A DNA stretch of 64,000 nucleotides, taken from the NCBI RefSeq assembly GCF_000149955.1, contig NC_030986.1, positions 3,839,732 to 3,903,731 of the forward strand, written 5' to 3'. The notes beneath the pieces were generated by a model that saw nothing but the letters and a program-made list of their open reading frames with translations, was not told the origin of the DNA and made no database searches. This DNA is from Fusarium oxysporum f. sp. lycopersici 4287. Lineage: Eukaryota > Ascomycota > Sordariomycetes > Hypocreales > Nectriaceae. Each line of letters begins with the position of its first letter. Position 1 is the stretch's first letter. The position numbers were made by a program, and so were the translations under genes. Positions 1 to 64,000 of the stretch are shown piece by piece.

Positions 1-147
1 TCCGCCTGATATCATTCCCTTTCATGTCTTCATAACTCTATAAAACAAACAAGTCCCAGCTGGCGTATTAAAACCTCTTAGTAGCACTGTCCAATACTTC
101 GTTCGCATCGCAGCCAAATCACACGCAAATATCCTCAATTGGAGTGC

Positions 148-1154
148 TTAGGAAGCGACACTCACGGGCTTGGCAGCTGATGTGGCGGGCTTCTCGGCAC
201 TGTCAACCTCCATGGCATCACCATCGGCCTCAGCCTCGCCCTCTCCTTCCTCCTCCTCCTCAAGCTCCTCCTCACTCTCGCCCTCGATGTCGACACTGCC
301 GTCATCGGACAGCTCCTCCTCATCTTGAGCATTCTCTCCTTCGTTCTCCACACCAGCCATCTCTGAATCCTCTCCGTTGCTGGCCTTGGCCTTGGAGCTA
401 GCCTCAGCCTCGTCAGCTTCAGCGGCTTCCTCCTCCTCAGCCTCTTCAGCACCGTATTCGTCGCCGTCGGCGACAAGATCAGCCTCGGGTTGCTCAGGAG
501 GGTACTCAGCGGGAGCAGATGCCTCGGAGTCCCTAGAGTCGTGTTAGCTTAGATACATTATCGTTTGCTGTTTTTTGACTTACCACTTGATGGCAAATCG
601 AGTCACTCGGGGCTTCTCAGCCAAGACATTGCGCTTCACACGCTCAATAATGGGCTTAGCTGGGGGCTCAGCGTTGAGCTCCTCCGAATCATATTCGTTG
701 TTGACGTAGTAACCGACGCGAATGAACTCACGTCCATCGTAGGCGCAGGTCAGGAGAATGACGGTAACACCGAGAATCTCTGCATCGGGAATTCGCGCGG
801 TTTTGGGAGCATCGGCCTCGAAAATGAATTTGTTGACGCCAACGGGGATGGGACCGACGAGAAGGGAGTCGAGTTCTTGGTCGTACTGGTCACTGAGAAG
901 TGTTAGAAGAAGCGGTGTAAGGAGGGGCCTCAATCAAGCTGTTCCATACCTGGTAGCGGATCCAACGTAAGTGAGCTTCCACTCGAGATCTGTCCTATGT
1001 TAGCGCTGTGGTTTTTTTCCTGCAAGAGACCAAAGTTGCACGAACCCTTCTCTAGCGGCTCGAGGCATTCGAAAGTAATCTCAAACTCGTACTTGTCGGT
1101 GAACTTGGCTGGGTTGTTCAGGACATTAACGCCCAAAAGCGAAACGACAGACAT
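148..1154 (-). CDS. ASF1: Histone chaperone ASF1
   Basis: Anti-silencing factor 1 binds the H3-H4 dimer and hands it to CAF-1 or HIR during nucleosome assembly in the nucleus. Four exons join cleanly: 1154-1046, 989-950, 892-584 and 532-148, all with GT-AG introns of 51-57 nt, giving 280 aa. The start opens with [15 protein letters not shown], the invariant N-terminus of the family. The N-terminal ~155 residues form the immunoglobulin-like core, with [10 protein letters not shown] and [11 protein letters not shown] visible; the rest is a long Glu/Asp-rich tail, as usual in fungal ASF1. Upstream in-frame codons continue past the start but contain no family sequence, so I start at 1154. It diverges from RNA14 across a shared intergenic region. 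The identification is very secure; the exact splice sites are inferred from reading frame and family sequence. Confidence 0.95.
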
Positions 1155-2430
1155 TTTGATGAAGATGGGAGTGTATGAACTGGGTAGGTCGTAATCAGGA
1201 GCACACTGCAGTGGCAAAAATTGAGGTTTTAAAAGAGAAGGGTGAAAAAGAACGAGAGCACAAGTGTCTGGTTCTTTAGGATGCGTGAAGGTTGATGTGG
1301 GGAGAAGCGCGATGTGAGATGCAAGACGCAAGAGAAGAGAGAAGAAGAGAGGAATAGAAAGTGGGTGGATGTAGTGGTAGTAGTAGTTGTTTGATGAAAA
1401 GCGCCGTACTAGTCTTAATAGCAGGATGCAAGCATGGGTAAAAGAAAACAAGAGCGGATCGATTTCTGGTTGCGACGGGAGATGACTTGCCCTGGGCGTC
1501 AGGTCCAAAATGTGAGGAGCGACAGTGGGACGCGTTAGCGGTCACACCCGCGTAGAGAGGTTGCGTTGGGGACGCGACCTCCCTGAATGGAATTCCAAGA
1601 ACTCATCTCAGTCATGTGACCTTAACAATTATTGTTTGATTACGTGCATTGTCCAAAGCCCAACGGGCTGTCATTGAATGATATCTCTTCTTTTGGGTAG
1701 TCCTAGTGTTACTCACGAATCTTGTAGAGAGCCTGAGCTTATATGAACAAGGCGATTTGTCAATTTTTCTGACAATACACTCATACATAGTGCCATCCAT
1801 TCTCATTAATCTCATTCATTTCTTTTAAATAACTACCTGCATTACAAGCCTGTCCATCCATCTTTCTAGTGACCCACTAAAGTGCGGCTCTTGGATACCA
1901 AGTTCGTCCACCGCCTTTGACATTCTAAGCCCAACCTGGGTTCTGCCGCAACTGCTTTGTTCGAGATTACTGTTCTTTGTTGGAGCTATCAGACTTTGAG
2001 GCGCTCGACCAAAACCATTCACGCGCAGCTCGACGCACGACCATTTTCCCGACCCGGATCGATTGCACGCCTGTCTTTGTATCGCTGTCTTTGGTTTTCT
2101 CTTTAGGCGCTGAATTCAGACATATATCATCCGGAGCCAGCTGGCGCAGCTCCTGGAGCTTGCCTCGTTCGCGACAGATTCTACCCGTTCGTCTCGTATC
2201 ATCAATGGATTGAATCACTTTCGACCGGGCCCATCGCACCCCTTCAATCGAGATACTCGTGACTCTATCGAGTAGCGACCGCTTGCGTATTCTCAATTCT
2301 GATCTCCCGATTGCCGTTCGCGACTTGGACATTATCTTCTGGTTTCGCTGGCCTTCGCCGACGCGCCTGCTGAAATCGCTTGCTTCGTGATCGAGACTTG
2401 GCAGCACGACCTTTTTCTAAAAATCGCAGG
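1155..2430. promoter_or_regulatory. Divergent intergenic region ASF1/RNA14
   Basis: About 1.28 kb separate the two divergent start codons. The stretch must hold both promoters and both 5' leaders. I see no convincing gene in it and no clear TATA box. The part next to RNA14 (about 2100-2430) is rich in TCG/GATCG-type tetramers. Confidence 0.6.
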
Positions 2431-5400
2431 ATGGCTTCCGAAGGTGCTTCATGGGGAGGAGAGGATACTGGCGCGCCGGGTTTTCAAGTTCAGCATAGCG
2501 AGGAACAAGTTGATAACTACGCTCAAGACTCTCTTGCCTCTGGTGACGCTGATACAGCAGATAATGGTACAGAAGATGATGGGGGAGAATATGATCCAGA
2601 GTCAGTCACCATTGGTACACCTGCGCCGGTTGCTGAACAATCTGCGGCCACTGCTCAACGTCAACCGTCCAAGCCCAAGATGTCAGGGGGCTTTATTGTT
2701 GAAGCATCCGATGACGAGGATGAGGGTGAAGATGAAGCTGACCAGCCTTCCAATACTGCTCCTCAATCGGAAGAAGTGCCCTCGCTCCCCCATCCTGGCC
2801 GTTCCACTGCATCTGATGAACCCGCTCAGCCAGCTCCAACCCATACACCTGTCCCTCCTGCTGTTCCTTCCAATGTGACTCCAGCTTTGGCTGGTCTCGA
2901 TCCTGTTGCTCTCCTCGAGGCTCGTGTTAAAGAGGACCCTCGTGGGGATATGGATGCTTGGCTTAACTTGATCGCCGACCATAGACGCTCAAGCCGACTT
3001 GATCAGGCTCGAAGTACCTATAATCGTTTTCTCGAAATATTTCCACAAGCTGTGAGTGAACTTCATTCCTTCCAGTGATATGTATTGACAACATCTACCA
3101 GGCTGACGTCTGGGTCGAATGGATCGAGATGGAGCTTGGTCTCGACAACTTTGTCGATGCTGAACAGCTTTTTGGAAGATGTCTGATGACTGTACCCAAT
3201 GTCAAGCTGTGGACAGTCTATCTCAACTATATTCGCCGCCGCAACGATCTCAACAATGATCCTTCGGGTCAAGCTCGCCGAACTATTACCCAGTCCTATG
3301 AGTTTGTCATCGACAACATTGGTGTGGACCGAGATTCCGGCAATATCTGGCAAGATTATGTCCAGTTCGTCAAAAACGGCCCCGGCCAAATCGGCGGTAC
3401 AGGTTGGCAGGACCAACAAAAGATGGATCAATTGCGCAAGGTATATCAACGCGCTATTTCCGTGCCTATGTTGACCGTCAACAATCTCTGGAAGGAGTAT
3501 GACCAGTTCGAGATGGGACTGAATAAGATGACTGTATGCTTTTCCCCTTGGCCTACAATAGCATAAAAGCTAACATTAACAGGGACGCAAATTCATACAA
3601 GAGCGCTCGCCAGGCTATATGTCGGCCAAGAGTGCCAATATTGCTTTGGACAACATCACCCGGCACCTCAGACGCACTAATCTTCCCAGGTTACCGCCAG
3701 CTCCAGGCTTTGATGGGGACCAGGAATTCAGAGACCAGGTCGAACTGTGGAAGAAGTGGATCGCTTGGGAGAAAGAGGATCCCCTTGTCTTGAAAACCGA
3801 CGAGCCCAAAACATACAACCAACGGGTACTCTATGTCTACAAGCAAGCGTTGATGGCACTCCGTTTCTGGCCTGAGATCTGGGTTGATGCGGCAGAGTGG
3901 TGTTTCCAAAACGACATCCGGGAAAACGACAAAGAATTGGGCACAGAATTGCTGCTTGAAGGCATTCGAGCAAACCGTGAAAGTGTTTTGCTCGCCTTGA
4001 AACACGCAGACCACATTGAAGTCAACTATCCTGGCAAAGAGGTCGACAAGGCCGAGTTTGCCCAGGCTGTCCGAAAGCCATACGATGATGTTCTCGAAAC
4101 ATTGTACGAAATGGGTGACAAAGTCAAAGAGCGGGAGAAGTTGGAGGTCTCTACATTGAGACAGGCTGCCGCACAAGATCTGGTTCAAGCTTCCATCGAA
4201 CACAATGATGACGACGACGACGAGGAAGACAGCAAGCCTAAGCGTTCGCCCATGGAAGAACGCATTCTTGCAATCCAGAGAGGATATGCTGCTGAAACAC
4301 AACTTCTGTCCCGTACGATTTCCTATGTCTGGATTGCTCTCGCAAGGGCCATGCGCCGCATTCAAGGCAAAGGCAATCAGTCAGAAGGTGGTTTGCGCAA
4401 AGTCTTCACTGATGCACGCCAGAAGGGACGACTCACAAGCGATGTCTACGTAGCCGTTGCTCTTCTTGAGTCTGTTGTCTACAAGGATCCTGTAGGCGCC
4501 AAGATCTTCGAAAGAGGCGCCCGTCTGTTCCCCAACGATGAGATGTTCATGATAGAATACTTGAAGTATCTTCATTCCAAGGATGACACGACTAGTAGGT
4601 TTGGAATATCCGAAGAGGCAACGCTTGAAACTAATCAATTATAGATGCGCGAGCCGTATTCGAGACTTGTGTCACCCGACTGGTTTCCAAACCAGAGACT
4701 CTAGCAAAGGCAAAGCCGCTTTACGCTTATTTCCACAAGTACGAATCGCAGTATGGCGAGCTATCGCAAATCTCAAAGCTAGAGGACCGGATGGCAGAAC
4801 TCTTCCCTGAGGACCCCAAACTGAAGTCTTTTGTTGCCAGGTTTTCATCCGACAAGTTTGACCCAATTGCTGCCCCCATTATCATTTCGAAGACAGTGCA
4901 AATGAGGCCAAAGCAAGTCATGCCCACTATGGTCGAGCAGCCTATCTCGCTGCGAAACAGCCCCATGCCAGCGCGACAAGAACAGAGTCCCCGTCCTCAG
5001 TATGTTCGGGCAACTGCTTCTCCAAAACGGCCTCTTGCCGTAGACGATGATGAGCTTAACCCCCCCAAACGACTCGCTAGAGGAGTGTCACCTCTCAAGG
5101 GTGCAGCGGGCCGCCGCCTTGACCAGCAGCGCCGGAACCAAGCATCAGCGTTACACAGGGATATCACTTTCCTTCTTAATATCCTTCCCCCTTCTCAGAG
5201 CTTTGACGCACAGCGCGTTAACCCCACGGCCATGGTCTCCATTCTCCGGGACGTCCAACTTCCTGATGCCGCCACGTTGAAAGCTACAGGTGGTGGCCAG
5301 GCACGCTTTGGTAATCCCCCCCACACTAGACAACCTTCGGGCGAGTTCGGCAGCAGGCCGCTGAGCCCATACGGAAGAGTGGCGTCTGCAGCCGGCGGGT

Positions 5401-5558
5401 ATAGGAACTCGCCGCTGCGGCCGGAGAGTGGAAATACCTTCCAAGCCAACCCCTATCCTCCTCCTGACCCGAACGGCCAACTGCCCATGTGGCCGCAGGT
5501 ACCTGGTGGCTACGGCGCACCGGCACCAGGGCAGTTTGGAGGATATCGATTTCAATAA
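2431..5558 (+). CDS. RNA14: mRNA 3'-end processing protein RNA14 (CstF-77 homologue)
   Basis: RNA14 is the scaffold of cleavage factor IA, needed for pre-mRNA cleavage and polyadenylation in the nucleus. Exons 2431-3051, 3102-3533, 3583-4594 and 4645-5558 join in frame to 992 aa. The first ~180 residues are acidic and low-complexity; HAT (half-a-TPR) helical repeats follow, with the typical spacing of W/Y residues (DVWVEWIEMELGLDN, FWPEIWVDAAEWCFQ). The C-terminal part is Pro/Gly-rich after the FPEDPKL segment and would carry the monkeytail that binds RNA15. The ATG at 2431 is chosen because the longer frame upstream has only non-ATG codons. It lies in tandem with the Argonaute gene, 1.5 kb apart, with no sign of a functional link. 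Confidence 0.92.
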
Positions 5559-7058
5559 GAAACCACTCGAGAAGATGCCAATGATCGATGACAAGGGATC
5601 TTGGGCTGTAGACAACATGATCTAATAATACCGGTGAAAAGGGGTTTTTGGATGACGTTGAGGGCTGTGCTGGGATTGTCTTTGCCTCGCGCGTTATGCA
5701 TGGTATGGCGTTTGGGGGAATGAGACATCAGAAGTGGTGGGTGACATTGATATTTCGTTTGTTGAGAGGATGAGATGCAGCAATATTATCTGCTTACTCA
5801 ATTGGTATCAAACAACTTCAATAACCTTTTATAATTGACTCGAGTCCTGGAATATGTACATGCTTTGTGCTTGTGCTTTGTGATCATTGTAACGTTTGTC
5901 GAGTTTTTAGCCGTAGACGGCTGCAAACTGAGAATTGATGCCACAACGGATTGCTACATATCGAGCCGCATTTACCCATATATCAAATACAGTGTCTCTA
6001 ATTCTGCTTGCCACGGTCCGTATGTTTATGAACACTACCGCCACAATATTTTGTTTGACAATAAATACACTGTTTAGTCTGGGTTGTGGCTTTGACCAAG
6101 TCGTTGGACCATCCAAACACTCAACTGACACTCAACCTTGTTTATCAAACGAAAGTTCTTACAAGCTTTTAGCAAGCTTATATGAGTTCAAAAATGGCCA
6201 ATTGTATTGCTAGATAACATTTGGCATTGATATATTCTTGAAATATCCTTGTATGTGATGATACTCGTAGCTAATTCCTATCACTTCATTGCCAGTGCCG
6301 CCGTTGCTTCCTCAATTCCTCAATGCATCACCGGATCCATAATCTGCCAGTGTTGTTGCAGTGGCTGCCCTTAATTCCTCAGTGTAATCGCTGCCTGATT
6401 CTTGGGGCGTTTTGTTGATATCTTTTCTCCGTGCACATCCTAAACTCATCTTTTTCTCTCCTCGTGCACTTCCTCACCTCAGCACCAACACTCCATCCTA
6501 AACTCATCCTAAGCTTCAATTTGGGTACATCACACAGTGAGTCACTGCCTCTCCAGCTTCCCTCTCTCTTAGCTATATAATCCCCTCCTCTCTCCCTCTT
6601 CCTCTCTCCTTCCTTCTTTATCATCACCACCACTTCTTCCTGCGCTTCCTCTTCTTGAGCAAGCACATCAACAACTCTAGCTTCTATCAAGCCTTACGCA
6701 AGCACCAAATTTCTCTTGCTTGGCTTAAACAAAGCTCCTTTGCCCTCACAACAAATTCTCACATCAATCAGATCCCAAACCTCGTGCGCTTGCACAAACG
6801 CGACAGCAAATCGTTTGCTTCCGTGACCGGTGAGTCTCTCCCTTCTTCCCTTTCTGTCATCTCAGTCAAAGCACCTCTTCCCTCAGGACTATAAATACCC
6901 TCTCTTTCTCCTCTTCAAATCCTTTTCTATCATTCAACACCTCCCTCAACCTACCTACAACACACTTCAAGCATATTCTACTTTCACCCAGTTCAATCTT
7001 TCTTCACCAATCATCTTTTACATTTCAGTCACTGACTCTTCCAGACACATCAGTCACC
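5559..7058 (+). promoter_or_regulatory. Intergenic region and long CT-rich leader of the Argonaute gene
   Basis: From 5559 to about 6300 is the RNA14 3' flank and AT-rich spacer with no gene seen. From about 6400 to 7058 the top strand is strongly pyrimidine-rich, as in leaders of well-expressed fungal genes. A TATATAA box lies at 6574-6580, about 480 nt before the ATG. A GTGAGT donor at 6832 followed by pyrimidines and several AG sites could mark a 5'UTR intron. Confidence 0.5.
6574..6580 (+). promoter_or_regulatory. TATA box candidate for the Argonaute gene
   Basis: TATATAA lies in a CT-rich promoter/leader about 480 nt before the Argonaute start codon. Position and context fit; function is inferred. 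Confidence 0.4.
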
Positions 7059-10000
7059 ATGTCTGACAGAGGTCGATCGCCTTCCCCGGCTGGGTCTGGA
7101 GGTCCCTCCGGCTCGGGACGACGTCCTTCTCAGTCTCCCGCACGTTCTGCGTCTGGCTCTGCTGCTGGTGGTGCCGCTGTCGGCTACCAGAAACCCCTTG
7201 GCTTTGATCCAGCCAAGCCCCAGGGTCAGGACACCCAAGGCAATACCCGAATGGAATTGCCTCCTGACGCTTACGTGGCCGAGACCAAGAAGGACTTGTT
7301 CACGCTGCGAAATGGGCGCTTCAACACTGAAGGGAAACCCGAGCAGATCGAGGTCAACCAGTACAGGATGACCAAGTTTGACTACAACAAAAAGATTTAT
7401 CAGTACGACGTAAGTAGCTTCCATATGAGTTCATATTTCATGCATTCTAACACACACTACAGGTTTTCATCTCTCCCAACCCGGACAAGATCGGCCCCGT
7501 CATGAAGAAGATCTGGGCGCATGCCACTACTCGCAATGCCCTGAAAGCCTACAAGTTCGACATGTGGCTCTTCGATGGGAAGAAGCTGGCATGGAGTCCT
7601 GCTCTTGTGGAACGTGGCGAGGCTCGTTTCACTGTCGACCTTGACGAGGGCAAACGACCTGCTGGTGGGAGAGCTCGCGAAGGCGGCAAGTTTCTTGTCA
7701 CAATTCGCAAAACTACCGAAATTCAAGTTTCTGCTCTTCAAGGTTATCTCGAACACAAGATATCTTTCAACAACAGCGTTCAAGAGGCGCTGAACTTTAT
7801 GGATCATCTTGTGCGACAGTGGCCTTCCAGGAACCTCCTGGCCATCAAACGAAACTTCTACAAGACTGGTCAGCCTGGAGCTCCTCTTCAGGATGGAGCT
7901 ATTGTTGAGGTTCACAAGGGCACATATGCTTCCATCCGCATGAGTGACAATATCAAGCAGAGAGGTGTTGGCCTCGGCTACAACATTGATGTTGCCAACA
8001 CTTGTTTCTGGATCGGAAATCAGCCCATGGACAAGATGGCTTGCAACTTCCTCGCCACTCTCGATGGGAAGTATGGAGGACATACACCTGCCACCATCAA
8101 TGAGTTGCTCAAGCCTGTCCGGGACCGCAAAACTGGACGCTGGGCCTCTTCGGATGCTTTCAAGCAGCTCCGAAAGATGCGCCGACTCAAATTCAAGATC
8201 AAGCACAAGGGTCGGAAAAACGAGGACAAACTGTACACCATCCAAGACTTTGCCTTCAATGAGAAATTCGGCGAAGCTGGCGCATCGGCCAGGACCTGGA
8301 CTTTTGAAAAGGACGGGAAAGACATCTCAGTGTATGAGTACTACAAAAAGGAGTACAACGTGACCCTGAGACTGTCTCATCTTCCACTTATTGATGCTGG
8401 AAAAGGTGGCATGATTCCTATGGAGCTTGCCTTCGTTGAGGATATGCAGCGATATCCCTTCAAGCTTAACCCCGAACAGACAGCCGCCATGATCAAGATT
8501 GCTGTCACCCGTCCAGCTATTCGCAAGCGGGACATTCAGAACGGAGCAGCTGCCCTGCAGATCGGTCAAGATCCGTTCCTGAAGGAGTATGGCGTCAACT
8601 TTGAGCCGCAGTTTGCAAAGACCGAGGCACGCATTCTGACTGCCCCAATTGTCAGATTTGGACAAGGTACAGCCGAACCCAGATTTGCTGGTCGTTGGGA
8701 CTTGCGAGGCAAGAAGTTCTGGAAACAGAATGTCGCGCCTCTCCAGAACTGGGGCTTCATCGCCCTAGAGCAACAAGTGCAGCTACCCGTTATGCAGGCT
8801 TTTGCCAATACCTTCAAGAGCACCTACATCGGTCATGGAGGTAAAGTGACTGCCGACCCTATCCTTTTGCCTACACCTGGCCCTCTCCGCTTTGATGCTG
8901 CGGGCGCCATTGCGCACGCTCATGAGCAGATCACGAAGCAACGGGGCTACACCCAGCTCTTGTTTGTTATCGTCTCCAAGAAGAACAGTGGAACTTATGA
9001 GCGCCTCAAGAAGTCTGCGGATTGCAGATTTGGTATTCTTACCCAGGTCGTCCTCGGCAACCACGTGCAAAAGAACAATGGGCAATACCATTCAAATGTG
9101 TGCATGAAGGTGAACGCCAAGCTTGGTGGTGCCACTTCCTGCACTCCTCCTCTGTGGAAGACACCTACATTCTTCCCCGACAACCGCCCTACCATGATTG
9201 TAGGTGTTGATGTATCCCACGCCGCTCCTGGAGGCGTAACCCCATCCACCGCCTCGATGACTATGTCCGTGGATAAGGATGCCACTCGTTACGCCGCCGT
9301 TGCTGAGACCAATGGATACCGTGTCGAGATGCTGACCCCCTCGAACATCCGATTCATGTTCGGAGAACTCATACCTCGTTGGAGAGCCAATCACCAAGGA
9401 CTGGTTCCTAAACACCTGATCTATTTCCGAGACGGCGTAGGAGAGGGACAATTTGCTTACGTGTTGGACCAGGAAGTCGAAGAGATCAAGAAATATCTTG
9501 CCACGATTCTCCCTGGTGGACAGATGCCGAAATTCACTGTGATTGTGGCCACCAAGCGTCACCACATTCGTTTCTTCCCTCAGAGAGGAGATAAGAATGG
9601 CAATCCTCTGCCTGGTACTTTGGTTGAGCGAGAAGTCACGCATCCTTTCATGTTTGACTTTTACCTCAATTCACACGTTGCTATCCAAGGAACCGCTCGA
9701 CCGGTTCACTACCACGTCATCTTGGATGAGATGAACATGCCGGTCAACGATCTACAGAAGATGATCTACCAACAGTGCTACTCGTACGCACGTTCGACCA
9801 CTCCTGTATCACTTCACCCGGCGGTCTACTATGCGCATCTCGCTAGTAACCGAGCTCGCGCTCATGAGAACGTCAACTCTAGTGATGGTTTCCGAATCGG
9901 TCCCAAGGGCCACGAGATCGCTGCGGAGAAGCAGGCGCATGGTGCCTCCACCGGCCTTCCTAACAGGACCGTTGAAGCACCTCCGTTGATCCGCCTTGGC

Positions 10001-10078
10001 GGTGCACTTAGCCAGACGCCTCTGGATGGTGAGCAGCGACAGAGAGACTTTTTTCGCGGCACTATGTGGTACATCTGA
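7059..10078 (+). CDS. qde-2: Argonaute protein (QDE-2 type)
   Basis: Argonaute binds small RNAs and slices matching transcripts; in filamentous fungi it is the effector of quelling/RNA silencing in the cytoplasm. Two exons, 7059-7409 and 7463-10078, split by a 53-nt GT-AG intron, give 988 aa. A disordered Gly/Ser/Arg/Pro N-terminus (about 1-60) is followed by the N domain, linker, PAZ (roughly 330-450), Mid and PIWI. In PIWI the catalytic residues appear present: Asp about 700 in GVDVSH, Glu about 739 in YRVEML, Asp about 774 in FRDGVGEGQF, and His about 866-868 in HYHVILDEM, so slicing should be retained. It ends in MWYI, close to the usual Argonaute C-terminus. The family is certain. Which of the two fungal Argonaute lineages (quelling or meiotic silencing) it belongs to is less sure, so the symbol is provisional. 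Confidence 0.93.
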
Positions 10079-11449
10079 TCTGTGATGGACGATACCATGG
10101 ATAGGAACGTGGATGGTGATGGAATGACAGAGATGATGGGGTGACGAGAATGGAGAGTTGATCGCTAGGGCGGTGGGAAGGGCATGGACAATGCGAGCGA
10201 TCTTGATTTCTGGTGTATAAGCTAGCGGACGCAGCTTTGAGGAAGCACAGGATCATATCAAAACTAAAAGGGGCGACCGGTTTGGCGGGAAGTGGCGGTG
10301 GAGGTTGATTTTACCTGTTCTTAAAATAGCTCTTGATCAATTCTATTCAAGCGATCTTGCCACTGTTGCTGTTTGAAAATGTGACTTGTGTTGTGAAAAG
10401 ATCATGCCAGTCTCGTGCACAGCTAATGTGAGATTGAGAACGAATTTTGATTCCCCCTGACTTGGCTTCGATTTAACAAGAGGAATTGCTTGCCATTTCA
10501 AGGAGTATACAAGTTACGTCTACATGGCCGACTATTTAATCTACAGTGTCATGAAGTTGATGATGGATGGATCACGGAGTGTGATAGAGGTCTATGATGA
10601 GTTGCGAATCCATAAATTCTTGAACATGGTGCTTGCGAGCAGTGGAGAGATTTGGGCCTTCTAGCTATAGAGAGACTGTGAGACAAGTATGAGAAAATAT
10701 CTGGAAGCGTTTGGCGGCCTGACTTGGGGAGAATCCGACTATATCCGATACAGAGTTGCGATGTCATCTGCTTGAGTATCATGGATAGTATTTATTTAGT
10801 CCATTGAGACAGCATATTAATTATGCTCAAATGAGCCAAAGGCTCGATATTGATATACTGAAGCTCAGAATATAATAATAATATCCATCGAGATCTCGTA
10901 CTGGATACTGTTATGTCCCAGCGGATTGAACAAGAGCAACCCAGTTCTTCCAACATATCATTATAGGGTATCTTCGGTAGGGATAGAGCCATCTCAGGGT
11001 TGCTGCTAACTCATCGCTTGATTCAGACATGGAAAACGGGCATGTTGATCTCCTAAAGGTGAAACATACCCATTCCTGACGTGGTTGACCATCCCGATCA
11101 GCCAAGACATTTCCTGTTCTGCTAAGCTCTCCTTCTGGATGTCTCAAACCCAAGACAGGCCTGAAAGCGGCAAACCACATCATCGGGAGCCTAAAACGTC
11201 GCGTTGAAAACTGCAAAACTTACCCGAGATGGATGGTTTCGGAGGCTTGTCTCAGATATTCATCTCTGATCTTCTGTTCACGAATAGCCAAGAGAATCAT
11301 GGCCACAGCAAGACCAAGGGCCTAGGCCTGGATCAAGGATAAATAACTCTCTCTTCCATCTCTTTCTGACTTCGAACCGTCTTACTCAACCAGTCACTCA
11401 CTTACTCCTTGTGTGTTCCTAGTCATTCTTTATTTTTCTTTGTTGCAAC
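10079..11449. other. Intergenic, no gene seen
   Basis: AT-rich spacer after the Argonaute gene, then the promoter of the WSC-domain gene. Only short unsupported reading frames occur. An AT-rich GATAAATAA element near 11337-11345 sits about 110 nt before the next ATG and may serve as its TATA element. Confidence 0.5.
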
Positions 11450-12505
11450 ATGGTTCGACCAGTCTTCTTTGCTGGCATCTTTGCCGCTGGCGTTTTCGCA
11501 CAATCAACCGCTGATCCTGCTCTGACAAAAGACGGGGCGTTCCAACATCTTGGATGTGTTGCTGTTAGGCCCGGCACCTTTCCTCGTCAGTTCGATCTGG
11601 GTCAAGCTGGGTGTACTTCGTCATGTTCATCAAACGGCAACATCATCGGCTTCCGTGGAAACAGCTGTGTCTGCGACCGTCTTGACCTCTCACCAGGGCC
11701 CATCGCCTACCGCGTTGTAAAGGTTGATAATGCTCTCTGCAATCAATGGTGTGACCCGGCCGACAGATCCAAGGGAACCTGTGGAGGAGCCACGATTCAG
11801 GGATGGCCCATCTACGACCTGTACAAGAGAAACAATGCTCAGATCGTATATGAGGCCTTCCCAGGTGCTACTCCCACTCCCGCACCTACTCAGCCCATCC
11901 AAACTGGCATGCCCATTCCCAACCCCAGCCCAAACCCTAAGCCAGGTGACGTCTGGCACGAATGCCCACCCAATGTTGTCAACTGCCCTTATCGCAACAA
12001 GTGCCCCAATGGCAGATGTCAACTCAAGCCTATCGTTCAGCCGTGCCGTGGATGTTCTTACAACGGCACTGGTAACTGGACTGCTCCGACTTGTCCTCCT
12101 GGAGGCTGCAATCAAGGTCCCAAGCCTGTTCCCGTTCCAGTCCCCGGTGGAAATGGAGGAAGTGGAGGTAGCGGCGGCAACGGTGGTAATGGAGGGAACG
12201 GAGGTACCGGAGGCACTGCTGGAAACGGAGGCAATGGTGGTAACGGAGGCAATGGCGGCAGCGGGGGCTCTGGAGGCAGTGGAGGTTCTGGAGGCAGTGG
12301 CGGAAACGGAGGTAATGGAGGTAACGGCGGGAATGGTGGTAACGGCGGGAATGGTGGTAACGGCGGTGGATCTAGCGGATCCAGTGGCGGCGATGGACAT
12401 CACGGAGATCAACCTCCTGTCATCGTCAACTCGGCCGTCACGGCTCGCGGTGAAAGCTTCATCCTGGCTCTCGTTGTGATTTCCTTTGCCTTCACTCTTT
12501 TATAG
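11450..12505 (+). CDS. WSC-domain cell-surface protein with glycine-rich repeat, probably GPI-anchored
   Basis: Single exon, 351 aa. Residues 1-17 form a signal peptide ending near VFAQ. Residues about 30-125 match a WSC (cysteine-rich, putative carbohydrate-binding) domain: paired cysteines, CTSSCSS, SCVCDR, and a final CGG-x-Y pattern. A Pro-rich linker and a second Cys-rich segment (about 165-220) follow. Residues about 233-307 are almost only Gly, Asn and Ser in GGN/GGS triplets. The C-terminus is hydrophobic (ESFILALVVISFAFTLL) after small residues, which fits a GPI-attachment signal. The likely role is in the cell wall or surface; the ligand is unknown. The gene converges on LYS9 with 292 nt between stop codons. 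Confidence 0.85.
   Translation: MVRPVFFAGIFAAGVFAQSTADPALTKDGAFQHLGCVAVRPGTFPRQFDLGQAGCTSSCSSNGNIIGFRGNSCVCDRLDLSPGPIAYRVVKVDNALCNQWCDPADRSKGTCGGATIQGWPIYDLYKRNNAQIVYEAFPGATPTPAPTQPIQTGMPIPNPSPNPKPGDVWHECPPNVVNCPYRNKCPNGRCQLKPIVQPCRGCSYNGTGNWTAPTCPPGGCNQGPKPVPVPVPGGNGGSGGSGGNGGNGGNGGTGGTAGNGGNGGNGGNGGSGGSGGSGGSGGSGGNGGNGGNGGNGGNGGNGGNGGGSSGSSGGDGHHGDQPPVIVNSAVTARGESFILALVVISFAFTLL
12146..12370 (+). repeat. Coding glycine-rich GGN/GGS repeat
   Basis: About 75 codons in 9-nt-like units of GGN GGN AAY/AGY inside the WSC-domain gene. Third positions vary widely, so the repeat is older than a fresh slippage tract, but the unit array could still vary in length between strains. Confidence 0.85.
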
Positions 12506-12797
12506 GCTTGGGGATGGAGGATGTTATCATTATAGGGGAGTTAGAGGTGGCTTTCTGTTCTTGTAATACACTTCGCATAGAAAAGGGGTAATAGGGGTTA
12601 GATACAGCTTTGGCTTAATATAATATCACATCAGCAAGACACCGGGAGCAATACTTCAAATGGGGGATCATCTAAAATCTCTTTCTTCATTTTACTTCTA
12701 TTATGGTGTCGTGGTACAATATGCGTTCTGTAGCTGACTCACAGGACTGTACATTTTCTCATATGACGAGCATGTCTTCGAACGTCGGAAAGTTCAC

Positions 12798-14617
12798 TTA
12801 AGCAATGATCTTCTCCTTGCACTCGATACTACACTCAGTTAGTAAAATGACTTCAATGAATGTACTCTTATAACTCACCCGTGGTCGGCCTTGAGCTGCT
12901 TCATCAATGTCCTGGCAAGGCTAGGGTACACAGGGGCGACAACACCCTTATCTGTGATAGTACCGTCGAGAACCATCTTGGTAGCTACAGAATTGGTCAG
13001 TATGTATCAACTCGATCGCTCAATCTCGTAGGGGGAACATACCAACACCACAAGGAACACCGACAAGCTTGGACATGGCGGAGTAGCCACCGGAACCCTC
13101 AGGGGCACCGTACTCGATAAGGGTGGAGGTCCAGGTGTTCTGGCTGCCGTCCTTGTTGACGACCTCGAAAGTGTGTTGGAGGAACTGGATGCAAGTCAGA
13201 GTGGAACCCCAGGTTTTAGTCAAGCTCCCTATTGGTACTCACCACAAGATCGCGCTCGCCCTCCTCATAAGCCATCTTCTGCTCAAGAGTGGCGCACAGG
13301 GTGTCGAGGGCTGTTCCGCGAGGGGTGGTCTTGGCATCAGAGAAGACACCAACTATAATGGTGGATCAGCATGCGCTCAGAAACGACCGCCAGCACTTTT
13401 GACTTACTCCACTTGAGTCCAGCCAGCACTTGGCTCTTAACAGACTCGTCGCTGATAGAGGTCTTGGAGAGGACAGTCTTGATCAGATCCTCCTCGCTTG
13501 ATGAGCTAGCACCAATGAACTTCTGGAGGGCCTCCTTCCAAGGAATAGCCTGCTTGAAGAAGTCTTGCTCATCAACGCTGAGGAAGCCAATGTCGACGAG
13601 AGCCTTGACGAACTGGGGGAAACCATTGTAGCGAATGGTTCCTCGGACGACGGTCTCGGCATCGGGAATGCGGTAGCTATGGAGGTCAGTCACTGCCATT
13701 CAAAGTAGTTCTCTCTAACCTACCGCTGACGGTAACCAGTGCTGTCACGGTTTCCATAGGCAACGAAGTTGTAACCCAAGTAGCCGGTGTGGTAAGGCTT
13801 AGCAGTGCCCATGAGGTCGACACCAGTGATGTCAACCAGCTTGTTGTCCTCGTAGTACTTGGCGTTGTTCTTGAGGGCCAGAAGAACACCTCGGCTACTC
13901 CAGCTGAACTTGTAGCCTAATCGTAGTTAGTGGCGGCGGCGTGAGTCATGATCGGGATTTGGAGTACCTAGAGGGTTGTTGGAGTCTGCAAGTTGGTTAG
14001 CTGTGATCATTGACCATTGAGTTGGGAGACATACTCTCAGGGGCGGGGAGACCACCGCAGAAGCTCTTGAAGGACTTGATCTTGCCACCCTCCTGCTGGA
14101 TGCGGTCGATGAAGTCGACAGCGTAAAGGTGGTCGACACTTATATGTGTTAGTGAACGGTTAGAGTCGTAGATGGTCGAGAAGCATACCCAGGGTCAACC
14201 TGAGATAGTCAGCAAGCTAGAATTGGAAGACAGGATGCCATTACTTACACCAATCTCGTTCAGGACTGTGATACCGGCGGCCTTAGCCTCCTCGTGGAGC
14301 TCCTCCATAGCAGGAGAGACGTAAGAGGTAGTGACGACATTCTTCTTAGCCTTGATAGCGGCCTTGATGACGGCAACGTGGTATGTGTAGGGAATCAGAG
14401 AGATGGTGATGTCGTGCTTAGCGACAGCCTCCTCGAGAGCAGCGGAATCGTTGACATCGAGGCTGATGGCGTTGGTGTTGTCGAAAGTTCCAGCGAGGTT
14501 CTTGGCTGAGGCGAGAGTACGGCAAGCAACAGTAACGTGAACGCCAGCCTTGGCGAGGACTTCGACGGCAGGGGTGGCAACGAAGCCGGAACCGAGGAGG
14601 AGGGCGGATTGAGGCAT
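12798..14617 (-). CDS. LYS9: Saccharopine reductase (saccharopine dehydrogenase, NADP+, L-glutamate-forming)
   Basis: This cytosolic enzyme makes saccharopine from aminoadipate semialdehyde and glutamate in the fungal lysine pathway. Ten exons read in frame to 450 aa: 14617-14249, 14199-14189, 14138-14035, 13985-13968, 13916-13724, 13676-13408, 13352-13243, 13184-13043, 12984-12879 and 12828-12798. The N-terminus MPQSALLLGSGFVATPAVE is the Rossmann nucleotide-binding loop. The joined segments [39 protein letters not shown] and ADHGIECKEKIIA match the family and end at the usual length. All introns are GT-AG. Exons of 11 and 18 nt are unusually small but both are needed to restore conserved sequence. 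Confidence 0.94.
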
Positions 14618-16117
14618 TGTTGACGATGAATTGATCTGTGGTGTTGTGATAGGGAGATTCTCGTTGGAAGCAAAAGAATTTCCAGGAGCTCTTACTCAGG
14701 TCAACGAAAATGTAAATGTTCTGCCCCGCATTTTGGTAGGTAACGAGGGGCACCCCCCCTCCCGGCTTTCGGAGGTCGAGGGGCTGTAAAGTTAGGTATT
14801 TTTCCACCCGATACCGGGGCAATTGATGCAGAGGTAACCCGTAGCAAAGCGTTGGACTGGCGCTAAGAACGGGGTTTGAGCCTGGGGCAAGCCTGTAATG
14901 TCTTTGCTTTGTGACGAAATCTCGGGTAAAAGTGGGCATTTTGACGATGTAAAATAGACGAGTGTTTGTTGCTGTCTAAAATGGAATGTGTTCCCGAGAT
15001 AAAGAGACTAATAAATTTTAACTCATAGGTAGCATTTATATACAAGACAGAATACTCGTGCATGCAATCCATATCAAAGGTAAAATGGAATCAGGCTACG
15101 CACATCAACTTCCAAGACACGAGTCAGTCTGCGGCAGATAACAACAAGACAGGACCGGAACCCCTGTAATACGAATCACACAAGGCTCAATTGGTCGGTC
15201 ATGGGCCTGCAATCTCTAGCGAACAGCCCGGGGAGTTGAAAACGAGGCTAGGGGATGGCAGAAATTTCAAGATTTGGTGCTGGTTTATAAGAATATTTGG
15301 ATAGACTTAGAACATCTTGGGGTAATCTGGGATGGATTTAGTTGGCTCCTTGACTCGGCAGTTTATCTTCGCAACCTGATCCAATGCCTTCCCGAGTATT
15401 CTAACACCCGCAAGCAAGGCTGTCAACCTTTATAAAGGTAGGCAGTAGTTTTTCAAGCAAGGCCTTCCAGCTTGCAGGCATGATAAACTGACCAAAGAGT
15501 TCAATTGGATACATTGTGAGCTGATAACTTCTGAAATGAGGGGGTTGAAAATTCACACTGTAAGCCCACGGGCTTATGTAGCGACCCTCCCTGTACACAT
15601 CCATACTTGATTCATTGGAATTAACCTGTCACGCAGTTGATGTAAAAACCGTGCTTATGAGCTCCTTGGAAGTTAGAAACGTCAATAAGATGTTTAACGC
15701 AGCCATAACTTAGACCGTTAGATGTTAGAAGATCTAATTCGCTACCGGGGAGTATTCAGGTGATATGAGAAGCGGTTACTATAAGTTGTTAGCATCACCG
15801 CATTTTAAAAAGTCAAGATAACCAAGAGTTGGATCGAAACTCAATCCGGTCCAAAAGTGAACAGACTTGACAGGCAGGGAGGGCATAACAAGATCATTCA
15901 AAGCCAGAGTTCAGCAGCCGAGTTCCCCAATCGTCACCGAGATAGAAAACCACCCACGCATTCATCATCTGAAAAAGCCAGTACCATCGGTGTGGCTCAT
16001 GTCTTAGACTAATGACAGAGAGAATCGATTTTCCCCTTCAGCCTGGTCCTAGTCTGTCGCACCTGGTTGTATAATTTCAGTCCTCTAGGGAGTCCGGCTC
16101 TTAAGCTACATGATAAC

Positions 16118-16141
16118 CAACAACAACAACAACAACAACAA
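16118..16141 (+). repeat. (CAA)8 microsatellite
   Basis: Eight perfect CAA units in non-coding DNA. Confidence 0.95.
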
Positions 16142-16596
16142 CATGAATTAGTCAAGAATCACACCCTGAGGTGAAATTAATTGCTATTGGTAGTTGACAG
16201 AAGTCATCCTTGCTTTGTGATACCGCCTCCCTTGTTGTAATTTGGTGAACAGACCTCAGGTTACACAAGGCGTTATGCAAGGCTCAGGCCATTTGATTTC
16301 CATAAAGGCAGGGAGAATTACAATGTCACATAAACACTTGTCACATACCAGCACCAAGAAACACAATCTAACCAACAAAGGATATTATGGTTAACCGAAG
16401 ACATGTAGAAAACTCGTCATGAGAATGATCGCTGCGATGCCTTAGGCAAAATAGCACTAAGAATAGAACAAACTATAAAAAGAGCAGTTTCAGCATTCGG
16501 TCAGCCTTGAGAGTATTGTATTGATCTAAATCAAGGATATGCTCGCTGTTGGCTAATTTGAGGGGATGGGTCTCATAATGGGTGAGGCTTTACCTG

Positions 16597-16627
16597 CTTG
16601 ACCCAAACTTGACCCAACTTGACCCAA
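16597..16627 (+). repeat. Tandem decamer CTTGACCCAA, three copies
   Basis: Three head-to-tail copies; the first carries one extra A, and a partial CTTTGAC follows. It sits in a non-coding stretch just before a GC-richer segment. Confidence 0.9.
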
Positions 16628-17981
16628 CTTTGACACCTGTAAACGCCGACCTCACATTGCGGTATCTCACCGACACGCTACTGCGTAGCAGAATATCGGC
16701 GAGGCGTCAATGGAGATATGATATCGACCGATGAGGGAACGACGCTAATAACACGTGGTGGATCCGGCATTTCCATTTAGTCTCCCCGAATCCGGATGAC
16801 AACTTGAACCATCCATCGCTTATTAGAGCTTCGATGGCCCGATGCCAAGTTTCCCGGAAGTTTGTGTCGACATAGCCGGATATGGACATTTCTTTGGGGC
16901 TTAAAAGTCAAAATGATGTCCTCTTAAGTGTTTCAGTTGAAAACGGAGAGGTATGGGGTGAGCTGAGACTTGGTCTCAACTTAAACTCCCGTCGACCCGG
17001 TTAATCAGAACGCGTGCGGGATGTGAATATATAAAAGGTCGATGATATGATTGTGAGGTCACACGTCGTGCACTTGAGGTTTGCGATCTCGAGCGATTAG
17101 TTCTCATGAGATCATCGATTCTAAAATTTCTAAAAGACAAACTCATACCTATCGACCAAGAGACACCAAATTTAATTAGGATGGCTCGCTGAAGATTTCT
17201 GTAGGTCTCCAGGAGGCCGGCTGGTGATTCAGTTGTATGCTGTTGGTTGTGAATTTGTTTCTCAGTGGGTGTGCATGATCCTGTTCTGCCTAAAACACCC
17301 CCCTATTTTTACAGATGCGTGCGGATTCATGGCACGCGAGCTTGGTCTAACACTATCATCTTGCGTGTGAAGCCTTGGCCTTACCTCTCTTATCAGTTTT
17401 GGTCGCCATGCAGGATTTAATAATGGCTGTTCACCAATGAATTCCTATTGAAAGATTCCCTCGAAGCAGCCTCGCCGTAGCGGTGAGTCTGAGAGGGCGA
17501 ACCCCTTCCAGCCGATCCCATCAGCCAAGAAAGGCGTCACTCGCTCAAGGCACTCTTCCCCCTTTGCTTCTGAGGTGCCTTGCTTGCCCAAGTCAGCCGT
17601 AAAACTCAAATTTCAGTCATTATCTGTTTGTTCCCTCCGCCATCTTCTCTCTTCTCTCACTTGCTTTCTTCTTCCCATTTTTTGTCGACTCCATCCCTCG
17701 TCATCTTCATCTCCCGCGAGCTTTTACTTCCGAGACACGCGAATCTCCCTTGATCATCCAAGATGACAACACCATGTTTCAGTCTGCTTAGGTGCACATT
17801 AGTCTATTAGACTAGTGCAGCCAGTTTACCCTATCTTCAGCAGCACCATGTTGTCCCCCTTACTGATGCGTGCACGCGAGTGTCAACCGACTCGCCTCGC
17901 CCCGTCCCGCGGCTCCCTATTAACTAGATGGAGATTGTGATGCCGGGGTGTAGAGGAAACTCCGTCATCCCTTTACTGTTG

Positions 17982-17988
17982 TATAAAA
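17982..17988 (+). promoter_or_regulatory. TATA box candidate for GIGAQF copy A
   Basis: TATAAAA lies 157 nt before the proposed start codon at 18145. A similar box precedes copy B. Confidence 0.35.
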
Positions 17989-18144
17989 TGGATAGAATTT
18001 TCCCTGCATCTTGTTGCTGTCTTTACTCAAACAAGATTCAACAACGATCCCGGGCGAGCCTTCAGTACGCCAGTTTCCTGAGCTTTGCGACACAGCATTC
18101 TTCGGTTCTTTGACTGGAGCATGAAGCTCTGAATACGTCTCATA

Positions 18145-18641
18145 ATGGCAGATACTATACAATCAGAGTAAGTTCTTGCTCCAATACTCTTTGTTGGTGA
18201 ACTTTTTAGTCCCCCACAGGCTATGATGTTGGAATTAAGTTCCTCCCACTGACGAGAAATTTGTTCAGATGTGCTAGCTACGAAGAACATTACTCGATCC
18301 GATCGCAGGATGATTTGATCTGGTCCCTAGAGAGACAATCTTCAGTCCAGTTACATGCCTATCTCCGACAACCATCCAGGGACGACCCTTTTTCAGCATG
18401 GTCGACCACGCCCGTTGATCCTTCCTCGAGCCTTACCTTTCGGCACATCGAAGCACTGTGGCTTCTTCGTATCACTTCATGCGTTGCATATATCCGTCAC
18501 CGAGCCCTCGTCCTGTTGTTCCAGTCACACGTTCTTGTTGAGCCTGCAGCCCAGACGCATCAACGTCAGTCGCCACAAGCTCACACCGTGGACACTCAGC
18601 TTGATACGTACGGCATAGGAGCGCAGTTCGAAGAGCCCTGA
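18145..18641 (+). CDS. Hypothetical protein, GIGAQF copy A (possibly decayed)
   Basis: I do not recognise this gene. A 23-nt first exon (18145-18167) ends in phase 2 at a perfect GTAAGT donor; an intron with a CTGAC branch site and a TTCAG acceptor joins it to 18269-18641, giving 131 aa. Residues 123-128 are GIGAQF and the protein stops three codons later. The run before it (SPQAHTVDTQLDTY) resembles the segment preceding GIGAQF in copy C at 40.6 kb. Just downstream (18652-18723) another open stretch contains SCH followed by D-V-D-S-M, recalling exon 4 of copy C, but no splice path to it is visible. It may be a truncated or decaying member. Transcription and protein are unproven. Confidence 0.3.
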
Positions 18642-19225
18642 ATTCATAGACGGTCACTGCAATAGCTGTCATGCCATCGACATGATGAAGGACGTTGACT
18701 CAATGATAGCTGGGTATTTTCAATGATCTACGAAAGATGCCCCAACAGAAGATTGGTCAATCATTTCTATAAGTGGACTTGTTGCCGTCATGCCAGAAAC
18801 CCTCGTCTCAAACTGTTACAATAACCCAGCAAGAGCCCTTTCTTTCACCATCTCTGCTGATTTTACTTCTTCTTATTCTTCCCCTATAATCCTCTTTGTG
18901 CTGCAGTTGCCTTTCAGCGGCTATACTGTCGTACCAATCCCTTAGATAATTTATTGCATTTGACAAAATAGTCTCATCTCACAGATGTTGCTGTTCTATT
19001 GAGATGTTTCGACCTTGGTCCCCTCATTATCTGTTCTTCAGGTGAAAAGTGTCTGATTCGTTTACGAATGAGCAAGACTCAATCTCTGAGTATTCTACAA
19101 TTAGATTGAGGTTTCGCACATATACGACAGTGAATATTTATTGTATGATATGTTTATAATCTACCAAGCTCATGTTTGAATCTTATTATGATAAACTCAC
19201 TCAGAGCTACGAAAGCCAAAACAGA

Positions 19226-19238
19226 CCCCCCCCCCCCC
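19226..19238 (+). repeat. C13 homopolymer followed by TCTGGGGG
   Basis: Thirteen cytosines, then TCT and five guanines, so the site can fold into a short G:C hairpin or a quadruplex/i-motif. It is also a place where read length errors are likely. Confidence 0.9.
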
Positions 19239-19961
19239 TCTGGGGGTTCAGAAGATTCAAGACCTTTGATCCTGGTGAGAGAATTAACTGGTCAAAGAGC
19301 AAGCCAAGTTAATCATCAACTACCCTAAGCCTTTTTGTCACTGAGGACTCTAGTCTGATTTTTTCTGCCTCCCCCAACCCCTGGTCAACCCCCAATCCCA
19401 TGCTATCTCCAGTCACATCACGGATTGCATGGTTCGTCATCCTGGTGTTGAGCTTACCCCAAACTTCTCCACAGTTTCTCCTCATCTACCGACAATCCCC
19501 CAGATTGTGGATTTAATGTTATTTTGAGAGGCATATTTTATTGGAGGGATCTTGGATCTAGTTAATCCATCAATGAAAAGCCGTTATCATTAGAAAGGAA
19601 CTGACTCAAAACTGGAAACGTTAGAACCATTCGCCGAAATAAAAGCATCGGGAGTCTGATTAAGTGCCGAAAAATCGGAATTTAGGTCCGCGTTCGGTCT
19701 TGTTCCCACGCCGGTATGGTCAAGATGATCACCACGATCATCACATTGCCTGGCAGGAATATCGGTTTGGAATAAGTTCGACAACTATTACAATGCCTAA
19801 TACCCCATCAAAATCACTACACATACATATGTTAAGTCTCTCCCTCCTTGAATCGATCTTGCAAGTGAATTGAAGGTGTCTCGCTCCATTGATCTACTCC
19901 TGCAGGGCGCCCCATCTTAAAAAGCAACGGCTCAGATCTTTATCGGCCGACAGCTTCGGGC

Positions 19962-19968
19962 TATAAAA
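19962..19968 (+). promoter_or_regulatory. TATA box of the MFS transporter gene
   Basis: TATAAAA lies 67 nt before the start codon, followed by a pyrimidine-rich CCCTTCCCCCCTTCTGCAG stretch, a typical fungal core promoter. Confidence 0.6.
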
Positions 19969-20028
19969 GCCGGTATCGCCCTTCCCCCCTTCTGCAGTTC
20001 GTGCAAGTCAAACACTCCCGCGATCAAA

Positions 20029-20064
20029 ATGGTCGATGCCAACGCCACAAAAAGTGAGCTCGAA

Positions 20065-20096
<32 letters not shown>

Positions 20097-21788
20097 AGAG
20101 ATGGGACAGCCAGACGATAGAATCAGCAGGATTGACAGTGTCCAAGTTGGTAATGTCGACAAACCACAAGGAGACGGAATATACGCCGAAGCTCTTGCAC
20201 AATATCCAACCGACGATTCAATCGACCCAATCCTGGAGAAGAAAGTCAGAAGGAAACTAGACCGACTTATAATACCTGTTCTGGGAGTTTGCTACTTTTT
20301 CTACTATGTTGACAAAACAACACTGTACGTTTAACCTACACAGCATTCGAAGGACCAAGATATCTAACCGACCATGCCTAGTTCCTATGCTGCCATCTTT
20401 GGTCTCAAGGATGATCTCAAACTTAGAGGTGACGAGTACTCTTGGCTCTCAAGCAGCTTCTACTTTGGTTGGCTGATCTGGGCTATTCCCTCGAACCTCC
20501 TGATGCAACGCAGCCCTCCTGGTTACTACTTGGCCTTCAACATTTTCATGTGGGGTGCTCTCCTTATGACGCAGGCCGCTGCAAAGAACTTTGCTGGCCT
20601 TCTCGCTCTTAGAATCCTTTCCGGTGCATTTGAAGCCATCGCAGACCCGGCTTTCATGCTCATTACTTCCATGTACTTCACCCGTGAAGAGCAACCAAGT
20701 CGTATATCAGCTTGGTATGCTTTCAACGGTATAGGTGTTGCTGGCGGAGGTTTGATTGGCTAGTTCTTCGACCTACTTTCTCCCAAGTTATAGCTAACAT
20801 CTCCTCGACAGGCTATGCCATTGGTAATATCAAAGGAGCGCTTCAGCCGTGGCGTTATGAGTTCCTTGTAGTCGGTGCTTTTTGTTCTGCTTGGGCCATC
20901 GCCCTCGTTCTGCTACTGCCCAATTCTCCTCGCACCATTCGAGGTTTCTCTCACGATGAGAAGCTCATCATGATCGCTCGAATGCGACGCAACCAAACTG
21001 GCATCGAACAGCGAAGAATCAACTGGGGTCAAATCAAAGAAGCCTACCTCGACTACAAGACATGGCTATTCACCTTGCTTGGCTTCGTTTCTAATGTCCC
21101 CAACGGCGGAATTTCAAACTTTTCAACGCTGGTCATCCAGGGACTTGGGTTCGACACGCTCCACACGGCCCTGCTGGGCATTCCCCAGGGCGCCCTCGTG
21201 GTCATATGGATCGGACTTGGTGCTCTGGCAAATAAGTATATGCCTCCCAATAGTCGAACCCTGGTCAGCGCCATTTTCATGATTCCAACCATAGCCGGAG
21301 CGCTCGGCTTTCTTCTGGCGCCAGAAGATGCTTACGTTGGCCGTTTGATCTGCTTGTAAGTGTATTGGATTCTATCTTCCTCATCTTGCTGTCCTCTAAC
21401 TTTGTGAAGCTACCTCACTGGCTCGTATCAGGCATCATTTGTCATATGTCTTTCTCTCATCACTTCAAACACTGGAGGACAGTCTAAAAAGATGATTGTT
21501 TCTGGTATGATTTGGTTTGGTGCCTGTGTTGGCAACATTGCCAGCCCCTTTTTCTATCGCCCCGAACAGGCACCCTCCTACCACCTTGGTATCGGATCAC
21601 TTCTTGTCGCCAACTGCATCGAGTTCGCCCTCTTTTTCGTCTTTAGATATGCCTTCAAGTGGGAGAACAAACGGAAAGAGCAGCATCGTGAAGCTTTACG
21701 AGCAGCAGGTCATGATTTTACTGCCAATACTACTGCGTTCATGGATATGACGGACAAGGAAAACCCGAACTTTGAATACGTGTACTAG
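20029..21788 (+). CDS. MFS transporter, allantoate permease/anion:cation symporter type
   Basis: A plasma-membrane symporter related to yeast Dal5, Tna1 and similar organic-anion or vitamin carriers. The substrate cannot be read from sequence. Exons 20029-20324, 20382-20758, 20812-21355 and 21410-21788 give 531 aa. A soluble N-terminus (about 80 residues, with a Gln-Ala repeat) precedes about 12 membrane segments, beginning LIIPVLGVCYFFYYVDKTTL. Family marks include the FYFGWLIWAIPSNLLMQR loop, the long loop GFSHDEKLIMIARMRRNQTG and the end FVFRYAFKWENKRK. The second intron has no usable GT: only G/GCTAGT...CGACAG/GC restores the conserved GLIGYAIGNIKGAL, implying a GC-AG intron. An extra TAG would otherwise end the frame at 20761. 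Confidence 0.88.
20065..20094 (+). repeat. (CAGGCT)5 coding hexanucleotide repeat
   Basis: Five perfect hexamers encode a Gln-Ala run in the cytoplasmic N-terminus of the transporter. Nearly pure at DNA level, so likely length-variable. Confidence 0.95.
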
Positions 21789-22705
21789 GAAATGTGCTGC
21801 CATTTCAAGCTACCGGGTATCTTTAAACGAATATAACTACGATTTACCTGCAGTAGCTTCATGGTTGGATTTACTATCTCTCTCTATACTTTATATAGGT
21901 TGTGTGTGCCAACCTGGAGCACTTTTACTCGAGTACAATTATGTCGTTATTACGACAGATGCCTCAGGGGAGGCAGAAGAAACCTGGGACGTCTATAGTA
22001 AGTAATTGAAAGATTTAGGTGAGTTTAGTATATCTTAGCAGACCTTTAGACCAGTTAATTTTAGCACCTTGATTTAATGTCAGAAGTTTTCCTGCTCCCT
22101 GGGGACACTTAACTACCTCCCAATACAGCCAAAGTCGATTTGTCTCAAAATGTTATTCTGAAGGCAAGACTTAGCTCTGTTCTATCATTTGTCAATATTG
22201 ACAGATGTGAAGTTCGCAAAATTCAAAGAAGTTCAAGGTCTTGATGCTGATGCATACGGTTGTCCTGTCAACAATACTTAATGTTCAATATGGACTCACA
22301 GCTTTCAATGATCGAATGTAGTCTAGGTTTCCGCAGCTCGTTATTGATTTGAAGAACATGATATGGGAATGTTCACAGCCCTTGGGCCTCCCCTTGCCTC
22401 GGCAAACAAAGCTATTGTTCGATCTCGCAAGCCAATTGTTCTTACATTCTTTTGCCTCTGATTTATATCAATGTTCAGTCTTGAAGATGAATATGGCCTT
22501 TTCCACTACTATATTATAGTCGAGGTAGCTTCCTCGAATATCTTGTCGTCTTACCAACACAAACTCTAAAAGTCAGCATACTGTCTCCAGCAACATTAAA
22601 ACGCCACTGCTTGCAGGCTCTCTCAGTGTCCAAGGTAAGTAAATTCTTCAGATCAGATTCCTGACACTTTTCAGCCTGTAGCATCTCGCAAGGTAGCCCT
22701 TGAAG
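21789..22705. other. Intergenic, no gene seen
   Basis: Transporter 3' flank and promoter of the following small gene. Only short frames without features. Confidence 0.5.
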
Positions 22706-23389
22706 ATGGCTCCCATTCAGGTCGTTGAGCATAAAGAGCTCAAATCTTGCTCAAGCGACTTTGTTTACGGTGATCCGAAAGGTTCATATCTAGCCGCCAT
22801 CATTTTGGCTGTTACTTTGACTCTGATGACGGCAATCTCCATTTCGCTGTGCTTAGTAGCGAGCCAGCAAAAGGGAAAGCTTAAGGAACTCCAGTCTGCC
22901 CAACGCAAGGCTTCGAAATACCAAGCCATAGTTCAGACTGCGCAGGCCCAAGCACTTGAATCGCAGCACAAGGCTGAGAAATATGAAGAAGAGAATCTTC
23001 GTCTGTCTAATACCGTGGAGCAGTGGCGAAGGAATTATGTCGAACTCGCCAATAATCACCATAACTCTACTCGTTCCAGTTCATCAACTAAGGAGTCAAC
23101 GAAGCATGTTCAGATAGTGCCTCCAACAGATTGGCAGAAGCCTGGCAACTCACCGCTCAGACATGTAGAGCCAGTCTCGCCGGTAAGTTCCACGGCTTCA
23201 AGCGAATACGAAGGCTTCTCCGAGAGTGCACCCCCAAGTGATGGTTACTATGGCTCCAATGACCAGTCCTTCACTGCTCGAACAGAGAGAATGGTGGCGG
23301 AAGTCCGTACTGAACAAGATGGCTCTAATCGCGTGTCCGACAAGCCACCCCAGATTCCTCGCTATCCTTTTCAAGGAAGTGGTCAGTAA
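22706..23389 (+). CDS. Hypothetical single-pass membrane protein with coiled coil
   Basis: I do not recognise a family. The single exon gives 227 aa from the ATG at 22706; the codon two positions upstream is TTG. A short N-terminal tail is followed by one strong membrane segment at about residues 30-55 (YLAAIILAVTLTLMTAISIS). Residues about 58-110 are charged, with heptad-like spacing, and rich in Lys, Glu, Gln and Ala, predicting a coiled coil. The remaining ~115 residues are Ser/Pro-rich and probably disordered. The layout is that of a type II or tail-in membrane tether, but no function can be assigned. It converges on the SRO7 homologue with 280 nt between stops. Confidence 0.65.
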   Translation: MAPIQVVEHKELKSCSSDFVYGDPKGSYLAAIILAVTLTLMTAISISLCLVASQQKGKLKELQSAQRKASKYQAIVQTAQAQALESQHKAEKYEEENLRLSNTVEQWRRNYVELANNHHNSTRSSSSTKESTKHVQIVPPTDWQKPGNSPLRHVEPVSPVSSTASSEYEGFSESAPPSDGYYGSNDQSFTARTERMVAEVRTEQDGSNRVSDKPPQIPRYPFQGSGQ

Positions 23390-23669
23390 GGATACTGCGA
23401 TTCAAGATGCGCCCTCAAGTGACTCCGGGATTTCAGTTGCGAGATGATCTATGTAGTAGTAAGTAACTCAATAAGAAAAAAGCCCTACACTCCTTTCACT
23501 CCTTAGTTAAAACTCGTGGCTTAAAGCGTGACTCTCCGTCGACATATTGGAGCAAATGCCCATTTGCACTCGTAAATTGACCAGGACTCTGCCTTGGTAC
23601 CTCATTGTAAAAGTAACTAACCTGGTTGCCTGTCCGCCATCATAACTCTCGGATATCTTTGATTCCACA

Positions 23670-26600
23670 TTAAAAGAACTTGCTCTTAAGGCCACCCATC
23701 ACGACGTTCCTCTTTTGCTTATTGAGGAACTTGTTTACATCATCTGCCCATCCAGCGCTGTTGTTCTGCAGGTTCTCCATATTGTCACCCATCATGTTCA
23801 ACTTCTCGGTTCTTTCGTTCAATTGTCTCGTAAGGTAGTCTCCCCAACCTTCCTGGCTGCCCGATCCCGATGCGGCGGCTGGCTCTCCAGCCCGAGCAGC
23901 CCGTTGCTCTGCTGCTGCTGCGTCCATCATTCGCTTGCTGGGAGGCCTATCTGGGCCTCCAACCAGCAGATCAAGATCGGTAGGAGAGATGTATTGGCTG
24001 CCCGAGATCCACTGCATGTTTGAAATAGTCGGCCGAGGTGGGCACTCAAGCTTAGGGTTTATCAGCGTGTCCGGAGATTGTTGAGGTCCTTTGCCCGTTC
24101 CCCAGACGTGGATCACAGCAAGCTCACTTGGTCCTGTCCAAGCAAAGATGTCACCAGTCTGAGTAACAACTGAGTTTGTACTCCTCGTCACATCTATCAT
24201 GGGAAGATCGGCCTTTCCGATGTCTCTGAGACCAGGAATTGAGAATGCACGAGCAGTTCGGTCACCAAACACACCAACAACGGCAAATCCCTGTAACTCG
24301 AGCTCTGCTACACATGCAGAATCACAGAGGATGCTATCAAACTCTTTTGACGCGCCTTTAGAGTTGGCCGGTTTGAAGATTCGGATTTCTGTTTGCGTGA
24401 CTATCGTGCTTGTTAGTTGGGCCAATTTGAGTCAAAGCCATGCGCCACTTACCAGCAACAAGTACGCCATTGACCTGACGTCCTTCTCTGAGGCCTGCCA
24501 CGATCGGTCCAGTAGCATGGGCAGGCTTACCCGTATCAGCTTCGATGGGGTTGAGTGAAATGATCTTCCCATCGAACGATACAACGCCTGCGAGCGACGC
24601 AGAGTATGTGCCGTCTTGGCCAGGCAGAAGTTTAAAGGTGATGACCTTGCCTAGGTTTGTTCCCACAAAACAGCAAATGCTCGAGTACTTGTCCTCGTCC
24701 AAGGTCATGACACCAAACTCAATTACAACAGGCCACTCTTTCTGGGGGCCCGGCGAAGAACTGTGACTCTTCAGGAATGAAGATCGCTTATCTGGCTTAG
24801 CGAAATCCGTCATGGGTGCCTGGAAGAAGATGGTAGGTCCGCGAAGATCAATCAGTGTAAGGAACCCCAGTTCTGAGCCTACGGCTACGAATCCAACATT
24901 GGACACCTGTATAGCTGTGATAGGGCCCATCATCATCTCGTAGAGAACGAGAGGCTGCAGGCCCTCTTTCAGACCCGGTTCTGCTCTCGAGCTAATGTCC
25001 GTGAGGCCTTTGGGATTGGGGTCAAGCTGGAGAGCTTTATCTTTGCCGAAAAAGCGATTCTGACCCCATCGATAAATGATGGCCTCTCCCGTGCGTGTTC
25101 CTACCACAAATTCTCCGGTGCTAGTCGCCATATTCATACAGGTAATGTCTACATCATCGTATCGGTCCAGTGCTCGAGCAACATCGACTTGAAGCTGGGT
25201 TCCATTTTCAATTTCATCAGCATGGCCCGAGTCCCAGATCCTGATTGTACTATCGGCATGAGCGGCTTGGATTATGGTTCTCTCTTCAAATCTTTTCCGA
25301 GGTCGCGACGCCTCGGCTCCTCCTTTAAGCAGCGGCTCGCCTTGGTTGCGCTTCTCAAACATGGAGAGCCACCGGGGACGTTCGAGAGGTGACACATTGA
25401 CTTTTGTCACAAATGGATGAACAAAAGAAACGGAGGGATGGAGCTGGTTGGTAGGACTGATCGGATAGCCAGAGGGGAAACTCAGCGTGATAAGTTCACC
25501 AGACGAGAGGAGAACCATGACGGCGATCGGGTCTTGAGCGCCAGCAAAGTGAGGAGAAAAGCGCGGAATGAGGAGGAAGTTAATCGCTTGCGCACCAGAA
25601 GGAAGAGGAAGGACATTCTGGCGTTTCCCCCTGCAGTAATTAGCCAATATTTGCCAGGTCGAGGTCGCGTAAACCGGCGTCTGGCCCAGGTCAATGAATG
25701 TCAAGCCCTTGGGCGATGCGTCAGGGCGTTGTCCGCCTGCAATCAGAAGGCCACTATCGTCGCAATTCTCTTTGCAACACCAAGCAATCTTAGTGATGGG
25801 CTCAGGTAAAGCAGGTGTAGGAGTCTCAGGCGAGGGTTGGTCGACGTTGAAGTCGGTCAGGGTTCTCGCCATCACAATCTTCTCGGCTTTTGGATCCCAG
25901 AACACCAAGCTTCCGTCATCATGAGCTGTCAGGATGAATGTACCAGAGGGGTGCCAGAGTGCATGTGTAAGTCGAGGCTTTCGAACCGTCTCAACAGCTG
26001 CACCGTTGCCTCCCGGAGCGCTTGCTGGAACAACATACTCATAGTAGTTGACAGGTTTGGCTTGTTTGAACGAGTAGACAACAGCGCCATGGGTGTATCC
26101 CAAGAGGAGCTTACCTACATCTCGGGGGTGAAGAGACATGGTTATGAGGTTCGGAGTGGTCGCACCAGGGTTCTTCTCTTTCCAGAAGTTGGGAAGTCTG
26201 AAGGAACGGGCCAGGCTTCCTCTATCCAGATCAAAGGCCATGATGTCTCCATTGTACAATCCGATAAACGCCCAGTCAAGCATGGGATCCGTCACCAGAG
26301 AAACGACCTGGCCAGCGACGACCAGAGCGGCGATGCGCTCGCCGGTGTCGAGGTCCCATATTCCCAACTCGTTCTTCGCGTCGACGGTAACAAGGCGGTT
26401 GGCGGAGAATTGTACGATCTGGAAGGATGTGCGTCGGGGAGGCTCGAGGATCTTGTGTACACGTCGCTGACCGAAGATGTAGACTTTACCGGGGCCAAAC
26501 TTGCTTTCACCAGTTCCGATAGCTAGGAGGGATTGGACTGGGTCGTAAGCGTAGCAGCTGTGACAAAGAATGGATGGTCAGCTGGATCATTTTGGGGCAT

Positions 26601-26756
26601 GCATACATGATACATGTTGGGCGAGACGGAGCGATACCTAATTTGAGAGTTGATGCCATAGCGAGCCTGATCGTCGGGCATGAAGAGTTCAGGTCTGATG
26701 CTCGCTGATAGGTCATTCTGCATGCCCGTCTGCTTGCCGCGCAGGAAAGCCGCCAT
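23670..26756 (-). CDS. SRO7: Lethal giant larvae/tomosyn family protein, SRO7 homologue
   Basis: Sro7/Lgl proteins bind exocyst, Rab GTPase and the plasma-membrane t-SNARE Sec9 to control polarised exocytosis. Exons 26756-26638, 26557-24453 and 24400-23670 give 984 aa. The N-terminus MAAFLRGKQTGMQNDLS and the early SLLAIGTGESKFGPGKVYIFG segment, read as a WD40 blade, are typical, followed by many WD-like repeats forming two propellers. Near the C-terminus a short SNARE-like coiled coil can be seen (LNERTEKLNMMGDNMENLQ, then GWADDVNKFLNKQKR), as in tomosyn and many filamentous fungal homologues. Both introns are GT-AG and phase-consistent. Length is close to yeast Sro7. The likely role is secretion at hyphal tips. 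Confidence 0.9.
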
Positions 26757-29000
26757 GTTGTAGTTGGCGTCGCCGAAGTTTATGACGACAGCGATAACTA
26801 GCGATTTTCAGTGTTCCGGTGGTGAAATGTTCTAGAGCTTTGCAAAGCTCTCGCCTTGAAAAGAGTGAGAGGAGAGGGATGGAAGATGGAAGAGATAGAC
26901 GTTCTGGTGGGGTTTGTACAACTGCCCTGCCCGCCGCCAAAGCCGGTACCTTACGTAGTGCGCTCAGTGCTCTCTCCAGGGACAATCCAAGACCCCAAGA
27001 CGCCCAAGACCCTTGGCAACGGCAACGTCATCCCGAACTATCACTGTGCGGAGTATGTACGTAGTTTTTAATACTGTGGGCTCAACTCCAAGGTGGTCTT
27101 TGTACGGCATTGTTATTATCTCTATTCCAAAGAATTGTAGAACCTCCATTACGTGATGCAACTCATTATATTTCCTCTTCAGATCCCCAAGTTATCTCAT
27201 AACAGTCCACTCTCAATCCAGGAAGACAGCGTGCATACGACGTTGGCCTATTAGCTTGACCCACGGCCAAGCCTGCACTGCCCCAAAGCATCTGATCACG
27301 GTAGAGCCAGTCGAACCTTTCCGCGTGGTCAAGATCGCGGTAAATTAACTTCCAAGTCATCAAGGGGGACGCGTAAACGGATATAGGATCGTAGGAGGAA
27401 TCAACAGTAAATAGCCCTAAAGCTCCAGCTACGAATGAGATAATGACAACAGACTTAGACCAGGGCCTTAGCTGGACATGGACAAGCAAACTGGGCCTGG
27501 GACAAGTTTGACATCGGGACGTCCCTTGCTTGCATGCTTCCGAACCGAGATAATATTCTGCTATTAGTCGTTAGTTTGACGCTAACGGCTTCCACTCCTC
27601 CATACTGATGGTCGATTTGAATAGCGTGAACAGGTAGATTAGACTGCTGTCTCGACTACGGTTGGATGTGAATTATTAAGTCGAGTTTTAATCGGTGAAA
27701 GTGTTTAGGTCAAGTACCTTGAATCCATACCCTTTCTATCTGCGGTATTCAAAATTGACTAGATCTATAATAAAAGCATTGTTGACATCAGCACTCTGTT
27801 TCATCATCTTGACAAGTTATATTGCATGGATTTCGTTTGAAATTTGTTCATCTCGAGTTCTTTTAGAGTCTGTGATTGGTATAGGAGAAGATACCGGCTT
27901 GGTAGTGCCCGTCTCAGGACGATGACTGCTGTGTCATTCCTGTAGACTGCCATTGCCAACTGCTTGTTATTCCGAGGGTTTCATCTCCAAATCGATGTAG
28001 CGTTGTCATAATTGCCGAGTATCATATGCCGAAACATACGTCACTAAGGATCGTTCAGAGATGATCGACAGATAACACATCACTTTAGCCTATAATGCAT
28101 GGTCAGGGCATACTATGTAATTGTCTCGTGGTTTTGCAATGCCTGATATCAAGGGTCCCATCATGTCGAATCTATGGAGAGCTGCGTGGTAGCGATGACC
28201 GTTGTACATTGGGAACTGGCACCCAATGTTACCGAGTAACAAAACAAGTCTACGTGGACCTGTTCTGTTATGATGATGATGCCAGGCTACGATAGATGCA
28301 TATAGGGCATCTCCCAACCCACACTTGTCACTGTCGATGCCCAGTGAATCGTGCTCATGAGACCAATCCTGCCTAAGCTGAAACTCGGTGTCGATGCAAG
28401 CGGGCTCCCGTATCGAGTTCCAGAAGAAGCGAGGCTTACCTTTTATTATTGGCCGCAAGTGACGGTTGGGTTTGGAGCGTTTCGCTGCAATTGGCTCTCG
28501 TGGTCGACGTGTCGTATTGTGTTGGGCATCACTTGCAGCTTAGCCCGCCCCTCCCAACTTCTGACGTGGGCCTCTCAAAAGCCTCATGTTGGCCTCTTGC
28601 CCTACAGGATCTCTCGTTTATCATAAGCAGATCAGCTAGCGGGCCGTCCACTAGGCCCCGCTGGGTCCTGATACTCCTACCGACGCCGCCGCCGCTGCTA
28701 CTTCTGCGTTGGCCCTGCGTATGTACCTACACTCGGCTGCCCTGCAGACCGGGTCATTATGCTGGCAGCCATAGAAGCCAGAGCCCTGCGAAGGCTTACA
28801 CACTCGATGTACGATTGACTGTAGAACGATATGTTTAATCGTGCCCAATCTATGTTAGCCAGGGCTACATAGCTACCTGGCTACCCGATCATACGCAGAT
28901 TGAAGGCGAATTTAATTGCCTTTGTCTACCCGCTTATGGATACCGAGCAACAGATCGACACAGCACTACTACCATCCACAAGCAATTCTTATTCTCCGAA
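26757..29000. other. Gene-poor spacer
   Basis: About 2.2 kb holding the SRO7 promoter (first few hundred nt) and that of the C2H2 gene. Reading frames at 27695-27925 (+), with a hydrophobic stretch, and 28090-28458 (-) are open but lack a supported start, splice pattern or family match. Confidence 0.5.
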
Positions 29001-29710
29001 ATGGCATTTTACAGTCGCAACCACAGCCAACTATCTGCGGATCAGCTTCGCCACTCTGACTCTGACTCCGACTCCCGCTACCACCACGGATGGGCTGGCT
29101 CGTCTTCCTCAAGCTACTACAACGAGCCAACGACATCTGATCCTCGTTACCATGCCTTTGGTAGCTACTATGCCAGCAAATCAGCCTCAAACTGCAACCA
29201 CTCCTACAGACCTGGGGACTACAATGAGTCTCAGCAATCAGAGGACCATCAACACATGTGGCAGTCTCAAGAACACAGTGGCGCACCACCATCTTCTTCC
29301 TCAGTGGCCACTTCAAGTCCTCCCAACTTACAAGATGACTCCTACGGCTGGATGAACTCGGCCGATGGCAGTGGTGAACCAAATCTTTGCCATTGCGGCA
29401 AGACATTCCGACGTCCGTCTGACCTCGCGTAAGTTTAACCAAGTCCCAACCTCAACGCCTACAACTAATAACTCATAGAAAACACCAAAAGTACCACATG
29501 AAGTACTTCTCATGTCTCGCCTCGGGGTGTGACAAATCTTTTGCTACTCAGAAAGACCTAATCAGGCACACGCGCACACATCGCAAAGGCGAAGGCTACC
29601 AATGCAAGGTAGAAGGATGCCGCAAGGCCATGTCAGGCCATGTGTACTCACGGAAAGACAACTTCGATCGACATATGCGGACGGCACATCCAGATCATCC
29701 GCAAATCTGA
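29001..29710 (+). CDS. C2H2 zinc-finger protein
   Basis: Two exons (29001-29428 and 29479-29710) joined by a 50-nt GT-AG intron give 219 aa. The first ~125 residues are Ser/Tyr/His/Gln-rich and disordered. Three finger-like units follow: LCHCGKTFRRPSDLAKHQKYH, whose cysteines are only one residue apart (C-x-C) and which is split by the intron; FSCLASGCDKSFATQ with a standard C-x4-C-x12-H-x3-H; and YQCKVEGCRKAMSGH with a longer C-to-H spacing and H-x4-H. This is a plausible small nuclear DNA-binding regulator of the type common in Fusarium; the target is unknown. It stands alone in a gene-poor area. Confidence 0.82.
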
Positions 29711-32520
29711 GAGGCATACAGAGACTCTCTATTTTTTCCGACAGACGCACTATGATGGTGTTAAACAATATAGAAGCTAATCTAAGAGCTTGAAACAGTA
29801 TAGGCGTATTTTATTTGAGAACACGGGTATATGTTTGAGTATAACGGGCGATATTGTATGAACTAAGGGACCTATATAGAGAAATTCCGAATGGGGAGCA
29901 AGGCAAAGGTTATCAAACCTGTGTGTTTTATTAAAATACTGTTCATTTAATTACAGTCCCTTCTACGTATTGTGTAAATGAACTTTTGAGAGTTATAAGC
30001 CATGACAGAGTATTTGCTCAATGGTATACAAGGCCTTAAAGAGGACCTATGAACTATTGACGTATGGACTTAAAAGCCCAATTGGCCATGGCAGTGTCAA
30101 GAATAGTACAGGCAATTGAAAAAGTGATATGGTACCCGTTTCTCCTTTTGAACTATATCTCAAGATGGAAGAAATTCTTGTTTGATTTATCTGCACATGT
30201 ATTGGTTTTCAGTAGGAAAACCTGAAGAGTTCAATCTGGTTTCGCACCATTGGACTTCGAATTACTTCATATCATCTTAAAAAAGACCTAGGAAGCTAAA
30301 ACATAATCTCCTTAAGCACATTCCAGCCACAAAGGAAGTCTGTGGAGCTGTCAGCTCTCATGAAAATCTATGTCGTAGGCTCCATCATGACAACCAGCTG
30401 AAACGTGATGAAGGTCATAGCTCTTTTCTTTTATTCGAATCAGCTATTTAAGTATACCAAATTTTGAGTGGCTTAAAGCATAGCATACAATGCAACCCTT
30501 GCAAAGAAAACAGAAAAACAACAATCAAAACGGAAGTCATTCTCATGAAGGTGCTTATAGGAGCTAGTTTCAGTTTTCCAATCAGTTCTATAGGCAGACT
30601 TAGCTTACAAGAGGATGAATTCGAACAGTTATCATACTGCAGTCATAGCTATTGATGTGTATTTTGAAGTTGCTCGGTTTGTGTGCCTTGCATGATCAAA
30701 CTATACCCTTGAGATATCTTACCCAATACTCTTAGAGTTTCTGATACATAGCTTATATGAATCCCGATAACTATAAAGTACAGTTATTCTAATAATACTC
30801 CAAGATCTGCGTGATTGTGCAATGCGAAACTCGTTCATTGCCACAACTATGACAATTTTGTCATCTGGTATCATACCTTTGATACGTTGGCTCTGAAGAC
30901 CAAGATCAGTCAAGTTTCGTGGCTCACTGACTCCCTGAGGCATCGTGTTCCAGAAAGAAGAGATGACAGTAGTAACTCTATCGTTGGCGGTACCAGCTGG
31001 TAGTGTTCTGCAGCTCAGTCTAGGTCAATCATCAAAGGGCTCAAAGGGCTAAGAACGACGATTTACCGTGCCCCTATATTTCTTCACATTGTGGAGGCTT
31101 TATTTATGCTTTATGTAGGTTTTAGATAGCTTCTAAAAATCTTCAAAAAGGACTGATCAACCTTGCTCAAAAGAGGCTGGGCAAACACAGGGTAGGGAGG
31201 TTTCACAACCACTACGAATTATCTTGGGTGTTTTGCCATTCATTCACTCAAGGTCCAATCCAACACATACGGTTCTTCTGAATTTGATATTACTCTGTCA
31301 CATATTGGATCGACTGATTGACTTGAGCCCATCGGCTCATCCCCTGTTGCTGGATGGAAGTGTTCACCCAGAAGCCAAGAGACGCATATTGACGACGAGT
31401 TCTGGTCTCCAATCAATGAAATGCGTGACCAAAATGTAGGTAAACTATTCTCACTAAATTTCCTTCATTTTGGAACTCACCGTCCATATATCTTCGTCTG
31501 TGGCATTTCTCCAGTCGCAGATCGGCCTTCCCATCGACGTCTCCAACGATCTATCGACTGACCAACTTCAACACAAGCTACAGAGTCTAGCGAACATATT
31601 GTTCATAAGGATATAGTTGGATTGAGCAATGGTGCGGCATCTAGGCAATTGACGCCCCTCGTCTAGAGCACGAGACAAGATCGGGCTGTCGCATGAACTC
31701 GTCGTGGTTCAGCTTTAAGGCAATCAGTCATTAATTGCTTCTACTATGAGCCAATTACAGAGTGCTAGTGGTTCATTTTCTTATGCATATAAAGGTGGGA
31801 TTGAGGCAAAACGCATCAGTGGCCCGAATACCATGTGCACTGGGCTTCATAGAACTGCATGGTCAGTTGTTCCGACATAACCAACGCGCAGTTGGTGGAA
31901 TCACGACGCCTCGTGTAATTCTGTCAAAAACACTACAAAGTTTGCAATCACAACTTGAGGTCGTGCATGCGGTTCACGCGCAGCCGTGTCTTTACATTAA
32001 CTCGACCTGGGCGGCCTCTCCCAAGCCACGATAGCCTCAGCGGTGCAGATTGACTGGTAGCACACACAAAGACCGGGCCTGCCAAATATTCGCATACAAC
32101 TCCGTCGGGGCCGTTAGCCACTTGGTGGAGGCTGAGACACAAAGTGTCCGAGTTGGAGATAAGAAGGATGTCACGTAGAGGTGTTGAGTGGCTTACTACC
32201 GCATATGGAGCTGAAACATGGGGTTGAGTTCTTATCTGCATAGAACTTAATAGGTCAGAGTTGCCATCACGGTGTGCTAGTACGTAAAGAAAGATGGTAG
32301 CTATATGCAGTTGAACTGCGGGCTGCAGCCTACACGACCCCAAAGATTGTAACCTTGGAGAGATATTGTCACAGGCGCATAATTTGCTTGACACATCTCA
32401 ATTCCGTTATTGGTTCCTGATTGGCGATCATAGGGCTTTTTCTGTGCTCTTTGAAGTATGACAAGGCAGATTGGAGGCTCTTACATTCGCAGAGAAACGA
32501 GGCCAGGAAGCTGTGTGGTG

Positions 32521-32540
32521 GATGGATGGATGGATGGATG
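32521..32540 (+). repeat. (GATG)5 microsatellite
   Basis: Five perfect GATG units in non-coding DNA. Confidence 0.95.
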
Positions 32541-33208
32541 CTGTGGCACGCGGGAAGGCTTCCTTGATACATTCTAGAATGTAGCACGCACATTCATTCA
32601 CTGCGCCATCAATCACATCACGTCTTGGCCGATAGCATAAAGCAGCGACCAACGTATGCGACAAGCAGCCTGTGCAACGATAAACAGACACTGTACGCGT
32701 ACCCAAGGCTGGGAATCACTGCAAGTCGTCAATGTGATAAGCGCCGAGCATCGCCCTGCCAAAGTGCGAATGTTGATGGTAGAGTCATCGAGGGGCAAAT
32801 GTCCATGCGCATAACATAGACGCTGCGAAACTGATCAGTGCGCACTCACTGCGGCCGTAAACAGGTCTCTTGCGTTATCTCCATAGGGACTTCAGAACTG
32901 GAGGTGGTAAACTTGAGGGTCAGGTGAAGGTGAGTAGCTATTCAGCTCGGTAGGGGTCCCTTGTCCGCATGTAAGCATCACTCTCGCAAGCGCTGATCGT
33001 CCTTATTCGCGGCCTTCTAGAAGGTTTCCTGTTAAGTTACGTGTCGCCTTCTGGAAGCCTTCTCTGTGCGACGATCCCTGCAACGCTCTCACAAGATCAC
33101 AACAGTGTGCCTCTGGGATTGGCTATGGCATCGCTCGGTGTCAGACCGTGCCTGTGGCTGGTTCCAGTGGCCCTCTAGGATCAGATCCTGAGTCCACCAA
33201 CATTTTGG

Positions 33209-33238
33209 ATATTGCATTTGCATTTGCATTTGCAATAT
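33209..33238. repeat. Direct TTTGCA repeat inside a perfect 8-nt inverted repeat
   Basis: ATATTGCA and TGCAATAT form arms around a core of repeated TTTGCA. The whole 30-nt element could form a hairpin or offer repeated ATTTGCAT-type binding sites. Confidence 0.8.
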
Positions 33239-34218
33239 GAGGGTGCCATGTAATAGCAGTGAATTGTACGAAAATGCAGACGCATGAGTGTGGTGCTTGA
33301 CCGGTTCAAGACCTTCTCGAAGCCATTGATCCCCCTTGCTGATCAGCACCACACCTTCAGTAGAATGGCCAATTGGCCTAAACACCCATCGTCCGCACAT
33401 ATTCCCCTTTCGAAAGACCCAATCGGAAAAGAATGTCCAGTCACACTGCACTTGCATGTGTCTTCTCCAAGTTTGCGTTGTCGCACGAGCTATCTGTTGG
33501 GAAGTGCCTCACACAAACTCCCCAGCTCCCCCGCTATCTCCAAACTCCAAGTATCAGGCCCAGCCACCCCTGTCTAACAGTTGTCATACCAGGTTCACAC
33601 CTCAAAAGTTAGGGCAGTCGACGTAATCTTGAACCCAGCAGCTCGGCTCTCGCCTGTTTTACTACACACAGCAGGTGAGGAAATACCGTCGTTTTCTGTT
33701 TAGCAGCTCACTGCAAAGAGTAGTAGTCCAGGCAGTCCACGATTTATCCAGTTACGTTACCGGGGGCCTCAAATTTGGTCATCTACTACTGCTGCTCTAT
33801 GAGCCAGAGACAAGATGAAACTGAGCAAATGATCAACTGCTCCGAGAAAATCTCCCTGCGCCCAAATGATTGCGCCAATATTCCGCAACTGGACAGACGC
33901 AGGCCTTGGAACTGCACAACAACAACAACAACCATACGGATTTAACCCCTAATAAATTGTACTATATTTAATGCTGGCCTCCATTTCCCAGTGTCGGATA
34001 CAGTTATAATCGTGCAGGCCTACCTCAAAGATGACAAGCTACTGGCTTGGTCCTCAAACTCGGAGCCTCAACCACCCACCCTCACACTCTGGATGAGAAG
34101 CCACCCGTGTATCTGAGGCTGCATGACGTGAGCCATACCTGAATTGGCGCGTCGCTATGTGTAAGTCAACCAAGTGAGATGCTCCCTGGCTCCAAAATGA
34201 GCCCAAGGGCACTCCCGT

Positions 34219-34225
34219 TATAAAA
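34219..34225 (+). promoter_or_regulatory. TATA box candidate for GIGAQF copy B
   Basis: TATAAAA lies 220 nt before the proposed start codon at 34445. Confidence 0.35.
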
Positions 34226-34444
34226 GTCTGATGTGCGCTTCTCAACTTCAGAGTTTAGTAGCCAGTCAATAGTCACTTTAACAGCAACTCATGACCGCAC
34301 ACCGGTTCCTTAGAGAGCTACGCATCCTCGATCAACCTGTCTTACACGGCTCTATGAACTATTTCATAGCCTTCCATCATTTTCTCAAGCACACACGAGA
34401 TACTTGAACTCGAACCTGAGCTTGTGCTCACTTGACAAGCGACA

Positions 34445-35270
34445 ATGCCAAACTCTTCAACAAAGGCCACACAAGGATCTGTTCAATCCGAGAACCGAAC
34501 AAACAAGATCAATGGGTACGATGACTCTTCCCTTCAACGCGAATACGGTTGACATCTAATGCATAGACTGTTTTCCAGTCAAGCCACAGCCGAAGATAAG
34601 CAAATCATGATGATGAGATTCGTGAGCGACCTGTACGTGCCTGTTTCCGCACATCTTCAGGACCCACTGTATGTGCCCGGAAGCCACATGCAGGACAGTG
34701 CGAGTTTGGGCCGTTTCATGAACCGCCCGCGGCCCCACTCCTCCACCGGCTTTGAGGGAATCGGGGCCCAGTTTATCGGTAGGCACTCGGGCCCGTTTTG
34801 GCTATGACGGTTCTAACTAACACTAGTAATTCCCTTAGACTCTGGCCTCGGTACGAGTCGCTAGGAAAGTTGTTGCGGCTAAAGACTCGAGTTTATGTGA
34901 TATCCACCTTGAGGTGAGTCCCATTATGGTTATTCTCTCTTCTCTCTTCTCACTAACATGGCTGCTATGGAGTAGGCTAACGCCCAACTGCCACGTTCGC
35001 ACTCCCTGTATTTGGCACGATGTTAGCAAGCTGTGGCCCTACCGTCACAAACCACATCATCATCACTATCACTGGCGATGGACTACCATGAGAATGGCCG
35101 TATTATCTTCAAAGTATTTGCTTCTTAGATTTAATAGTTTAGAAACACATATGCAAATCAAACATAGAAACCTAAATGAAACGATCTTCAATCTCTCATT
35201 GAGTCTAATTCCTAGCTGCCAACTACATTCATCCAAGATCTTGTCGGCAGATGGAACACTATTTCCGTGA
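34445..35270 (+). CDS. Hypothetical protein, GIGAQF copy B
   Basis: No known family recognised. Proposed exons: 34445-34515, 34579-34778, 34865-34913 and 34976-35270 (204 aa). Intron 1 has GTACG and CCAG with a CTAAT branch, phase 2. GIGAQF is at residues 84-89, then a phase-1 intron; exon 3 ends in phase 2 at GTGAGT; exon 4 carries DVSKLW at residues 122-127. All four boundaries parallel copy C at 40.6 kb. Two weaknesses: the acceptor best placed after the branch site (34838) leads to an early stop after GTSR, and the homologous frame needs the next acceptor at 34864. The C-terminal ~75 residues are His-rich and unlike copy C. It may be a diverged or partly broken paralogue. Confidence 0.42.
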
Positions 35271-38200
35271 CAGCAGACACAGTCAGACGCGATGTTGCTT
35301 GACCCGTGCGGCATACGGCAACCAAAACATGTTGACTGGGACTGGCCATGGGTTTCCTTGATGTGGCGCTATCTGTGAGTATTGCCAAGACTCGTTTTTC
35401 CATCCGCGATCCGGCTGCTTGTTAGGCTTGATGATGTCCGGGGGTCATTTACAGCTCAGGGCAAGGTAGCCGTATACCGCGACATGGTCTGCAGGGTTAC
35501 ACCGTCGTCGATGGCAGAATGCCCCCATGCCGGGACATTATGCCCTCGAATCGGCTGTTTTGAGTGTAAGTTGAAGGGCCAAACGAAACTCTTTGGTTAC
35601 CTCCAGATAGTGGGGGCGCTATTGTCAAAGCGCCAACCCTGGTTGAGATGGCTTGGGGGGCCTCAAAAGCTTCAACGCCCAAATTCGGCTGGACCATGCT
35701 CCTGGAAGGCAGAAGCTAGGAAAGGGGGGGACTCAGTTCCATAGCCTGGACGTTGATAAACAAAAATCTCCTTGGCATTGAAGCGGTAGCTATCATGAGC
35801 GCCATATAAGCTAGCTGTTACTCAAATCGGCCACCCACCTTATTAGGATGGTCGAAATCGAATGTTAGACATGCAGCTGCACCCCGACCTCATTTGCATC
35901 GTGTTGAAACGCTCTAACTCGGCTGCTCGGAGGGCTCAAATGGTATCCCGTATCGAGTTCGGCTTTCAATCTTCAGAAGCTCACACTTGCACCCCCCGGC
36001 CTGTTGCTTTCCTTTCCCCGGCAGCCACCACTTCGTCAAGGAGAGCAAACAATGACCAGGGCCTTGAGCCCCCCGGCATTTAGGCCCCCCTTCCTGGCTC
36101 TGATTCTGTAGCTGCAAATCATTCCGAATGTTCTGTGACATGGACACATGGACCATGGCTAGCATAGGCGAGATTCACCCCTAGAGGGCCAGTACCTGCG
36201 TTTTGTCTCCTGCCAAAGGATCGGCATAACGAAGCAGAACATTACCAGGGTGCATGCACACCGCCAAACTTTCATCCCAGGAGTGACAATGTGGGAGCAA
36301 GAGGCTCTTCCTTGTCTTTGTATCACGGTAGATAGGCGACCAAAGCACTTGTTTACCGTTTAATTTAGCCATTATTTGGCATCTACGAGCCGTTTATGAT
36401 GGGCCTGAAGGTAATAATGTGCCTTGTGCAAAGTGACGTTTTCCAAAACGAGGCTCGCAAAGACAGCTCGACTCAAATCTCACACGAGATAGGAAGGAAG
36501 AAGACGTGCAAGAAGAACGCTTCATTGCGCCCCCAGTGTGTCGCACGTCGACAGAAGACTCCATAAATTAGTTCAAGAATACTGTATGGGCTTCCTGGCT
36601 GTTGAGTATGATCATAGCCGGCACCTGTAGGAAGAAGCACGGGATCGACATAATCACAGTCGGTCGGCAAACCCCAATACTCACTCCCATGTCATTGAGC
36701 AGGGGTGTCATGGGGTGCACCCCAGCATCTTCTCAACATTCTGGCGCTAGACTTGTACAGGCGCCAGCACCTGGGGTTTGCTTCTAGAAAGAAGTATGGA
36801 CTTGAGCTTGTCTTGTCCATGGTGCGCATGCCATGCACGAGACTGCGCTGCAATCGAGTCGATGAGACAGATATTCTGCCACACACCTCTCAAATTTTAA
36901 TTTGACAGCCTCCTGCAAACCCTGCACTCTCTTGATTCACACCCACACAGGCAAGATCTCAAAAGCAGGGGAACGAAAAGGACAACGGCCGCCTGGATCC
37001 GAGGAACATTGTCAGCCCAGCAGTTGTAAAGCCCCCCTGGTGGGTCTGGGATCTGGGATGTCCTCCCCGCGCGCCCAAGAGATTCCCTTCTTTGATATCC
37101 CTGTCTCACCTCAAGACTCAAGATCCCATCGGGGCTTGAACACAGATGCTGATAACTTTGTGCTCGCTGACACCGCACTCAGTCCGCATGAGCTCGCTCT
37201 TCGTCCACTTACATCACTAGATTCACTTCGATGACAGCCTGTACTGCACGGAAGAGCTCAATTTCAAGGCCGGTAAGTCCGTGGCGGGGCCTTATCGTAA
37301 GAAGAAGTTGTGATTCCAAGAAGCTTGAAGTGGTGTGGCTGGGTTGTCCTATGGCGCCACAGTTATGAGGCGGTGCGTCATTAATCCACTTCAAGACAGA
37401 CGACAAAGTCGCATTGCATTCCTTAAATCTTGGCATTGCCCAACGCCGTACGGGGCGACGCCAAGGTGCCCCACAGAGCAATTGACAACGGATGGCTCCC
37501 CCATTGACATGCATCCAGCGATGCTCGCCAGCTTGTTCAAGGGGTATGGGATCAAAGGGGGGTGGTGGGTGCAGTAATCTCGGGGTGCTTCTTGCTCGTG
37601 TTGAGCAAAGAAGGAAGTGCAATCAAGCATAATTTCTCGCGAACTCGGGAACCATATTGAGGTGTCAGGGAGGAGGGTATGTTGCGCTGGCCAGTATTTT
37701 CCGGCACGCACGTATGGAAGTATGTAGTAACCCCTGGCCCAAGATCCTGGGCCGAGCAGACGAGTTGCAGTGCGTCCACCCACCAAGCGCCGAATCCCAT
37801 GCCTAGGGTGCTGCGTTCGCGGGTATAAGAGGTGCTAGGTGATGGATACATACCATGGATGGTACAGCCGGGAGCCCCCCCGATTGTGAGTCGAGTGAAG
37901 TCAGGTTCGTTGTGGTGCTTCATTCATTTCATCTTCCATCCGTAATCCCTTTGTTTCGTTTCCTTGCTCACACCCCCTCCCCTGCCGAGCCACCATGGCA
38001 TTCATTGAACAAAAAGCGAAACTGAAATTCGGGTTTCGAGAATGAACAACCAAGGCGGAAACCATAATTAGAACCCCGGGTCCGTTGTGTTTTTTATTTT
38101 TCTTCTTCTTGCTTTTTGTCTCTCTCCATCACATGCCACCGAACCGCGGAACAAGTCAAAGCCTGATTGACGATCACATGGCTGGCTAATCTGTCAGTCG

Positions 38201-40606
38201 CGTTTCATTGATTGATTTGGAACTTACGCGACTGAGGCAAGGCCGGGTAAGCTGTGTAGCTATTCCTGGCATTGGCCCAATCTCCTAGTTAGCTTGGAAA
38301 GCGGGCCTCGTCATCTCGCTGAGATCTTTTTCAACCTCTGTTTAGGGGGGGAAAGCTTGACGTAAAGCATAGAGTGACGGCCATAACTTGATTGTCCGAG
38401 AATCTCAGAGCTGTGTCTTTGTGATATCTCGGGGACATATTTTCGGCGCGGTGGTATTTCTCCGCAACTGAGCTGCCATCTGAAATTGGATCTGAACCAC
38501 TCGAGTCAAACTCGCTCAGCCTTAACAAGGGGGTGTGTAGCTAATAAGATCTTGTGCTGGTGCTGCTTAGTGGACCGTTTCTCCAGACAAGCCCGCCCGG
38601 TCGATCTGGGCGAACCGTCCGCATGGGTACCCGGAACCTAAAAGGCAACCCTGAAAAACAATGAATGGTCATCCTGTCATTGAGCTCGGGGTGCTTGCTG
38701 CAGATGGACTTGGTGCTGGTGCTGGCGAGCGGTCCGGCACGCCACACGTCTTGTCAACGCCCTCCATCCACGTCCACCAACAATTGTAGACGGACAGACG
38801 TTGGGGGTTTTTTTTTTTAAGGGTACACTGATATTTTAATTGATGCTGCATCACGACGGGCGGATGATCATTGCCTTTCCGCGGACCCATTTGCAGTCCT
38901 TTTAGTGCCAGAGTACAAAACCGGCCCCTTGTTCAAGTTGCGGTAATCAATCCTTTGTGAGTTAGCCAGGTAATCTTTATTCTTCTCATTCGACTCAATG
39001 AATGCGAAAAAATCTGGGGCGCGCGCGCGCGTCAGTCTTTGAAGAAGCCCCAGTACTGCTATCGTCACCGTCATACGTCAGTGATGGTTCGACAAGTGAT
39101 CAAACCCAGCCCAATAGCAATCACTGGTGCATCCATTGGCTATTGATGCTTCGGACGGGACTACTAATTTTGGTGCTAAACCAAGGCTAGATGAGACGTT
39201 TGGACTTGAGGTCCACGTCGTGGGGAAGCGAGAGATCATCAGAGATCCATCTATCCTTATCACCGTACCCTCTTTTTTTTTTTTTTTTTGTCTCGCTCTC
39301 TCTCACGGTTCAGGGTTTCGTTGCCTTTTCTTCGGGGGACTCGACCAAAATGAGGATGAAGAATTCGAGGGGATGAGACGAGAGAGGGGTGCAGGTAAGT
39401 CTGCGGGGTAGTCAAGCTAACTCTGTGTCTGCCGCTTGTCTGCTGCTGTCTCTCGTCGACAACAATGACATCCATCGACGGAATGCCATGGGTTTCTTCT
39501 GTGCAGGATACACGGCTTCAAGGGTCTGGATCGCCTGTGGCAGGACCAAAAGCGAACATGCCTCAAGGAACAGGAAACCCTTGTGCTGTGCTGGGCTGGG
39601 CTTGACTGGGCCACCTAGAGCCAGGGACGTTGAGGGGAGGGGAGAGAAGTGAGTCCAAGTCACAGCGGAAGCCCAGAGTCGTCGGAGGGCCGGGCAGTGC
39701 AAATGGAAGGCCGGCGCTCGCTGAGCTGGGCTGGGCTAAGGCCAAGGCGCCGGTTTGCACGTCAGTCAACTTGCATCTTCCTTTTTTATGGATGCTCCCT
39801 GGGCCTGCTGCTCCTCTTTTGCTCTGTGTTGTGCTGGGGTGAGTTGGGTTGGGTTGGCTTTGCAGTGGATGGATGCCATCATAATTCACCCCCCCGGGCG
39901 TATCTGGTTCTCCTCCCCGCTCCCTGTCCCCTCTCCGTGCTCCGTGCTCCGCTGCCCACTCGCTCACACATTGGATGGATCGTTGTGCAACTTTTTTTAC
40001 TGTTACTTGATTCACCGTCATACTACCTAGTACCTTATTTTTTTCCTTCTCTATGCTCATGCTTGATACATCCATCCCATCCTTTCATCCCTCTCTACCG
40101 AGTACCTTAGATATAAACTTGTTCACCCCCTTACAACTCTTTACTTTAACTTCATCACCATCACTCACTTACCTTCTACGCATTACCTTACCTCACATTC
40201 TTGCTCTTCCTAGCTACCTTGCCTTACGCCGTAGCTGTTTGCCCATCGAGCTCTTGCGGGTGCTGTCCCTCCCCCACCCGCCGCCGCCGCCGCCGTCTCT
40301 ACCTATCTCCTCCAGCTTTCACCCACTTCCTCCTCGCTCTCCTCTGTGCGTTGAACACCGCTGCTCGCCTTCTGCACTGCATCACTTCTAGCTCATGCTG
40401 CTCGGACCCTTCCTTCGTATCCATTCTTATATTATTATTCTCATCGGTTGTTGGCAAAGGCCGTATTCGTTGGCGTCGTCGTTCGCTTCCGTCCGTCACT
40501 ATCATCACCACCGACATCGCCGCCGCCGCAATCGCTTCATCCATAACAATTTCGGTCTTCCTACCTTCGATCTATACCGCCCGTTCAATATCGCCCTTCA
40601 ACAGTC
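35271..40606. other. Gene-poor spacer ending in the CT-rich leader of copy C
   Basis: About 5.3 kb. From 35.3 to 39.3 kb no supported gene. Homopolymers and simple tracts occur near 38.8 kb (T9), 39.02 kb (alternating GC) and 39.27 kb (T17). From about 39.3 to 40.6 kb the top strand becomes CT-rich with a TATAAA at 40112-40117, which looks like a promoter plus long leader of the gene starting at 40607. A (CCG)n tract lies near 40278. Confidence 0.5.
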
Positions 40607-41287
40607 ATGTCTTCCGTCGCCCCTCATCAGGGTTCGGCCGTCGGGTACGTTGCGTTGCGTTGCGTTGCCCGCTGAGGAAGCACGTGTTGGACTTTCTCGG
40701 TATTAGGTGATGGAGAATGCAGCTAATAGATGACGATGGTAGCGTTGCGGTAGAAGCTCGCCAAGAAGCCCCAGAACTGTCGCAGAACCGTGTGGCTCCG
40801 TACGCTCACCATAACGTCTTTGCCCACATCCAGTCTCGTGGTGCCAACAATGGTCACGTTGCTGGCGGTCAACCTCGAGAACATAGCATTGCGAGCCTGG
40901 AAGCCGGCATGGCCAGGTACCAGCCGATGCATTCTGTCGTTACCGTTCCGTCAAACTCAAACTTGGCTGGTATCGGTGCACAGTTCAAGGGATTGTTCAA
41001 AGGTTCGTCGCCAGTTCCTGTCCCTAGACCTTGGTCATAAGCTAACAGTAGGGGCTCCAGACTAGCCGCGTTGGTTCGTCCCAATACCTTCCCTCAACAT
41101 TACTCAACAAGGTAGGTTTGTGCGTTTCGTTGACTTTTCTTTCCTTAACTTGCTTTCTCGTTTTTCTGATAGACGGCATCTCCTTGTCCGCAGTTGCCAC
41201 AATCTCCAAGTCGTTGACCTGAACCAACTCTGGGAGACTACTGTCGAGACACATATGAAGCTGGGCCCACGGGACCAGCAATGTTGA
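40607..41287 (+). CDS. Hypothetical protein, GIGAQF copy C (best-preserved copy)
   Basis: No known family recognised. Four exons, 40607-40644, 40743-41002, 41066-41111 and 41173-41287, read in frame to 152 aa. Every intron is GT-AG; introns 1 and 2 have CTAAT and CTAAC branch sites about 17-20 nt before the chosen acceptor. The protein has no signal peptide or membrane segment. It contains HHNVFAHIQ, then ASLEAGMARYQPMHS, GIGAQF (residues 89-94), LVRPNTFPQHYSTR (exon 3), VRSCHNL and DLNQLW (130-135), ending QQC. Copy B shares the exon phases and most of these marks. The gene has a long CT-rich leader as in well-expressed genes. A soluble, possibly regulatory protein is all that can be inferred. 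Confidence 0.55.
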
Positions 41288-43066
41288 TGTGATATAGAAA
41301 CCTCCAAGGTGGCATCACTGCGTATGCAAGTTGGTCGAAGTGGTTCTGTTGATCAGAAGCCGCCAGGAGGTTGAAGCATATACCCTACCATTTTTCTGTT
41401 TGTAAATATTATACCCATTTTGCCTTCTGTGCGACGGGAAAGAGGCCCTGTTTTCAGCTTTCGTGCATCGCTCTTATATGTTTGGTTTCTCCGTTTCTTT
41501 TCCTATCGTGTGTATTGTGTTTGGAGTGTTTCAAATTCTGTATTGCTGTTGGTGTTTTCTCGGTTATTTGCTGGCGTTTTAGAGCATTGCAGACCGCTTC
41601 TCCAAGAAGCAGCGGTATTGGAGTGCATGGGCGTGGAATGAAGGAGGAAACCATGCCCCGAGCAACCTGATACCATTTTGGGATCGCAATATGTGGTACG
41701 AGGGACTGCTTATTCTTCTCATTGCGTGAATCGTTCCCTTGTGTTCCAGTCGGCATGAATCTCATGAGCATACGTCAGCATAGGCCCAGAGCTCTCATGC
41801 CGCGGGCGGCACAGGTCGAGACAGCATAAGTCCTGGTTGCGCAAGCCTCACGATGAAAGACTCAAGACGATTGACGATGCACGTTTCCTGGTGGAAGAGA
41901 TGAGAAAACTGAGAATGATGAGGGACAAAGCATGGCACCGAGAGGGGGTTGGGCTTTATCTATTTGTGGGCGGCTCAGTCATCAAACAACCAATCAGGCT
42001 AGAGTTTTCTTGACCTTAGGCCCCAAAACCCATGGATAACAATGCATCATCAACCGAGAGCATAATCCTCGGGCTTCCTGAGGCATACTCTGTGGCCAAT
42101 TATCTCCTGGCAGATCATCAAGGCTCTCCTCCATTACAAGGAGTAGCCCTGTGAAGCTCCATTCATTGGCTTTGGTCGCTCAAACCAGTTGGCCCCATTT
42201 TGGGTGTTTTATCAAAAGTACCGTCTCAAGGGAGCACGGGAGAATGGACTGCATGACTCATAGGTTATTTGTTATTTTGGAGCATCTCCTTCTTGGATCG
42301 AAATGTACAGTTTACGACATGTTGGGTTTATTGTGCTATTATAGATTGGTATCGTTCAGAGCACTAAGGTATATTGCATTACACAGGGGTAGACAGGCAT
42401 TGATTATAAATAAAAAACATAATGTGGTGGGCATGGGTGTTCCTATCCTCTAGAGTTCTGTGAAGCTTCAATTATTCATCTCTTGAAGCATAAGTTCACG
42501 GCGTATGTTGTCATCATCTCATCACAACTTCCCCAAATGCGTGATCTGATCTTGCGAGATGACCAAAACCGAACCTAGAGCGCTACATCTCGACAACCAC
42601 TTCGTGGCTTTACAATCTGTGCTTGCAAGCTCGAACCTGTCATATGAATCATCCCAGTTCTCGTTTGAGCAGCCCTCTCGTAAACTTTCACATGTTTTTG
42701 CCAGTCTATAGCAATGAATTTCTTTCATAATTTCGTAAATCCGTAAGTCCTGCTCATTTCGTCACGCTACACATCATAGCCCAAGCGTGTTGCTCACTTC
42801 GAATATTGGCTATACCATGAGCGACACGCTTTGGCAGGCTGTCATATATCAAAGCGTCCTGGCGCTAATAAATCCGATGATCCCAAAGAGGAGCAAATCA
42901 TTGGTGCGTCGAATATCCCATAGCTACCATAAACACTACATAGTCCTATCATCTTGAGGATTGCACTGAGCAATCTCCGGTGTTCCCTGGTTTATCACTC
43001 CATGTCCGTCAAGATTTCAGCCTGATATGGCCTTGTACCCATGCTATAGGCACACCAGACGCATAA
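41288..43066. other. Intergenic between copy C and the Zn2Cys6 gene
   Basis: T-rich 3' flank of copy C up to about 41.6 kb, then spacer. Open frames at 41371-41670 and 42151-42453 show no features beyond low-complexity hydrophobic runs. Confidence 0.5.
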
Positions 43067-45408
43067 CTATGTGCTCATGAAACTGAAGTCAAGAGACTGG
43101 TAATTCCATAAATTGGCCAATTCTCCCAGCTCTTCGTCCGAGATGTTCGCGAACACAGGGCCCTCAGGGGGCAGGTCGGTGGGCACGAAACCTGTTGGGT
43201 TCTGCATGTACAATTGTGGCTGCCAGTCAGAACATGGTGCAGTAGCAGCGTATGCAATGGGAGGCGCAAAGTCACCACCCACAACAGGAACACCTCCCAA
43301 GGTGTATACTGGAGACACTGCCCCTGGTGTAGGGATAATAACAGGAGAAGGTGAAAAAGTTGCCGCCGGAGGGGAATTTTGGGAATGTGATACGCTGCCT
43401 GGCGATAGTGTTTGTGGCGATGCAGCAGCTTCTGGGGGAGCTTGGGGTCTCGAGGGCACAGGGCTTTTGCTAGCCATGTTATGCGTTGTTGTTGGCCGTG
43501 GGAGACGCTGAACGATTCGAGTGAGGATCCCGTATGATGCCTTGGCTGATTTAGTCACCATCCTAAGCTCCTGCAACATGGCATGCGCCTCATCGATGGC
43601 TTTGTAAACATCGTCTCGTCGAGGAAGTGTATGATGCTCATCATGAAGAACTGCTGAGCATAAGACTGTCGAGATGTCGAAAATACAAAAGAGAACAAAA
43701 TGGAACTTCGCATCTCGGGGGTAGACATATTTGAAAAATCTACGCAAAGACGCCATCAGCTCTAGACAATAGTTGATGCCGTCGCTGCGTATTTGCAGCT
43801 CTGCCTCTAAGGATCGTATAGCAAAGGGTCTTGTAAGGAAACCACGGATAGGCTGTAGAAGCATTGAAAATGCCACAGTATGCAGTATATGTCTGTGAAG
43901 GACCATCCAGGGACACGAAGCGTCTGAAGACCTGTCCGGATGCTGGACGTTGAAGGGAGATGGAAAGGTTGCGATCCATGTCTCAATAATGCTCTGGTAT
44001 TCCTGAACATCTGCATGGGTCATAACGTTTTTCGGCGAGCCGAATCTTCTAGAAAGTTGTCGTATTACGCTGCATTGCATCTTCATGTGTAATAGAGGCG
44101 AGTATTGGCATCCTTCCAAGCCGAGACTTGGAAGACTGGCATCGCAGTCGGCTCGGTCGATAATCATAGGCCTACCCAACAGTGTCGAAATTTGCCTTTT
44201 GGAACATAAGTCAAAATCCATTGAGCCGTGCAGAAGATCACATACCAGTCCCAAGTGTCCAGAATGCACCAGATTCTCCGTCTTACTTCCAAGTCAAATT
44301 CTGAGATGGGGCCTGCCTTGCCTTCTTGATGGATGGCTGCGATAAAGTCAGCTGTCTTGTCAAGTTGCCAACTATACACAAGCATACATAGTTCTTGGGC
44401 CTCTCGAATAGCAGCGTTCAAAACATGCCAACATTCGACAAAACGGGCTTCGGCCTTGAACCAGTAACAAGAATGCAGGAGTTGCTGGACATTGATAATG
44501 TGGCCATGACCAAGGGATATAGCGCTTCCCAGCTCTCGAGAAGCTTCATGAAACCGCTCACTTATACGCTGGATCGGATCACCAAGGCCAACCTCAAGAT
44601 TCCGCTGCAATTCGACATCGGTATACTGCGAGGCACATGCGCAAATTGTTAGGAGAAGGCAAGTCCATTGGACGCTAAGAGGGCGGTTCTCGGTTCGTGC
44701 TGTCCACCACAGTTGATATTGCTCTATGAAAGATGGCGGATAGACGATGTAGTAGTGGTAGTTGACATTGCTGAGGAAGTTCTGGACAAGTGTGTCTGAT
44801 ATCGCAGTTGGCTAGATGTTCTCAGTTGCTTTGCTCACAGTACATACCGGTAAAAGGCCTGGCGGGAATGACTCTTAGAGCTCTTTCAAGCTGTGGAAAA
44901 CTTCTAAAATCCTTCACGAATTCTTGTGATGCACTCCTGGTGGTCTGAAAGCAAGTATAATGTTAAGATTAAGTCAAACAATTGAGAAAATGTTACGAAC
45001 CTCTTGTTCCGACGTCAGATCAAAAATAAGATTGGAAGGCATATAACCCAAAGTGTCAATATCATCACTTCTTGTGCCTTCAATGTCGAGTTCGTCTCCT
45101 GAGTCCGGGCCGGTTTTGTTGTTGGTACGATTCTTTCTCTGCCTATCCAAGGCAACCCTGTCTGCAGTTGGCTGGTTGGTGTCCTTGAAACGACATTTGT
45201 CGGCCACCTTGCGTTTCTGACATCCGCTGCATGGCCACTCACGGTTGCACTGGGTATATGTTTAGCATTTTCAGCATGAATGCATAGCAACTTGCCGGCC
45301 GTTCTGGAAATGGCCAAGTTTGGGGTTTGTTACCCTTTGCTTGCGGCGTGCACATTCTGTGCATGCAGATCGATAGCTGACTTCTCTTCGCTGAGCCCCC
45401 TCTCCCAT
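43067..45408 (-). CDS. Zn2Cys6 fungal transcription factor
   Basis: Exons 45408-45334, 45249-45001, 44944-44848, 44795-44246 and 44195-43067 give 699 aa. The binuclear zinc cluster is complete: CTECARRKQR then CNREWPCSGCQKRKVADKC, spacing C-x2-C-x6-C-x5-C-x2-C-x8-C, with intron 1 falling directly before the third cysteine. An acidic linker follows (SGDELDIEGTRSDDID). The middle holds a fungal-specific transcription-factor domain (FLSNVNYHYYIVYPPSF, VRRRIWCILDTWDW, ISTLLGRPMIIDRADCD). The last ~140 residues are Pro/Ser/Ala-rich with an acidic, aromatic end, a likely activation region. No metabolic cluster surrounds it, so its targets cannot be inferred from neighbours. Confidence 0.9.
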
Positions 45409-48400
45409 GACGATGGATTATAGAGCCGCCAAACTAAGGATCGATGTTCCGCATGGATATGAGTTTGTCGACTAGGAGTAAATGTGGAAGTACGGGATAT
45501 GTGTGATGTTATTGTTACTTTTGGGTATGAACGCAGAGTGCCTTGTAAAAAGAACCAATATGACAGGAGCGCTACGCATCAAAACAAGATGAATAGAAAC
45601 GACCATAACACCGGTAATAGAAAAGGCGAATAATCATGTTGATGGGTTCGGAGTGGAGAAAATGCTGCTTGAACGTTGTTAATAAGATGCATTTGCCCGC
45701 CTGCAGATCAATGAATGGGTGGGTGGCTAGGTGGCACACGAGAAGAGAAGAGATGCATCACTTCGGGGGTCCGTTCCATTGCTAATTTCGTGCCGAGGGT
45801 TTTGCGAGTCGTCGGCGGTTATTCGAAGCGATGGGTCCTAACGGGACCAGCGGAGATAAGCGAGGCGATCAAGTGAGACTGTCAGATGGAATATGCTTAG
45901 TGATTGTGATGCCCCATTCCAACATGCATCTCCTAGATTCTTTGTGGCTCAATCGCCTGATAACAAATGGCCATCGCCATCATGAAACCATAGTTCGTAA
46001 AACCATTTGGTTCTTCTCATTGGTCAATGTTGCTTCGTTGCGATCCGACTTCTTGACTTGACTAAAAGAAGCAAATATTGCGTTGTTGAGCATCCACTGG
46101 ACATGGCAATCTCAACTTGCTGTGTGTCTTGTCGACAGATCATCAATTCTGGACATGTCGTCCTCCACTGGTATCAGGAGATTGTCCTGTGTCAAGGATC
46201 AAAAAGCAAAGCCCCAAGAGCCCTTGCTTCACCCACACCAACCATTCATGCGTCATCCATCGTTTTCAGCTCCATTCCGTGTATGGTCTTGTTGCACAAA
46301 TCCACTGTTGTCTCTCCTAGTTTCGTTGACGCTGTCCCCGCTACGCAGACCGGCGTCGCCCGGTCTGAGCGTTCCAGTCACCAACCACAAGGCCTGTTTT
46401 CCTATTGAGCCGCTCCCGATCATGGCAAATGAGATTCCTTGACAGGGTATGTGTGTGCAATCCTTGTCTGCTTGGGCAGGCTTGGGCTTCACGAAATTCT
46501 GTTTCGTTTTGTCGTTGTTGCTCACCCATATGTACGTTGGTGCTGGTGCAGCTTGAGCGGGCGGTGAATGCTACCCACCCATGTGGTGAAAGGAACACCT
46601 TGCCGGTCGCCGATTAAAAGTGAAACTCAGGCTGAGAGAACCCTAAATATGTGCCATACAAACAACAGTGGCAGAGCCGAACATGCTCAGACTGGCGTAT
46701 CTGGAGATATGAGTTGCATATTTTTATGTTGACGTCTTCATAACCAACTTACTTGAACCAGAGTGTTCTTTCGACCCTCCAACCCATTATGCACATCACT
46801 GACTATCCTCCGATCCCACGAGATGGGCTCAACGGTGTTCTCCACTATTAGTCCATGTCGTCAAATTTGACAACCTTGAAGCCCAACGCTCGAACGTCAT
46901 GGTGGTGGAGAGTTTCCATGCAACAAGGGTACTCCGAAACCCGAGCTAAAGTTACAACGGCGCGCCGTTACAAGTGAACTGATCTAAAGTCATACTATCG
47001 CATGTGGCGCGTGAGGAGTTGCAAGGCGGTGAGGTAGACGTATGGCGGTGGTTGCTTTTGGCCCCGAGCAAACGATTGCCCCAAGCTTCCACCACGAGTT
47101 TTTCATGCTTTTTTCATGCTTCGTCCGAACTTGCCGGCACGCTTACATGCGTTAAAGGCAGATCCTGCGCCTCAGACTCGCATAACATGGAGCAAAATCG
47201 AACGACATCCGAAAGAAGAAGTCTTATCCGCCGTGTGTAAGGGCTCTTTACTTCGTCTGCCGATGACTCTGTGTAATGGCGCATCCGTGAGCGAGCTACT
47301 GTAATGTAATCGCTTCGGAGACTAGTTCCGACCCCCCCGGAAAGTTCGTGGAATTGTGCGTTCAAGGTCAAACCCTACTGTGCAAAACAGGGGCCAGATC
47401 TGCTGGCTCATTTCCTCGATGCAGCTCACTGGGTTGCTGCATCCCTAGTCAGCGCCATTGTCTCGAGATGTAGTATCTGAGGTCCAGTAAGGACAGAGGA
47501 CTCTGTCTCTGGTTGCAAGCATGGAGTTTGGGCATCAAAGTTAAAAGCAAGGACGCGCGGAGGTTCCATTTTGACACTCGGTATAGCTCACGCGTATGCA
47601 GATGGCCGCTTTCTGAAAAGGCAGTGGATAGCTCGGAGTGTGAGTAACTTCTTGGTGGAGATTGCGCTGCTATTATCGTATATTTGTTGAGCGAAGAAGA
47701 GAGAGAAGCCAACAGGACCAAAACGGAGGAAACACGGGTATAAGGTGTTGAGAGACAACCTGAGGTATCTCATGCAAGTTGAACCTTCCCATGGCAGGCG
47801 CGAATTGATGTTGAGCTAAAAACTTCAAGGCAGGTAGGTGTAAGGCCAAGATAAGAGAAGGTGCCACTCCCTTAGTAAAGTAGAAGAACTTAGAGAAGAA
47901 CTATGGATCAGAGTAAAAAGGGAAGGAGCGGATTCGTTCCAATATAAGAACTTCCAGTCTGATGATAAACACCACCATATTCGCATATATCATAACCCTC
48001 AATCCTTTGAAAAGTTCCTGAAATGCCAGTCAATGCACCCGAAAGAACCCCTCGATTCCCGAGATTTATCGGGTCAGGTCACAAGCGGGGCAGAAGAGCA
48101 AACTTATGCAAGTTGGCCCATATCTAGGCTCTCATATGAACGCACAACGAGTTGGTAGAACGAAATCATGGCTTCAGCTTTTGTATGCCCAAGTTCACGA
48201 CCAATTGATGCTGGGCGATGCTAAGGATGTCATGTGAGATCACTCATCTCGACTTCCACGAGCAGGGTGATTATTGGCAGCTTCCGGGATTTGCTTCAAT
48301 TCTGTTCTTCGGAGAACTTGATAAACTCGGTCTAGAATCTGCTAAAAATGGCCTGACTTCAGCTAGTGCCCGTATTCCCTGTGTAACCATTGGTACTGTT

Positions 48401-48919
48401 CCATTTACCAAGAGTAACGAATTGTGCATGGCGTCAACCTGACTGCGAGGTTGTTTATGACATGTCATCTACTCCGTATCATGCTCTCGAAACAACCCAA
48501 AAGTGGGAACGATGTTACATCAGGCCAATGTCTAGGGCCGGGAGCTGACATGTCAAGGAGTTGGCTAATCTGGTCCAAGGGCTGCAATGAATTCCAACTT
48601 ATCATCGCGACTTGTTCTTCTTTGGCATCCATGCCTCACCGACTTAGAGCTGCTTCACTTCTTTCCGCCTACGAACGTCCAAGCGTTTGTGTGAGCTATT
48701 AGATTCCTAGTTGAGGCTGACCAATCTTGTCAGTAAATCTCAGCTCAGCCAAGTCGTCATTATTTCTTCAATGCCGAGCTCGCCACATGGCAATTGCTTT
48801 CAAGTGCCGGTTCGAAACCCCACCTTCAGGTGGTCAACGGTCGCTAGCGAGTGGTAGCACATGGCCGCAGCCACCATCATCGCCGATCTGTTGACTCACA
48901 GTACTCTTGTGGACTAGTC
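45409..48919. other. Gene-poor spacer, 3.5 kb
   Basis: Promoter of the Zn2Cys6 gene, then sequence with no supported gene. The frame 46007-46408 (+) is the longest open stretch and lacks family features. Confidence 0.5.
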
Positions 48920-51329
48920 TCAAGCATTGTTGCGGCCTAGATCCCTACGGACCCTCCAAACTCTTGAGCCAACTGGCCGCCTCTGGCTCCCTTTCAGCAC
49001 CTCCACCCAGGGAACTTCTGTCAAATCGCTAACTCTGTCAACGTCTTCTGGTTCGGCCTCTGACCTATCATCGTCTGTATCCTCATCCGTAACTTCAAGT
49101 ATTGTGTCGTTCCCCTCGTCAGCCCCAGCTCTTTCATAGAGATCTTCGGTATAGGCCCAACTTGGGGTATCAAACTTGCCGTGAAGCAGGACAATGTCTC
49201 TGCCTTGGGATTTGATGTGTTTGAACTCTTCCGCTGGAATTGGTGTGGTAAGCTGCAGGGTGTGTGATTTCGTGTCGATACCTCGCAGGAGAACCAGCCC
49301 AATGGTTCGAGAATACCGGGGGTCCAAAGCAGCGTCATTATAGTTGGGGATGAAAGGAATGCCTTCCGGGCTTGTCGATACTATCTGGAGAGCCTCATCT
49401 TTACTTGCTGTGTCAAGCTTCGTGAGCTTCGATGATGTATCGGCAGAGACCTGGTCTTGGGTGAATCCGGAAAATGCTTTCACATCCTCTATCTCAACTG
49501 CCGCCAGAACCAGTCCGTTCACTGTATCGGCCAACAACTCCGGAGGACATTGATAATCGTAAGATACCAAGCCGAGGATCCCCTTCTTGGAGGAATATCG
49601 TACAAGTAAGGGTGATCTGAAAGAAAGTGGCGATGGGTTCCACTTCAACCTTTGGGTGATATCAGTTTGCTTCGTGGTCGTCAAAGCTAGTTCTTGTAAG
49701 TGAAAGTAGGACATGGTCTGCATCGCTCTCAGATGAGCAGCGGTTCTTGATGTAAATTCGGACTGCTGGGAGGGTAATTCTGTAAACGTGGTTTCTGTTG
49801 CAGCCCGCAACGCATCGACTGTCTCAGAGGGGCCATCTTCAGACATATATAACACTTCTTCAGGCTTCATCTTCCTGACCAGGGCACAGAGAAGATCGAG
49901 CCCAGTTCCAAGAATCCACCCTGGTGTATTGATGATGAGAGGAACACCCGCAAAACTTTTGTTGTACGTATCAAATAGATCGACCGCACATGCCAGGTAG
50001 AGATCGGGGTCCGATGCTGGAGTTACGGAGGCCATTGAATGGCAACGAACGACGTTCGAAGCAGCGTCTCTGATGCCCGGGTGTGTGAATGGTGTCCCTA
50101 GATTCGGCTTCGTCACAAACACGAGAGACAAAGTCCCCGCTGGCGCATATTCCGGTTGGCCTGGATCTAGGTCCATGACCACAACACCTCGCAGGGCTTG
50201 TCTATGAGATCGATCTGTCAAAAGCCGGTTCAGAAACAACCGCGAAAAAGTAGACTTTCCGGCCGATTTTGGGCCGCATATCAACGTTGAAAGAGACGGC
50301 TTCTCTCGACTGGTCGTCACCAGGGGTGAAAGCTTCCTGTTCCACGCAGCTAGTGAATCTAGCTCTTGGATGATGCATTTCTTTGGGGCATCTTCCGGCG
50401 TTTGGATCTGGAAAAGCATTAGTAAACGCTTTCATAGCAGGTAAGAAAACTTACAATCTGAAAAGTTGCTTCTTTATTTGACTTGGTTGAGTCTCCCTCA
50501 GGTGATTCGTTCCACATTTTCCTGAATAGAGGTGATAAACGGCCCAACTGGCGCAGACCTTGAGCATTTTTATCCGGATGCAGCTCTAGTCTCGTCTGTT
50601 CCTTCGTCCGTAACACGGGGACTGCATGGCAGTGAGGGGCATGAACCCATTCAATAGTTTCAGCAGGATAGAGAGTAGCACCAGCCAACACTACCTCACC
50701 TTGAATCACTCTAATACCAAAACTTCCGATGATTGGAAATCGCTGCTAAGTCAGTCAAGAGACTTGTAAGAGCGAGGCGTGAAGTTTACCTCTTTGCTAG
50801 AAAGTCGTAGTTCTACCACACCTCCCTTCTTAACTCGGTAGTTTTGATTGGATAATCGAAATGATGAATACGGTATGGCCCTTTGGACTGTTCCAGATTC
50901 AGGAGTTATAGGTCCTGGTGGCCGACTGAGAAGCTGATGAGCGATGTCGAAACTGGTGATGCCGGGTCATATACCTTGCCATTTCATGGCTCTTGGGATG
51001 TGCGGCAGGCGACTCAGTTCCACGCTGTGACCGAGGAGTCTTTACTGCACTCTTCTTAGGAGTTGACGGAGTTCCAACTTGACTAGTTCCCTTTTGGAGC
51101 GGACTGAAATAGTTGACGTTGCTGGTGGGTGGTTTCTCATCGCATTGTGAGGATTGTTGCGCGGACGTTGAAGAGGCTGCAGCCTCTCTCCGTCGAGCAG
51201 CAAGAGCAGCAATAGCACTCATCGCTTTATTATGTGAGTCAGCACGATCGAAAGACTCGGGCAAAGAGTGTAACACTCACGCTTTGTCGCATCTACACCG
51301 TCAATTCTTCGTTTTTTGTGAGAGGACAT
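48920..51329 (-). CDS. GRC3: Polynucleotide 5'-hydroxyl kinase GRC3
   Basis: Grc3 (Clp1/NOL9 family) phosphorylates RNA 5' ends after Las1 cleavage in ITS2 during rRNA processing in the nucleolus, and supports RNA polymerase I termination. Exons 51329-51281, 51224-50975, 50925-50790, 50742-50455 and 50407-48920 give 736 aa. The basic N-terminus MSSHKKRRIDGVDATK is split by an intron and followed by a Ser-rich region. The N-terminal beta domain is seen in RVKKGGVVELRLSSKE and SFGIRVIQGEVVLAGATLYP. The kinase core has the P-loop GPKSAGKST, followed by VVVMDLDPGQPEYAPAG and LIINTPGWILGTG, as in the family. An acidic segment lies near the C-terminus. It is divergently paired with RPA34. Confidence 0.93.
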
Positions 51330-51874
51330 GGCTGAGAATGGGTATGGTAATATATAATGGTGACAGTTGAATATGATCAGTCCAGGCAAGATAAACAGGA
51401 AGAACAATAAATCTCTGGGGAGTCATTATTCAACTGTCATAGAGTTGATGAAACGTCGCATGCTCCATGCTCAAAGGCTAAAACGTCTTGAAGATGCGTA
51501 CCGTCTTATCGATAAGAAAAAATCATTTCGCGTTACCTGGGTCTCTATTCACTTGACGGTTTTTAATGGTACCTATGAAAAGGGATAGTACCAACGGCTT
51601 ATTGATATCTAGGATTTCCTCGCTATTTCACTTGAAGTGCGTAAAACCTAAGCCTTTTTTGCCCAGTCTCATTGATTTCGCGTCACCTATCACCGGATAT
51701 CTACACGACAGAGGCGCGTCCGTACAGTTAACCCAGGATAACTTAGTGGATTGCCCCACTAGCGCGGCATCTCCCAAATTTTATTTTCCAGCAACTTCAT
51801 CTTCACCTCGATCAACCTCGTCCCGCCAATTGCACCCTCACCACCGAAAAGATTCATAGAAAAGTCCGCCCAAG
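51330..51874. promoter_or_regulatory. Divergent promoter GRC3/RPA34
   Basis: 545 nt between start codons of two nucleolar genes, so likely a shared bidirectional promoter. No TATA box is evident. Confidence 0.6.
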
Positions 51875-53922
51875 ATGGCGCCTAAGGAACCCTACAAAGT
51901 GCACTCCCTCAATAAGCACATAGAGAACACAAAGAAGGGCCTATCGGCTGAAGCGCAGTTCAACCGCCGCCCCGGCAACCGTGCTGCAACTATCAAGAAA
52001 GAGTCGAGCGACCCAAACAATATTTTCGCCAACAACGATGGGGATGACGATGATGAGTCAGGAAGCGGAAGCGACAGCGATAGTAGCAGCGATGGCCCGG
52101 CCGATTTTATCTCTAAACTCACCAGTACCACCAAACCTGCTTCTGCCACTCCACGCCGTCGTGGCAAAGATGATGAAATCGCCGATAGCGATGCCGAGCG
52201 CAATGCGTCCAAAAAGAGCACTTCTGTGAAAAAGACTGCTCCTGCCAAGTCTAAGCCTCAATCTTCTAGCGATTCAAGCAGCGAAGACGAGTCTGGCGAC
52301 GAAAAGACCAAAGCAAAGACTAACGGCACAAGTCCTACAAAGGCGTCTGAGAGCACCTCGAGCTCTTCGGAGTCAGGGAGCGACAGTGATAGCGATGAGG
52401 AAGACAAGAAGGCACCCAAACCATCCACCAAAAAGCAAGACGATTCTGCCTCCATCAGCGACTCTTCCAGTGAGGACGAAAGCGAGGATGAAGCCGATGC
52501 CAAGGCTAAGCCTGCTCTGAATGGCAAAGCTACTCCTACACCAGACAGCTCAAGCGAGGATAGCGACAGTGAAAGCGAGGATGAAGAACAGGATGCTAAA
52601 CCTGCTGCGAAACCTGCCGCTAAGCCTGTCGCTCCCGAGCCAGGCAGTTCTTCAAGCGAGGAGGAGGATTCTGATGATGAGATGGTTGATGAATCCATGC
52701 ACATTGAGGATCGCGAAGGACAGCTCGCCCTCCCCAACTTCATTGCTCCTGACTTTGTCCTTCGCAAGGGCGATGATGGCACAAACGGCCGCGATGTTGC
52801 TGAGATCTGCAACAAGGCGAACCTAGAGGGCAAGCAATTTTGGTACTTCACAGTTCCTTCCAATGTGCCCATCTCAGTTGTTCAGAATCTTGAGATCCCC
52901 ATGAACCAGTCTCAGTCTAACGATAAGTTTTTTTTCTCACAATAGCGAGGACTATGGTGTCTCCTTTGAGAGTATTGCCCCCAAGGGAAATATTCAAATC
53001 ATGATTCCCTCTGATCGCCCTCAATACCAGCCCGGTAAGCTCCCAGCCGTCACGTTTTTAATATTCTCCACTAACTTATAAATCAGCCACCAAGCAGATC
53101 GACCAAGTTATGCAGGTCAAGAAGATCACACAACTTGGCTCCACTAACTCTGTCGCCCCTGTTCCCAAGCCAGCCCCTCGTGCTCAGCCCACTGGCCTAA
53201 AGGCTCGATACCAACCCATCGGAGTCAACGAGCCCATGGGAAGCATCGGTGATGATGAGGACGTCGAGATGGGCGATGCTCCCGTTCTGTCGGCCAAAGC
53301 TGCCAAGAAGGAAAAGAAGCGCAAGTCAAAGGAGACTTCTGAAAAGAAGCAGAAGAAGGGACAGAGCATCCCCGAGCCCCCCAGCTCTCGAACAACCGAA
53401 GCACCAACTCCCGATACACGCAAGAACAAGCGAAAGCTAGCAGCCTCTGAAGATGATGCCGTAGCCGTAGCCGAGCAACTTCAAGAGGAGACTAAGCTTG
53501 CAGCAAGCAAGTCCAAGAAGCAAAAGACAAACCGAGCTGGAAGCCCCGATCTGGGCTCTGAGCCAGCGTCTGCAGCCGCAAAGAAGTACACCCCTGTCTT
53601 GCCTCCCGCAATCCCTACAGCAGGAACCCCTACTCCCAAGTCTGCTTCCACGCCTGTTACAAGCAGCAAGAAGCAAAAGAAAGTCAAGGAGGCTTCAGTG
53701 CCCGCTCCCCGACAGAGCGTGGTACCCATACCCTCTATCCCCCACTCCTCCCCTCCCAGATCCTCTCCTGCGCGCGCTCCTGCATCACAGCTTCCTGCCT
53801 CACCTAGCCAGGGTAAGGAGAAACGAGCCAAAAAGCGCAAGGATAAGGATGGCAAGAAGATTCCCTCGGGCAAGAAGGAGACCCCTGTAGTCCCCCCTGT
53901 GCCTCTATCTTCCTCGGAATAG
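51875..53922 (+). CDS. RPA34: RNA polymerase I subunit RPA34 (frame interrupted in this sequence)
   Basis: RPA34 (A34.5) forms the TFIIF-like heterodimer with A49 on RNA polymerase I. The N-terminal ~270 residues are Ser/Asp/Glu-rich, unusually long. The conserved core begins QLALPNFIAPDFVLRKGDDG and runs to NLEIPMNQSQSND. There the frame ends (stop at 52943-52945) after a T8 run at 52928-52935. Reading seven T instead gives KFFSHNSEDYGVSFESIAPKG, as the family expects. An intron follows (53035-53086, GT-AG, phase 1), then 53087-53922, a Lys-rich tail. As corrected the protein is 664 aa. The in-frame TAG at 53920 is followed by 20 codons (ending GRARKK) and a second TAG, so the natural C-terminus may be longer. 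A 37-nt intron at 52909-52945 could also bypass the problem. Confidence 0.85.
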
Positions 53923-56900
53923 CGTTCTGCTGGGAAGATCAGCCCTCGAAAGGGCAGAGGCAAGGGCAGAGCCCGCAAGAAGTAGTGAAAAGCTCGATAT
54001 GACAGTATTTCGGAAAGCTTAGTGCCTAGGCTATCGATATGCATCGTTGTCTATCTGACACAACATACACTATTATGGGCATTATCAGTTATTGTGGGCA
54101 GACATATGGTGTTGGATGCGCATAGGAGATGTTGCAATTTTTTTTCTTCTCGCATGGCTTGATCATGCAAGCATTTCGAACCCGCGGCGAGACAGTTGTC
54201 TCTGGATTTCAGCGGCATGGCGTTGGTGGTGCATTTTGGTCGCAAACGGACAAGAAAAAGGGGTTGAGGTCTCTGAGGATAGTGTAAGAGGAGTGACGAA
54301 GGGAGAGACTCGAAAAATATCTCCCTTCTGCGAGGATTAACGTGGATCTTTATTAGCTAGGCTTTTGGGCATCAGCATCTTTCGATAGAAGGATGCTTGT
54401 GCGATAGTGTAGTCAATGTCAGAACAAACAAACCTTGGTTCCGCGCTGCATCTTGTAACTGTATCAGGCCCTGGCAGAGGTTGTCACCATTAAGCCTTGG
54501 CTTGTGTTCGATAGTAGATGAGTCACTACAGAGAAGTTTGTAATCATAACAAGTGTTTCGTCAATGCAAATCGCTGTCTTCTGTACTGCAGTGTACACCT
54601 ACCCTGTACCTATCAAAAGTGATGAAGCTATCACCCCACACAGACAATACAATGTCACTCACAAGGTATTATTGGAAGCTGAGTTCGCTTTCTTCCTATT
54701 CAGCTCAAAGCTACTGCTTAGAGCAGACTTATTTTGACAGTATGGGAATGCCATAAATCCCATGAGCAGCCATCAGTACAGCCACCCAGCCACCCAGCCA
54801 CTCTTCTATGCTGTCAAACTAGAATATAAAACGCTTATCCCCGCAACAGGCCATGGAATTCATGAGCAAAGTCAATTCCCCAAAGTCTCGAATGACAAGC
54901 GGCAGAGTCAAGTCAGAGACGATGTAAGGTTTCTTAGTCTACCTTTCGAAAGGACACCCCCCTCTCGCCAGCCTCTTAGGGTGTCCATGGATGGAACATC
55001 ACGATGACGTTCGCTATATATTAGAGCCTCACATGCGGCCATGTTTTGACGCCATTGCATCTTAGAGATGAAAGGAAGGACTGTCAACAAATATAATGAT
55101 AGACAATACGAGAGTTGGGCGTACTTGTCACTGAAGTCGATGCCAGATCTGATTCTCCGGTATCACGATGCATAATTGGGCAGTCGATCTGATGCCTGAG
55201 AGAGCTGTAGGATCATGCGTGTAAGTTGTAGCTCCAGATCTACGCCAACATCTAAGGCATAGACTGCCTAGTAGTACAGAGTAGACACTGTATACGTCTC
55301 TCACCGCCAGCCTCATAGGCTAGACAGGGTATTGAGCTGATGTCCAGGTTGAGTTGACAGCGTAGACCAGTCCATGTAGTGATGTTAAGAGCCGATCGTC
55401 GCTGGTTGCGGTCTCCGGCTGCCATTCAGATGTGGGGGCTAGAGATCACGAACGAGGTCATTCGGCCAAAGAATATCAAAGTAATTGGCTACTAATGTGT
55501 AAGACATCTCAAGTAACCCTGGGATAGCGTCCTTGAACAATAGTATATGTAACAACAAGGATTTTGCTCGAATCTGGCAAACTCGAGTCAAACCGATCAC
55601 TGAGGAATGTTACGTCTCACTTCCTGTCCTCGCACCATTTGCTACATGGATCTTTCGAACACCAAAGTGTTACAAAACGTTGAAGGCGACATGATGCATT
55701 ACTGAACCTGCCACTTAATGGCAGAAATACAGACAAGGTGTATGTCACGCAGCAGAAAGCCGGGGATAACCATTAACCACGTGCATTGCACAAGACCTTC
55801 AGAGTGCAACGATAGAAAGTATGGTCTGATAAAGTTGAAGCGAGCTAAAGCTTGAAGGAACCGCACACGGGCACTTGGAAAGATTCGGACAACGGGATCT
55901 TGATGCAGTGATCAATCATATCAGGAGACCGACCGGCAAATACGCATTCGTTCGTTGTATCGATAATCGTCCCATACCAATATCGGTCGGTATTCTCCTG
56001 GACCCCGACTGCAAACGCCGGCCGAAAACTACCGACCGCGGGTCCGTGACTGAGAAATTTGTCAAAATTTCCTTCCTTTTTCTTATCCGTCAATGGGCCG
56101 AGACCCGACTTCTGAACGGACATTGCCCCAAATTAGTGAGTGGTTAAAAAAAAAAAAAAAATTCTCAAGAAATCGGCCGAGTCAATAAACCAAACACGGA
56201 AAGCAAAGTTCGATGGACCTGAATTAGGTGGGACCACGGCGGACTTCGCAAAGATTGAACCCGCTGTGGGAACCAAGGTAATCGGCCGCCATGATCGATT
56301 TTTGGGGCTCAAGAACGAAAATTTCGTTTAGTAAGTTGTTAATTGTACTTTGTCTCACTTAGGCTTCAGCCCAAGTACAGTACGCAAGAGAGGATGGTGA
56401 CAATTGGGTTGACAGTATCCTCGATCCCATGCTACCTATTATGGCGGCTCGCTCGGATGTCGTCGCATTGACCGCCTCTGTATTGGGCTTCCAAACCAGG
56501 CTTTTATTGGCATCATGATACCTGATCCATGATATATACCTTGGGGTTGTCGCTCACGAGGGCATGGATCTGGAGCTAGAGTAGCAGTCATCACTGTTTG
56601 TCCAGGAAGAATCAACCATGATGCATTTCTGATTGGGCATTAGTTTCTGTTGGCGTGTGCTTGCATACCGCGTTGGTCTTTCATGTCCTGTAGGTAGGGT
56701 GAGAGGCATGCAACGGTATTCAGTAGTCATCATACCTGTGTTCAGACAATGCGGTCTGGACCAGCGTTTCCCAATCAGACACGTACCGCACATCCTCTCG
56801 CTTCTGGTCAGACATTCAAGCATCAGCAAGAAGACCAAAGTAGATGAGCTTAGAACAAGCCTGTAAACTGAAGCTCAGCATGTGCTTATCATGAAGTGTC

Positions 56901-59900
56901 AGACACTAACAGCATATTGAGTAACAGCCGAGGCCAACACTCTGCCTAAACGATGCTATCAGGCCAACCGACATGATGTGGTTTTTGCCTTCTCTGATGA
57001 ACACAATCGTTTGCAACATTAAGCATGATATTCAAGAAACTTAGAACTACCTTTGAGATTGGGTTGAAAGTTGAAACTACCTAACTCATCCCATCATATT
57101 CCCAATTGACTAGCGTATCGCAAGTGACGGTGTCTCGTGCGCAGGTAGGGGACCCTTGGCGATCTCCTGAACTTGGGCCAGTCCGCCTCAATTCGACCTT
57201 GGCTTTTGCAGCTGTGGCATGGGTGTTTCAATCAAGTTGAATCCGTGCACGGGCCGCTGAATCGACAACGTGTTAAAGAGATTGCAAGGAAATGGCAACA
57301 TACTGATTAGGTTGTTTATCAGTAAGATCATGCGCTGCGACAAGACAGCAATCAACCTGTTCTATCCAAGGGACTGGATGGGTTTCGTATCCCTGTTCAT
57401 TGAGACCCTCCCAATCTCTCTCAGACCCTGAGCCTCCACTGCTCGTTCTGCTTATTCTCTTCCGTCCCGAGCGGAGGATCCACGCTATATCCACGTTCAA
57501 TTTCCTCGGATTATGCCTCGCGCCTCGTCTCACCTCGGGGCGCGCGCCTCACGCGTTGACAAATAAGACCCGAACGACCGTTAAGAGTCTCCGTTGGAAT
57601 TTATATATATTTTCTTAGTGTCGCACAGCACATCGAAAACTCCGCGTCGGAGTCGGAGCGAATATAGCTCTTGAACGAGGATGAGTTTAGTTCATAACCT
57701 TTTTCTTTTTCCCCTCTAGCAGGACGTCACCGTCATGACGATGAGGCTTGCCGCGCTAAATAGGTCTAATTGGCTGTTGATTCGCTCAATGGCCAGAAAA
57801 GCTCAAACGGTTTCCTTTGTGTAAACCCTCAACGAGAAGCTATCTTCCGCTACATCCGAGTGAACGTCGAGATGCAGCAAAATGACAAGGGAAAAGTGTA
57901 GGTGTTTCGTGGGGTTACTATGACCCTTGTCGTGTGTATGTCTCCTGAGTGACGCGATGGGCTGCGCGCGCCTATGGCCTGTGAAATGGACTAGGTATCT
58001 GAAGCTGACCCTTGACTCGAAGCGCTTGAAGCTGTGAACACTTGAACCGTTACACGGAGAGCCATCAAGAGTTTCGTCAACAGCAGGGCTGAGTCTAAAA
58101 TTGGTAATCGGAAGCTGTCGAACAACGAAATTACGAGTACGGCTATTCCAGTCCGGAATGAACTCAGGTCTTTTGGACCGACAATTAATATCAGTTGGCT
58201 GCTTAGATGACTTTGGCAACTATACAGCAACATATCTCGTGCTCACAGTCCAGAGGTTGGCGATAGTCAATGGCTTAACGCTAATATGAGTTAGAGCACG
58301 CTTTTGCCGCAGCTCGAATAATATTAGCATTCAGACTTGCAACCTTGATCATCTAAAACAATAGAAGTATCCGTGTCTTCCAGCGTAGTCTGTGTTAAGT
58401 TGATACCTGTATCACAACATGAGGATCTCTGGAGCTTTAAGGCAGCAGCGTATGGAAGTTGTCAATGATAGACAGGTGTGAGTAAGCATGGGTTGGATTA
58501 TTCCTTCCTGGCTGCATCGAAAGCCTCCATGGACAGCCACGGATGGTAAGCATCTTCCATGGAGGAAGCAGCGGAATTGGAGAAGGTACATTGGTCGCGA
58601 GTACCTGCTGAACGCACATCACTTTTTCGCTTCCACATTTGAATGCGACGAAAAAAGATGCAGTGGCCCCAGCTCCCTTGTTAGCGCCAAAAGAGAGAGC
58701 TGATCCTTGTCTTGGATATTGCTTCTCAATGGTTCGTTGTTCATCATCCATCTCGGTTTGCGGCCTGTGAAACTTTGCAGTGGAGCAACATATTTTTCAG
58801 AAAGGAGCATAACTGATTTTTTTGCTCAACTCGCTGATTGATTATCGACACATGAAGTATTGGGCTGGCTTTTGTTTATCAAGGGGTTTGCAAACAGTCA
58901 AAGCCTTGCTCCCTTGGCGGAGCAGCCGGTGCATGAATGACAAAGCTCACAACAAGACACAGGCAAGTATGAGCTCCAGGAAATTTCCTCGCGTGCGCAA
59001 ATTGATTATGACCTCAGCGGAAGTGTCCCCTTGAGGATATCCCCGGGTCGCTTCCATGTTTCAACGGCAAGCAGGAGACAGGCTTTCTCGACGCCTAATT
59101 GCAACCTTGTATGTACCTTATGTTACTGTGAACACATGGACATGAGCTGTTCAATTTAACAAATCAACAGTTAAATGCCACGTTAGATTGAGCCAGCGAT
59201 CGTCATAGTCATAGGTATCTTACAACCTACAACCGCGGCTGGTTGCTGGGCACGCGGACTCACCAACCTAGATTCCCGTTCTGGTCTGATTGGTTTAGTC
59301 TGTCCCCATAATCGAATCTAGGCAGTCTTCCAGGCGCATGTCACTGTGCCACAGTCATGACGCTGCCATCAGAACGAAGAGTCTCTCCGTTCAGTCAGAA
59401 TGCCCAGGCTGTGGAGGAAGCCAAGTGACACCGTCTGGGAACCGTTTCTGATGGTGACGTTTTCTTCAAGTATCAGCCACCATCATTGACCACGGAACCT
59501 GATCAATGGCAGAAAACAAAGATGCAATCAAGGAGTGGGTCTTTGTATTGATCAAGCTACCCAAAGACTCGTCATGAACATGGATTGTTCTTGTCTCGTC
59601 TCGTCTTGTCTTGTCATCATCAGCGCAGTGCAATCTAGCACATGATGGGTCTCGCTGAGGTCAGAAAGCGGAAAGCCTCGTGCTAGCTGTGTGTGTGCAT
59701 CCGCGTCGGCAGATCACCCTTCCAATCTCATTCGTTCCAGATGGTGATGTGATAAAGTCGGAGTCGGAACCTCGGAGTCCATGGAGCTTGGCGAGCCTCC
59801 GACGCCGACTGAAAGGGTGCTTGCAGCAATTGATTGTGACATTCAGTCTGATCGGAAGATTTGTTGGACTTTAAACCATGTGGACTTGTCCGGAAGACTT

Positions 59901-61341
59901 GTTCGCTTGCGTTGGCAAGGTGCCGGCCGTTAACGTTCTCAGTCAATCGTTCGTTGCCCAGCAGCTATGCCAAGGCTGAAATGATGTACTACGTGCAGTG
60001 CTTTCTGGATCACCGGGGCATGGGCTGCCTCCGGTTCCTACATTGTGAGTGGCCATATCAAATGACTAAGACAAGTCAAGGGGAGAAGAGATGCTCTGCG
60101 GCTCATTTGACTTTATTGATCGAGGCTCAGTATTCCAGATTGCCACGTCGACTTGTAGACTTGTCTGGGCTGGTAGCTCATAGGTAATCTCATCTCCCCC
60201 TCGGTTTAAAACGTGGTCGGTAAAGTTTTGGCGGTACAATACGCGGAAAGCATGGAAGTAAGCGTTATTTGACAGGGCGAATTCTCACGCGACTCAGCCC
60301 GCCTATCAGGCTTGGCAGCGGCTTCGAAGGAAATTACGGTAATACGCCTTGATTCGGGCTGCCGCAAACCCCGTTGCTCCGCGATGTCCGGCCAGTGTGC
60401 TATGTCAGCAACTTTGTTTGTGTCGTCTTGATTGATTGGCTTCGCAGTGACAAAAGAGCTCCGTCTGAGCGTCAGAGAAGAGCTGATTAGGCTTAGGCGC
60501 TGGCTCCAGTGCAATCTCCAGGCGACCCTGGGTGCCATCCATGCACAACGCCCCGCTGAGGCTTGTTGACTGGCCGGTACCCCAAACCCTTGTATCGATG
60601 ACTCCTCCCGCAGCATCCGGACTCATTTGAGATGAGGACGAGGAAAATCCTGCGGTGCGGGCCCCTTGAATGAAGCTAATGTCAGTGGAGTGTGATGGGG
60701 GCAGTAGCTTAGCGCCCACTGGAATCCTGCGCGACGTGCCCTGTTGAATTTGTGCTCTTTAGCGGACTACGGTTGCAAAATCAGCTGTAGAGACCTTGAT
60801 TTTTCAGCGCTTCTAGTGGCCAGCTGCACTGGTACACGCCCCTGGTGCATCACTTTCCTGCACCTCGTCATCATACTCGATCCCTCTCTCCTCCACTCCC
60901 TCCACTTTCTTCATATTACTACTCCCATTTCCTCACCTCCATCTTCTTCTTCCCTCCCTTTCTCTCTCTCCTCGATCCTCGGCTTGGTTTCGTCTTAGAT
61001 TCGCACCTTGTTAAAGCATCTATCTTCCTCCGTCACGACTTCAGGTCCTAGCCTCACATCTTCTTTGTGTGGCGTCCTTGTCGCGTGCTGCCTCCCTTCT
61101 CTGCGACTCGACAACCATCGCTCTAGACGGCCATCCCGACGATTCCGACCATCGTTGTATGCGTGCAAGTCAAGTAAATAGGTCAACTTGGATATGAGGT
61201 AGCTTTTGGGTATTCATATTGGGTTACCGACTACGCGTTACGAATTTCTTCGAAATTATCTTGCGCTACGCTACAAATAATCAGCACACCCCCTTTCGAA
61301 CCACCGTTCTGTCGATCCAAACAACTTTCTCGACCTTCGCC
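53923..61341. other. Gene-poor region, 7.4 kb, ending in the AUR1 promoter
   Basis: After the RPA34 tail no supported gene. Many short frames, none with start, length and features together. A16 lies at 56146-56161. From about 60.8 to 61.3 kb the top strand is CT-rich, the probable AUR1 promoter and leader. No transposon or RNA gene is recognised. Confidence 0.5.
56146..56161 (+). repeat. A16 homopolymer
   Basis: Sixteen adenines in non-coding DNA. Could be a retroposed tail, but no element is recognisable beside it. Confidence 0.9.
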
Positions 61342-62757
61342 ATGAACGACTTCTCCGCCACCCTTTCAGGGAAGCCTAAGCTCCAGCTACTCTGGCCCGA
61401 GCACGTTAATCTGCCATTCCTCAACACTGTTCCTCACAGATATCGAATTGGCCGTCGACGCACCAAATCAAAATCGAGACCTGGCAATGAGGAGATCACC
61501 AGTCTCAAAACCTCCTTCAACGCCTGGGATGGTGTTCGTGATCTTCAGAAGCATCACTGGAGGACATCAGATCTCCAATATGCTGTCGTTGGCCTCCTAA
61601 TTCTCTTCTCCTTCTGGATTGCTCCCCCGGCTCCTGGTGTCAAGCTCCTGGCTATCATTGGTAGCGTATGGGTTCTGCTTATGCCTGCCACCCGTCAATT
61701 CTTTTTGCCATCAGTGACAATCTGGACCTGGCTCTTGTATTTCTTTTGTAGTCGGTATGTGTTGATTTCAAAGGTCAAATTTGTCGTCTGCTAACACTTG
61801 TCAGGTTTATCCCCCAATGAGTACCGACCTCATATTTGGGTCCGCGTGCTACCCGCCCTCGAGAACGTCTTGTACGGTGCCAATCTGTCGAGCATTCTCT
61901 CCGCCCACCAACACTCGGTTCTCGACATTCTTGCCTGGATCCCCTACGGCCTGTGCCATTTTGGTGCTCCTGTAGTCTGCGCCCTGCTCATGTTCGTCTT
62001 CGCTGCCCCCGGTACCGCCCCTGTCTGGGCTCGCACCTTCGGCTGGATGAGTATTCTGGGTGTCACCATCCAGCTTCTCTTCCCCTGTGCGCCACCTTGG
62101 TACGAGATGGAGCATGGTCTTGAACCTGCTGCCTACGGCATGCCAGGATCTCCTGCTGGACTCGCCCGTATCGACGCCATTTTTGGTATCGACCTCTATA
62201 CGACCAATTTCAGCACTGCACCTGTTCCTTTCGGCGCTTTCCCCTCGCTCCACGCCGCGAACGCCGTTCTCGAGGCTCTCTTCATGTCTCACTGTTTCCC
62301 CCAATTCCGAACTTACTTCATCATGTATGCTGGATGGGTCTGCTGGGCCACTATGTACCTCAGCCACCATTATGCAATTGATTTGGTGGTCGGTGGCTTG
62401 ATTGCGTCTTGCTTTTTCTACGCAGCAAAGGCCCGATGGTTACCCCGACGACAGGAGGGAAAGATCACGCGATGGGAATACGAGTACGTGGAGTATGGCG
62501 ACCGCAACGCCATTTCTGACGAGGAGTATGGCGAGTACTTCGGTATGGGTCTGCTTGGACGCCCTCGCGCCGACTCCAGCGATGGCTGGACTGTTGCCAG
62601 CTCCAGTTGCAGCTCTAGCAGCGGAACCCTAAGCCCAACTCTATCCGAAGAAGCCCTTCCCGGAATGCTTATGGATATGGACAACAATGGACAGCTCTGG
62701 GACGGCAACGCTCCTGCTCGAGATGTGGAGTTGAGTGAAGTTGTGGTGGTGCGGTAA
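61342..62757 (+). CDS. AUR1: Inositol phosphorylceramide synthase AUR1 (one-base frame break in this sequence)
   Basis: AUR1 transfers phosphoinositol from phosphatidylinositol to ceramide in the Golgi; it is essential in fungi and the target of aureobasidin A. Exons 61342-61754 and 61805-62757 flank a GT-AG intron with a CTAAC branch site. Several membrane segments are seen, plus the two PAP2-like catalytic motifs FPSLHAANA and YLSHHYAIDLVVGG carrying the His/His/Asp triad. The C-terminus is a Ser/Asp-rich cytosolic tail. Joining the exons at the best splice sites reads SRFIP, then shifts frame at a C5 run (61811-61815); four C would give the conserved SRFIPNEYRPHIWVRVLPAL and 454 aa. The ATG at 61342 is preferred over an in-frame upstream one at 61219 by family N-terminus. 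Confidence 0.9.
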
Positions 62758-64000
62758 TTGGCACGACTGAGTAATAACACGGCTACCCCCGGACACTCTC
62801 ATCCCACACCGGGGAAACGAAGCGACTTGTTGGGATTTTACGATTTTAATGCCCCGAGCCCTTTTTAATCTTCGACCTTATATTTTTTTTTTGATAACAT
62901 CTTTGGCATTCATCGGCACAGCGAAATGGCGCAACACGGTGCTTTACTACGGCAGATGCTGGATTCTGACGCAGGGCCGTCAGGGCCAGACGGCAAACTG
63001 TAATAATGGGTTCGAGGGGCTCATGTGTCCCGTTCTAATGTATACCCTGCGGAAGGACAAAACCGGAACTGAATAGAGTAATGTATACAACCAGAGGAAG
63101 TTTAATTCGTGTATGGACATGAGACGACGCCATGCCATGCACCGATACGCTCGCTAGAGAGCCTGGACGACTCGAGAGGGACATGCTTTATGATAAGCCC
63201 CCCCTACTCATGAGGAGGAGGAGAGATGAAGTGCAATTGGCTCACAGCCGAATCCTGGATGATCCTGGAGAGCAAAAGCCAGGCGGCGCAAGGAGGTGGG
63301 CTGACTTTGGTGAAAAGGAAAAGGAATACCAAAGATACCATTCGCTAGATATTAGCAGCTAGAAGAATTGACAGCACGTTGTTTCTGTCACATCCTGTTC
63401 TCAGAGTGAAAGTCCCTGTAAATCTTCATCATACTCACTGAGTACCAATGTGCAGCTTGACACCTATTGTTCACAAGTCGTTGTAGCTGGCACGCGATCA
63501 GGTGGGCCCATTCATGATATCGAAATCTCAACATGTCGATCTTCATCTAGCCCAAGAAATTCCTCCGAGTTATGTTCAGCGGCATTATAAACGCCAAGTC
63601 TGCACGACACTCTTGACCTCTTGGCATTCACAAGTGCTGTGTCTTAAAATTCGCTTTGTCATGATTTGAGAAGTATCAGTATCAATATGTCGATCCGGTA
63701 TTCTAGGTTGTACGCAAATACCAGTAGTTTAAGTTGTACAAACATGTGATTTGAAAAGCTCGATCTCTGCTCAATTTCCAAGCAAGAGGGTTTTCAACTT
63801 TGAACTAATCCATTTATGCCCTTTGAAAACAGTATTTGATATAAGACACTCTCCACATTTGTCAGTAATAAGGCACTCTGGCATATGACAATATCAGGGC
63901 CACAAGATATTAAATAATCCTACTCCACCTACTAACTGCCTCCGTCAGCACGCGCGAGATCACTAAGGGTATCTTATTCTCAGGGTCCAGTGCATAAAAC
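62758..64000. other. Downstream flank, no gene seen
   Basis: AUR1 3' flank, then AT-rich sequence to the window edge. Short frames at 62849 and 63132 have no features. Confidence 0.5.

What the first reader, a model, noticed from the sequence alone, without database searches (positions are those of the whole stretch)
34445..41287. Two paralogous small genes of an unrecognised family (GIGAQF / D-x-x-x-L-W)
The gene at 40607-41287 (copy C) and that at 34445-35270 (copy B) share: a short first exon with a phase-2 intron; AH[IL]Q; ASL followed by M-x-R and HS; GIGAQF encoded by different codons (GGT ATC GGT GCA CAG TTC against GGA ATC GGG GCC CAG TTT); a phase-1 intron within five codons of it; a third exon of 46 or 49 nt with L-x-R-x-x-T and S-T ending in phase 2; and DLNQLW / DVSKLW at exactly residues 15-20 of exon 4. 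Matching architecture with silent codon change argues for protein-level selection rather than DNA duplication or chance. I know no described family with these motifs.
Basis: partly seen in the sequence, partly recalled or inferred. Interest (0 to 1): 0.82.

Follow-up and report, generated by a model that had tools for sequence, protein, structure and literature searches.

The report
Three small Fusarium genes sharing GIGAQF
Three small, uncharacterised genes, with named relatives so far only in Fusarium, lie close together and share one six-residue motif, but most of the further similarities claimed between two of them do not hold up, so this is a modest curiosity rather than a demonstrated new protein family.

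Summary
A codon-degenerate GIGAQF pattern occurs exactly three times in the 61-Mb genome (Fusarium oxysporum, chromosome-scale contig C1), all on the + strand within 22.4 kb of this window: copy A (18612), B (34757), C (40969). All three genes have relatives, the named ones all Fusarium, at 63-100% identity. B is already annotated as FOXG_17935, hypothetical protein.

The rest weakens or fails. None of the 40 relatives of B and C carries D-x-x-x-L-W. 21 of 24 B relatives end in DSGLGTSR or a close variant soon after the motif. C relatives show other 3' ends. AH[IL]Q, M-x-R (in B) and HS (in C) are not generally kept. With GIGAQF removed, A, B and C are no more alike than shuffled profiles.

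Best reading: three small lineage-restricted proteins without an obvious signal peptide, with a short motif towards the C-terminus. They are either ancient tandem paralogues eroded to that motif or unrelated genes sharing it. Common descent and shared function are inferred, not shown.

The parts
18145..18641 (+). Copy A: exons 18145-18167 and 18269-18641 (incl. TGA), 131 aa, ends ...DTYGIGAQFEEP*
   Evidence: six relatives at 76-97% identity; motif at 18612-18629
34445..34864 (+). Copy B (FOXG_17935): exons 34445-34515 and 34579-34778, then an intron and a short last exon coding for D-S-G-L-G-T-S-R with stop TAG at 34862-34864; 98 or 102 aa in relatives by alternative acceptors
   Evidence: tblastn of P0017 and P0018 covers 34445-34861
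40607..41002 (+).
34865..35270 (+).
   Evidence: one relative (P0040) uses the exon-3 part
41066..41287 (+).
17982..17987 (+). TATAAA 163 nt before the ATG of A
   Evidence: a consensus match only (15 such words on the + strand of the window)
34219..34224 (+). TATAAA 226 nt before the ATG of B
   Evidence: a consensus match only
40112..40117 (+). TATAAA 495 nt before the ATG of C
   Evidence: a consensus match only

Best explanation
A, B and C are three small lineage-restricted Fusarium protein genes in a loose cluster on chromosome 1 that other Fusarium genomes appear to share. Each makes a protein of roughly 100-130 residues without an obvious signal peptide or known domain. C is probably largely disordered (low-confidence model). 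GIGAQF lies within about 30 residues of the C-terminus in A, B and those annotated C models that hold it. Most likely the three are old tandem duplicates that diverged until only this short motif stayed recognisable, and the motif works as a short linear docking motif for a shared partner. Shown: the three sites, their genomic uniqueness, the relatives, the lack of other similarity. Inferred: common descent, docking role, intracellular location.
For: The pattern has 3 hits in 61.2 Mb, all in 22.4 kb on one strand. By composition, 6.5e-9 hexapeptides shared by all three proteins are expected. Relatives are found for all three (C 16, B 24, A 6 hits). Pairs of the three appear with the same longest-contig length or near locus numbers in several other strains and species. 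The motif is the best-conserved six-residue window of A (rank 1 of 126) and rank 14 of 93 in B. All three first introns are in phase 2 after a short first exon. Profile comparison with the motif included gives P 0.0015 for B-C, 8.8e-4 for A-C, 0.0041 for A-B. tblastn aligns B with C collinearly at 25-28% identity, not significantly (E 0.23-2.9). The C model has mean pLDDT 54 and pTM 0.14 with two short helices.
Against: Outside the motif there is no detectable similarity: scores reached by 66, 296 and 190 of 300 shuffles for B-C, A-C and A-B. The motif is not specially conserved within C relatives (rank 42 of 111; exact in 9 of 16), which fits poorly with a strictly required docking peptide and with slow erosion around a fixed core. 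The three promoters share no more short words than random stretches. No DNA similarity joins the three regions.
Confidence: 0.4

Rival explanations
1. Three unrelated small genes that share GIGAQF by chance, picked out by a reader scanning for shared motifs.
For: No similarity outside the motif. Sharing of a hexapeptide by two such proteins is not astronomically rare (6.3e-4 expected for B-C), and a reader scans many windows and motifs. The motif drifts in C relatives.
Against: Triple sharing is expected at 6.5e-9 by composition, before any correction for scanning. All three genomic hits cluster in 22.4 kb on one strand, with 0 control hits. The motif lies towards the C-terminus each time.
Confidence: 0.25
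2. One reading: a four-exon paralogous family with GIGAQF and D-x-x-x-L-W.
For: The frames can be spliced as described.
Against: 0 of 40 B and C relatives carry D...LW. P0040 lacks GIGAQF and joins its exon 3 to DNA at 35388-35716. B exons 3-4 look non-coding. 21 of 24 B relatives stop before them.
Confidence: 0.05
3. Unrelated genes that acquired the same motif by selection for one partner (convergence), without common descent.
For: Same evidence as for the docking motif, plus absence of other similarity. The low-confidence models of A (long helices) and C (two short helices) differ.
Against: Clustering in 22.4 kb on one strand and phase-2 first introns in all three favour descent.
Confidence: 0.2
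4. The transcripts act mainly as RNA and the frames are incidental.
For: Long leaders are possible (TATAAA to ATG up to 495 nt). Codon score of A is only at the 95th percentile of non-coding.
Against: Frames annotated and alike in many Fusarium species, coding-like codon use of B and C exons 1-2, no Rfam match in 17000-42500.
Confidence: 0.05

Closest known systems
FOXG_17935 and annotated 'hypothetical proteins' of other Fusarium species (FVEG_14735, FCOIX_4629/4631, FVER53263_00795/00800, F52700_12563/12567)
   Same: These are the genes in question or their relatives
   Different: Annotated singly; no call showed them described as related to each other. Nothing in print was found under five locus names, three of which (FVEG_00795, FVEG_00800, FOXG_00793) were my guesses, or under GIGAQF (open-licence library, main texts only)
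Lineage-restricted (orphan) small-protein genes of fungi
   Same: Small, no Pfam domain, all named hits in Fusarium, unknown function
   Different: Many fungal orphans code for small secreted proteins (the abstract of PMC7105643, start seen in the listing, says most small secreted proteins are coded by orphan genes); these three show no strongly hydrophobic N-terminus

Membership tests
   exact in 20 of 24 B and 9 of 16 C relatives
   0 of 24 B and 0 of 16 C relatives
   annotated relatives show the same donor for B and C, some with another acceptor. No RNA evidence
   66 of 300 shuffles reach the score without the motif; no detectable similarity, which does not exclude ancient descent
Lineage-restricted (orphan) Fusarium genes | No known domain | tested here: met
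PDB searched for C only, best E 1.9
Lineage-restricted (orphan) Fusarium genes | Relatives confined to Fusarium | tested here: inconclusive
   all hits that show a species name are Fusarium, but the search needs shared exact words and annotated proteins; five hits (P0010, P0012, P0014, P0015, P0038) show no species
Small secreted proteins | N-terminal signal peptide | tested here: not met
   N-terminal hydropathy low (max 15-residue means in the first 30 residues: A -0.64, B -0.87, C 0.71); crude test, no dedicated predictor

The most novel reading that the evidence does not exclude
An ancient Fusarium tandem gene family has diverged so far that only a GIGAQF peptide towards the C-terminus is left, which would make it a new short linear motif recognised by one partner shared by three otherwise dissimilar small proteins.
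Probability: 0.25. Interest if true: 0.45.

Novelty: new member of a known kind. Interest (0 to 1): 0.25.

Why it matters
If the three genes are one family, they are a clean case of paralogues eroded to a six-residue core, useful for studying how lineage-restricted genes diverge and how short motifs persist. If not, the case shows how exon boundaries chosen after the fact can produce a convincing but false shared architecture.

Tried and rejected
No DNA similarity was found between the A, B and C regions. Shared promoter words: none beyond chance. Rfam: none in 17000-42500. Literature by locus names, GIGAQF and orphan-gene terms gave nothing on these genes (only listings with the starts of abstracts seen, no paper opened; of 19 papers, 10 were listed). 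In one search the row 'C alt last exon' was given in the wrong frame and is not used. The codon scores were repeated with trimmed ends, and the latter are cited. P0040 (no motif, other exons) was left out of alignment A4, and P0016 (no motif) out of A3 and the C profile; both are counted.

Full report
The window is part of a 61.2-Mb genome in 71 contigs, contig C1:3839732-3903731. C1 is 6,854,980 bases long, the same as the longest contig listed for FOXG_17935 of F. oxysporum f. sp. lycopersici 4287, a 102-aa protein identical to copy B over 91% of the query. I take the genome to be that strain; this is an inference from contig length and identity, and 'chromosome 1' is recalled.

The observation. 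Both GIGAQF sites are present with different codons. A fully codon-degenerate pattern for GIGAQF matches three places in the whole genome, all in this window and all on the + strand: 18612, 34757 and 40969 (window coordinates). The reversed control has none. A looser pattern has 44 matches against 38 for its control, so there is no sign of a wider dispersed family. The third copy, A, lies outside the coordinates given to me.

Gene models. A: 18145-18167 joined to 18269-18641, 131 aa. B: 34445-34515 joined to 34579-34778. C: 40607-40644 joined to 40743-41002. In all three the first intron is in phase 2. Annotated relatives of B and C show the same first donor, with other acceptors in some species (the GLFSSQAT and DDGS forms).

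Relatives. C has 16 hits (weakest E 9.8e-28), B 24 hits (weakest 2.7e-24) and A 6 hits (weakest 3.4e-60) in the large protein collection. All hits that show a species name are Fusarium; five show none. Identities to the query run 63-88% for C, 79-100% for B and 76-97% for A. B and C lie close together in F. coicis (FCOIX_4629 and 4631, contigs of 196,737 bases); A and B in Fusarium sp. NRRL 52700 (12567 and 12563, contigs of 302,830 bases); A and C in F. verticillioides (FVER53263_00800 and 00795).

The 3' ends. 21 of 24 B hits end in DSG[LV]xT[SR][RH], one to five residues after the motif. None of the 24 has D...LW. P0001 and others read through the donor to a stop after 41037; P0004 and P0006 splice to 41297-41371 (84% identical there); P0016 leaves exon 2 before the motif and matches the exon-3 region in another frame, weakly (E 0.16). 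The true end of C is open.

The minor motifs. AH[IL]Q occurs in 1 of 24 B hits (this strain's own record) and 0 of 16 C hits; most have ARLQ or ARIQ. B's ASLGRFMNR is in 11 of 24, C's [MP]HS in 3 of 16. ASL is kept in 20 of 24 and 15 of 16, B's PHS in 22 of 24, C's M-x-R in 13 of 16. So A-x-[IL]-Q and ASL could be real shared features, but they are short and differently spaced.

Is it a family? With the motif, profile comparisons beat most column shuffles (4, 0 and 7 of 300 shuffles reach the score for B-C, A-C, A-B). Without it nothing is left (66, 296 and 190 of 300). Single consensus sequences agree: with the motif the shuffle fractions are 0.038, 0.0025 and 0.080, without it 0.25, 0.50 and 0.45. 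hhalign with the motif gives P 0.0015, 8.8e-4 and 0.0041, probabilities only 8-23%. By composition, 6.5e-9 hexapeptides shared by all three are expected, and 6.3e-4 for B-C alone. This does not correct for the many windows and motifs a reader scans, but the clustering of all three genomic hits is further support. The motif window is the most conserved in A (rank 1 of 126), 14 of 93 in B and only 42 of 111 in C. Exact GIGAQF is in 5 of 6 A, 20 of 24 B and 9 of 16 C hits.

What they may do. No Pfam match and no solved relative for C (best E 1.9). N-termini are not strongly hydrophobic. AlphaFold2 models are poor: C mean pLDDT 54, pTM 0.14, two short helices; A pLDDT 54, pTM 0.31, longer helices. 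I read C as largely disordered, though low confidence may also reflect shallow alignments (15 and 6 sequences). The best-supported explanation is a set of lineage-restricted small proteins with a short motif towards the C-terminus, probably descended from tandem duplicates and probably docking to a shared partner. The last two steps are inference, and I give the whole 0.4.

Novelty. B is annotated in this strain as a hypothetical protein, and relatives of A and C are so annotated in others. That the three share a unique, clustered motif was not found in print under the names and motif searched, in an open-licence library only. This is a new member of a known kind, lineage-restricted small genes, of modest interest.

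Noticed in passing
18145-18641: A third gene (copy A) with GIGAQF, outside the finding's coordinates. Its stop codon aligns with Trp in the F. annulatum and F. redolens relatives, so the C-terminal tail length varies.
   Followed up: yes
40801-40836: The only three differences of C from the F. oxysporum relative P0001 over 98 residues (S to A, D to H, R to H) fall within eight residues.
   Followed up: no
41297-41371: Two relatives (P0004, P0006) are annotated with a last exon here, 84% identical to the window; a possible true last exon of C.
   Followed up: partly
35388-35716: P0040 of strain Fo5176 has a gene model extending into this stretch with 97-98% identity; may be a separate small gene or a fused prediction.
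   Followed up: no
7502-10078: Argonaute-like gene (Piwi and PAZ domains).
   Followed up: no
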